Source: Cenococcum geophilum 1.58 (Eukaryota > Ascomycota > Dothideomycetes > Gloniales > Gloniaceae). Taken from it: 64,000 nt of DNA. Positions 1 to 64,000 of this stretch are shown one piece after another. The notes under the pieces are model-generated. The model had not been told where the DNA came from and did not search any database. It worked only from the letters and a program-made list of their open reading frames with translations. The translations under genes and the position numbers were made by a program. Position 1 is the first letter of the stretch. The number at the start of each line of letters is the position of its first letter. Location: assembly GCA_001692895.1 (NCBI GenBank), contig KV748211.1, positions 496,001 through 560,000 of the forward strand, written 5' to 3'.

Positions 1-1192
1 CGCAGAAGAGAAGGCACCTAAGGAGGAGGCCGTAGCGTAGGCAGAGAAAAGGTAATCTCTAGGAAGAATTAGCCGAGTTCTCGTCTATAAAAGTCCTCCT
101 GCCCTCTTATTTAAGCAACTTAATCGCCACTACTTATTAAAAGAGTTCCTTTAAGCTTCCTAAAAGACAAATAGCTAGTTTCCTACTATACCGGTATAGC
201 GCCGTACTGCTCTATTAGTATAAGGATTGTATAAGCTAAGCTTAATTAAACCCTTCTAAGGAAAGAAAGTAGAAGGAAAAAAGTAAGAGAGAAAGCCTTT
301 ATAAACGGTAATTAACTAAGATTATATTATAGTTATAGTTAATTCTACCTATCCTTTGTATATGTTTCTCCCTTCTAATTATATTATAATCTTATTACGT
401 TTTAAGGATTATAGCTTTACTAAGAGACGGTCTTCTACAAAGATCCTTCTATAGGTAAGCCATTATTTAGGATACCTATTACTATAAGCAGCAACTCTTT
501 CTCTGTCTTTTCTTTATCTCTATAACGAACGCATAAAGTAACTATAAGTAAGGCTTATCTAAGGAACACTCGGGACTATAATGGCTAGCACTCTTAAAGA
601 CTAAGAGTCTTCTACCGCACTCCTACCTTACTGCCATAAGCAATTAGGAAAAGAGTTTACTTCTTTAAAGCTGGTTCTAAATCCTTAGTCTTAATAACTG
701 CTCTTATAGAGAATAACTTTATATATAGTCTTCTTCCTTTTATCCTCGTTACTAGTAACTATCTCTTATAAGTATTTTATATTTTTACGCTCTACAATTT
801 TTAATTTAGCATTTTTATTTCCTTTTAAGTTGAGAGAAGAGCTACTTACTTTAAGAAACCTTAGTTAAGCATATTGGAGGTTAAAGTTAATTTTTAGTAC
901 TAACTAATGTTATTATCATAGAAAAGTCTTAGTAAGGAAAATCTAACTAATTAGACAACTTCGACCGCTGGTTAAAGTTCCTCGATATATTAATAATTTA
1001 CGTAATAGTCCTTTTTAATTCACCTTTTTCTAGAAAATATTATAAGGCCTTTATTTTAATTTCTTATTATCTTATCTTATTTAGTTATACGCGCCTGTTT
1101 ACTTTTCTCTTACGTTAAGAAGACACTATTATAACTCTTATCTTAAAATACTACCTATACGCCTGTTGCGCACACAAAATATTACTATAAAA
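1..1192. other. RIP-degraded repeat DNA left of a retroelement frame
   Basis: TA-rich DNA with no readable gene. About 75 bp around 925-1,010 (including AATCTAACTAATTAGACAAC) closely resembles 26,627-26,700, just inside the 3' LTR of Gypsy-1, so part of this stretch comes from a related element. Where that similarity starts and stops cannot be fixed by eye. The rest shows nothing I can name. Confidence 0.4.
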
Positions 1193-4100
1193 ATGTCTGG
1201 AACTATAGAACTCCGCTTAAAAGGAAAGCTGCTGCCTCTGCCTCCTATGCCTCTGCCTCCCGCGCCTCTACCTCCTACTATCTAGTTAATGGCCCTTGCA
1301 TACTAAGGAAAGGCGCAAACAATAGAGGTCATCTTTAGGGCCGCCTAAAGCCACCTAGTTAATTAGCGCGTAAACATCTATTATAGTTTAATATAGGCTA
1401 TTATAAACCAGGAGCATAATATAGTTAAGGCTGTAAAAAATGCAATGGTTGAGATTGAGAAGGATAATAAGCTTAAGGGAAATTTGGGAAATAAAGATTA
1501 GGAAAACGCCTTTACGGACATCAGAAAGCTCTCTAAGATTACCCATAAAATTAATAAGATTAAGGCGGTGCGAAATACAATTAAGAAGGAGTAGGGAGAG
1601 GAACTTTTAGAAGGTCCCTACAAGCTCTTCTATACGTATTACGCACTGAAAAGCATCCGTATCTTTATTAATTAGGTAAAAAGAAGTTAGATCTCCAGGA
1701 AAGATACGTTAGAAATAATTAATAATGCAATACTAAGCCGCCTGGAACTCTTAAAGGCTAGGATCTTAAGGACCCTATACCCAACACCCTTAGACTTTCT
1801 TACCGCCTATAAATTTAGATCGGTAGTTAATAAGGAGTTAATTAAGAAATAGAAGCTTATTTATTATCTAAGCTAGGGCCATAAGCTTTTAGTACTAGCC
1901 TTAACTGTTAAAACTGAAGAGGAATCTGCACTAGAGCCAGTTACTCTGGTGCCTCTACTATTACCTTTTAAGGAGGTTAAAGGCTTAAACATAAGAATAC
2001 TGCGTAGCTCATTTCTGTTTAAAGGTAAGGTACCTAAAGCGTAAGGAGAAGACTCCGAATCTAATAAATCTACGTCTTTAGAGGATGACTTCGTTGCTGG
2101 CTCCCTATAGAAATGCAGGGCTGGAAAAGCTTCTAAGAAATCCCTAAGAAAGAAGCTAAAGATAGGACCTGCGGAACCTCTAGCTTCTAGTAGAGCTAAT
2201 AGGCAGAAGGGAAAAGCAGCAATAATTACTAAAGGAGAGGTAATTATTAGGAAAGCACAGCTAAAGCGGAAAATGAAATGCTCGTATTATTCTAAAACGC
2301 TAGCTGAATTAATTAAGGCCCTTAATTCTAAGAAAGAGCTAGAAGATGGTATCTTTTCTATCTTATACTAATTTATTACGGCCTGGCAGGGAAATGGAAC
2401 AGAAGTCCGCGCGTTATACCAGATACATCTTTAGAAAATGGTAGGATTATTAGGATTAGATGCCAGCGTTTCTTCTACTAATTTATATTTACAAATCTGC
2501 TTAGTCTCTAAGAACTATAATACTATTGACATTCTCCAGACGGCTAAAAGCTCCTATTTCTAGTTTAAAAAGAATAGTCGCCTAAAGTATGCAAACAATA
2601 ACCTTGAAATTTACGCATATTCTGCTATATAGCCTAGCGATTATCTAGTTAACTACATAGGATTAAGAAAGCTTATATTGGGCTTAAAAGGGGAACTTAA
2701 ATAGGACCTGCTCGGAATCCACTATGCCGATTTATTTAAATGGTAGGAAGACGTCGGAATTTTAGGCATTTTTAAGGAAGAGTTTAATATATACGCGCAC
2801 TATTTGCGAAAGACTGCTAGGGAAGAAAAAGATGGTATCCTCCGGACTATGTGTTATTCCTTACTATAATAGGTGGTTCGTATAGATCTAAAGCACTATA
2901 GACACACCGTGGCTTTACGCACTAATAATGCTACTTGTTTTATTGCATATTTAAGCTACACGCTCCAGTTTCTTAATAGCCATCTTCCTAAAAAACGGAA
3001 CTTGGAAATTGATCTTCTTTGGGTACGCGAAGGAGGGCCAAATTCTGGAAACAGCTGGCTTCATTCTTGTGTTTCCTTGATTAAGGAGGGGAGTTAGTTT
3101 TATACAGAACTTCTACCCGGAATGCATTAGTATATACTAGAATGGGTAGATTTGCTTTAAGAGCGCGGAGAACTTAATAGTAGGGGGCGTTTTAAGAATA
3201 TGGAGACGGCCTGGATTAAGGCTAATGCTAAGAAATTCGAGCTTAACTGGATACCCATTGCGTTGAAAACTGAAGAAGTACGGTTTATAAAAGTTACTGT
3301 TATATAAGGAGCATCTTAAGCAACATTAAGCCGCTTAATTGTTACTTTAGACTTAATTGCAATCCTGCTAAACACTAGGAAATTAGAAATCCCTAGGCTT
3401 AAGAGCTAGTAGGAGGTTATATGGATGAATCTAACTAGTCTTCCCCTGGCATTAACTCCTACTGGCGAACCTATTACTAGTATTCCTCTATATAAATTCC
3501 CGGCCTATATATAACTGTAGGCAAAGAGTGCCCTTTTAAATGCTTTGGTTGGAAGACTTTTATAGAATAATTCTTAAGTAAGGGCAGAACAGCGGGTAAT
3601 CCTAGATCCTACCTTAAATAATGAATATGAAGCATTTTGGGAAAGATATAGGGCGCGTGTTGCTGAGGCTGTTTGTGATAGTTTTAAAGAGCTTAAGGAA
3701 TTTGAATGAGAGGTATTTAGGGCGAGGTCTTACTTTTTAGTAAAAGAACAAGGCTATAGGCGTCCCGTAGATAACTTAGAATACCCTAAAGACCTAAGTT
3801 TAGATCTAGAAAACGAGGGTATAACTTCTAGCGCTTCCCTATTAACTAAGTATAGTTCTAAAGGCTATACTAAAGGCGAGGATGGGGCTATTACACCTTA
3901 AGGCGCTGGGACTACCGCTCTGAACCTTGGTCCTAATATCTTCAATAATAAAGTAGTGCCTATAGAGATTGACTGTAAACTAAAGGATCTAAGTAAGCCT
4001 AAGGGAGATGGCCTCCGGGATGCTGCCCCTAAATAATTATTAACGGTTATTAGTACCTTAGAAGACATCAATAAACCAGCAACATTATACCGCCTAACGC

Positions 4101-4468
4101 CTTTACTAATTTCGGAAAGGGGTGCTGCTTTAGGAGAGTAGGTAATTAATTCTAGCGTTCTATAATCTTTTGCGTAGAAGACAATCCAAGCGGAAACGGC
4201 TACTGCTTAGGAAAGAGTGTCTTTAAGCCTTTAGGCTAATGCTGTTAATATATAAGAGGATATAAGTACAGAACTTAAAGCAGAAGGTATTACGGATGGG
4301 GATGATGCGGAAGAAGCGGAGGCGATAATTGAGGAGGGAGTGTAGGTAGCTTTGGAGAAGTTAGAGGAGCGTTAGGCGTTAGGGTGTCTTCTTTTTTAGG
4401 GTATTTATTACCTACTAAGGGAGATATAAGGAAACGTTGGGGGACAACCTTTTAGGTGGGGGAGGTAA
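1193..4468 (+). pseudogene. Fossil frame of an LTR-type retroelement, gag-like position, product unrecognised
   Basis: One reading frame keeps the same phase from an ATG at 1,193 to a TAA at 4,466-4,468, about 1,092 codons, with several dozen nonsense breaks of the kind RIP makes. The encoded residues are lysine- and glutamate-rich in the first third, with a basic Ser/Lys stretch about residues 280-360, and acidic near the end. I recognise no reverse transcriptase, integrase or protease motif. The frame ends inside a purine run (AGGTGGGGGAGG) followed directly by TGTGGTGGTG, the arrangement of a polypurine tract and the start of a 3' LTR. The best reading is therefore the coding part of a non-autonomous or gag-only LTR element. 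A domesticated or other mobile gene remains possible. Phase kept over 3.3 kb suggests point mutation with little insertion or deletion. Confidence 0.5.
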
Positions 4469-5430
4469 TGTGGTGGTGTTAAATGCCCCTCGGTTATTTT
4501 GGTTCGTTTTCTTATCACATATATAAGGCTTAGGGTTATATATTATAAAAGGAGCTTAGGTTTTAACCTTACCTTGCCTTAACTTAATATAATTTCTCCT
4601 CTACCCTCTATTAATTAACGACTTCTCTAGTATAACTTAAGTTATTCCATTCTTTTATTTATAATGCTTAATTAAGTATTACCTTTTAGTATCGGGCTTT
4701 GCCCTTCTATACTGCCTATAACGGCAGTAATATTAATCCGGCTATAAAGCTAAAGCTCCCTATATACTACTATATATATATTAAACAGCTTATTAGTAAT
4801 AGGGCTTAGCGGAATATATATAGGGTATAAAAATATTATTAGAATAGCAACAGCTTACCTTCCCTTTATAACCGCGATAATAACTAAAGCCTCTTTCTCT
4901 TCCTTATATCTGGTGTGTTTTAGATATATTATATATTTAGGCTTCGCAAGCTTAATGGGCTATATCTTGCAGACAATAGTACCTAAGTATTACGCAGAGG
5001 AGGCTAGCGCGGGGGTAGGCTTAAAGAGAGTCGCGGTTATACAGCGGATACGGTAGCAACTAATATAGCTTAACTGGTAGTAGCGGTAGATATGGCAGCA
5101 TTAAACAGGGAGTTAATTAATAAAGTTTAACTCTAGCTCGGCGTCGGATTAATACTAGAAATCCTAAATATCGCATCTATACCCTATAAAGAAGGGTATA
5201 GTATATAATTATATTTAAGACCGGCCATACGCAGCTCTTGCTATAGACTTTCAGATAGTAGATCTGCGTGCTCCTATTCGTTTATATAGTTGTTAAGGTA
5301 TTCGCACGTGATAATTAGGTGGAATTGATATGCTATTTAATATAGCATAGTATATAGAACGGCAATAGTGTAATATATTAAAAATAGAGCAGATCTACTA
5401 ATAGCTATAGGTATTGCTGATGTCTAAGTC
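4469..5430 (+). repeat. Putative 3' LTR start and unassigned flank
   Basis: Starts TGTGGTGGTG right after the purine tract at 4,452-4,465. A TATA-like segment with TATATTATAAAAGG lies near 4,537-4,551, as in an LTR promoter. The 3' end of the LTR and a partner LTR could not be found, so the boundary is open. The remainder to 5,430 is TA-rich with no gene I can support. Confidence 0.35.
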
Positions 5431-7130
5431 TATGTCTAAAGTCTCTTAAGGATATAATTCTTTTTAGCATTTAGATTTGCCCCCTTCTTATTATATATTT
5501 CACGTTTGGGCGTTCTTAACTAAAGGGAGTTATTATAGTGACTATAGTAGGAGTCTTAATTAGTATTTACAGTAATTAAAGCGTTAGGCTCGGCGAAATA
5601 CTTATATAGTGTTTCCTTAATACACTCGTAATTGTTATATAGCTGGAAAAACTCATCTCTTATCTCTATACGCTTTTACTTATCTTCCTTTTTACCTCCC
5701 CGCTTTAACTAGATGGTGTTACTAGCTAATAAGTCGTCCGAGTTTATAGAATTAACTGACGGTGATTGGGATCCACGTGATGGTAATAGTTAAGAGGTAG
5801 AAGAAGGGTAGGATAATAGTGCGTAGGACTGTCGCTGTTGGTGAGCATTTAAACGGTATACTGCCTTTAGCTTTAGCTGTGGGAGTAGGTCTCGTTCGCC
5901 AAAGCACTAGTGTTTAAATAGAAAGATTACTTTAGCCCTTCTACTATTGCGACTAGCTCGACCACCACGCTATAAAAGAGGAGAGAAATGTTGTTTAGGC
6001 GCCGGTATTATATATATAACCGCTCTACGGACATCTAAAAGATTAACACTAAGCCTAATAGCCTTTATGGCAAAAATAATTTAAATCTTAGAAGATTCTG
6101 CCGGTTTCCTAAACTTATCTAGAATTAACTTCTTGCTAAATAATGAGGTTGTTCAATAGAATATGGCCATGATTAAGCGGGTGATATTCTTAGTATATTA
6201 AGCTAGATATAGCTGCTGTAGGTACTTAGATATACTTCTATACGCCTCTATAACTTAGGCTCTGGTGTTAAAGAATATAATAGTCTTTAGAATCTTATGC
6301 GGAGTAGCTAAGCGGCTCCCTCCCTAAAAGACGGCAGGATTAATATATGTTTTAATAGTTGGAGGATTAATAGCCTTATTAAGAAGGAAGCGGAGCGAGG
6401 TGTATTTAGTAATTATATCCTTTAGTATTTAGCTAAGATGAAAAATAAGCTCTCTACGGGAAATAGAAGTCTGCTTAAGGTGTATGTTAGTATTATTAAA
6501 GCCTAAGGACTTCTTTACCGTTTCTAATGTTTCTGGATTAAAAGTTGTAGAATAGGTAAACCACGGAACTAAGCTTCTAATTAGATTGCGTATATAGCGT
6601 AGCTGCGCATACTTAGGGCGAAACTTCTTACCCCATTGTATAATAAGATAAGCTTTATTAACAACGACCAAGGCCAATTGCTTCTTAAACTTAGGGTCTT
6701 TAAGTAGATCTCGGAAAGATGGTGTACTGGCAAGCTTAGGACTAATGAAGATATAGGTATATAGGCCGGATCTTATATTCTTAAGCGCTTTATCTATATC
6801 CTTAACGTTAGCGTTAAGGAGCAGCGCATTACTACTAATCTGATTAACCTTTTAAACTTGCTCTTTTGCAATCTTGTTTAGAGGAAGAAATATTAGCAAT
6901 ATAGTATTTTTATAAAGGATTCAAATTACTTATATAATAAGGCTTTTACTAAAGCTGGTTTGTGCAATAAGGATAACGTTAATGCAATTATAGATCAGCC
7001 TCCGAATATAGGTTACCTGCTTATTTTTTGCATAGAATTCGTCGCCGTATAGCAGTAATATAGTACCTTGAATTGCGTTATCTCGTGCTTAAGTTGTTGT
7101 ATTGGGCTTTTTCTTGTCTTGGATTTTTCT
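5430..7130 (-). pseudogene. Decayed RecQ-like superfamily 2 DNA helicase
   Basis: Read on the minus strand, the helicase motifs appear in order: a motif I remnant ILIAQTSFSKSLI (about 6,965-7,000), motif II LVVVNKAYLIIQWGKKF where DEAH-type enzymes have DEAH (about 6,620-6,670), then a motif III-like segment, and later SVNLLDVRRAV (motif V) and RGGRASRNSRRA (motif VI) near 5,930-6,060. The stretch 6,429-6,677 is still open for 82 codons. Enzymes of this type unwind DNA using ATP, and fungal genomes carry many copies near telomeres and in mobile elements. Here the Walker lysine-serine is kept, but the catalytic DE pair has become NK and many TAA/TAG codons interrupt the frame, so it cannot be functional. 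A second family member lies at 41.6-43.5 kb. There are no telomere repeats in the window, so a subtelomeric origin is only a guess. Confidence 0.75.
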
Positions 7131-7948
7131 CTAAGCTCTAGCTATGCGCATCTTTAGTGTATTCTAACTGGCCAAGCTAGTAGAGAGTTAAGATGTTTAT
7201 AGATCTATCCGCAGTAACTAAGGGGCTTTGTTATCTGCTACCAGTGACTAAGACGCCTTGTTATTAGAGCGTTGCTTTTTAAAGACGTTTACTGCACTAA
7301 TAGTATTATTTACTACCTCGCTAGTAGTACGAGGATAGTTGCGTACTATACTGGGCGTATGTCTAGCTCTTAGCCTCCTCATTGAGGCCTTTAATTGTTT
7401 CTTTATACCAAACGGCGCTATGTAGCTTATTGGTAAATATAGAGTTAATACAGGGTTTATAGGTTAATGTTTGGGTAGTACAGGTAGCGGAGGAGCAATA
7501 AAGCAGGTAATAAGGTATAGAATTAATCTAGATACAATATATTAGCTATTTGGGTGTTTATCTACTATAAATATTAATATAGGAGGTCAAACGTTAAGGA
7601 TTGGTGATAGTTAATAGCTCTGGCTGAATATTTACTATTTTGGCGGTAATATTTGAGGCGAAACGTAGCGGTAACCACTAGGCCGTTCGCAATAATTTTG
7701 GCAGCGTTAGAATCGCCCTACAAAGTTCTAGAACGTAACATTTGCTAATTATTTATAAAGATGTTGGTTTGTTGTTAATTGGTAGCTAAAAAAATAGTAT
7801 AGCGCGTGAGTTTGTATAAGAATTATATATAAATCGGCGCAAGGGACTAATAAATTTCCGAACCGTGTACCAGACGACAATAATATAAGATAATTAATCT
7901 GTCATGTAAGCAGCTTATAATTGGCTGATTGTCTAGGACTGAGATAAA
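7131..7948. other. Gene-free stretch ending in a TTATCTCAG-type terminus
   Basis: No coding signal is visible. The last bases, CTGAGATAAA at 7,939-7,948, read on the other strand as TTTATCTCAG. That resembles the termini of element C (TTACCTCAG) and element H (TTATCTYAG). They also abut the same MULE terminal sequence (CATTCATCC) that element C used as target at 16,067. This suggests a related element once ended here. Its other end was not found, and it may or may not include the helicase to the left. Confidence 0.35.
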
Positions 7949-10900
7949 CATTCATCCCATATATCTAAGATTAGTAAGTGCTTACTAAGTCCCGCACGGG
8001 CCACTATCGCAAGCGCGGAAGAACTTTAAAAAAGCATATTTTTACCGCAACTTACGCTATAGAGTATCTACACAACCACCTAGTAAATAGACTAGTCTAG
8101 GAAGCGGAATTAATGGCTTATTATATAAACTAAATATCCTAAATAGCTTATAAAAGTACACGTTAGTACTAGGCTAAAAGATATAACGCTAAAGTCGGAC
8201 AACTTAACAGTAAGTTTTTTAAAGATTTTTACTATAAAGTTGCTCCTAATCTATACCTTATAAAGCCTATATTAACTTCCTACTACATAATATAGCTAAT
8301 AGCTCTTTATTTAATATTAATGCGACTCTTCCTGACCTTAATAAGCTCCTACGGCGTTGCCCTACTATCTATCCTACCTCTACTGCCCTAGTACAAAAAC
8401 CTAGTAATCGCTAGAGCAACCCTATTAAAGTCCTTAATACTCCACCCCCCCTTTACCAGGTTATTTTAACTACTTAGCGTAAGGTTCCTTAGGCTTCTTA
8501 GGCTCCGTTAACTCTATCTTAGCTTTACTAGCCATAGTATATAGATATAAAGAGCTTAGCGCAGGCCTCTATATAGGAGTTATTCTCTCCTCTACCCCCT
8601 AGCCCTTATAAATATTGCGCTGCTTTAGTATAAGATATAAATAATCCTCTTCTACTGTAGCTTTAATCGCTATCGCTAGAAGTTAAGATTTAATATTTAG
8701 AGTAGTAGCTGAACCCCTAGTTGCACTAGGACCTAGCTCTAGTAGTAAAAAAGGTAGTTAACTCTATGCCCGCCTACCACCTTCTAGAGCTATATAAGGG
8801 TAAGATCTTTAAGGATACTAATGCCGCGTTTAACTAATACTAGGACTACGCTTTTAGTAAAGGCTTTTTTATTATTATACTGTCCTCTAGTAATAAAACT
8901 GGCCTATAGCCACACTATATCTTTAGCTATAAATACTATAGTAAGCATACCTAGAATTACCGTAAGTTAGATAACTTTTGTGGTAAGAATAGTAACTAGT
9001 AGTAAGAGGCCACTAAGGTATACTAAAAGAACTATGGCTAGTGTACTCGGGTGGCCTAAAAGAAGCTCCCTAGTTATATAGGTAATATTAAAGAATAAGT
9101 AGCAAGTATTACGCGTGCTAAGTACTCTAATCTAGATACTCTAGAGGCTCTAGAACACAATTTTATTATAAATCCCCTTACTTATATTAGCTACTAGGAT
9201 TAACTACTAAAGGCTAAAGAGGCAGCCGCAGAAGCCTACACTCTTAGGGCAACTTAAAAGACCTATTTTACTATATAGCGTTAGCTTTCTACCTAAGAGT
9301 TATATATAAGTAAGAAGAAATACTATAGCTTAATATAATCGTTAAGCGGCCTTCCTAGTAGAGCTAAGGGTTAGCCGCGAGCGCTTAGCGCGCTTAAGCT
9401 ACTTCTCTACTAGTATAGATTTAAGTACTAGTCTTAATATACCTATATAATTAATCTAGAATTAGGTTGTTTAATTGCCTAGAGTCTCTAGCAGCTTATA
9501 TTCTAGCTTTTTATCTAAGTAGATTTAGTGCAGAGGTTTATTACTAACTTTAGCTACTAAATAGATGCTATATTTAATACCAATTAATCTAAGCTCCTAT
9601 TAGCTATTATTACTAGCGTTACTAATATAGGGTCCTCTTTTCTAGTAATATAGTTATTTATTAAGAGTAAGTCTTAGCTAGATTAGACCTTTTTACTAAA
9701 GTCTACTTAGTAGAAACTTTGGAAACGGCCACCTAAAGTTATTATTGCTAATTTTAGTAAGGGCCTTACAGCCGCCTTATTAGTAGGGCAGTTAATTATA
9801 GTTATTTTTTAATACTGCTAGTAGTATATTATAAAGGCAATAAAGAAGCGGATTAATAAGGGGATCTAGATAAAGGTTAAGAGGCTATATAGCTACTTAG
9901 TAGAAGAGAGGAAGGTAGTAAAGGAACTATTTTAGCCCTACCTAAAATCTAAAACGGTAGCAGAGCTTAAAGTTAATTAAAAGGCAATTCTAAATAAGCT
10001 ACACCCGTATAATAAGGTATAGTTTTAGACTATATACGTTAAAAAGGAAAGCTAGATAATTACCTACTATATTAGGTAAGTTTTATTTTAAGCCAGAGAG
10101 TAAGATACTTAGAGGTATCCTAAAAATAAGTTTTACTATAGCCGGCCTATAGTAAAGCTTATTTCTAAAATACCTTTAAGTATCCTACTCTCCAGCTTAA
10201 AAACCTTATTTTAATATTAACTCTTCCTTAACCAACCGCTTACTCCCTTACTAAATACCTTCTAAATTTAGATATAGCGGTAAGCTAATAAGGCGAGAGT
10301 ATTAATAGAGGATTAAAATGCTTTACTAATTATTAATTAAGCCTTAACAATGCTATAATTAAGCTAAAGAAGTGGATTTTAATATTATATAAGGAGTTAA
10401 TTAAATCCGAATATACGTCCGAAATAACCCTCCCCTAAATTATTACCCTAGACCTCTTTTAACACTACTTCATATAGGTTAATAGTATAGTAATATACTA
10501 CGCGCTTTAGTAAATCTTTAACTCTATATATAGCGCAAGAGCTTTAATAAATAAGGAAAAGTAAAAGTAGGCTAATTAGGAGTAAAAGCAAGACAACTAT
10601 AACTACAAGGACCCCTACTAATATAGCCTCCCCTATTATTATATACTTATTTAATACTTAATATAAAAGCTTCCTATATCACCGGCTTTAATCTACTCTT
10701 ACTAGTATATTATAATAAAGCTAATTACTACTCTAGATTGGTAGCCGTAATATATTAAGGATATAGCATTTTAGGACGACCCTCTACTAGGGCACCCAAA
10801 AGCTCTTACTAGGATCCAGCTATTAGTTCTTCGCCTTTTTAATATTATTAAGGACCTTCCTACTAAAGAAATAGGCGAGCTTGCTAATAAATTTAAAGAC

Positions 10901-12111
10901 TTTAAGGTAGCCTAAATAGCTATTTTAATTAGATAGGTAGAGCTTTAATTACTACCTAAGGGCGCTCTATTTAAGGTTCCTTAAAAGGCTTACTAGTAGC
11001 TATTACCTAAAAAGAAGTATAATAAGGCTAACTAGCGGGGTAAAATAAGTGCTAAAATTGCTAAATATGCTGCTAATATAGCCAAGCAAGAACTTTAAAA
11101 GAAAAGGTAGGAGGAGGCCTAAAAGTAGAAGGAGAAGGTAGAGTCTAGACCTACTTAACTAAGTAGTAGTATAGATCTTAGCTATTTTCTAATCTAAAAT
11201 AAAGAACCGGCTAACGAAGTAGATAAGAATATTAAGGAGAATAAGGAGCAACTGTTTAATAAGCCGTTGGTGCTATATAATAAAGTTTTAGGGGGGTTAA
11301 AGAATAAGGTAGTTATTTTAGAAGCGGGGGAAAATAATAATTTATAGCTTAATAACGCGGAAGTACTCTAAGGTACTATATTAGACAACCCTTACCAAAA
11401 TATTAGTAAGAAGAAGCCTATTAGAAACCATTTAGTATCTAATAATTATTAAAAGCCGCTACCTTTCCTACTCTATTAATCTAGTAAAGTGGTATATACT
11501 AGAGCTTAAAGGACCTATACTTAATTAGCCTATAGTAATTTTATATTAATCTTAAGTTTACGGCAGCAGTGGTTCCCAAGGAGGTCAAACAGTAAGGTAG
11601 TAGAGCACCATAGGCGACTCGCAGGCGCTAAGCAGGCGAGTCCCAAAAGGCGGGGAGATAGATCACGGGGTTTTCTCATTTTTCTTAAATAGAGTTTTCT
11701 CCCCACATGTAAATAAGGAGTAGTCCGCGTGGGCCCAATAGGGATCCGAATCGGACGTTAAGCAATGAATTATTATTAATCTTAAGTAATACTAATAAGG
11801 GTCCTAGTAATACCAAGCCAAAAGAGATTATTATTTTATTAAAATTAAAGTAACTATAATAGGGAGCTTCTATAGACGCGTATAAGGCTTATAAAGCTAG
11901 TATACTTCTTATTAGGTCCCCTTAGGCTAAGCAAACGCGTAATAATAAAAAGGGAAAAAATCCTATTAAAATAGACGGCTAAATATTAGAGTATTATATA
12001 TATAAATAGTGCTTTGTTATTTAAATCAAGTTCGCAATAGCAGCCCGTATAGGACTTAGTAAGCGCTTACTAATCTTAGATATATAGGATAAATATGCCC
12101 AGAGACTGCCC
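7949..12111 (+). mobile_element. MULE-type DNA transposon, copy A (left arm of a palindrome)
   Basis: Terminal inverted repeats contain GATTAGTAAG and CTTACTAAGTCCCGCACGGG at 7,970-8,000, and the complement at 12,035-12,080. The right terminus runs on to ...GAGACTGCCC at 12,111. The left terminus is cut at CATTCATCC (7,949), where another element abuts. The plus strand encodes a transposase-like frame from about 8,740 to 11,150. DYAFSKGFFIIILSS near 8,848-8,892 resembles the N-terminal DNA-binding region of MULE/FAR1-type proteins, and DAIFNTN followed by SKLLLAI near 9,559-9,610 fits the start of the MULE transposase core. Many in-frame TAA/TAG codons show heavy RIP. Assignment to MULE rests on these motifs and on the long TIRs; it is fairly but not fully secure. 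Confidence 0.65.
11557..11773. mobile_element. SINE-like 217-bp insertion in MULE copy A
   Basis: A 13-bp direct repeat, TATTAATCTTAAG, flanks the segment at 11,544-11,556 and 11,774-11,786. The mirror position in copy B (about 12,450-12,490) has the sequence once and no insert, so this is a real insertion with target duplication. The insert is much less RIP-degraded and more GC-rich than its host. Its first part, with GGTTCCCAAGGAGGTCAAAC, faintly resembles the complement of 5S rRNA, which would fit a 5S-derived SINE. A tRNA-derived SINE or another retroposed RNA is also possible. Confidence 0.5.
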
Positions 12112-12142
12112 GAAACTCTACACCGCCCCTAAAATTCAATGC
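12112..12142. other. 31-bp spacer at the centre of the MULE palindrome
   Basis: This short unique segment separates the right terminus of copy A (...ACTGCCC) from the left terminus of copy B (GGGCAGTTTC...). The adjacent 9 bp do not match the 9 bp beyond the far end of copy B, so no simple target duplication explains the pair. Confidence 0.5.
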
Positions 12143-15100
12143 GGGCAGTTTCTAGGCACATTTATCCTACACATCTAAGATTAGTAAGCGCTTACTAAGT
12201 CCCGCACGGGCCGCTATTATAAACTTAATTTAAATAATAAAGCACTATTTACATATATAATACTCTAATATTCGGCCGTCTATTTTAATAGAATCTTTTC
12301 CCTTTTTATTACCATGCGTTTACTTAGCCTAAGGGGATCTAATAGGAAGTATGCTAGCTTTATAAGCCTTATACGCGTCTATAGAAGCTCCCTATTATAG
12401 TCACTTTAATTTTAACGGAATAATAATCTCTTTTAGCTTGGTATTACTAGGACCCTTATTAGTATTACTTAAGATTAATATAAAATTATTATAGGCTAAT
12501 TAAGTATAGGTCCTTTAAGCTCTAGTATATACTACTTTACTAGATTAATAAAGTAGAAGAGGTAGCGGCTTTTAATAATTATTAGATGCCAAATAGTTCC
12601 TAATAGGCTCCTTCTTACTAATATTTTAGTAAGGGTCGTCTAATATAGTACCTTAGAGTACTTCCGCGTTATTAAGCTATAAATTATTATCCTCTTCTAC
12701 TTCTAAAATAACTACCTTATCCTCTAACCCCCCTAAAACTTTATTATATAGCACTAACGGCTTATTAAATAGTTACTCCTTATCCTCCTTAATATCCTTA
12801 TCTACTTTATTAGCTAATTCTTTATTTTAGATTAAAAAATAGCTAAGATCTATATTACTACTTAGTTAAGTAGGTCTAGACTCTACCTTCTCCTTTTACT
12901 TTTAGGCCTCCTCCTACCTTTCCTTTTAGAGTTCTTACTTAGCTATATTAGCAGCATATTTAGCAATCTCAGCACTTATTTTACCCCGCTAGTTAGCTTT
13001 ACCGTACTTCTTTTTAGGTAATAGCTACTAGTAAGCCTTTTAAGAAACCTTAAATAGAGCGCCCTTAGGTAATAATTAAAGCTCTACCTATCTAATTAAA
13101 ATAGCCATTTAGGCTACCTTAAAGTCTTTAAATTTATTAGTAAGCTCGCCCATTTCTTTAATAGGAAGGTCCTTAATAATATTAAAAAGGCAGAGAACTA
13201 ATAGCCGGATCCTAGTAAGAGCTTCTAGGTACCCTAGTAAAGGGTTGCCCTAAAATACTATATCCTTAATATATTACGGCTGCTAATTTAGAGCGGTAAT
13301 TAGCTTTATTATAATATACTAGTAAGGGTAGATTAAAGCCGGCAATATAGGAAGCTTTTATATTAAGTACTAAATAAGCATATAATAATAGGGGAGGCTA
13401 TATTAGTAGGGGTCCTTATAGTTATAGTCATCTTACTTTTACTTCTAATTAGCCTACTCCTGCTTTTTCTTATTTGTTAAAGCTCTTATACTATATATAG
13501 AGTTAAAGATTCGCTAAAGCGCGTAGTATATTACTATACCGTTAACCTACATAAAGTGGTGTTAAAAGAGGTCTAGGGTAATAATTTAGGGGAGGGTTAT
13601 TTTAGACGTATATTTGGATTTAATTAACTCCTTATATAATATTAAAATCCACCTCTTTAGCTTAATTATAGCATTGTTAAGGCTTAATTAATAATTAGTA
13701 AAGCATTTTAATCCTCCATTAATACCCTCACCTTATTAGCTTACCACTATATCTAAATTTAGAAGGTATCTAGTAAGGAAATAAGCGGTTAGTTAAGAAA
13801 GAGTTAATATTAAAATAAGGTTTTTAAGCTAAAAAGTAGGATACTTAAAGGCATTTTAGAAATAAGCTTTACTATAGGCCGGCTATAGTAAAACTTATTT
13901 CTAGGATGCCTCTAAGCATCCTACTCTCTAGCTTAAAATAAAACTTATTTAATATAGCAGGTAATTATCTAGCTCTCCTTTTTAATATATATAGTCTAAA
14001 ACCATACCTTATTATATAGGTATAGCTTATCTAGAACTGCCTTTTAATTAACTTTAAGCTCTACTACCGTTTTAGATTTTAGGTAGGGCTAAAATAATTT
14101 CTTTACTACCTTCCTCTCTTCCACTAAGTAGCTATATAGCCTCTTAACCTTTATTTAAATCCCCTTATTAATCTACTTCTTTATTACCTTTATAGTATAC
14201 CACTGACAATACTAGAGAATAATTATAATTAACTACCCTACTAATAAGGCGGCTGCAAGGCCCTTACCAAAATCAATAATAATAACTTTAGGTAGCCGTT
14301 TCTAAAGTTTCTACTAAGTAGACTTTAGTAAAAAGGTCTAATCTAGCTAAGACTTGCTCTTAATAAATGACTATATTACTAGAAAAGAGGACCCTATATT
14401 AGTAACGCTAGTAATAATAGCTAATAGGAGCTTAGATTGATTGGTATTAAATATAGCATCTATTTAGTAGCTAAAGTTAGTAATAAACCTCTGCGCTAAA
14501 TCTACCTAGATAAAAAGCCAGAATATAAGCTGCTAGAGACTCCAGGCAATTAGATAACCTAATTTTAGATTAATTATATAGGTATATTAAGACCAGTACT
14601 TAAATCTATACTAGTAGAGAAGTAGCTTAAGCGCGCTAAGCGCTCGCGGCTAACCCTTAGCTCTACTAGGAAGGCCGCTTAATAATCACATTAAGCTATA
14701 GTATTTCTTCTTACTTATATATAACTCTTGGGCAGAAAGCTAACGCTATACAGTAAAATAGGTCTCTTAAGTTGCCCTAAGAGCGTAGGCTTCTACGGCT
14801 GCCTCTTTAGCCTTTAGTAGTTAATCCTAGTAGCTAATATAAGTAAGGGGATTCGTAATAAAGTCGTATTCTAGAGCCTCTGGAGTATCTAGATTAGAGT
14901 GCTTAGTACGCGTAATACTCGCTACCTATCCTTTAATATTACCTATATAACCAGGGAGCTTCTTTTAGGCCACCCAAGTACACCAGCCGTAGTTTTTTTA
15001 GTATACCTTAGTGGCCTCTCGCTGCTAGTTGCTATTCTTACCACGAAAGTTATCTAACTTACGGTAATTCTAGGTGTGCTTACTATAGTATTTATAGCTA

Positions 15101-16075
15101 AAGATATAGTATAGCTATAGGCTAGTTTTATTACTAGAGGACAGTATAATAATAAAGAAGCCTTTACTAAAAGCGTAGTCCTAGTATTAGTTAAACGCGG
15201 CATTAATATCCTTAAAGATCTCGCCCTTATATAGCTCTAGAAGGTGGTGGGCGGGCATAGAGTTAACTACCTTTTTTACTACTAAAGCTAGGTCCTAGTG
15301 CAACTAGGGGTTCGGCTATTACTCTAGACATTAGATCTTAACTTCTAGCAATAGCAATTAAAGCCATAGTAGAAGAGGATTATTTGTATCTTATACTAAA
15401 GCAGCGCGATATTTATAAGGGCTAGGGGGTAGAGAAGAGAACAACTTCTACATAGAGGCCTACGCCAAGCTCTCTATATCCGTATACTATAGCTAGCAAA
15501 GCTAAGATAGAGTTAACGGAGCCTAAGGAGCCTAAGGAACCTTATGCTAAGTAGTTAAAATAACCTAGTAAAGGGGGGGTGGAGTATTAAGGACTTTAAT
15601 AGGGTTGCTCTGGCGATTACTAGGTTTTTATACTAGGGTAGTAAAGGTAGAATAGATAGTAGGGCGACGCCGTAGGAGCTTATTAAGGTTAGGAAGAGTT
15701 GCATTAATATTAAATAAAGAGCTATTAGCTATATTATGCAGTAGGAAGTTAATATAAGCTTTATAAGGTATAGATTAGGAGCAACTTTATAGTAGAAATC
15801 TTTAAAAAACTTACTATTAAGTTATCCGACTTTAGCGTTATATCTTTTAGCCTAGCACTAATATATACTTTTATAAGCTATTTAGGATATTTAGTCTATA
15901 TAATAAGCTATTAATTCCGCTCCCTAGACTAGTCTATTTACTAGGTGGTTATATAGATACTCTATAGCGTAAGTTGCGGTAAGAACATGCTTTTTTGAAG
16001 TTCTTCCGCGCTCGCGATAGTGGCCCGTGCGGGACTTAGTAAGCACTTACTAATCTTGGATGTGTGGGATGAATG
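12143..16075 (-). mobile_element. MULE-type DNA transposon, copy B (right arm of the palindrome)
   Basis: This is the inverted copy of element A, with the same TIRs at 12,143-12,215 and at about 16,020-16,075. The terminal GGATGAATG at 16,067-16,075 is followed by element C, and the last 16 bases of the MULE terminus (TGCCCGGAGACTGCCC) reappear beyond C at 18,300-18,315. The transposase-like frame is on the minus strand, about 15,250-12,890, broken by many RIP-type stops. Against copy A the visible differences are almost all transitions plus the 217-bp insert, so the two arms were once nearly identical. Confidence 0.65.
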
Positions 16076-18290
16076 TTACCTCAGAAGCTCAGGCCAAGAA
16101 ATCGATTGCGGATATTGGAATATCCGCACCGTCCGCTAAGCTGATTTAGGACGGTAATCGTTTTCTTAGTCTGAGGGACTTTGGCGAGATTTGTAGAAAA
16201 CCTAAACACCGTTTATATAAGAAGACCTCATTAACTTTAACGAAATTAATCTACCCTCCCACAATACTTATTGATATAAAAATTACACTAAATTATAGAG
16301 AAAAGCCTACTCTATAAAGCTATGAGATCTCAGCTCCTTATACCCGCGCAATAGTAAGAGGAAGTCGTCGCCGTAGAGGCCCCAATTCTACCTCTGCCAC
16401 CGCCGAGCCGCGCAGTAAACACCAACGCTGAACGCTTACGCCTACGCCGGCAGCCCCTGCGGTAGAGCTGTGGAGCTTTGCGAGAGCTCTGCGGAACGAA
16501 GCTTAGGGGAGACCTGCCACAGAGCTCTGCACGGAGCTCTACCCGAAGCTCTGCAAAAGCTCTGTACGAAGCTCCGCACGAAGCTCCGCTCAAAGCTCCA
16601 CACGAAGCTCCGCTCAAAGCTCCGCACGAAAGCTCTGCTCGAAGCTCCGCACGAAGCTCTGCTCGAAGCTCTCTGCTCGAAGCTCCGCACGAAGCTCTGC
16701 TCGAATCTCCGCACGAAGCTCTCTGCTCGAAGCTCTGCTCGAAGCTCTGCTCGAAGCTCTGCTCGAAGCTCTGCTCGAAGCTCTGCTCGAAGCTCTGCTC
16801 GAAGCTCTGCTCGAAGCTCTGCTCGAAGCTCTGCTCGAAGCTCTGCTCGAAGCTCTGCTCGAAGCTCTGCTCGAAGCTCTGCTCGAAGCTCCGCTCGAAG
16901 CTCTGCTCGAAGCTCTACTCGAAGCCCTATTTATCGATCCCATTACCAAATACTGACTGAGTGGCGTTGTCGACAGTGGCAATTACAAGTCGTAGTCGTC
17001 AGCTCTATCGTCAACATCGTTATCAGCGTTTCGCCACCTACCTCATGTATATTATAGTCTCTTTTCTTTACCTATATAGAGCTCCAAAGCCTCTATTAAC
17101 ACGCAGCACTAATATACCAGGAAGGTTCTACAATCGGCCGTATAAACGGCCCGTACAAACGCCCGTATAAACGCCCATACAATCAATCGATCATTGCCCA
17201 TACAATCGTCCTCTACAAACGTCTCTGCAATGATCGCCCGTACGAACGTCTGCACGTCTGCACATCTACACGTCTGCACGCCTGCACGTGGCTCTGCATG
17301 AAGCTCTGCACGAAGCTCTGCACGAAGCTCTGCACGAAGCTCTGCACGAAGCTCTGCACGAGCTCTGCACAAAGCTCTGTACAAAGATCTGCTAAGCTCT
17401 GCACGAAGCTCCGCACGAAGCTCTGCACGAAGCTCTGCACGAAGCTCTGTACAAAGATCTACATTAAGCTCTGCACGAAGCTCCGCACGAAGCTCTGTAA
17501 AAGCTCTACTTGAAGCTCTGCTTGAAGCTCTGCTTGAAGCTCTGCTTGAAGCTCTGCTTGAAGCTCTGCTTGAAGCTCTGCTTGAAGCTCTGCCTTAAGC
17601 TCTGCTTGAAGCTCTGCTTGAAGCTCTGCTTGAAGCTCTGCTTGAAGCTCTGCTTAAAGCTCTGCTTAAAGCTCTGCTTAAAGCTCTGCTTAAAGCTCTG
17701 CTTAAAGCCTCTGCTTAAAGCTCTGCATGAAGCTCTGCATGAAGCTCTGCACAAAGCTCTACACAAAGCTCTGCACGAAGCTCTACACGAAGCTCTACTA
17801 AGGTTCTACATAAGGCTCTGCCCCAAAGCTTACCCCCTAGTAGTACTCCCGGGCCAAGGAGGATATTTTTAAGGAAAGACCCAACTATAGCACCTACTAG
17901 GTGTTGCAATAGCTTTAAGTAGTAGATATCTATATATCTGTATAGTTTTATCTATATTAGTAGACTATTTAATAAGATACAATATATGCTTAGGCTTTAA
18001 CAACGCGTTTTTAACTTTAACGAAATTATGTCAGGACTAAGTGGTAGCCGTAGAATAAAATTTATACCATTTAGAAGCCCTAAGTCTTAAAAAAAAGTGA
18101 CTATAGGGTTTAATAATAACGTGTTGTGTGAATAAATAAATTAGATATCCGTAATCTCTATTTTTATGGATTTTGCTTAGGATTTTAACAAATCTCGCCA
18201 AACCCTCTCAGACGTGATTTTGCAATTCGGAAGACGGCGTAGGTTATTCCGATGCTAGCTAAAAAATCGCGTCTGAGCTCGCTGAGGTAA
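16076..18290. mobile_element. Element C: 2.2-kb TIR element carrying a 12-bp satellite
   Basis: It begins TTACCTCAG and ends CTGAGGTAA. About 115-130 bp at each end are related in inverted orientation, including TTTGGCGAGATTTGT at 16,182 and its complement at about 18,190. The 9-bp GGATGAATG lies on both sides (16,067-16,075 and 18,291-18,299), a clean target duplication within the MULE B terminus. A TATA-like GTTTATATAAG sits at 16,208-16,218. A possible start at 16,322 (MRSQLLIPA) opens a short Pro/Ala-rich, then Arg-rich, frame that runs into the satellite. TTAACTTTAACGAAATTA occurs in direct orientation near each end (about 16,232 and 18,010). No transposase is visible, so it is probably non-autonomous. 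The superfamily is not clear; 8-9 bp duplications fit hAT-, MULE- or KDZ-like elements. Confidence 0.75.
16477..17820. repeat. 12-bp satellite arrays inside element C
   Basis: There are three blocks of one 12-bp unit with different last bases: GAAGCTCTGCTC (about 16,477-16,925), GAAGCTCTGCAC (about 17,295-17,510) and GAAGCTCTGCTT (about 17,508-17,715, then mixed). The 16,960-17,290 gap holds ordinary sequence and a run of CGTCTGCA-type repeats. Because 12 is a multiple of 3 and the unit has no stop, all six frames stay open and give artefact proteins (Lys-Leu-Cys-Ser, Ser-Ala-Arg-Ser and so on). I do not count any of these as genes. Confidence 0.9.
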
Positions 18291-18299
18291 GGATGAATG

Positions 18300-18560
18300 T
18301 GCCCGGAGACTGCCCGGTAGAGTTCTGCCGGCTCTATTGCTGAATGGACCAATTAGGATTTTTCATCCCCGGGATGGAAAATCGCTATTGGCTCGGTGAT
18401 AGGCGGTGAGCTGAACTGACGTCTCTGCAGTAGGTCGTCGCGACTGACGCGTCTTGACTAAGAAAGTAAACAAGAAAGGAGCTTTAGGAAATACAGTAAA
18501 TAAGCAGACAAATAGAAATCTCTTATACGATCGTTACCTGCGTCCCCTCCCCCACCTTAG
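18300..18560. other. MULE B terminus remnant and GC-balanced flank
   Basis: Positions 18,300-18,315 are the displaced last 16 bases of the MULE terminus. From 18,316 the DNA is GC-balanced and little affected by RIP. It holds no open frame I can support. The boundary with the LTR fossil to the right is not visible. Confidence 0.45.
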
Positions 18561-21527
18561 AACTTGACTGTCCCTTAGTTAAACATTCTACACCTGCGGC
18601 GGAGCCTGTTGCGGAGCCTGCTATGGAGCCTGTTGCGGAGCCTGCTATGGAGCCTGTTGCGGAGCCTGCTACGGAGCCTGCTGGTTAATGGCTGACCTGG
18701 TTAAGCGTCCGTCTCCAAGACCGTCTCTAAGGATTATACGATTTATTCTTCTTCCTAGCTTCGGCTGTCTCATCCGCAGGCCGTGACCTAATCTGGATCT
18801 ACTCTCCTGGTCGTATATTCTTCTCCTGTGGTAGAGCCTACTGCGGAGCAATGGCTGTCTTAGTTGTACGGCTGTCTCTAAGGGTCGGGCGAGTCTGCGG
18901 ACGTTGCTGGCTGGGCGCTACTGAGTCCGTGGGCCGTACTTGATAGTAGCCCTCCCAGTTTATACGCATTTTGTCACTGTTCTTTAGCACTACTCCGTCA
19001 TGGAAAGCCGGTTACTGCGTCTGTTCTTTCCTTAGCCTACCTAGGTTAGTTCCTTGGTACGTACGGAGCCAGTCCTTAATACCCTCTAGCCGTCCTTTAT
19101 TGCTAAGCCGCGGTAGTTCAGGTCCAGGTCGTTCGTGCATCCCCGCTTCTAGTCTTCCTCAATTAGACAGATATATAAGTCCTTGCTAAATAAGATCCTT
19201 TAAGCCTTGACACTCGTGTTCGGTGAAACGGTGACTTCCTCCACATCCAAAGCAGGTCTGCTGGCCTTGTCCTTACGTGCCTTGCTGACCCCACGCGCCC
19301 TGCTGCGGCCGTCTAAAGGCAGTAAAATCTTGCGGATATCGACAGTCTTGTGGATATTGAGAGCCTTGCGGGGGTCAGGTGTCTTGCAGGACAAAGGGAG
19401 CTCGGGTGCTGTTCTGCCAGCCCTCGTATCCTTGTGCTAGGCTTTGAGCTATAGCCTAATCCGTTGTAGGCGACTACTGCTGCATTAGGGCTCCTCCGCG
19501 TATACCTGGTCTAGCTAGGTCTAGAAGCCTTCCTTCCCTTTATCGGTCGAGCTCATTCCTTTACTACCGTAGCTCTTGTATAAGCTGGACATTCAAAATA
19601 TCTTCTTCCAGAAGGATAGCCATTCGCTCGGCGTTCTCTACAGCCATTATTCTTAACTCAACGGCCTCCTTTAGTCTTTCAAACATAAGGGTACTAGGCT
19701 CGTCTGCTACGGCCCCTATCTTCTCCATTGCGTGCCTGCGGTATTTAATAGGGAGTCCTCGCATAAACCACCACCCCCTCTCTTGCTCAGTAAGGTTTCC
19801 TACGGCTACTGCTTTAGCTGAGATACTAGTAAAATCTTGCATATAGTGACGCAGATCTCCTGGCTGCTCCGCTGACTTTCGAACGAAAGCTTCCATAAAG
19901 TCTCTTGTCTCTATACGTCGGTAGTAGTCGTCCGCTCAATATTCAGCCCTAGGCTTTCTCACAAGCTCCGTCCAGTCGCCAATTATAAACTCGGGTAGGC
20001 TTTAAATCCACATCCCTATCCAGTAATCGCAGTACTCTGGAAGACCCTAGTGCTTCTCCTTGCTTATAACGTAATATCGGGCGCATAGTCGCTCGTACTG
20101 CTCGATAGACTATAACACGTCCTGTCCCATAAAGTACGGAGTTCCAATAGTTCCTGGGGCTGGCATAGGCTGGGTCACAACGTAGATCCTATCTCGAGTC
20201 GTCGACTGCTGGTCATAGGGCGATACATCTAGAGCTTCCTCGGGAGCTTGCAGGTGGTCCTTATCCTTCATCAACTAAGGGTCGTCAGTCCTAGGTGTCA
20301 CGGGTGAACGCTACAGTAGGTCTGCTTGTATGGCCGTAGTCTTAACAGAGGGTGTCCCAGATAGCTGTCCTAGCGGTACCTCAATAGGCGCACGCTTCGG
20401 CTGGTCTACTTATGCAGCTATGTCCCTAACGGAGGCCTGCCTTTTGACGCCCGAGGGGGGGTCTCCCTGGGAGAGCACGGTGTCTTCATTATCTACCACT
20501 GCCGGGTCTCGATACGTCCGTCTGTTTCGGCCTGCCGTTATTCCATACGGTAGGGTACTACTGAGCCTTAGGCCTCTGCCTACATCTACCTCTTTATAGA
20601 GCGCCTCTGCAGCCGCCGCTGACACGATCCGGATAACTCGAAAGAAGATAAAGCTAAGCTAGAATAGGAAGCTTTCAAGACAGATCCGATCTCGTGTGCT
20701 TGCGACCTTGCTCGGTATTGCCTCCTTTGTTCGTTAAGGGCAGTACTAACTTCCTTTGCCGCCAGATGTCTTAGATCTCGTTTCCATCTAATTAATTGGC
20801 CCTTAGCTTGCCGTCTCTGCATCTTTAATAAAGGTCTGGCCATATCCGTGCGCAGGTGGCAAGTATCGGGTAACTCCAAGACGTTGTCTAATAGGCTCGC
20901 TGGTTCGCTTAACATCCAATTTCCAAGTATGGGCACCGAATCTAATTGCCGAGACCTTTTTGCCCTGCACCCTTTTGCTTCCTATTACCACTCTTTAGCC
21001 TGTGCATTGAGTCTAACTATCCGTCTAATGTCCGTCTTTTCCGCTGTCTTTTTATTTAGGGACTGCCTAGTTCCCCCCGCTGTCCAATACTGCCTCGTTC
21101 TCTAGTTCTCTAGTTCTCTGCTATCTCATCTATCTGGCTGGCGGTTCTTTTACAGCTGGTCGTTCTTCCACAGCTGGCGGTTCTTCTATAGTCGTAGTAT
21201 ATTCCTACGTGTCTCCTGTATATGTAGCACTAGACTTCTAATCCAAAGAGCTTGCCGTCGTCCTCACGTGGAATGCCATAAAATATATAGGAGGGTACGA
21301 CCTCTCTAAGATAGGAAAGTCACAGTGCTATCTGTCTGTCTATCTGTCGGTCGGTCGGTCAGTCAGTTAGTCAGTCAGTCAGTAAGAAAGAAAGAAAAGA
21401 GTGTATTTCCGGTAACTGGTAGGTTCGTGATGTATATAAGATAGAGGAAAGAAGGAAGAAAGTAGAAGGCTTTATAAATATAGGAAAATGCTAAGGCACT
21501 AGGCGTCGTCCAATCTACACCACCACA
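18560..21527 (-). mobile_element. LTR retrotransposon fossil with gag; LTR at 21,287-21,527
   Basis: The minus strand carries a retrotransposon gag segment: 19,564-19,896 is open and includes LTEQERGWWFMRGLPIKYRR, typical of the fungal Ty3/Gypsy-type capsid region. Further pieces lie at about 20,590-20,990. A Gln-Gln-Ala-Pro repeat occurs near the C-terminal side (18,597-18,685, seven 12-bp units of the GCGGAGCCTGYT type). The LTR at the right end holds CTGT/CGGT microsatellite and closely matches the solo LTR at 54,130-54,368. No pol region and no second LTR are present, so the element is truncated or non-autonomous. It is broken, but far less RIP-degraded than its neighbours, which suggests a younger age. 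Confidence 0.7.
21287..21527 (-). repeat. LTR of the gag-bearing fossil
   Basis: About 241 bp, ending CCACCACA. It shares GAGGGTACGACC, the CTGT/CGGT run and GGAAAATGC with the solo LTR at 54,130. It abuts Gypsy-2a directly. Confidence 0.75.
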
Positions 21528-22351
21528 ATAGCTCTCTATATAGCTTATGTCTTATTAGTTTATTTCTTTAGTAATCTAAATACTCTTTTATTACCTTTCT
21601 AGTAATACTTTAGATTTTATTAATAATATATTCTTTTTAAAGTGTTAATACTAAGCCTATTGCTCCGTTATGTCCCTAAGTTATTCCTTTATAGAAATCT
21701 TCTATAAAATATTCTGCAATGCTTTTCAGGATATACTTTACTTTTTTTGTTCTTATATATATCTATCTATAAATCTTCTAGCTATGCTTTTAAAAGTCTT
21801 TATATTTATAAGCTTTCTAGTATCTTATAGGCTCTTCTTAGTTCGTTATCCTCTTATATTACTACTAGCTTAGGGTAATTATATCTAATTAATCTATCCT
21901 TATCCTTGCGTAGTATTACTTTAAATAGTTTTTCGTTATTTTATAATTTAGCCCTTTTACTAAGTGCATCTACTCTTATATTCTTAGTTCTCTTAATATA
22001 CTAAATCTTAAAATAATATTCTATAAGCATTTCTGCCTATATAACTTATCTCTAATTAAGTTCTTTTATTACTAGGAACCCTATTAGGTTCTTATAGTCT
22101 ATCTTAACTTTAAATAGTTTCTCTATACCTTATAAGAATGCTCTTTATTTCTTAAGTTCTATAACTATACCTAATAACTCCTTATTATAAATGTTATAGT
22201 TTAGTTCCGGTACTATTTTTTTAACTATAATACGTTACTAGGTGCTATATATTCTTATACTTTTATAGTAAATATACTCCTAATATAAAGTTTAATACGC
22301 CTATTTCTATAACTATATCTACTCCTAGTTAATAGATCTTAAGGATTAGCT

Positions 22352-23979
22352 CCGTCTGTTACCTCCCCTTTACTTCTCTGTCCGTCGTTATAAGGGCGCC
22401 GCTAGTTATATACCCCCTAAAGATATATTATCGCAACGCTAGCTACTATAACTAACGATTTCACTATAACCAGTCTGCTATAGAGTAGACAACCTCCTCT
22501 ATAACTAGTCTACTATAGGGTAGACGACCTCCTTTATAACTAGTCTGCCACAGGGTAAACAACCTCCTCTATAACCAGTCTACTATAGGGTAGACGACCT
22601 TCTCTATAACTAGTCTACCGTAGGGTAAACAACCTCCTTTATAACTAGTCTACCGTAGGGTAGACGACCTCCTCTATAACTAGTCTACCGTAGGGTAGAT
22701 AACCTCCTCTATAACTAGTCTGCTGTAGAGTAGATAACCTCCTCTATAACTAGTCTGCTGTAGGGTAGATAACCTCCTTTATAACTAGTCTGCTATAAAG
22801 TAAACAACCTCCTTTATAACTAGTTTACCGTAGGGTAGACAACCTCCTTTATAACTAGTCTGCTATAGAGTAGATAACCTTCTATAACTAGTCTGCTATA
22901 GAGCAGACAACCTTCTATAACTAGTCTGCTATAAAGTAGATAACCTTTTATAACTAGTCTATAGCTATTATATTATAGATAACCTCTACTATAACCGGTC
23001 TACGGCTGTTGCGCTATAGGCAATTAAACTATAGAGGACCGCAGGCGTACCGTAGGCGCACCGTAGGCGTACCGCAGACAATATACTACTAGGGTAACTA
23101 TAGTAGGGGATAGGGGAAGGGGACCGGCCCGTATTACTATTAGCACGTTAAATATAAGGTGTATAGGCGAATTAGTGTTTATACCTGTTCGTACTAACTT
23201 AATAGCACGAGTGAGTCGTATCCACGGGCACGAAATACTTGTAGTATCGTATGCTTGTTTGGATGGTGACTTGTTCTTCTAATCGTATATAAAGAGGTAG
23301 AATTTAAGGGGTTTCCTGAGCTCGCTTAGCTCACGTGATTGCGTCCATAAATACCCATTCGAACTTATTCAGACAATACCCTATATAGACAACCTTATAA
23401 AAAAATTTCCTATAGGAGTAGGTTTATATAACGAGGTTTACCCTTATAAAATACCCATTTTCTAGAACGTAAATCTAGGATTAGTAGGTTATTTTTAGGG
23501 AGAGTACCTATTAATTACTAATTCCTTACCCATTTCTTTAGTAAGGAGGAGAAATAGGGTATAGAATTAAACAGTCGTATAGGGGTAATTGGTAGCTACT
23601 TTTAAGCTAGTAAGCTATATGGTTTCTCTTATTCTTATATATAAAACTACGTTAAAAATCTATCTTTTAAAGCGCTTTTTTTACTCTAGGAATGGCAGAA
23701 TACAGCAGAAATAGATAAAAGAGCCAGAATTTCCTTAGTGCGATTTTCTTAGTATAAACTGGACCATAGTGAGCAAAATATTAGAACAAAACACTAATAG
23801 GCTAGGAGCTCCCCCTAGTATTTAAAACGGGCTAAAGTGTCTACTTAGCTACTAGTACATATTAAGCTGCCTAGAAAGGATTTATATATATAGAACTATA
23901 GCGCTATAGCCTAGAGACCGTATGCGTAGTATTGTACGTAGTATAATATAATGGATATAAAAAATAAAATAAAATAAAA
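22352..23979 (+). mobile_element. 1.63-kb poly-A retroposon with an internal 35-bp minisatellite
   Basis: It is flanked by the direct repeat AAGGATTAGCT (22,341-22,351 and 23,980-23,990), and Gypsy-2b has no insert at the matching place (about 53,820). It ends in an A-rich tail with (AAAAT)n. Its last ~135 bp recur in inverted orientation at 24,741-24,894, which confirms a family. Target duplications of 10-11 bp and an A-rich 3' tail indicate LINE-type mobilisation. I see no reverse transcriptase frame, so it may be a long SINE-like passenger or a 5'-truncated LINE end. Positions 23,160-23,330 are GC-richer and hold a TATA-like ATCGTATATAAAG. Confidence 0.65.
22455..22985. repeat. 35-bp minisatellite, about 15 units
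   Basis: Tandem units of about 35 bp contain ACTAGTCT, then GTAGGGTAGA, then ACCTCCTCTATA. Units differ mostly by transitions. The last few units are shorter. It is contiguous with no unique spacers, so not a CRISPR array. Confidence 0.85.
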
Positions 23980-24740
23980 AAGGATTAGCTTCTAGGTAAA
24001 TAACTCCTTAAGTTATTTAAATAGCCTCTTTTACTTATCTCTCTATACCTATAGTTCCTCTTTTTTTATAAGCCTAGTAAATAGTTTAATATTCTTTAAC
24101 CATTATACTATAAACCTTCTGTAGTAGTTATAGAACCCTAAAAATAACCTTAACTATGTTATATTTTCTAGTTCTTACTAACTTACTATTGCTTTAATTT
24201 TCTTTAGGTCTATACTAATATAACCTAGTTTAATAATAAATTTAATAATATTGGTCTTTCTTATAAAGAACTTATATTTCTTAATTACTACTAATATCTA
24301 CTCTTCTTATAGTCTCTTTAAGACCCATTTAACGTATTCCCCGTATTCTTCCTTAGTTATTAAGTAGATAATAATATCATTAAGGTATACTATAATAAAC
24401 TTATTAAGGTATTCTTCTAATATACTATTAATTCTCTTTTAAAATGTTGCTAGTATATTTATTAACCCAAATTATATAACTAATAGTTTATATAGTCCTT
24501 CCTTTAACCTAAAGGCTGCCTTNTATTNGTNNCCTTNCTTAATTNTAATNTNNTAGTATNCCTANCTTAGATCTATCTTTATAAAGATTTGCGCATTACC
24601 TATCCTGTCTTAGATTTCGCTAATTAAGGGTAAAGGATACCTACCCTTTTAAGTAATGCTATTTAACTATTTATAGGTAATATATAGCCTAAGTTTTCTA
24701 TTCTTCTTTAGTATAAACAGTACTAGATATTCTACTAATA

Positions 24741-24894
24741 GATTTTTTTTTATATTTATTTTATATCCGTTGTATTATACTACGTACAATACTACACATG
24801 CAGCCTCTAGGCTATGGCGCTATAGTCCTATATATATAAATCCCTTAGGGCAGCTTAATATGTACTAGTAACTATGTCCTAGTAGTTTATAAGC
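24741..24894 (-). mobile_element. 154-bp 5'-truncated copy of the poly-A retroposon
   Basis: It matches the 3' end of 22,352-23,979 in reverse, starting with a T-rich stretch (the complement of the A tail). It is flanked by the 10-bp repeat TCTACTAATA (24,731-24,740 and 24,895-24,904). Severe 5' truncation with a target duplication is the usual product of LINE machinery. Confidence 0.8.
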
Positions 24895-26361
24895 TCTACT
24901 AATAACTATAATAGTCTAATATATCCCTTTTATAAGTTCTTTTAGACAAACTCTTTAAGTGCTTTTAACTCCTCTTAAGTAAGCTTATAGGTCATAAAAA
25001 ACCTTAGACTTATTCCTAGTTCTAATTCTATTTTATAATCCTATATTATATAATTTGCTAGCTTTTTACTTTTTAGGCTCTATAGTTTCTTACCATATTT
25101 ATAGTATCTCTTTAGTATATAACTTAAGCCTTAATCTCTTTATATATTATTCCGACTTAGTACTATACCATTTTAACTTATTATTGTATTTTATAGCGCT
25201 AAGTATTTTTAATATTAATCTATCCTATAACCTAATCGATCTTTAGATTATACTCCTGTAACTAAGGTATGCCTAATATTGCTTTATCTTGTCCTAATAG
25301 TAGGATATTAAAAAACATCCTAATTCGTCTCCCTTTAATGGTTATCTAAATAGGTCCTATTTTAAGATTGATAATCCCTCCTCTATAGGTTATTAGATCG
25401 TCTAAAATTATAACTAATAGGTAAAGTTACTCCTTCTATCTATAAGGCAATCCTATTTTCTTAACTACTGCTAGTAAGATATGGTTTCTTATTGCTCTAC
25501 TATCTATTAGTGCTTTAAACTGTTAATCTTACTAATTAATTTATAAATTTAGGTGTTATTTTTAAATTGCTTTAAGGGTCTAAGGCTCTACTACTGGCTC
25601 CCTTTAGTTTTATAGGCCTATACTTTTCCTAACTATTAGCTACTTAATCCTATTATTCTTAGCTCGCTCTTTAGCTAATATCTAGTTTGCTTTTTATTTT
25701 TAATATACTATAGATATATATTCTCTAGGCATTCCCACTACTATTATTTATTAAGGTATTTCTCTATAAGGAATCTTTTTAGTTAAAGCGTTAAGTCTCC
25801 TAACTCCTAAATTTCCATTAAATACCATCTATACATATACTTAGCATTCTTATATTATTATTCCTCTGGCGCCTAATATATCCTTATATAGTACTTCTAT
25901 TTTTTTTTATTTAGATTTTTATGTATATTATATATATTATCCATATATATAATTTATAATAGCGTATAATATACCAGGTGCTTTAGGTTAACTCTTAACT
26001 CGTTTTTATCCTCAAGTTTAAACCTCTATTATATTAATCTAAACATTATAACTTTGTTCGCGAGTACTAATATTTATCTTTTACTTCTCTAGTCCTCTAA
26101 CTATTCCTTTAGATCCTTTAATATTATAATTAAGGCTCCCTTAATATAACTTATAACTTTTACCATAATAGGGTAAGCTTAGATAACTTACTTATCTAAC
26201 TATATATAGAAATCTTTCCACTTATTATTATATCGTTGCCTATACTACTTTTAGTATAACTATTAGAGTATATACGGCTTTTCTATAAGGAAGTATCTTT
26301 TTATTACTGCGTCGTAATAGCCCTTTATATATCGTTCTTTAAATCTAGTAAAAATCCCTAA

Positions 26362-26563
26362 TGTTAGCGACTCAGTCAATCGAGACATAAGCACGGCAAA
26401 AGGGTCGCGCAAGCCTGTACGATTGGATTGTCTATAAACGAGAATCTAAAGCTAGAGAAAGGAAAGGGGAAGGAGAGTAGCGCCAGTCAAAGAAGGGTCC
26501 TTTTATGTGGTCCTCTAGTTACGTGACCGCAAAGTTCTACCAAGTTCTGCCAGTGCCGTAACA
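26362..26563 (-). repeat. Gypsy-1 3' LTR
   Basis: 202 bp, TG...CA ends; nearly identical to 34,729-34,930. Confidence 0.92.
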
Positions 26564-27416
26564 TTACCCCCCCTCCAAAAAAGCCTGCCCTCAGGCTTTG
26601 TCGCTAAAAGTCTTAGCAAAAGAATCTAACTAATTAGACAACTTTGACCGCCGGTCGAAGTTCCTAGACATCTTAACACCTTACGTAACTAAGAAATTTC
26701 TAGGGCGTTTTTGTCCTTATGTTCTTCTAGCAGCTTATTATCTTTATTATACTAGCTTTCTATCTACTCGTCTAGGTACTTTAGCGGTCTGGGTTTATTA
26801 GGGTAACAGCTATAGAACTCCTAAAGCTTATAGGGACTACCTATAAAGTTCTATATAGGGTACTAAGTGGGGTCTAGGTTATATCCTTTCCAACTAATAT
26901 AATACTTTAACGTTCCCTTTACAAGTTTATAAGCCAGTATTTCTTTAATTTCCCATTTATTATCGCCATTAACTTAAATTAGCAGAGGAGGTTTATTCTT
27001 TTGTCTAGGTAGTAGGTTATTTATAGCTTTCCGTAGCTTATCCGGTAAGAAGATAGGGTAAACTTTAATTAAGTCTGGGAGTTTAACCTTATACAAGTTG
27101 CCTACTTTATTAAGAATCTTATATAGTTCTGCTATCTTATAGTCTAGCTTATAGCTAGGCCATTCTGTCTTCTAGTTCTTTATTATAACCTAGACCATGT
27201 CGCCTATAGTAAAGTCATCAGGAAATTTTTTTTTGGGCACGTTGTCGCAAGCGAAAATCGGGGTCTGCAAAACCTGCGTAAGTCGCGATTTTAGCGATTT
27301 GCGGCAACTTGCGGCGATTTGCTACAAATACATAGGCTACCCATNTAAATCGCCGCAAATTGCGACTTAAGTAGACCCTAATTTTCGGCTGCAATAAAAA
27401 CGCAACAAAAATACTA

Positions 27417-28760
27417 TAAAGCTCTACACGAAGCTCTATACAAAGCTCTGCACGAGGCTCTACACGAATGCTCTGCACGAAGCTCTGCACGAGGCTCTGC
27501 ACAAAGCTCTACACGAAGCTCTGCACGAAGCTCTGCACCGAAGGCTCTATACGAAGCTCTGCGATATAGAGGCTCTGTACGAGGCTCTGCACGAAGCTCT
27601 ACACGAGGCTCTGCACGAAGCTCTACACGAAGCTTTGCACGAAGCTCTACACGAGGCTCTGCACGAAGCTCTACACGAAGCTTTGCACGAAGCTCTACAC
27701 GAAGCTTTGCCACGAAGCTCTACACGAGGCTCTACACGAAGCTCTACACGAAGTTCTCCACGAAAGCTCTACACGAAGCTCTACACCGAAGGCTCTACAC
27801 GAATCTCTATACGAAGCTCTACACGAAGCTCTGCATAAAGCTCTACCACGAAGCTCTACACGAGGCTCTGCACGAAGCTCTACACGAAGCTCTGCACGAA
27901 GCTTTGCATAAAGCTCTACACGAAGCTCTACACGAAGCTCTACACAAATCTCTGCACGAAGCTTTGCGCGAGGCTCTACATGAAGCTCTACACGAAGCTT
28001 TGGCACAAGGCTCTGCATGAGGCTCTACACGAAGCTCTGCACGAAGCTCTGCACGGAGCTCTATACGAAGGCTCTGCGTATAGAGGCTCTGTACGAGGCT
28101 CCGCCACGAAGCTCTACACGAGGCTGCTCCACGAAGCTCTACACGAAGCTCTACACGAAGCTCTACAACGAAGCTCTGCACGAAGCTCTCTACACGAAGC
28201 CTCTGCACAAAGCTTTGCACGAGGCTCTACACGAGGCTCTATAACGAAGCTCTGCGTACAGAGGCTCTGTACGAGGCTCTGCACGGACGAGGCTCTATCA
28301 CGAGGCTCTGCACGAGGCTTCTAACACCGAGGCTCTGCACGAAGCTCTACACGAGGCCTCTGCCACGAAGCTCTACCACGAAGCTCTACACAAAGCTCTA
28401 TAGCACGAAGCTCCCGCCCCTAATGCCATCGAGCTTGCGCGGCTCTGCATAGCCTCTAAGCTTTACACGAAGCTTTGCCCACAGGCCTCTGCATAAGGCT
28501 CTACACGAAGCTCTGCGACACGAAGCTCTACACAGGGCTCTACACGAAGCTCTTACGTACCAGAGGCTCTGCACGAGGGTCTTTGCGCGAGCAAGCATCT
28601 ACGAAGTATGGAGGGCGTTCTACACGCGAAGCTCTGTGCGAAGCTCTAGCACGAAGCTCTACCCGTACACGTAGGCTCTCGCACGAGGCTTTGCGGCGAC
28701 ATGACGGAGGCGCGTCCCTAGCACGAAGCCTGCATCGGAGTGCCCCCTATATTCCTCGAT
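27417..28760. repeat. 12-bp satellite array in D1
   Basis: About 1.3 kb of GAAGCTCTACAC / GAAGCTCTGCAC units, decaying towards the right edge with single-base slips that shift the phase. It is the same unit as in element C. Open frames on both strands are artefacts of the 12-bp period. Confidence 0.9.
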
Positions 28761-28879
28761 AGCCTCTACACGTGCCGTCTGCAAACACAAGTGTACCCTC
28801 TTAATCTATTTACTACCTAGGTAGCCACAACTATATTTTTTAGCCTTCCTTCCTTACATCCGGTCCACCTACCTAGGGA

Positions 28880-29035
28880 GGCACCAGAACAGACCAGCGC
28901 AGCTGAAAGGACGTCCGGCGCAGAACCAGACGACCGTCGACCGTCGCCAGATACCAGACGACGATCGACGGTCGCTAGGACCAGACGTACCGTCGACCGT
29001 TGCCAGAGCCAGAACGACCACCGTCTCGAATATTA
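28880..29035. repeat. Minisatellite with GACCGTCG core in D1
   Basis: Imperfect units of about 20-30 bp, each with CCAGA and GACCGTCG. It is the counterpart of the 20-bp array at 40,345-40,605 in D2, on the opposite strand. Confidence 0.7.
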
Positions 29036-29144
29036 CAGCCAGGCAGCAGACAGGCCGTAGAGACAACGATTCGAATTAATACGATTAATCGATCAATCAA
29101 ATCAGGCGGAGCCTTCGATCGGGCCGACCTTTCCCCCAAATTAC

Positions 29145-29373
29145 AGACAGGTAGGCATAGACAGTAGCACAGATAGGAGGCACAGACGGTAGGCACAGAC
29201 GGTAGGTATAGACAGGTAGGCATAGACAGGTAGCACAGATAGGTAGGTACAGACAGGTAGGCACAGACAGTAGGCACAGAATGGTAGGCACAGATAGTAG
29301 GCATAGACAGTAGGCATAGGCAGGTAGGCATAGGCAGGTACAGACAGACAGACAGACAGACAGACAGGTAGGT

Positions 29374-29404
<31 letters not shown>

Positions 29405-29405
29405 C
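29145..29405. repeat. CAGACAGGTAGG array and CAGA/CAGG microsatellite in D1
   Basis: Repeats of CAGACAGGTAGGCA-type units run to about 29,340, then (CAGA)n and (CAGG)n to 29,404. The complement of the same unit fills 39,955-40,275 in D2. Confidence 0.85.
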
Positions 29406-29539
29406 ACTAGGCCTAGTTAGGAAATCGGTATACAGCCAGCAGATCGTTAGGAATACCGCCAATTNATAATTTAGAGCCTTTGTAAAGGGTATCCCCCTTA
29501 TCTTAATTGCTTAATAAATAGCTCTATATTTTATATAGT

Positions 29540-29820
29540 TATATAGAAATATAAAATATGCAAAATATAAAATATATAAAATGTGTAAAATGTGCAAAAT
29601 ATATAAAATATATAAAATATACAAAACGTGTAAAATATACAGGCTCTGCGCGTTTGCTGCAAGTTGCTGTAAAATGCGTAGGCTCTATGCAGTTTGCTGT
29701 AAGTTGCTGCAAAATACGCAGGCTCTGTACAGTTTGCCGCAAAATGCGCAAACCGCACAAGACCATATACGACTGCCGCGACCGTACAGTTTGCCGCAAA
29801 TTGCCGCAAACTGCAACAAC
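29540..29820. repeat. TATAAAA-rich array and ~45-bp repeats at the right end of D1
   Basis: Units such as AAAATATATAAAATGTG run to about 29,640. Then come about three ~45-bp units with GGCTCTG, CAGTTTGCTGC and AAAATGCGCA. The TTGCGGCA theme recurs near the left end of D1, so these may be subterminal motifs. Confidence 0.6.
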
Positions 29821-32800
29821 GAGCCCGAAAAAAATTTTCCTGATGGTTAGGCTCGCGCCTATACTTATTCGCCTACTATTCTATTAATTTCTAGGCCTTT
29901 TTTAGGTTTGTATAGGCCACTTTCTAGGCTTCTTCTAAGCGCTTAGCATACTACTAGGCTTCCTTATAAGATAGTTTTTCGCGTACGGTCTAGGGCCCTT
30001 CTAGTCTTTCCCAGTTAAAGCTTATATGGGGTAGGTAACCCATTTCTAGTTAAATAGGGGCAAATCCGGTAGAGTTATAGGGTAGGGTTGCTTGGGCGTA
30101 GTTTATTATAGGCAATAGTTCAGCCTAGTTATCCTAGAAGTAGTTAATAAAAGGCCGGAGTCTCTAGTCCAAGTATTAATTTACAATCTCCGTTTAACTG
30201 TCTATCTGGGGGTAATATACCGTAGAAAGCTTTAGCTTAATGCCTAGGATCTAAGTAAACTTATTCTAAAAGGCTAATATAAACTGCGGCCCGTAGTTAG
30301 ATATAATAGTATCCGGTGGTCTATAAATCCGGTAAACATAATAGATATATAGTTAGGCTGCCTCTTTAGCATTAATATTCTTATAATAGGGAATTAAGAA
30401 CGGGCGCTTACCGAAACAGTTAACTAGGATTATAACTATATTATATCCGTTACGGTCTAGAGGTAGCTTATAAAAGTCTATAGAGATATATTACTAGGGG
30501 CAGTTAGGTATTAGGAGGGGTTTTAATAGTCCTAGGGTCTTATCTCGTGGAATTATAGACCTATGGCAGTTATTGCAGTTCCGTATATAGCGGTCAATAT
30601 CTATAATTATTCTGGGCCAGTAGTAGCGGTCGCCAATAATCCTACGGGTCTTATTTTTTTTTTAGGGTAGGCCGTAGAGACCTAGGCATATACTTCGGCA
30701 ATAAGCCGAGTCCGTAAGTTCTGTTCCTCTACTACTACTAGCTATTTATAGTGCTTAAGCAGTCCACTTTCAAGGGACTATAGGCTAAAAACGTTCTTTG
30801 CCTTTTCGCGGTACTTCTGTAAAGAAGGGGCCGTACAGTTTACCTGCAGTAGTTTATTAATAAGGTCCCGTTCCATGGAGTTAATAGGGCATATCTTAGT
30901 ATCTAAAGAGTCTGTATTTAGTTCTGCCCGTATTTAGGAGTTAAGGTGCTTTAGTTATAGTAGTGTCTAGGTCCATAATAAGATCTTCGCAGCCGTATAG
31001 TTACCTAGGTCTTATTCACGCCTAATAAGAGTATTTATACGGTTTATAGCGCCTAGTCTGTATATAATTAAGAAGTTAAACTAAGATAGGATATCCGCCT
31101 AGCGTGCCTGCCGGGCCGTAAAGGCCTTAGTTATTATAAAGTATTCTAGGGCCTTATAATCTAATACTACCTTAATGGGTTTAGGGGTCCCCTCTAGCTG
31201 TGTACGCTAGTGCTAAAAGCTAGAGATAATAGCCAGTATTTCTTTATTATAGATATGGTAGTTTAGTTTAGCATCTATTATAGTCTTTAAATAGTATACG
31301 ACAGGGTGCTATTCTCCATCCAGTTGCTTCTAGGAAAAAACACTGGCTATTACGCCGTTTAAGGTATTAGTTTCTAGTATTAAGGGCCGTTCTAGGTTAA
31401 AGTGGGCAAGTAGGGGGGCCGACACTAGCCGTTTTTTAAGCTTATTAAAGGCCTGCATATACATGGNGTTAAAGTAAAAGGGCTGGTCTTTCCTAGTAAG
31501 GCGGTTAAGAGGCTAGGCGATCCTACTATAGTTCTTAATAAAGCGTTGGTAGAAGTTACAGAAACCTAAAAATAATTATACTCCCTTTACGGTACGTGGG
31601 GGCGTCCACTAGTTAATTGCGGCCGTTTTCTCTAGGTCGGCTTTAATTCCGTCCGTGCTAATAATAAAACCTAGGTACTTTATACGCTTAATACTAAATT
31701 CCGACTTCTTAATATCGGCCTAGAGGCTAGCTTCGCAGAGCCGTTATAGAACTTTATAGACGTGCTCCTTGTATTCCAGTTCGTTCTCTAAGTAGATTAT
31801 AATATTATCTAGATAGGCCGTATAGAAGTCATTAAGGTAGTTAAAGAATACATCGTTTATATACCGCTAGTACGTAGCTAGTCCGTTAGTTAGTCTAAAA
31901 GGAAGTACCTTATATTTATACGTTCCGTAACGGGTCTAAAATATAGTAAGATCCTTAGACCTGGGGTTTATCCTAATTTAGTAAAAGGCCTAGCAGATAT
32001 TAAGCTTTATAAAAACCTTAGCTCTACTTATTTAGGTAAGAGTCTTATTAAGTAAGGGTAGCGGGTAGCGGTCCTTGCAGGTTATATTATTTAGCTTATA
32101 GTAGTTAATGCAGAAGCGTAGTCCTCTATTTAGCTTTTTAATAAAGAGAATAGGTAAGTTAAAAGGGGCTTAGCTAGGCTCGATAAAGCCCTTATTTAGG
32201 TTATTAATAAGGTACTACTTTATAGCCTATAATTCGGTAATAAACTATAGGTAGAGAGGGCTAAAGCTAAGGGTGCTTCCCTTATCTTACTCAATCTCGA
32301 TCTTATAGTTATATAGTCAGTAGGGTGAAAGTATATTAGATACTGCCTTAGAGAATACGTCCTTAAATTTCCGGTATCAATTGGGTAGTTTTTATTCCAC
32401 TAGTTCTTTATCCATAAGCCCGCTTTCCTATTCACTAAGCTTGCTTTTCTTTTCCTTAATTATTTAGTTAATTTCGTATAGGCTAGATATAAAGGCAATG
32501 GCATTAGGCTGAACCAGGTTCCGGTAAAATCCTATAGCGCCAATATAGCAGACATTAACTAGTGGGAGGTCTGTAGGTTTCTTTAGCGTCCGTTAGGCCG
32601 TAGTTTACGGTATAAGGTTTATAGTCTTCCTTAGCTTACGTTCTATTTTCCGTAAGTTATCCTTTCTATCTATTAGTTTAGTGTGGCGTCCAATGTCCCT
32701 AGCCTTCCTTTATGGCTGCATAGGGCCTAGGTTCTTTATTAGGGACTTAGCTAGGCTACTACCAACTTCCTAAGTCTCTAGTGCGGGTAGTATAATATAG

Positions 32801-34728
32801 GTAGTCTGGGGGCGGCGTAATATACAGATCTATTGCGGATTAAGCTATATATCCTTCTTAAAAGCCTAGTCCCTACGCGTTATATCGGCCTAGTAAACGG
32901 TGTCTATCTACGGCCGTATAAGGTTTTCTATTATAATACTAATCTCTTTTATAAAGGAAGGCGTTAGGGGTATAGTTTTAGGCTAAATAAGCTACCTATT
33001 CCGTATATTAAGCTATAAGTCTAAATAGGCTAGCTATTTTCTCCCTAAGATTATATTATAGCTTCTAAGGTCCGTAATAAGGAAGGGGATGTTATACTAC
33101 CTTTATCCGTTAACGCGGAGGTAAATCTACAAGATAGTTATAATAGGTGGCCCTATCCGTCCGTTATAACCGCAAATAGGGATTAGTTTAGGCAGTTCTT
33201 TAAGGGGTATATTTAAAAAGTCAGCCAGTTTTATAGCGCACTTTATATTAATTAAGGTAAAGGCATTTACTCCTAAGTTAGCTAAAGCAGAGGTTAAAAC
33301 TTAATATCTATTACGAAATAAAGTATAAGGGATAGTGCAGCTTCTTCTACTAACTAGCTAACCCAGATTAATATATAACATATCGATCCCTTTTAACCCT
33401 AGAGAGGAGTCTTCCTCTAAGGTTCCTCTTTTTCCGGCTCTACACTATCCTTTTAAATTAATAGGACCTCGTTTATCTTTACCTTTGTTAGGCAGTTCCT
33501 TATAGGGTAGCCTATTTAACCGTATAAAAAGCAAGCTCCTTAATCGCTAAGGGCCTATATATAGGGGTCGCTATATATAGGCCGGGTGTATACTAGGCCT
33601 ATAGTAGGGGTAGCTGCGCGGCTAACTACTAGGTTAACTATAGGAGTTGCCAATTATACCGGGGCACTACGGGCCGTACTCGTAGTACTTACGGCCTAGT
33701 TTGCAAGGTTTCTAGTTTTTAGCTAATTAGCGCGTGCCTTAATTTAATAAAGGCCTTAGTTAATAGCTAGGCAATAGTCCGTAAGTTCCTTTAATGTCTA
33801 TGCCGTAGTATAAGCTGGCAATATAGCCCGCTATAGGTCCAGGGTAAGCTTATTAAAGAGGTCTAGTAGTAGGTCTTCCTAGGGGATCTAGGCCTATCCG
33901 GCCAGGTATAAAAAGCGGGTTTAGAAGGCCGAAAAGGTCTCTGTTGTTTTTATATTTAGGCTTTTATAGCTAAGGCGGGCGTTTTATACTTTAAAAGGGT
34001 CTTTATAAATAGAAGATAAGTGTTTAATTATTTCTTTTTTAGAGATAAAGGGGTCTGCTAAGTCTTTAGTGTATTGCGGGCGTAAATGCATCTAGGCGTC
34101 TCCGCCAGTACGGCCGAAGACGTAGGCCATTCTGGCTTAGGCGCTAGGGAAGTAATCTGCATTAACTTTAAGCTTGTCCCGTAATTAAAGCTTCTAATTA
34201 TTAAATATAGGGTTAGTTCCGTCTATAAGTAGTAGGGGGTCTATAACCTTTGCTAACCGCTTTAGTACTATATAGGCCTTAGTAGATCCACTAAGGCGTT
34301 AGGATAGGGCCTAAAGGACTATAGCAAGTCTTTAGTTGTCTAATAATGACTTATTATTAGATATAGGGGTATCTCTGGCTTTAAGCAGCTCTCGCAGTTG
34401 TTTAATTTTGGTATTAGTAGCCGTAAGCTCCGCCTAGGGGGTTAAAACGTTAATTATTTCTTTATCTGAAGTATTTAAGGGTCCTATAGCTACTTTACCT
34501 ACTGCTATAGTTCGTGGTATAGTGATAGGGGTGTTAGGTAATTCCGGGTAATTTCTTTAAGGGTTCTGGTCTGTGTGTATCTTATATATCCTTTCCTTAG
34601 GGTTCTATTCTTTTCTTTTAGGTCCTGTCCTTATGGTCCTAGTAATGTCCTTAGGGTCCTATTCTATGTTCTTGTAGATATATTTAAGTTCCTTCTTAGG
34701 AAGAAAGAGTAAAGTAAGCTTTAGATAA

Positions 34729-34930
34729 TGTTAGCGACTCAGTTAATCGAGACATAAGCACGGCAAAAGGGTCGCGCAAGCCTATACGATTGGATTGTCT
34801 ATAAACGAGAATCTAAAGCTAGAGAAAGGAAAGGGGAAGGAGAGCAGCGCCAGTTAAAGAAGGGTCCTTTTATGCGGTCCTCTAGTTACATAACCGCAAA
34901 GTTCTACCAAGTTCTGCCAGTGCCGTAACA
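34729..34930 (-). repeat. Gypsy-1 5' LTR
   Basis: 202 bp; about seven transition differences from the 3' LTR. Followed by the target duplication CCTAA. Confidence 0.92.
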
Positions 34931-35107
34931 CCTAAATCCTTTTCTTATTCTAGTTTAGAAAGCCACTTTACTCTTAGCGTGCCTATTTTAGGCCTATTAG
35001 TTATTCTTTATATAAGTGCTCTGTCCCTAGTATAACCTAATATACTAGTTTTCTAGTTTAGCTTCTGTTCTTACTATATAAGGATTCTCTATCTAAATTC
35101 CTCTATA

Positions 35108-37512
35108 TTCTCGCTTGCAAAAGTGTTCAGAAAAATCGGGGGCTTGGCGCCCCACGAAAAAAAAAATCGAATTCGACCAATTTGAAGCTTACCACCTACA
35201 ATAAGCCACCATGCCTATATTACGCTCTGGTAAAGTGTCGCAGGGCTTAAATAAGCTTGAAACTCAAATATCCAAGCATCAGAATAGGGGCAAAACGTTA
35301 GTGCAGAAGGTAGTACAGCCTTTGGCCGATTAGATCCCCCCCAGCAGCCCACTAAATATTACCTCTTATATTACCACCAAACAGCTTCCTAATCCCGCCC
35401 CTATTGCCGAAGGCTCTACTACCTAGCTACCAATTAGAGTTATAAGCTCTAATTCTATAGATTACGACTTAGGAGAGGAAGATGCGCTTGGTATGCAGCT
35501 CCAATCAAGCCCTAAATTACCCTTGTTTGACACCCTATGTAATATTTATACGCTACCTAATTTTAATAAGGAAGACAACTAGGAGCTTCCTGCTGAGGCT
35601 AAGGACGATAAGGAAGATAAGGATAAGGTAAAAGAACTTCCTAATCTAAAAAGGAGTAGACCCAAAGTAGTATATAGGGGGGGCGATCCACCAAGGAGTT
35701 CTGGCAGATTAACTAAAAAGATACTAAAGACAGTCTCTTAATCAAGGCCGCATAGAGCTTCCCAAATAGGAAATCAGAATAAGCATAAATCGACGTTAAA
35801 AAGGCCGTCAAATGCATTAAAATTAGCCGCTAGGAAAAGCAGGCCCCTAGAGCCTATATCTGATATTAAGGCCTTAGATAATAGTATAAGAGAGCTTATA
35901 AAGACTCCTACTAAGGCTAGCAAGCGTCGTAGGAAGGAGCTTGATTCCTCGCCAGCACTAGCCATTGCTACCTTTTTAATAAATGTTGTTGTTCTATTTA
36001 ATAATAAGAAGCTGCTTATATCAAGCTTAGTAAAGAAGTTGGATAACCTGCTATTTGGCTTAATTGCGATTAATAAGCAGGAAGGAGTAGAGAAATACGC
36101 CAGATCGTAAGGCTTTAATACGCATTTTATTAAAAGGACGATCTTAATTGAGGCTCTAGATGGCCTAGGTCTTTAAGTGATTAAGACGACGTCTAAACGG
36201 CCTTATATAACGACGCATGACGACTAGTAGGAAGCCTTAGATATGATCGTGTATTGGTGGGAGGGCTTAGGAAGGCGTAGTACTACCATAACGGTTTAAT
36301 TGGTGTACTCCCGATTGGCTATAGGACCAATTAAGGAACTAAATTAAGCCTTAGCGCAGGCTCCGGAGCCTACGCCGACGATTGCTCCTATGCCAATAAT
36401 TGCTCCTGCGCCTGAATTGCCACCTACTACTGCGCCTAAAAAGATAATATACGCAGAGGCCTGTATAGAGGCACGGCTTATAAAGGAAGGAGAGGTTACT
36501 AAGTAGATAACGTATATGCTTATTGCCTAAACTATAGCCTACTATAAGCCTGGGTGCAGGAACGTATTAAAGAGGTGTATTAATTGGGCAGGCGGCTACT
36601 AGGAGCTTAATTAATTAAAGCTTTAAGAATGGTGTAATATAGCAGTAGCTGGTACCGCTAGCGCTAATAAAGTTCCTACAAAGGTTCTAAACGCCGTAAT
36701 AGTTCGTATATTAGTTAATGCAAAGAACGGGAAGAAGAAAGGGGGGAGGAAGGAGGTAGAGTAGTAGGAACAGCCACCACCGCCGCCACAGCCGTAGTAT
36801 TAACCTCAGTGGAGCCACCCGGCCTTTCCGCCACCACCTTATATATACTACTATTAACCTCTATAGGCTCTATAGGCTCCGCAGGCTCTACAGCTAAATC
36901 AGTAGTCTTAATTTCCTATACCGCAATCTACTGCTCTTTGTAAAAGTAGCCCGATTACTAAGGACCCAGATCTCCCACCTTTTATTAATTAATATATAGA
37001 TTAGCTCTTAATACGGTACCCTAAGTATGTTAAGCTTTTTAATATAGCAAAGGAAGGCTTTGTAGAAGAGGTATATACCTAGCAGGCGCTGTATATAAAG
37101 AGGAATAGAGACAACTACGAGGACACTTTAATTGGTATAGTAGAGAAAAAAGGGACTTAAGCTTTAATATATGCGCATATTAATGAGTTTAAGAAGACGC
37201 TTAATGCTTAATCTTGGTAAGGGCCCTAATAAGGTACTTAATTTAGGAGGAAGCTAATATAGAATACTAGGTACCTGTATGGCGACAATATAGGCAGGAG
37301 CCCGCGGTGGCATAGTAAAAGCGGAAAGAAATGGCAAAAATGGACCTGCAATACTATGTAATTGATAAATATATACTTTTTAGGCAATATTTAGGCTTAC
37401 TAAAGGCTTCGTGGTGGGTCTATATAAGGTAGTCGTCAAATTGGTCGAATTCGAATTTTTTTTAGTGGGGCGCCAAGCCCCCGATTTTTCTGAACACTTT
37501 TACAAGCGAGAA
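35108..37512 (+). mobile_element. Element G: 2.4-kb TIR element with TA target and unknown protein frame
   Basis: Inverted ends of at least 60 bp read TTCTCGCTTG, then AAAGTGTTCAG, CTTGGCGCCCCAC, an A run and CGAATTCGACCAATTTGA. TA lies on each side, and the uninterrupted site CTCTATAGTTTC is seen in Gypsy-2b (56,451-56,462). So this is a full insertion at a TA, as in Tc1/mariner-like groups. The GGCGCC palindrome lies inside each TIR. The only coding signal is the plus-strand frame described separately. Confidence 0.8.
35211..37361 (+). pseudogene. Unrecognised ~716-residue protein frame of element G
   Basis: The ATG at 35,211 has a strong initiation context (GCCACC). The frame keeps its phase to TAA at 37,359, broken by some thirty in-frame TAA/TAG codons and, as far as I can see, no TGA, as expected if CAA, CAG and TGG codons were mutated by RIP. 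Visible features, in order: an N-terminal Ser/Pro-rich third, a basic patch KASKRRRKEL (about residue 235), a hydrophobic stretch AIATFLINVVVLF, a Pro-rich linker (APEPTPTIAP...), a basic KNGKKKGGRKE, a Pro/Gln/Tyr-rich segment, and a Lys/Trp-rich tail (HSKSGKKWQKW). I recognise no DDE/D catalytic pattern or known transposase. It could be a transposase of an unfamiliar family, an accessory protein, or a passenger gene. The whole TIR element probably spread by means of it or of a related source. Confidence 0.6.
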
Positions 37513-39471
37513 TAGTTTCTTTTATTTTTCGCCTTATAAGTAAATCCTTAAAGTTTTCTTACTTTTTAATCTTAGTATTAATTTCTTTAATAGTCCTTAT
37601 TTATATATTAAAGTCTTAGTCTTATAAAACTCTTCATTTTAAGCTCGCTTCTTTCTTAAGCTTAGCTCTAGCCTTAGCCTAACTAGGCTTCTATAATACT
37701 CTTATCTTATCTTAAGAATCTTAAATCTTACTTATCTTACTTTAAGAATCTTATACCTTTAGAAAACTTTATCCTAAGCTTATTTATATATTTCTAAACT
37801 AAGCCATTACTCTACCTTATTAGTTATTATCTATTATAGGTCCTTAAGTGTATCTTATCTCTTCTTAAAAATCTTAAGCCTTTAGCCTTTAGCCTTTATT
37901 AAGTGGTAAGTTAGTACTAGTAGTCGTCTACTTACTTAATCCTTTTTCTTAAATATTTCTCCTTCCGTTTTATAAAGTAATAGATACTATATCTAATAGT
38001 GTTATAATTTTTATTACTAACCCCCGTTCTATAATGGTCTTAGTTTTTACTTTTAATATAACCTTCCTAAGGTTTATATACTCCTAGTAAGCTGCCTTTA
38101 TTACCTTATTATTACTAAATATTTTACCTATATTAAATTTATTNTCCTTAANANCCNATCTATAANNTAGTTTATTANTTCCTTTAAACTNTAATAATTT
38201 TAGCTTCTATAGCTAATAGCTTACGCTATACTTAGCGTCTTTATAAATTTGGTATATGTTATTATAGCAAAACATAAAACTCTTAATTAAACATTCTTTT
38301 GTTCCTTATAGTATATTATTATCCCTCTATATATATATATTATCTACTAGTCTCGTTTTTTTTACTATATGGTAATTCTTACCACTTCTATAGTCTCTAA
38401 TAAAAATAACCTTATTTTCTATAATTTATATAAGCTCCTTCTTTAAACTATTTTTCCTACTATAGAGTCTGCCTAAACGTCTTCTACTACTAGGATTCCT
38501 AATTTAGCCTCTACTCCTTAGTCCTATAATTACTTAATCCTTAACCTCTAGGTTTCTATAGTTTCTTATTTTATTTTCTAGATTCTTTAATACCGCTTAA
38601 GTCTATTAATTCTGCACTATACTATAGTTTCTAACTTTAACTTTATTGTTATATACTTTACGCCTTATATAACTATAGAACTCTATTTTAACCCTTCTTA
38701 ATCTATTCCCTCTAGTAGATTCTATTATTAATCTTAATTACTTAATTAATTAGATCTTATAGGGTTTTCGCATCTTCTATTAAGATAATTATATCCTAGA
38801 CTTTTACTTTAAGTCCTTATTTATACTATACTATAAGCGCCTTATTATTTAATTTAACTTATATAGCTAATGTTTAAAACTACGTTATATACTTAATTAC
38901 TAAGGTTTATTATATTAGGTTTTAAAGCTTTTATTCCACTATAGTAGTTACTTTTAGGTCTCTAAATATCTACGTTAACTATTTTATAAACCCGCTCTAG
39001 CTAGTAAATATATATTATACTTCCTAATTAGTAGTTGCTATGCTATATTCTTATACCTCTATAAGATAGTATTTAAACTACTTAAGTGCCCTCCTAATTA
39101 GAAACAATCCTATATAGGCTACTTAGTCTATAAATATTACTAGCTTCGTTCCCTCTTATATAACTTTAAAGTATATTTATATAAGAAATCCTTTAAGCTT
39201 TAACTTCTCTCCTAAGAATTGTTTAATTAATAGTAGCTTAACCCTAGCTACTCTAATTCTATTAATTCGTTCTTTAAGGATCCTGTTATTATCTATTAAT
39301 GAATTAACTATTTTCTATAACTATCTAACCATAACTAGTTATAAGTTAGTATTTACTATACTAGTGTTATTACCTAATCTTAAAGTAGTTGCTGCCGTTA
39401 ACGGCATTATAGCTAGTGCTTTTAGTAGTATATTGTTTAACTTTATTAATATTATAACTAGGTAGTAAATA
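37513..39471 (-). mobile_element. Gypsy-2a internal segment (gag side)
   Basis: It aligns with about 56,460-58,550 of Gypsy-2b in the same orientation, for example CTTTATAAATTTGGTATAT at 38,238 and 57,306. Minus-strand gag/leader region, broken many times. Confidence 0.7.
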
Positions 39472-39636
39472 TATAATAAAGCCTTATAGGAGATACTATG
39501 GTAGACTTATTAATGGGCTAGGTATATAGGTAAATAAGAAGTTAATAACGTAATAATAACTAGTTAAGTGGTTGCCTAATAAATTAACTCTAATTATATT
39601 CTAAGATTTACTATAAAGAAGAGAACTATTTATATA
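39472..39636 (-). repeat. Gypsy-2a 5' LTR, first piece
   Basis: This piece is the Gypsy-2b LTR from its first base to the TA where D2 inserted. The first bases, TATAATAAAGCC, are a RIP-altered TGTAACGGAACC. The LTR resumes at 59,910. Confidence 0.75.
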
Positions 39637-39954
39637 TATTGGTAAAATATAGTACCCTACCAATGGCCTTAAAGGCTGGTGGTTGACGTAATTGGCGCGC
39701 AGTTAAGGGCATTTAGCAACTTGACCGACTAGCCTATATCGTGTTTTTTTAATACGCAGCCTGTGCGTAGCCTATACGTAACCTACGCGCAACCTACTAG
39801 CAATCTACGTATTTAGTAACCACAATTATATTTACCTCTTTTATACTAATAGTATATTTTAAATAAATAAAAGCTACTTTAAAGCTATTTATAAGGCTAG
39901 CAAAATAAATATTATTATTTTAGATAATTTAATATAATATAGCGATGGTTCTCT

Positions 39955-40275
39955 TCTACCTATCTACCTATTAACTTACCTACCTGCCTATCTACTTACC
40001 TATCTACATTGCCTACCTATCTGCATTGCCTATTGTCTATATCGTCTATATCTGCCTACCTGTTAGCATCTACCTACTTATTTGCATTTGCTTGCCTATC
40101 TATATCTGCTTACTAATTTGTATTTACTTACCTATTTATATCTGCTACCTATTTGTATCTACCTACCCATTAGCATCTACCTACCTATCTATATCTGCTT
40201 GCCTATCTACATCTACTTACCTATCTGCATCTACTTACCTATCTGCATCTACCTACCTATTAGCATCTCCCCGTT
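39955..40275. repeat. CTACCTATCTGC-type array in D2
   Basis: Imperfect 12- to 18-bp units (CTACCTACCTATCTGCAT and variants), the complement of the CAGACAGGTAGG array in D1. The two open plus-strand frames here (about 80-93 codons of Tyr/Leu/Ile) come from the repeat. Confidence 0.85.
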
Positions 40276-40344
40276 TATGCCTACCTGTCTATACTACCTT
40301 AATTTAATCAATCGATTAAATTATTTATAGTGTTCGCTAGCTAG

Positions 40345-40605
40345 TTGTTATCGTCTAGTTCTGGCGACGGTTGTCTAGCTTTAGCGACGGTCGTCTAGTT
40401 CTAGCGACGGTTGTCTATCTCTAGTAACAGTTGTCTAGCTCTGGTGACGGTTGTCTGGCTCTAGCAACAGTCGTTTAGCTCTGGCGACGGTCGTCTAGCT
40501 CTAGCGACGGTCGTCTATCTTTAGCGACAGTTGTTTAGTAACGGCGACAGTTATCTAGTTCTAGCGATAGTTATCTAGTTCTAGCAACGGTCTTCTACTA
40601 GCTGC
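40345..40605. repeat. 20-bp minisatellite in D2, about 12 units
   Basis: Units of GTCTAGCTCTGGCGACGGTC with mostly transition variants. Followed at 40,611-40,640 by CCTCCCTAGGTAGGAAGGAT, whose complement is near 28,850-28,885 in D1. Confidence 0.85.
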
Positions 40606-40714
40606 CGTTCTAGTGCCTCCCTAGGTAGGAAGGATGTAAGAAAGGAAAGAAGGGTAAAAAATAAGGCGGCTATATAGGTAGAGATATATATAGAGGCTAT
40701 TAGGAATATAGCGG

Positions 40715-40803
40715 GGACCTAATGTAGAGCTTTATGTGAAGCCTTTATATATAGAGCTTCGCGTAGAGCCTTGTGCAGAGCTTTATATAGAGCCTCCGTA
40801 CGC
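40715..40803. repeat. 12-bp satellite in D2, left piece
   Basis: Units of the GTAGAGCTTCGC / GTGCAGAGCTTT type, ending at CCGTACGC, where element H inserted. Confidence 0.75.
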
Positions 40804-41639
40804 TTATCTTAGTTAACTTATCCGCTTCGCTAAGGAATTTAAGGAGGCGGCCCCTGCCCCCGTCCCACTTCACCGTGCTATAGCCCCACTCTAGTGCCAT
40901 AGGCCCTCTTATATAAACTTATAAGCCAATTAGACGGTCGCTCCAACTTATAGGTACTTATTAGCTAATAGAACGCCGCGCTACCCTCTACTACCCCTAC
41001 TACCCCTAAAATTTCCTCTATAAAGCGTCTAAGAGATTATAAGTACGCGTTTAGTATAAACTGGGTCCTTTTTCTAACGCGTGTTAATTTTAAATAACTC
41101 TAGCGGCGTAAATATACCAGCTACGGTCTTAGTGCGCGATGCATTTAAATTATAATCTCTTCTTTTATATAATTATAATAATTGTAACTAGCTAACTACC
41201 GTATTAGGGGGCGAGATACAGCCTTAAAGTTTAAGGGCGCGTTTTTAAAACTGGTTCCTCTCTACTAGTTACATTAAAATAATGGCCGTACTCTACTACT
41301 ACCACTCTATTTCCTTCTAAATTTTTAAAGGTACTTCTTCTACCCTATAATAACTAGCTTGCCCAGTTAAACTATACCTATATTACCGTTATGTTGTATT
41401 CTAGTAGGCAACACAGTCGCAGTAACGCCTTTAGGGCGCTTAGCCTACGTTAGAGCACTCTAGTAATACCTTATAATATTTTAATAACTTATAGGAACTT
41501 ATATAAACTTACACAAACTTATATAAACTTATTAGCTAATTAGAGGGTAGGAAATAGTAAAGTACGGATTAAAATTAAAGAAGAAGTTAAAGAAGTTAAA
41601 TACTTAGAGTCACTAGTATAAAGCTTATATTATGCCGCT

Positions 41640-43470
41640 ACCTCTACTACCTCTACTAGCTATACATATGTTAGCTAACCATAATTCTATTCTAAAGACA
41701 CTCCAGTTTATTAAGAGGCTACGCGTAAAAAAGTTACTATTGGTTATATAGCAGGCAGCGCAATTAGAGAATATAGCATTTTAATATAGAGTTGTAGACC
41801 TTTATCTTCGGCGAATTATTCTCTAAACTAGTCCGTTAGTTAAGAACTTTAAGCCGCGCTATAAGTAAGTGCATACCTTACGTTAGTTAATATTTAGAAA
41901 AGGCGATACCCTTCTAATTGCTTATATAGGCTTTAGTAAAAGCCTAATCTTCTATATATATACGGTTTTAACGGGTAAGATTACTATTTAGATTATTCCG
42001 CTTAATAAGCTAGGTAATAAGCAATTAGATAATATTAGGAAGATAGAAGAATATAACCTAGTTTTTATTAATACTAAAACCCGGAGTTAGGAGAAGGGAC
42101 TAATTATTTAAATTTGGGAGGGAGTATATACTTATATTCTGCTTAATCCTAAATAGGCATTAACTAAGGCATTCTAGGATGCTCTAAAAGAACCGGAGTT
42201 GCAGTTATAAATTAGGCTAGTTGTAATTAATAAGTGCTATCTTATTAAGGACTAGGAGAGCTTTTAACCGGCCTATATAATATTAGGCAAATTATAAATA
42301 ATCCTCCGCTTAGATATAGTCTAGTTTACCTACTCTATAACTTTTAATAAAAAGGTAGAAAGGCTAGTCCTATTAAAGGCCAGATTATAAATAGTTAGCC
42401 GTCATTTTTACCAGACTAAGATTATTAGGACCTCTATTAATCGTCTAGATATATTAATATCTATCCACCCACTACCTAGGAAAAAGGTCGATTTATAAAA
42501 GCACCTATATTTCTTATTAGATAATTGCGTTAATAATAATAAGAAGCCTACTTTGGAGATAATACTGAAGATAATAGTTTTTATTAATGGGCGATTGTCT
42601 ATTTAGGCTGTAGCTATATACCTTCGGACTATATTGCTATAAAAGGGGTATTTAATAAATACGGTAGATAAGACTATCTATATTAGTACTATAGTTTAGG
42701 AGTTTACTATAACCGTATAGAAGTATAACCGCACTTAGTAATATACTAAGTTTAAAAAAGCTACATCTAGTATTAGAATTATAATAGCTATAACCTTACT
42801 TAGTATAGGTGTAAACGTCCCAGATATTAGGCGCGTAATTATCTAAAAATTCCTATTATTAAGAGCTTAGCTAATATATAGTAGTAAATCGGTTAAGGCA
42901 GATAATAAAAGGATTACACTAGTATAGGATATATTTTCCTACCATACTGGGTCTTTAACACGAAGGGGGGAGATATACTAAAAAGGAAACTACTACTACC
43001 TAAGGCGAAAGCACCTACTTAGGCGCCTTAAAGGGATCGTAACAGCTTACTAGCTAAGTATACCCGTAGTTAACTTATATAGAGCTTTACACCTAGTAAT
43101 ATTAGCGATACTAAGAGTATTACTAAGAGTATTGCTAAGAGTGTTACCTCTAAGAAATTAACCGTAAGCTATAATTCTATAGCTATAGCTACTAAAGAGG
43201 ATAGCCATTTATTCTAAATAAGGGCTGAAATAGCAAAATATAAGAAGTTACCGGTTAAGTAGAAAGAGATAGTAAACGGGGTATATTATTAGAAGGCCTT
43301 TCTTTCCTTTTTAGGAGAGGATAGGTTGCCACCGGCTATACTATAGCGTGTTATTCGTGCCCCAGTAGATTAATGCTATAGTTATTATAACCCCTTACTT
43401 ATACCTAAGCTTATATTACCCCCTATAGCTCTAGCGCCGCTTTATTAACTATGGGCCAGTATATAGTCTA
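41640..43470 (+). pseudogene. Decayed RecQ-like helicase of element H
   Basis: Plus-strand helicase motifs are in order: LLIAYIGFSKSLIF (motif I remnant, about 41,910-41,955), LVVINKCYLI (motif II position, about 42,215), then KIIVFINGRLSI (motif IV), SIRIIIAITLLSIGVNVPDI (motif V, about 42,770-42,830), and KGNYYYLRRKHLLRRLKGIV (about 42,980-43,040). The last is typical of a family of fungal repeat-borne helicases. A C-terminal RAPVDQCYSYYNPLL near 43,350 fits their cysteine-bearing tail. Such proteins unwind DNA with ATP. Many TAA/TAG codons and loss of the DEAH pair make this copy non-functional. It differs clearly from the helicase at 5.4-7.1 kb. The frame may run on to about 44,600, but I cannot name that part. 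Confidence 0.8.
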
Positions 43471-46230
43471 CTGTTATATTAGAGTTTCTTAATATATAGA
43501 CAGCCGAGCAGGCTAAATTAATATACTCCAGCCTATACTAATAATTCCCTATACTATTAGCGGCGTTTTTAGGCGAGGAGTCCGCTAGTAGCTTTTATAC
43601 TTATTCTATAGGGACATAACTAACGCCTTTTAGGATAAAATTACAGCCAAATCTCTAGAAATTGCGGGGCCCTTACTTATCTTATAGTAGTATCGTAAGG
43701 CCTACGGCAGCTAATTAGTTAAGTAGCTAAAGGGTATAGTTAAGCCAGTTAGATTAGCTAATAAAGAGGCTCTAGTAAAGAAGCGGTAAGTAAAGGCTGC
43801 TTAATGGACTAAGGACTCTAAGGGCGAGGTTTTATTAGCACGTTAGTTACTAGAATTATTTATACTAAAAGAGTACGCAGTACACGTCTAGAGGTGGGAT
43901 AATAGCCTTACTATATAGGTTATTAGACGAGAGGCTGTATAGGGTATAGTAAAATAAAGCGTAGTAAATGGGCTGTTTTTACTATTTAGAACCTGGGTTA
44001 CTAGTAGAATAGATAGGTCTGGCCTATTGTCTATATTACTAGGTATCCTATATAGTGTTAAACGCGTGGCCTAGGTACTTAAAGAGGTCCAAAGGCTAAT
44101 TTTAAGGTTAATAATGCTAATAACGCCATATGTTACGTCTGTGGAGGGGAGCTATAATATTAATACGCCCGGCTTTTAGGATCCCGTAATTCTAGACTTT
44201 TAAAAGGTTACTACTTCTAATTTATAGAATACTATAATTTCTAACTCCTAAGGTATAGTCGTTCTTAATTTACAGCTAGCTATTGTCCTAGATTTGCAGG
44301 TAAATACTATCCTTAATTCTTAACCTATAGATATAGCTGCTACCTAGCCGTATATAGCCTTAGTATTAGGAGCTATCTTTATGCTATTTTAGAAAAGACA
44401 AGGTAATACCTAAGGGGATTTACTTACTAAACGTTAGACAGCCTTATAGGAACGGGATAGAAATACGGATATAGTACCGCGGGAAAGAGATATAACTATA
44501 GATGTAGTGCTTGTATTTACCCCAAGAATAAGGGCTAGGCGTATTAGGAAGGTAACGCTAAAGGGAGAAGAAAACTTCTTAATAGAGCCGTAGATAGATA
44601 GGCCACTTAGCGCGACCTAATTAGCTAATAAGTTTATATAAGTTAACGTAAGGATCCTGGAATGTAGATAGGGCATATAGTAGAGGTAGAAAGTAAGTAG
44701 TTAAACCCTAAATCAGCTGCCCTAATTAGCTAATAAGTTTATATAAGTTAGTATAGGGATCCTAAAGTATAACTAAGGCGTATAGTAGACGTAGGAAGTA
44801 GGGAGTAAGCAGTTATATCCTAAGTCGGCCGCTCTAATTAGCTAATAAGTTTGTATAAGTTGGCGCGGGGATTTTATTATAAATAGGAAATATAAATAAG
44901 CTATTAGTTCCTACTATAGTATACTAATTAACCTATAGGGCGTTCTAATTAGCTAATAAGTTTATATAAGTTACTAAAGGGAGTGCTAGGGATATTATAA
45001 GGCCTATATAAGGAGGTAAAGATCTATTTTAGCGTGAAGTAATTAGTCTATAAGATTGCATATATTAGGTTAGGTCTAGCGCCTTAGCTTATTAATAGTA
45101 AAGTAAGTCCTATAATAGACCTTTACTTCTTTTTCTCTTCCTCTTTAGATACTTACGGTACTATAATTTTTTTAAAAGCCTCTAATATGTCTCTTACTAC
45201 CTAGGTACTTATATATCTACTAAACTTCCCGCTTTAGGAGGAGCAAATCCTCCTCCTTACCGCTACTCTTTTACGCGGCTAACTAAGATTAGGGACTATC
45301 CGGCGTCCTCTATAAGTATTATCCTATTTAGTTCTTAACTATTTAAGCGTCCTAAGGAGTTAGGGATTATCTTAAGGAGCTGGGAGACGGGTAGCTATAC
45401 TTCCTTCTATTTAGTAGACCTATATACTAATATTCTTCTTAGTCCTCCTCCTCGCCCGCGCCGCCCTCGCCTACGCGTCCTCCCCTCTTCTTCTCCTCTT
45501 CTACCTCCCGCCCCCCTTTTTACGCCTACCGCCCCCGCTACGCCTACTAGCCCTATTACGCCCACCTTTCCCCTTAGCGGCGATAATAATAATAATAATA
45601 ATAATGGTATAGTCGGCCTCGCTGGGTATATATACTATAATGCCTATTATATTAATTATTAGCTTATATATATATAGACCTATAACTTAGCCGCCTACCC
45701 CTGCCGCTAGCGCTACTTTAGGTCTTCCCTTTCCTCTTACCTAAGTAGGCTTCTATACCGCCTAATTTGCTAACTAGCCGCGCCTGCCTTAGAATTAGTA
45801 ACTTTAGGGCAAGACTATAGATAGCTATACTGCCGTCCGCTAGAGTAAGTAGTAGTTATCTCTCTAGACGGCTAACGGTAAGAGAAACCTCTTTTATATT
45901 AGGAGGATTATAAAAACGGAGCTAGGTAAGCAGCTTTATAATAAGGATTAGTGCCTAGCTTACTAGGAGGGTAGCTAAAAGTGCTAGGTTTACTCTAGGG
46001 TAGGTACCTAGTAGGTGTATAAGCCTAGGGACGCTTATGCCCGCTATTATATAAGGGCCCGCCCTAGTAGATACTCTATCTTAAAGCGGGCTAAGCCTAA
46101 GCCTTAGTAGGTATTACTAGCTCCGCCCCTATAGCCCCTATTACTAAAGGGACCGTAACTACCTTCGCCTAGAGCTAGGGGTATAGGGTTAATAGTATAG
46201 GGGATAAGGGGGTAGGATTTAGTGTAGTAT
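43471..46230 (+). pseudogene. Further plus-strand coding remains in element H, function unknown
   Basis: Stretches keep codon-like phase with RIP-type stops at about 43,470-44,600 and again at 45,150-46,200. The latter has a Pro/Arg-rich part near 45,430-45,560 and a GATAATAAT microsatellite at 45,579-45,605. I recognise no domain. Between them, 44,620-45,000 is a tandem repeat (separate entry). Confidence 0.35.
44619..44990. repeat. ~105-110-bp tandem repeat headed by the H motif
   Basis: Four copies of the ~26-bp motif at 44,620, 44,725, 44,836 and 44,947 are spaced about 105-111 bp apart. The intervening sequences are related in the first two or three (GGATCCT, GTATAGTAGA, GTAAGCAGTTA). 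Confidence 0.7.
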
Positions 46231-46439
46231 AGCGTATCTTTAGACTCCCTTTACGGGGAAGGCTTTAACCTTGTTTTGGTAAAAGCTAGTATTTTAAAAG
46301 GGTTTAACTATAAGGCTCCTTATAGGTAAGCTTTAACCTTATCTAGTTAGTTTAGATCTTATATAGGTAAAGAAGCTAGTATCTTAGGCGGGCCCAACTG
46401 TAGGCGTTATAAGCCCTATAGGTTAGGACATGTGGACTT

Positions 46440-46700
46440 AGCCTCTATCCCTAAAGAGAGTAGGCTTAATAGGCCTTTACTCTAGCGGAGTAAAAGGAAA
46501 ATAATAAGTAAGTATAGTAGGCCTCTGCTTAGTGGAGGATTAGGTAAGTAAGTACGGCGGGCCTTTACTTTAAATGGATAGTAAATAGGTAAGTAAGTAT
46601 AGTGGGCCTTTATTTATAGTAGAAGTGGAGTAAGTATAGTGGGCCTCTGCTTTAAATAGATAGTAGATAGGTAAGTAAGTATAGTAGGCCTCTGCTCTAG
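46440..46700. repeat. ~50-bp repeats with AAGTAAGTATAGTGGGCCTC
   Basis: About five imperfect units of TAGGTAAGTAAGTATAG followed by GGGCCTCTGCTT. They are non-coding and within element H. Confidence 0.7.
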
Positions 46701-47699
46701 GTAGAACGAATTTACTTTCTTATTTTACTATTAACCTACTACTCTAATAGCGTAATATAATTGCATCTATTACTAACGCATAAAATTATAGATGGAGGCT
46801 AGTATGCAGTTACTATACGTAGGTAATAGCCTCTACTTTTAGCGGGGGTCTGTTAATATAAGCTGCTACTACTCTAGATACCCCTAAACTCTTATAAACT
46901 TATATAAACTTATTAGCCAATTAGGATAAAGCTAGGGGCTTAAGGATATTATCGCAGCTTAAGCAGAGGCCCTATATTAAGATGTCTTTTATAGGTACTA
47001 GCTATTACTCCTATTAAGTTCCGCTAATATAGGCCTCTAAATATCTCCTAAACTTATATAAACTTATATAAACTTATTAGCTAATTAGGGTAAAGTAGGG
47101 GGTTTTAGGTTAAGATATATTGTCTAGCTAATAGCTTCTACCCCTTATAGATAATAGCTTTTAGCCTTTATTAGGGCCTATTAATATAGGCTCTAGCCCC
47201 TAATATAGTAAACCCCTAAATAGCGGGCTCTAATTAGCTAATAAGTTTATAAGAATTTAGGAGATATCTAGGTCTAGGGGTAGGCTAAAAAGAAAGAAAA
47301 ATTTAGGAGCTATTAGGAATGGGGTTAGTAACCTAGGAGTCTAGCCTCGCCCTAATTAGCTAATAAGTTTATATAAGTTTAGGAGATATCTAGACTAAGT
47401 CTTTTAGCCTAGCTTACGCTTTAGATTATCTACCCTTAGGTTTATATCCTAAAGCTAAACCTATACATTTTAAGCTCTAAGAAGCGGTAATACCTATATT
47501 ATTAATTTAAAGTGCTATAGGATAATATAGCTTATTTAGTATAGACTAGTATAGGGCGATTGTTTAATATAATTAAGGCTATATATAGGGCTGGGGTAGA
47601 GGGGCCTTATAGGGTAAGGGAGAGGGAAACTCGTAGGGCGAACTAGAGAGGAAAGCTGCGCTTTAATTAGCTAATAAGTTTGTATAAGTACCCCTAAGT

Positions 47700-50640
47700 T
47701 TATAGGCTACTTAAAGCCTCCTAGCCAGCAGAAGGCATATTGGAAGTAAGATTTAGTTCCTTTACGTTATCTATCCCGTCTCTAATAACGTTAATAAAGT
47801 CTTATATATCTATAAAGCTAGCTAGGTCCTCTATATCTAAAGGAGGATAAAAGGTAGTAACTAAACGCGGACCCTAAATATAAACCTAGTTAAACTTATT
47901 AACCTTCCTTACTAAAACTTCTACTTTAGTGCTAAAAATATTATAAGAATTAAATAGGCGTAGGCCTACTAGCTGTGCTTATTGCCGTAGTATAGCTAGG
48001 TTACTAAAATAGAGATTCCGAGTAAGTATAAATATATTAAGGTCCGCCTTTACCCGTATATAGACACCTAATATCTCCTTACTAAATATATATTCTATCT
48101 TACTACGCAATATTCTAACTATTGTATTTAATAAGTATACTTAATTAAATATAATATCTATATCGTAGGTAGAATTCTTATAGCACTTTATCTTGATTTT
48201 ATAGCTTTTATTTAAGTACTCTAGCCCAAAATTAATAGCCTTATACTTGTCTAGAGCTCTAAACCAGTTTATTAACCTAGAGAATAGGATTATATACTAA
48301 AGTTTAGGCGAATTAACTAACGTAAGATTCTACTAATAGAATAGCATCTCTTAACCGTAATTATGCTGCGACGTGCCGAAGAAGAATATAATAAGGGGGT
48401 TAATAAGCCGCCGTAGTATACCTATATTGGTATGCTTAATAATATGCTAAATAGTAAGTAAAAGCTTAACCTCTTAAAGCATGTAACACATTGTCTAAAA
48501 CTTAATATTATTATACTTCGCGCCCGTCTACGTATTCTAAGAAAAGGCGTTACACTAAATCTTATTAATGATGTCTAGGAACTACTTAGGCGTAAGGCAG
48601 CCGATGGCCCAGGTAGCGTCTTTAATACACTTAGGGGAAGACGGGTTAGATAGGGTGTTTAGATTAAACGGCTTAGATAAATCGGGCATACTAATTCTAA
48701 AGCCTTAACGCTGTATAGTAGTATAAAAGAGAGTAGTTATACGCGCTATAAAACCCCGTTTAATAATAGGTACTAACTTATAGTATTTAGCATTCTCTTA
48801 TATAATTATAGAGCAATTTTATAGCGTTATATTAGACTATAGAGAGTAATAAGCCTCCTTTTACTTATCCTTAGGCGCAAAGTGTGTACGCATAAGAGTA
48901 TTATATAGATTTATCTTAATATAGAACTATATAGGTATACTAAGCAGCCAGTCCTAATGGTTAAAAGGGCGGCTAGTATAAATCTATTTTTATTTTACCG
49001 ACCTAATATAATACATAGTAAGCTAGTCACTATAGGCAAGCCAGAGCTGCTTAGTAAAATTATTAGGAGTAGTGCTGTTATAAGGGTTATCTAGAGCCTG
49101 GAGACTAAGCTAATTAAGGAAAATGCTTTTATAGACGCTATAGGTACCTTAGATAGTACTTTTATCCTCTATAATAGTACTAAACTGCTAAAACCTAGTC
49201 TTCCTATTGCTAATATATTGTATATTTAGTATTTAAGGGAAAAGATTACTCTCTTTAAAGATACACTCTACACTAGTAAGGTAAACCCCCTTTATTGCAT
49301 TAGCAATAAGGTAATGGCTAATCTATAGTAATAACTTATTGCTAAAGCCGGAAGAGCGGTAGATGTCCTTAATATTTAGTAGGATAGTTAGATTATATAT
49401 TAACTAATATAGCCCTAACAGAGGCAGTTTAAGACAGTAAATAATAGTAGTAGTTATTAAGGAGTGTATAACAGACGTATAACTAAGTAGCTTATCGCGC
49501 TTTATATCCTTAAAATTTATATTATTATATATAATAACTATTTAGGGGTTATGCGCTAGCGTTGTAAGATACCTTTATAGATGTTAGCCTCTAGCTAGCT
49601 AGTAGTCTATAGAGGCCATACTAATTGGCTTATAAGTTTATAAAAGTTTATATAAGTTTAGCTAAGAGGCCGGGGTTAATAGATATACAGTGCTAATATA
49701 AAAACTAATATACCTTTACCTCTTCGGCAATACTACCTATAGTATAATTTGCAGAATAATAACTATAGTATAATCTAAAGCTAGCTAACGTTTTAAACAC
49801 CTTCCTTTTTATACTAAAGCCTATAAGATATATATCCACTATTAAAGAAAGGAAATTAGACTAGTTTTTAGCCTAAGAGAAATAAATTATACTAGTAATA
49901 GCATATGCCCACTTTACTAGCGTATCCTAGCTATTTACCTTCTAGCCCTCCGCCTTTTAATTGCTATAACTAGCCCTATACGCCCGCTAATTGCTAAATA
50001 GTTATATTAAGGTTGTATACTATCTTAGGGTAGTATCCTGTATAGAGCGGAAGGCGACGTTAAAATCTAAGTCTTTAATTCTTAACGTTTTATTAAACGT
50101 GGTAAAATATAGTTCCTAAATAAGGCGATTTAGCTCCGTAGTATATAACTTTATTTATATATATAGGATATTACTTAGCTATGGGTCTCTTATAACTATA
50201 TCTAATAGAGCCTAATACCGCTGCCTAATATAACTATACTAATAGTACTTAATTATAATTCCCTTCTCCCCTATGTTATCTGCCCTAACCTAAGTAGATA
50301 GGAACTAAGCGAAGCTCTAACCCTCTTTTTTTAACGTGTTAACTACAGCTTATAACCTCCGTGCGTACTTTCCCTACTTTCTATAACGCCTTAATAAAGG
50401 CTTAGGCGCCTTATTCTTATTACTACCTGTCTAGTTATCGCCTATATTATTGTTATTATTACTATTAGAGGGCTTAAATAGCTTAGTAATATTTTCTAAC
50501 TAGCTAGAGAGGCTAGAAATAGAGGGGGGATAGCTAGGGGTGTTTTGGTTAGAGTGATACCCATTTAGGGCACGGCTGGGCTTTATTATGGATAGATTCT
50601 GTAAAGTAAGAGGAGGGCTTTTAAATAGAGGTATTAGCGA
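47700..50640 (-). pseudogene. Long decayed minus-strand frame in element H, unrecognised
   Basis: On the minus strand a single phase can be followed over much of this stretch with RIP-type TAA/TAG breaks. The piece at 47,730-48,270 reads for example YLLNTIVRILRSKIEYIFSK and LDIEDLASFID. The composition is Lys/Ile/Leu-rich and looks protein-like, but I cannot assign it. As the second large frame of H, next to a helicase, it is the best candidate for a mobility protein of this element. Confidence 0.4.
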
Positions 50641-50750
50641 GTTAAGCGGTAGTATATTAGGGGGCGATATACCGCGTTAAAGGCGATATAACCGTCGTCT
50701 ACTAGGTAGGCTGGTCTGCCTTTATAAATCGCGCCTATTTTCCCTTAGAC

Positions 50751-51177
50751 TGTAACGGAACCTTATAGTAAGAACTATAGTAGGTCCTGTTATTAGGCTA
50801 GGTGTATAGGAAATGCAAGTATAAAAGTTAATAACGTAATAATAACTAGTGGAGTAGTTGCCTAATAGATTAACTCTAATTGTATTCTAAGAATTACTAT
50901 AAGGAAGGAACTATCTAGGTAGGGACTAAGGGTCCTTAAATATACAACCGTACTCCTAAGAAATCCTTCTTGTACGTGATATACGTGTACTCTATCTGCT
51001 CTGTTATAGATTATATAGATCCTATAGATTATATAAATTACCCTACGTGACCTTAGTTACTATTCCTCGTTATATAGCTCTATTGGCTCTATTCTAGACC
51101 GTGCCTAAATTAACTAACTAGCTTCTTCCAACTCTTCCCTAAGTAGTCGTAATATTATACTTAAAGCGTCCGTAATA
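50751..51177 (-). repeat. Gypsy-2b 3' LTR
   Basis: 427 bp. It ends GTAATA where the partner ends GTAACA, a single transition. Confidence 0.88.
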
Positions 51178-54129
51178 CCATCTCCCTCCTCTTAATCTTT
51201 GTCCTTAAAGATTCTAAATATCTTTAAGTTATTTACTAGAGGTATAATATCCGTCTAATTAATTTGGTTAATATTATTGCTTATTATACCTAAAGCAATT
51301 TCTTCTTCTTTAACTGCTTGTCGTACTCGCACTATTACTGCGATATTATCTTTTAGTGAGATTATACCATCTCTATATTCTCGCTGTTTGAAAGAGGGGT
51401 TGGTCTGTGTTGCGTTAGCGAACCCATCTTTGTGATAACTATCCTCTTGCTTAGAGTGCACTAAAGTGAATATTTATTTGTCCTATAACGTTTGCTCTGT
51501 CTCTAATGCTAAATATACGTAACCTATTACTTTTAATAGTTGTCTAGTTCTCTAATTAATTTATTTTAGGGTCTTATATTTAATCTACTGCTATACGGCT
51601 TAATAATAAACTGTCTGTTACTCTTACTAAATTGCGTTGTTCTTAGGACGCTAAATGGGAGGTAGCCGATGCTTAGCAACGGGCCCTTAAGTCTCGTCTA
51701 GCGGCGTCCGCTTAACTAATCCGTCTTAAGAAGGTGTATAAAAAGGTTTGTTTTAAGGAGTGGAAACTTATAAAATAAGGTTTATAGGAACTTGGCGATA
51801 AAAGAATGGATTCTCTTCTAATAGAGAAGGAAATAGATCTAAGTACTTCGGCAACTGCTCTTCTTAGGTCCCCCTTAGGTAACTTATTTTTTAGCGATCC
51901 TTTTTTATTAATACTGCCTAACCTAATCTCTTCTAATACTCCTATACCTTTTTTATAGCGTTCTTTAAATTTTCTAGTGGCTCCTAGGTAGTCTTAGTAT
52001 AGCCTATCTACTTTACCTTATACTATATTTCGTCCTTAATGTCCTTATAGTTAACAATCTTTAAAACTTACTATTTGTCTTCTTCCTACCCTCTATATAT
52101 GTCTGCTTTATAGGCTAATAGCCTAATATTCCTATATGCTGGCTCTAGCATTATAATGTGCTGTATAGGGTAGATCTTTATTTTAGCTAGTAGGTTTAAC
52201 TTAAACGTGACCAGTAAAATCTTTTACGTAATTTTAAAAGGTCCTAGTCTAACGTAGTCCAATTTCTTACTTAGTTGTTAACTCTTAAAATTTTTGTATA
52301 GTAGCTATACTTTATCTCCCTCCTTAAGATCTGGTCCCTTAGATCTCTTAGTATTATAGTACCTTTTTATTTTTTTTTGTACTTTCTTTACTAATTCTAT
52401 AAGGTCTATATAAAGATTTATTAATATCTTTATTTTTTCTTTAGCTATACTACTTGTTTTCTTCGCTTATTATAGTAATAATAATATTCTTAACTTATAT
52501 CCGTAATTTACCTTAAATAGTAATATGCCTATTCCTTTTTAAGGTGTTATATTATACGTAAACTGTATAACTGGTAATAGTAATACCTAATTATTCTATA
52601 TATGATTAATATAATGCCTTAGATACTATTCTAGTGTTTAATTTAATCTTTCCGTCTAACTGTCTGTCTGCGGATAGTATATAGTGGAAGTTGCTACTTA
52701 AACTCCTTACTTTGCTAAGAATACCTTTTAGAATGCTACTACAAATCTTAGATCTCTATCCGATATAATCTTGCTTAATACTCTATGTCTTATAAATACT
52801 TCTTTAATATAGATTCTAGCGACATCTTTTACTAATATCTCTTCTGTATAGGCTATAAAGTATCCCTACTTTGTAAGCTTATCTACTATTACTAAGATCG
52901 CGTTGTGATCTTATCCGGTAATAGGGTCTCTTAATTTTAGTAACTTAACGATAAAGTCCTATAATATGACCTCCTATAGTCTCTTTAGTATTTTAATAGG
53001 TTATAGCCCTCTATATGGCTTATGCCTTATTAGTTTATTTCTTTAGTAATTTAGACACTCCTTTATAACCTTCCTGGCTATCCTCTAGATTCTATTAATA
53101 ATGTACTCCTTTTAGAGTCTTAATACTAAGCCCGTAGCTCCGTTGTGTCCTTAAGTTAATCCCTTATAGAATTCTTCTATAAATTGCTCTGCTATGCTTC
53201 TTAGGATGTACTTTACTTCTTAATTTTTATATATATCCGTTTATAGATCTTCTAGCTATACTTCTAGAATCCTTTATTCCTAAAAGTTCTCTAGTGACTT
53301 ATAAACCTTATTTAACTTATTATCTTCCTAAGTTGCTATGATTTTTGGATAATTATACCTAATTAATCCGTTTATATCTTTTCGTAGTAAAGCCCCTAAT
53401 GGCTTTTCATCGTTCTATAGTTTAGCTTTGCGGCTTAGAGCATCTACCTATATATTATCTATACCCTTAGTATACTAAATCTTAAAATAGTATTCTGTAA
53501 GCATCTCTGCCTATCTAACCTGTCTTTAGTTAAGTTCCTTTATTATTAGGAATCCTATTAGGTTCTTATAATCCGTCTTAACTATAAATGGTTTCTCTGT
53601 GCCTTATAAAAATACTCTCTATTTCTTTAGTGCTATAACTATACCTAATAACTCCTTATTATAGATGTTATAGTTTAACTTTAGTGGTGTTATCCTTTAA
53701 CTATAGTATGCCACTAGGTGCTATCTATTTTAATACCTTTATATAAAGTATACCCCTAGTATATAATCTAATGCATCCGTTTCTACAACCGTTTCTAGTC
53801 CTAGTTAATAAATTTTAAAAACTGGCTCCTAGGTAAACAACTCTTTAATTTTCTTAAAGAGTTTTTGCTATTCCTCTCCCTATACCCATAGTTCTTCTTT
53901 CTTTATTAATCGCGTAAGTGGCTTAATATCCTTTAACTACTGCGCTATAAACCTCCTATAGTAATTGCAAAACCTTAAAAACGATCTTAACTGCGTAACG
54001 TTCTCTAGTTCTTACTAATTCACTATAGCCTTAATCTTTTTTAGATCTATACTAAGTTGGCCTAGTTTAATAATAAATCTAATAAAATCGGTCTTCCTAG
54101 TAAAGAACTCGCATTTCTTAATTGCTACT

Positions 54130-54368
54130 GTGGGAGGGTACGACCACTCTCAGATAGGAAAGTCACAGTGCTGTCTGTCTGTCGGTCGGTCGGTCGGTCG
54201 GTCGGTCGGTCGTCAGTCGTAATCAATCAGTAGGAAAGCAGTCAGTAAGAAGAAAGGAAAGAATGTATTTTCGGTAGGTTCTGATGTGTAAGAAGGAGGG
54301 AAGCCGAAGGCTTGATATATACAGGAAAATGCCAAGGTACTAGGCGTAAGCCATTTTACCCCACCACA
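54130..54368 (-). repeat. Solo LTR of the gag-bearing fossil family
   Basis: 239 bp between CTACT repeats (54,125-54,129 and 54,369-54,373). Gypsy-2a has the empty site TACTACTAATATC at 24,286-24,298. It contains the CGGT microsatellite and matches the LTR at 21,287-21,527. It is little affected by RIP, so it is one of the last insertions in the nest. Confidence 0.85.
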
Positions 54369-57300
54369 CTACTAATATCTATTCTTCTTATAGTCTCCTT
54401 AAGACCTATTTAATATATTCCCCGTGTTCTTCCTTAGTTATTAAGTAGATAATAATATTATTAAAATATACTATAATAAATTCATCTAAGTATTCTCTTA
54501 ATACATTATTAATACGCTTCTAAAACATTGCTAGTGCGTTTATAAGCCTAAATTATATAACTAATAGTTCGTATAGTCCTTCCTTTGACCTAAAAGCTAC
54601 CTTTTATTTATTGCCTTCCTTAATTCTAATCTAATGGTACGTCTATCTTAGATCTATCTTTATAAAAATTTACGCGTTACCTATCCTATCTTAGATTTCG
54701 CTAATTAAGGGTAAAGGATACCTATCCTTTCTAGTAATGCTGTTTAACTATCTATAGTCGATATATAGCCTTAGTTTGCTATTCTTCTTTAGTATAAACA
54801 GTACTAGATAACCTGCTAATAACTGCGATGGTCTAATATATCCCTTTTATAGGTTTTCTTAGACAAACTCTTTTAATACTCTACCTTCTTCTTTAGTAAG
54901 CTTATAGATTAAAAAGAACTTTAGACTTATTCCTAGTTCTAACTCTATCTTATAGTCCTATACTATATAATTTAATAGCTTTTTACTTTCCGGTAACCAT
55001 AGTTTCTTACTATATTTGTAGTATCTCTTTAATATATAACTTAAGCCTTGCTTAGTTTCTTTATATATCGCTCTAACTTAGTACTATACTAACTTGGCTT
55101 ATTGTTATACCTTATAGCGTCAAGTATCTCTAATATTAACCTAGCCTGTAATCCAATTAATCCTTAGATTGTATTCCTATAACTAAAGTATACCTAATAC
55201 TGCCTCATCCCTTTCTAATAGTAGGATATCGAAAGACATCTTAATTTATCTCCCTTTAATAGTTAGCTAAATAGGTCCTATTTCAAGATTAATAATCCCT
55301 CCTCTATAGGCTATTGGATCTCCTAAAATTATTACTAATAGGTAAGGTTCCTCCTTTTGCCTATAAGGTAATCCCATTCTCTTAACTGCTGTTAGCGAGA
55401 TATAGTTCCTTATTGCTCTACTATCTATTAATGCCTTAAACTATTAATCTTGCTATTTAACTTATAAATTTAGGTATTATCCTTAAATTCCTTTAAGGGT
55501 CTAAGGCTCTACTACTAGCTCCCTCTAGTCTTGTAGGCCTTTACTTTTCCTAACTATTAGCTACTTAATCCTTGTGCACTTGGCTTACTCTTTAGCCAAT
55601 ACCTAGTTTGCTTTTTGTCTTTAATATACTATAGATATATATTCTCTAGGTATTCCCACTACTATTATTCGTCTAAGCATTCTTCCGTAAGGAATCTTTC
55701 TAGTTAAAGTATTAAGTTGCCTAACTCCTAAACTTCCGCTAGATGCTAGCTATGCATATACTTAGCATTCCTATATTATTGCTTATCTATTATCCAATAT
55801 ATCCTTATAGGGTATTTCTAATTTTTTTCCTTTAGATTCTTATACATCTTATATATATCGTCCATATATGCAATCCATAATAGCGTATAGTATGCTAGGT
55901 GCTTTAGGTCAACTCTTAGCTCGTCTTTATCCTTAAGTTTAAACCTTTACTATGCTGATCTAAACGTTGCGACCTCGTTTGTAGGTACTAAGATGCGCTT
56001 CTTACTTCTCTAGTCCTCTAATCGTTTCTCTAGATCCTTTAATATTATGATTAAGGCTCCTTTAATGTGACTTATAGCCTTCTCTATAATTAGGTAGTCT
56101 TAGATAACTTTTTTATCTAACTATATATAGAAATCTTCCTACTCATCATTGTGTTGTTGTCTATACTACTTTTAGTATAGCTACTAGAGTGTATACGGCT
56201 TGTCTGTAAGGAAGTATCTTCTTATTACTATGTTGTAACAGCCCTTAGTATGTCGTTCTTTGAACCTAGTAGGAATTCCTAAATCCTCTTTATTTTCCAG
56301 TTCGGTAAGCTACTTAGCTCTTAGTATGCCTGCCCTAGGCCTATTAGTAATTCTTTATATTAGCGCTCTGTCCTTTATATGTCCCAATATGCTAGATCTC
56401 TTATCTAGTTTCTATTCTTACTATGCGATAATTCTTTGCCTAAATTTCTCTATAGTTTCCTTTAGTTTATATCTTACGTTTAGATTCTTAAAATCTTTTT
56501 ACTTCTTAATCTTGGTATTAACTTTTCAATCTTTAGTCTAAACACTGTATTCTACTAGTAAGTCCTTTAGGTCCATATATCTGTCTTTTAGTCTAGTTAC
56601 TGTTTATATCGCAGATTCTCTAATTTATAAAGAAGCCCTTTACCTCTTATCTGTGGGTGTTCTGATTTGTACCCTAAATTCTTAACCCCTTAGATTCTTT
56701 AATCCTAAGCTTACTTTTAACTTAAGCTTAGCTCTAGCCTTAGTCTAACTAGGCTTACTTAGTGTTCTTATCTCGTCTTAAGAGTCTTAAATCTTACTTA
56801 TCTTGTCTTAAGAGTCTTATACCTATGGGAAACTTCGTCCCAAGCTTATTCGTATATCTTTAAACTAAGCTACTGCTCTGCTTTATTGGTTTTCGTCTAT
56901 TATAGGTCTTTAAGCTTGCCTTATCTCGTCTTAAGAATCTTGGTCGTCTTTTATCTTATCTTAAGAATCTTAAGCCTTTGGCCTTTTGCCTTTATTAAGT
57001 GCCGAAGTAGTTTGCTGTCCTACTTCTCTTATATCTTATAAAGCGATAGACATTGTGTCTAGTGGGGTTTTGATCCCTACTAATATTCCCTATTCTATAG
57101 TAGAATTATCCTCTACCTCTAGTGTAACATCTTTAATGGCTACGTGTTCCTAATAAACCGCTCTTATTACCTTATTGTTACGAAATATTTCGCCTATATT
57201 AAAATTATTGTCCTTAATATCCGATCTATAAACTGGTTCATTGGTTCCCCTATATCCTGTAGGTGCTAGCTCCTATAGCTAGTAGCTTGCGCCGTACTTA

Positions 57301-58550
57301 GCGTCTTTATAAATTTGGTATATATTGTTATAACAAAACGCAAAACTTTTAATTAAACACTCTTTTGTTCCTTGTAGTATATTATTATCCCTCTATACGT
57401 ATATATTGTCTGCTGTTAGTCTAGTTCCCTTTATTATATAGTATCTCTAACTATCTTTATAATCCCTTACGAAGTGACCTTGTTTTCTGTAATTTATATA
57501 AGCTCCCTCTCTAAACTATTACTTTTGCTATAGAGTCTGCCTAAACGTCTTCTACTGCTGAGATCCCTGGTTTGGCCTCTACTCCTTAGACCTTTAATTA
57601 CTTAATCCTTATCCTCTAGGTTTCTACGGTTTTTTGCTCCATCTCTTATAGGCTTTTTTAGTACTACTTAGGTCTATTAGCTCTGCGCCATACTATAATT
57701 TTTAATTTAGCTTTGGTTGTTATATACTCTGCGCCTTATATAATTATAGAACTCTATTTTAACCTCTCTTAGCCTATTCCCTTTAGTAGATCTAATTGTT
57801 AATCTTAATCGCTTAATCTATTAGTTCCCTTAGGGTGTCCGTATCTTTTATTAGAATAATTACGTCCTAGACTTTAGCCTTAAGTCCCTATTTATACTAT
57901 ACTATAAGCGCCCTATTATTCTACTTTACTTATATTGCTAATATTTAGAACTATATTATATACTTAATTGCTAAGGTTCGTTACGTAATATCTTAGAGTT
58001 TTCTTTTTATTATAGTTACTGCCTCTAGGTCTCTAAATATTTGTATAAGTCGCTCTATAAATCCGTTCTAGCTTAAGAACATAAACTGTACCTCTTAGTT
58101 TATAGTTATCATTTTATTTACCTGGATTTCTATAAGGTAAGGCTTAAACTATTTAAGTACTTTCCCTATTAAGAACAATCCTGCGTACGCTATTTAATCC
58201 ATAGGTATTGCTAGCTTAGCTCCTTCTTACGCTACCTTAAAGTATATTTACGTAAGGAATCCTTTAAGCTTTAATCTCTTTCCTAAGTATCTTTTAATCA
58301 ATAGTAACTTAACCTTTGCTGCGCCTATCCTGTTAATCCTATTTTCCAACGTTATATTATTTTCTGTTAGCTAGTCAACTATCTCTTATAGCTGTCCAAC
58401 CGTTACAGGTTGCTATAAGTTAGTATCTGCTATACTAGTATCGTTACCTAACCTTAAAGTAGTTGCCGCCGTTAATAGCGTTATGGTGGCTGCTTTTAGT
58501 GGTATATTATCCAACTTATTGTATTTAATACTGTAACTAGGTAGTAATTG

Positions 58551-58977
58551 TGTAACGGAACCTTGTAGTAAGAACTACGGTAGGTCCTGTTATTGGGCTA
58601 AGTATATAGGAAATGCAAGTATAAAAGTTAACAACGTAATAATAACTGGTGGAGTGGTTGCCTAATAGATTAACTCTAATTGTATTCTAAGAATTACTAT
58701 AAGGAAGGAACTATCTAGGTAGGGACTAAGGGTCCTTAAATATACAACCGTACTCCTAAGAAATCCTTCTTATACGTGATATATGTATACTCTATCTGCT
58801 CTATTATAGATTATATAGATCCTATAGATTATACAGATTACCCTACGTGACCTTGGTTACCATTCCTCGTTATATAGCTCTATCGGCTCCATCTTAGACT
58901 ATGCCTAAATTAACCAACTAGCTTCTTCCGACTCTTCCCTAAATAGTCGTAATATTGTACTTAAAGCGTCCGTAACA
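58551..58977 (-). repeat. Gypsy-2b 5' LTR
   Basis: 427 bp, TGTAACGGAACC...GTCCGTAACA, followed by the target duplication TAGAC. Confidence 0.9.
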
Positions 58978-58982
58978 TAGAC

Positions 58983-59219
58983 CCTTAGAGAGGAATCTAG
59001 CTCAAGGCTCTGTAATTGGCTACATTAGCTAGCGCAAGCGCTAGCGCCGCAGGCGGCGTGCTACCTACTACTGATTGGCCTATAAGTACCTATAAGTTGC
59101 AAGGGTGCTAAATATAGGCCCCTGTGGCGCAGCGCCAGCCGCTAATTAGCTCATAAGTATATATAAGTTCGTAGGCCCGGGCCGAATTCCTCTCCGAGGG
59201 TCTAAGTTAACTGAGATAA
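58983..59219. other. Right end of element H
   Basis: This resumes H after Gypsy-2b. It holds a hairpin-like GCTAGCGCAAGCGCTAGC, two copies of the H motif and the right TIR. It is GC-richer than the rest of H. The ends of this piece (GACCCTTAGAGAGGAAT and the complement of ATTCCTCTCCGAGGGTC) are themselves inverted, so a small MITE could be embedded here. Confidence 0.55.
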
Positions 59220-59227
59220 CCGTACGC

Positions 59228-59540
59228 AGAGCTTCGCGTAGAGCCTTGTGTAGAGCCTCTATACGTAGAGCTTCGTGCAGAGCTTTGTGCAGAGCTCCGT
59301 GCAGAGCTTCGTGCAGAGCCTTGTGCAGAGCTTCGTGCAGAGCCTCCGTACGCAGAGCTTCGCGCAGAGCCTCTGTACGTAGAGCTTTGTGTAGAGCTTC
59401 GTGTAGAGCTTCGTGTAGAGCTTCGTGTAGACCTCCGTGTAGACCTTCGTGTAGAGCTTCGTGTAGACCTTCGTGTAGACCTTCGTGTAGAGCCTTGTGC
59501 AGAGCCTTGTGTAGAGCCTTATGTAGAGCCTCTAAGTAAT
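59228..59540. repeat. 12-bp satellite in D2, right piece
   Basis: Units of CGTGTAGAGCTT / CGTGCAGAGCTT, the complement of GAAGCTCTGCAC, about 25 copies. It joins to the left piece at 40,715-40,803 once element H is removed. A 97-codon open frame (Cys-Arg-Ala-Ser repeats) is an artefact. Confidence 0.88.
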
Positions 59541-59599
59541 AAGACTATATAAGATTATATAAGATTGCGTAATTAGTATATAACTTTACCTTAATTGCA

Positions 59600-59865
59600 T
59601 ATCAAGAAATATGCAGTTAGCTTTTAAAGTTGTTAAATAGGTTAACTGCGTATTAAGGAATATAAGTAGGTTAACTGCGTGTTATTTAACTTTTAAATAT
59701 ATTAAGTTAGTCAATTGCGTATTAAGTTAGTTAAATTATATGTTAAGTTGGTCAATTGCGTATTAAGTTAGTTAAATTGCGTATTAAGTTGGTCAATTGC
59801 GTGTTAAGTTAGTTAATTACGTGTCAAGTTAGTCAAATTGCATGTTAATTACGCGAAACGCGCTA
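59600..59865. repeat. ~20-bp minisatellite near the right end of D2
   Basis: Units such as TTAAGTTGGTCAATTGCGTA and TTAAGTTAGTTAAATTGCGT, about ten, with irregular units before 59,690. Confidence 0.75.
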
Positions 59866-59909
59866 TACAAAGTCTACTTAAATCTCATCCTGCCAATATT
59901 TTCCCGATA

Positions 59910-60160
59910 TAGGGACTATAGTCCTTTAAAATATATAATACCGCGCCTAATAAATATACTAAGTATATTAGTACGTTAGTATATTGGTACGTCCTACGTT
60001 CCTCTATTCCCACGTTCCTATATTCCGAACTTATAACGCAACTAACCACGTAACTCAGTCTTATAGCTTAACTAGCCCTAGCACCTCCCATACTTCCACC
60101 ACTAGTCTATTTATATCTCTCCTTAATAGTGCTACTGCTGCTAATATAAGGTCCGTAACA
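59910..60160 (-). repeat. Gypsy-2a 5' LTR, second piece
   Basis: TAGGGACTATAGTCCTTTAA followed by ATATATAATACCG matches the Gypsy-2b LTR from its TAGGGACTAAG. The piece ends GGTCCGTAACA at 60,160 like the other LTRs. With 39,472-39,636 the sum is about 416 bp against 427. The middle is divergent and aligns poorly by eye. Confidence 0.6.
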
Positions 60161-60368
60161 ACTACCTCTCTACTTTATTATAACCTCTACTATTCCGGAT
60201 AAGGCCGCTTAAAGAGGTATGTAAGTCTTTCTATATAAAGAAACGCATTAAGTATTATAAATATTAGTTAGTAATATAAAATTAAAAAGAGCCTTATTAT
60301 AACCTTACTAAGAGAACACCTAATTACAGAGCTGAAGAAAATAAGTCAAAGGCGTCGCGGTCGCATTA
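60161..60368. other. Gene-free flank right of the nest
   Basis: TA-rich transition from repeat DNA to the gene region. No gene or regulatory site that I can support. Confidence 0.4.
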
Positions 60369-60597
60369 ACGTGGTTAACGGGGTTTTGACCGCTCCCTGA
60401 GTTATGACCGTTTTGAACATCAAAACTTTACCTAGGTTATATCTATCACGCCTAGGTAAGCCTTATCACGACACACCGCCTTTTAAATGTATGTGTTACT
60501 TTAATTTTGGCAGAACAACAAAACTTTACTTAAAACAGCAGGCGGTACGCTAGCGCGGTCATAACCCAGGGAGCGGTCAAAACCCCGTTAACCACGT
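60369..60597. mobile_element. 229-bp MITE with TA target duplication
   Basis: Perfectly paired ends start ACGTGGTTAACGGGGTTTTG and continue through GACCGCTCCCTG to about 42 bp, with one mismatch (GAGTTATG against GGGTTATG). TA flanks both ends (60,367-60,368 and 60,598-60,599). The interior is AT-rich without coding potential. Size, TIRs and TA duplication fit a Tc1/mariner-derived MITE. Confidence 0.88.
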
Positions 60598-60992
60598 TAC
60601 GAGTTAAGGTTGTTCGAATATTTCCATTTGATATGGGCGATCGATCTACATACGGCTAGTAGAAGGCTTGATCGACACGCACTTACATCGAGATGTGACA
60701 AGGTGGTCTACGTATCCACGTAATCGCGCAAGGCTGAATGGGGAGCAGGGAACTGTCTGGGGCTCGACCACCGGTCTATGCGGCTGTGATGCCGAATAGC
60801 TGCATTTGGTGGAACGAATAAAAAACCGCCACATCACCCTCGCCAAGAAGCCTCTCAATGGCTCGCCGTGGCTTCTAGGAGATTTACTACCACAAATTCG
60901 CATAATCTCCAAGGTGAGTCGTCTTCCCTCTTTATTGCGAGTATCTATCGGCGAGGAATACTGCGCGACTGTAGTCACGTGCTGTCACCAGT
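60598..60992 (+). promoter_or_regulatory. Upstream region of the hydrolase-domain gene
   Basis: GC-balanced DNA between the MITE and the start codon. It should hold promoter and leader, but no clear TATA box is seen. Short open frames on both strands (for example 60,646-60,978 on the minus strand and 60,806-61,000 on the plus strand) have no recognisable features. Confidence 0.4.
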
Positions 60993-63900
60993 ATGTTTAA
61001 GTTTGGCAAGAGCCGGAAGAATTACTCTACGGCGCAACCTGGCCCTATTGCGCCTCGGCCTAGTAGTACCGAAAAATATGGGTTGTTTCCCTTGAAGGCG
61101 GGGGCGCTATCTGAGGCGACAAACTCGCTGGTAGAGTAAGAATGTTATAGCACGATAGAAAGGGGCGAGGCTGACTACTGTAGTATTGTGGCTATTCATG
61201 GCCTTAACGGAGATGCTTTCGGGACGTGGACAGATAAGGAAGCCGACGACCAAAACGCTAAAGAGCTTTGGCTGGAGACTTTGTTGCCCCAAGCTATTCC
61301 GGAATCGCGGATCATGACTTTTGGGTATAATTCTGCTGTTACTAATAGTGTGTCCGTAAGCAAGATAGAGGATTTTGCGACGGATTTGCTTATACGGCTT
61401 AATGGGGCGCGGAACACAGAGGAGGTAAGCTTTTTGGAGAGGTTATGGCTATATGGAAGGTACTAATTTGTCGAGTGTGGAAAACGTCCATTGATATTTA
61501 TCTGTCATAGTTTGGGAGGACTTGTCTTCAAGAAGGTATATAACAAACACTCCAGTTTTGTGAAATAGCTATTAATTTTCGTATAGGCTTTAGTTCTGGC
61601 ACATGAAGCTAGGATCCATTTTGGCGATGTTTTGGATTCATGCTATGGGGTCATGTTCCTGGGGACCCCGCATAGGGGATCAAATCATGCCTCGTGGCCA
61701 GCTACGCTTTCTGAAATTGTTAACACGGTGACTTGGACAAAAAGGCTCAGATCGGATCTTCTGAAAAACTTGAATGTCAATGCAGATGGCCTGATGACAC
61801 TTTCACGACAGTCTGTACAGAGGCTGGCTCCCCTAAAAGTCCTCACTTGTGTGGAACAGAACGTGATACCACCTCTATCAACTGTGGTAAGTGTGTCTAT
61901 GGAGTGCGCTGAAAGAGTATTAACTATTGTTCAGATAGTACCGCCGGAATCCGCTGTTCTGGCCATCAGGAACGAATTCGTCATTCCTGTAAATGGCAAT
62001 CATCGAACGATGTGCACGTTTTCTACCAACCAACCCCAAAAATTCCAGCCTGTTCGTGATGCATTGGTAGGGATGTGTCAAGATGCTCTTCAATCGGCTC
62101 AAGCAGCACATTCGCCTCCAGTGAACATCACAACACCGATCCCAGATAGGCCAGCTTTGACCAATAGCTCATCCCAAAGCAGTATCATTCTCACACCTAG
62201 TAGCTCAACACCTCGTTCAGTCATTCACCAACAACCCACTAGCATGTCCTCAGGCTCTTCAATCCTGCATCGTAACATTTCTGTGCCTCAAACACCTTCT
62301 GTATCACCAACACAGTTATTACAGGGTGACACCGACGCTTACCAAAATACTCTTCGAAGCTGCCGGGACCAGCCCGAGGCAAAATTGATCGTATGTGGCA
62401 TGCACAGGCGCAACTCTGGAGGTGTATACGAAGACTTTGAAGGAACTTTCGTAGTTCCTCAGGACACTGAGGTCAATGACATACCTGAATTTATTCGCAC
62501 CCAAAGTAAGTCAAGCAAACAGCTAGTGGAAAGCTCAACTACTAAATCTGTAACTGTAAGACGTCGGTTTCTTGAAGGAGTACACTATTGGGCCTTGTGA
62601 ATATAGGGCGGACATTGCTTTTCTTGGCGAAAGCTCTGTTATCAGCAAGACTCGTTCTGACTATGAAACATCAACTATTGAAGTGGTTGCTGGAGCGCCA
62701 TCGTTCAACGTTTCCAGAGGTTTGAGAATCAACAGAAAGCAACGATTTGCCGAATTTTTCAGCAAGCTCTACCCCGATACCTCTAATCCGAGCCTTGAAG
62801 GCGGAGAGTCCTCTTTGCGTCGTCCTACCAACAATACTATTCGATTTGGTCCAAACCGCAATTCGCGGTGCTTGCGTATTTCTTTTATGAGGACTGTTCG
62901 AATCCCGCAAGATGGGAAAGATCACAAGCTTCCACCAGGCCTTGGCAAATTTCCCCTTTTCAGCGTAAAGGACTTCGAAAGAAAACTCCCCAGAGAAATG
63001 ATCTCCAAAGGGGGTATATTCTTTCCAATGTATCGTATGTCAACCCTCTGAACACCCAACCTGTTGAAAGGCACTGGAATTAATCAGACCCCCACAGAAC
63101 GAGAGGCGATGTGGGTCATGTTTGACTGTCCAAAAGATCAACATTATGTCATCCGACCGTTTGTTGGTGGTGTTAACGGCATATCAGGAGAACCAATGAT
63201 TGGAGATATGCTCTCACTGATGCGGCGCTTCAACAGAGTCACGCAGGAACAAGATTATGTTGTTGTACCTGAACAGCCGTGGTTAGATGGAATTGCGATC
63301 TCTCCGGGCAAAGTTGCCCAATTTGTAGCAACTGCCGTCAAAGGTACTGACGACAGTGGAGGCAGATTCGACAGGTCTCGAGCACCACAAGCACCAATGT
63401 CTCAGTCCTTTGGGCCGAGATCGATCGAGTATGAAGTGACTAAGAGAGATGTAGTGGGTGGCTTTCAGCTTCAAATCATTCCCCAATACAATACGACTCG
63501 AATGTCATTCTCGAACGAGCAGGATGTTTGCTTTATTGGCGAGACTTCAGAGTCTGCACAACCAATACGCCACGTAAACGCAAGCAAGTACGACGTGTTA
63601 AAGAATTCAATCGATCTTGGGCTTGAGGTGGGAACTAAGGTATATGTCAAGGACGTCGGAGAAACTCGAAAGGCACCTAGAACGAAGGTTGTTCGGGACA
63701 TGTGGGATGAGATTGCAGAAGCACAACTCTACGCCCAGGAAATCAAGATAGAAATACACTATCTAGAAACGCAGAGACCACCCGTTCCTCAGAGCGAAGT
63801 CATTGTTACTGAAGTCGGCGGACAGGAAATTGAACTTGAGGTAAATTCGTCCTTATTTCTTCTAAACGGACTAACAAGAAGACAGATAGAAGGTAACTCA

Positions 63901-64000
63901 ACCTCTATGGCTTTGCGTGACCTACTTTACAGAAGCTTTCCTGTTACAAAGGACGACTCGTATGGTATTCTCATAGCCGGAGCCGTAAGTAATCAGCCAG
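60993..64000 (+). CDS. NLR-type alpha/beta-hydrolase fused to PWLDGI-family domain, 3' partial
   Basis: My model has seven exons: 60993-61135, 61184-61424, 61476-61535, 61587-61886, 61935-62505, 62561-63034 and 63098 to the edge, at least 897 residues. Introns are GT..AG, 48-63 bp, with branch-like CTGAC, TACTAAT and CTACTAAAT. Intron 4 (48 bp, no stop) could be retained. Residues 48-280 are the serine-hydrolase domain common at the N-terminus of fungal NLR-like proteins: VDIVAIHGLNGD (47-58), nucleophile Ser140 in ICHSLGG, GTPHRGS (174-180), likely Glu253 and His271 in GNHRTM. A Ser/Thr/Pro-rich linker spans about 300-400. The rest has FFPMYQREAMW (across intron 6), PWLDGI (about 657-662) and QFVA, seen in large fungal and oomycete protein families of unknown function. 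No NACHT P-loop is visible so far. The start follows the usual KYGLFPLKA leader. It is likely cytosolic; the hydrolase substrate is unknown. Unlike its neighbours it is intact and free of RIP. Confidence 0.8.

Follow-up and report, generated by a model that had tools for sequence, protein, structure and literature searches.

Several DNA transposons that carry a helicase have already been described. In PMC10045372, the AcademH elements (Kojima, 2020, Mob DNA 11:15) are presented as DNA transposons that encode a helicase and occur in animals and fungi, and target-site duplications of 9 or 10 bp are given for AcademH and of 3 or 4 bp for AcademX, these lengths being related to the helicase and the nuclease. 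According to PMC10799480, AcademH elements are present at low copy number in Ascomycota, Basidiomycota, and Mucoromycota. According to the extract of PMC9587614, KolobokH is a fungi-only DNA transposon whose RecQ helicase follows downstream of the transposase domain, and Kolobok-1_CCri has its RecQ on the complementary strand. As far as the excerpts of the corresponding articles go, DTX-chim_G199 of Colletotrichum higginsianum is a subtelomeric RecQ repeat with HTH and DDE motifs (PMC5576322), and X26 of S. nodorum is a subtelomeric, RIP-affected RecQ repeat (PMC3017866).

We have analysed a window of 64,000 nucleotides from Cenococcum geophilum 1.58 (the whole stretch of DNA under study; C36:496001-560000), using as search space the genome of 177.2 Mb in 162 contigs. 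A sequence-only reading of this window had proposed a transposon with terminal inverted repeats (TIRs) carrying a RecQ-like helicase, here called element H, and this main claim is supported by the existence of other copies with their own 8-bp duplications. Element H is a RIP-damaged copy of a DNA transposon occupying positions 40,804-59,219, an 18-kb span that includes a nested LTR retroelement. Our preferred reading, to which we give a probability of about 0.82, is that H is a dead DDE-type transposon with a DUF6589 gene and a RecQ-like helicase as its machinery, similar to AcademH and probably a relative of it. The element had also been called possibly undescribed, which is doubtful for its kind, since AcademH and KolobokH are already published as helicase-bearing transposons in the parts of the literature cited above. 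The features of the locus are the following:

40796-40803, no strand: left target-site duplication of H, CCGTACGC (flank reading)
40804-40820, plus strand: left TIR of H, TTATCTTAGTTAACTTA (17-mer scan; the copies in C74, C91, and C53 start at the same base)
40804-50750, plus strand: main part of H, ending at the nested LTR element (C74, C53, and C91 contain pieces with 80-87% identity, the similarity in C91 extending only to 45,678)
41869-42840, plus strand: RecQ-like helicase gene of H, RIP-broken, aligned part only (tblastn with the family B helicase)
44618-47690, no strand: main cluster of the 27-bp motif, with 9 of its 14 matches (motif scan)
48072-49493, minus strand: DUF6589 gene of H, candidate transposase, RIP-broken, aligned part only (Pfam and tblastn)
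50751-58977, no strand: nested LTR retroelement, not part of H (LTRs of ~425 bp, 93.6% identical; 5-bp duplication TAGAC)
58978-59219, plus strand: right end of H (relatives in C52, 82%, and C7, 79%, reach the same last base)
59203-59219, minus strand: right TIR of H, TTATCTCAGTTAACTTA (17-mer scan)
59220-59227, no strand: right target-site duplication of H, CCGTACGC (flank reading)

The matching 17-bp ends reported for H are real, but they agree at 16 of the 17 bases. The window contains only two exact matches to the H 17-mer, which are the two ends of H, and nine matches when up to three mismatches are allowed, versus a shuffle mean of 3.33. At the genome scale, the degenerate 17-mer was found 17 times, the reversed control giving 0 and the chance expectation at equal base frequencies being ~0.04. 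The target duplication is exact, as previously claimed, with the 8 bp CCGTACGC on either side. Taken alone this duplication is weak evidence, because the same 8-mer recurs elsewhere in the flanking minisatellite; a chance duplication within the minisatellite was considered for H and was ruled out by the copies in C74, C53, and C52 and by the search with the joined flanks described below. Once the nested LTR retroelement (8.2 kb) is set aside, H measures 10,184 bp, in agreement with the ~10 kb first estimated.

Two side observations concern this region. An LTR-type stretch at 37593-39621 is related to the nested element at 50751-58977, with an offset of ~19,070 bp. In addition, the right end of H is unlike the ends of the C74 and C53 copies, inside the terminal bases too, its relatives being those of C52 (82%) and C7 (79%); this difference may reflect subfamilies of ends or, alternatively, ends of mixed origin in one element.

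H is inserted into a dispersed host repeat rich in minisatellites. The host repeat, visible at 40031-40803 and 59220-59540, contains minisatellite units of 12, 18, and 20 bp and occurs at many dispersed places. When the flanks of H were joined with a single CCGTACGC and used as query, 38 of the best 40 genome matches listed were contiguous, the remaining 2 being the window's own two halves. The best one was C9:2741211-2741506 (query 1-300); since the right flank of H is tandem, the exact register of the matches there is not unique. These uninterrupted copies of the host repeat serve as paralogous empty sites of the H insertion. The left boundary was examined by searching the genome with 400 bp of left flank plus 200 bp of the element, and the listed matches other than the window itself end at or before 40803. 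Thus, similarity crossing the ends, which the sequence-only reading had named as the evidence that would speak against a transposon, was not found across 40803/40804 among the matches listed, the window itself excepted.

With the initial 1.8 kb of H as query, a genome search retrieved copies in C74, C91, and C53; they align from base 1 onwards at 87% identity, and their outside flanks differ. The C74 copy measures ~10.26 kb from end to end and is flanked by the exact 8-bp duplication ACGAGGCC, and the C53 copy has the exact 8-bp duplication ACAGAAGG either side. The C52 contig contains a derivative of 1,619 bp with both H end types and the exact 8-bp duplication TGTCAAAC. A short element of this group, which we call family A, was found in C26; it measures 687 bp, occurs at two places that share their flanks, and has 7 of 8 matching duplication bases. 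For the C91 copy, no right end was found within the 15 kb read. In total, six family A copies were followed, and exact 8-bp duplications flank four of them (H, C74, C53, and C52). The search for further copies with the ends of H, suggested as a check together with the original claim, was therefore successful in C74, C53, and C52, where the ends are nearly identical and each copy is flanked by an exact 8-bp duplication of its own. Three marks of a class II TIR transposon, namely, inverted ends in independent copies, a duplication of fixed length, and empty sites, are present.

The helicase attributed to H is confirmed by its homology to the family B helicase described below (27% identity; tblastn E 2e-15), and it is assigned as RecQ-like through this homology alone, its Pfam match to Helicase_C (E 0.0096) being under the cut-off. 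The second large frame, on the opposite strand, had been left unassigned. The frame is real, but it can now be assigned to DUF6589, a family of unknown function in Pfam; the profile search of this minus frame, one of the checks suggested, gave PF20231 with an E of 1.9e-28 (tblastn E 7e-21). The helicase (plus strand) and DUF6589 (minus strand) genes of H are convergent, and the element is strongly RIP-marked, with a TpA/ApT ratio of 1.88 versus 0.84 at 60.5-64 kb. Several kb between the two family A genes have no Pfam match.

The private dispersed motif announced for H also holds. All 14 matches to the 27-bp motif TAATTAGCTAATAAGTTTATATAAGTT in the window are inside H, 12 of them with up to three mismatches and 2 with four or five, and a single match was obtained from ten simulated copies of H taken together. 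The motif is also present in the relatives of C74 (12), C53 (11), and C91 (8), and it is absent from the two halves of family B and the 20 kb of C75 that were scanned. It looks like a putative subterminal and internal protein-binding repeat.

A second RecQ-like helicase remnant was noticed at 5883-7037 of the window (minus strand). It aligns with family B at 30% identity (E 2.5e-31), and a DUF6589 copy lies on the opposite strand ~12 kb away, beyond the window start, at C36:488923-490044 (plus strand). This remnant is probably another element of the kind of H; matching ends for it were not found within the window.

The genome also contains two related families, B and C, which have related TT..CTCAG ends and copies with open frames and little sign of RIP, and which provide the less RIP-damaged copies that had been suggested as worth looking for. 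Family B is 6,443 bp long, as measured between exact ends in C32 and C72, and its ends are TTGACTCAGCATGCTCAGACCA and TTGTCTCAGCATGCTCAGACCA. In C41 and C43, which have unrelated flanks, the left ends share their starting base, and the right-end boundaries of C9, C42, and C88 differ by no more than one base. The 22-bp family B end occurs at 82 exact places in the genome (control, 0), forming 18 adjacent inverted pairs less than 20 kb apart. Fourteen of these pairs were read and 11 showed exact 9-bp duplications, the exceptions being C32 (one mismatch), C38 (two), and C26 (none). Family B encodes a 957-aa frame that matches DUF6589 (E 1.1e-68) and an 883-aa frame of RecQ type (TIGR00614 E 5.4e-30, 104.6 bits versus a cut-off of 219.8).

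Family C is represented by the one copy read, at C75:754,919-765,805 (10,887 bp), with perfect 20-bp ends TTACCTCAGCAAGCTCAGAC and the 9-bp duplication CAAGAAACA. This copy, whose own TpA/ApT ratio is 0.94, has inserted into a RIP-marked B-type element near that element's left end; C41 shows the B-type sequence without the interruption. It contains frames of 302 and 629 aa, the latter matching DUF6589 (E 1.3e-70), and a convergent helicase of 1,184 aa that is 44% identical to that of family B. A tandem duplication of ~1.9 kb (76% identical) is located in C75 between the DUF6589 and helicase genes. The helicases of both families match Pfam DEAD and Helicase_C above cut-off, and their best PDB matches are RecQ and WRN. 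The RecQ zinc-binding domain gives a match below its cut-off in family C (E 0.00054; 21.1 bits versus a cut-off of 25) and a weak match in a partial frame of family B (E 0.089), the full frame being unlisted at E 0.1.

The DUF6589 protein is probably the transposase of these elements. At least 102 DUF6589 matches exist in the genome (102 of 274 candidates scored), none was detected in the 14 control genomes searched, and no relative was confirmed in viral and prokaryotic contigs. The residues D351, D511, and E787 are kept wherever covered in an alignment of 26 proteins, RIP-type changes D>N and E>K being counted as kept; they were chosen among 15 acidic columns, and the 12 other acidic columns are equally kept. 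E787 sits in the sequence NELLN..LK, a context that we take to resemble that of the last E of some DDE enzymes. As an alternative catalytic glutamate, E743 was rejected, as it is not kept in family C. When compared with PDB, a DUF6589 protein gave two weak matches (E 0.11 and 0.19), neither of them a transposase, and the alignment profile gave no match to a solved transposase; two AlphaFold2 predictions had mean pLDDT values of 31.6 and 39.7, too poor for a fold search.

This absence of similarity to solved transposases favours the alternative that survives best, namely, that DUF6589 and a convergent RecQ helicase constitute a separate, undescribed superfamily with no Academ kinship. The literature searched points the same way, as DUF6589 is not named in it, PF20231 appears only in papers that, by title, are not about transposons, and IPR046496, which we take to be the number of DUF6589, appears in none; the 8-bp duplications of family A also lie outside the 9-10 bp of AcademH. 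Nevertheless, the helicase, the fungal genome of RIP type, and the 9-bp duplications of families B and C fit AcademH, and thus we regard a separate superfamily as unlikely. A bolder and still more speculative proposal is that DUF6589 would be a large, unnamed class of fungal transposases, obligately associated with a convergent RecQ, forming a superfamily apart from Academ with a shift between 8- and 9-bp staggers, and that some repeated or telomere-linked RecQ genes would be its domesticated or stranded remains.

The arrangement of the two genes bears on whether the helicase takes part in transposition. A convergent DUF6589 gene was found within 12 kb of 33 of 51 family B helicase matches, another order appearing once and no DUF6589 being listed for 17; the 51 were scored of 422 helicase candidates and the DUF6589 matches are the 102 scored of 274, so that the 33 pairs are a minimum. 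For family A, 25 of the 60 matches listed cover the helicase part, of which five have a listed DUF6589 at 12 kb or less, convergent by strand reading, and 20, H included, have none among the matches listed. Accordingly, it could be argued that DUF6589 is the sole transposase and that the helicase is captured cargo without a role in transposition, as some listed matches of each gene lack the other nearby and elements too short for both genes, like the 10 of 18 family B end pairs that are less than 2 kb apart, bear the same ends. These short elements indicate that the genes need not be in cis. The convergent order is, however, kept in families A, B, and C in spite of DUF6589 proteins that are only ~24-52% identical between them, which makes the cargo explanation improbable. 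The helicase is probably better read as machinery, given that the convergent DUF6589/RecQ pair is conserved across three diverged families. Of the two roles initially offered for it, therefore, transposon-borne machinery is favoured and cargo is not.

The length of the duplications would, by itself, also suit known superfamilies other than Academ with 8-9-bp duplications, such as hAT, Mutator-like, Zisupton/KDZ, or Merlin. Against this very improbable assignment, all 26 aligned proteins matched DUF6589 in a Pfam scan, and the other matches (an IS110-type transposase and CSTF2_hinge, in one member each) had E values above 0.1. We know of no RecQ partner in hAT, Mutator-like, Zisupton/KDZ, or Merlin elements.

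The places of the copies examined are far inside contigs, with no telomere link seen. The stop-free family B helicase matches (8 of 51 scored) are all at or beside contig ends, the others having many stops. Five of the six left flanks of contig-end copies of family B pair with one of six right flanks over 9 bp, one of the five pairs having 8 of the 9 bases visible; C41 and the left end of C149 are unpaired. Since left and right flanks pair in this way, the contig-end copies mark places where the assembly broke within a single insertion, and not telomeres. The contig gaps C88-C43, C74-C14, C42-C16, C9-C97, and C70-C149 can probably be joined through these 9-bp duplications. The usual link of fungal RecQ repeats with telomeres, mentioned in the sequence-only reading, is consequently not seen for the copies examined, which are far inside contigs or at assembly breaks. 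The idea of a telomere-linked RecQ helicase repeat that is not a transposon draws on the subtelomeric RecQ repeats of Zymoseptoria (PMC4522978) and Colletotrichum (PMC5576322), in the parts of these articles available, and has a practically negligible probability in the face of copies that are dispersed, that end in inverted repeats flanked by target duplications, and that have empty sites, and of contig-end copies that the duplications rejoin.

When seven contig-end copies of family B were compared over 2,748 bp, N positions were the only differences. Such identity speaks for recent movement but is no measure of it, because the assembler may have put one consensus at several breaks. All in all, the less damaged relatives of H in the same genome look recently mobile.

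In the mechanism that we infer for the preferred reading, H would be the dead remnant of a DDE-type DNA transposon, mutated by RIP and later split by an LTR retroelement. The predicted DUF6589 transposase would bind the ends and the repeated subterminal motif, cut, and join the element to its target with a stagger of 8 or 9 bp. The RecQ-like helicase would be its dedicated partner, probably unwinding or processing the ends or helping in gap repair, as can be presumed from its family. Families B and C show the intact two-gene layout, and the short elements sharing the same ends suggest mobilisation in trans.

What is new here is the proposal of DUF6589 as a candidate transposase, the split between 8- and 9-bp duplications in one genome, and the copies with open frames. 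DUF6589, a Pfam family of unknown function, thereby gains a testable role as transposase. The open-frame, low-RIP copies of families B and C offer material for asking why a transposon should encode a RecQ helicase itself, and the related families with 8- and 9-bp staggers in one genome make the stagger comparable. It also follows that multi-copy fungal RecQ genes need not be telomeric.

Compared with the known systems, G199 and X26 resemble these elements in being repeated RecQ-type helicases of ascomycetes, X26 being affected by RIP like H, but in the excerpts available they are subtelomeric and no bounds by TIRs or duplications are reported, whereas the elements described here are bounded and dispersed. 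KolobokH and Kolobok-1_CCri are, by the extract used, also DNA transposons with a RecQ helicase. In contrast to what that extract describes for KolobokH, the two genes here are separate and convergent. Kolobok elements duplicate TTAA, whereas the 8-9-bp duplications here vary in sequence; no match to a Kolobok transposase was found in these elements. AcademH, in the parts of its descriptions at hand, is closest, as a helicase-bearing fungal DNA transposon with which families B and C share 9-bp duplications, and it differs from family A, H included, in having duplications of 9-10 bp instead of 8 bp. We have not classed H itself as AcademH, its duplication being 8 bp long and not 9-10 bp. On a comparison by description, H would work like AcademH and probably belongs in or next to that lineage.
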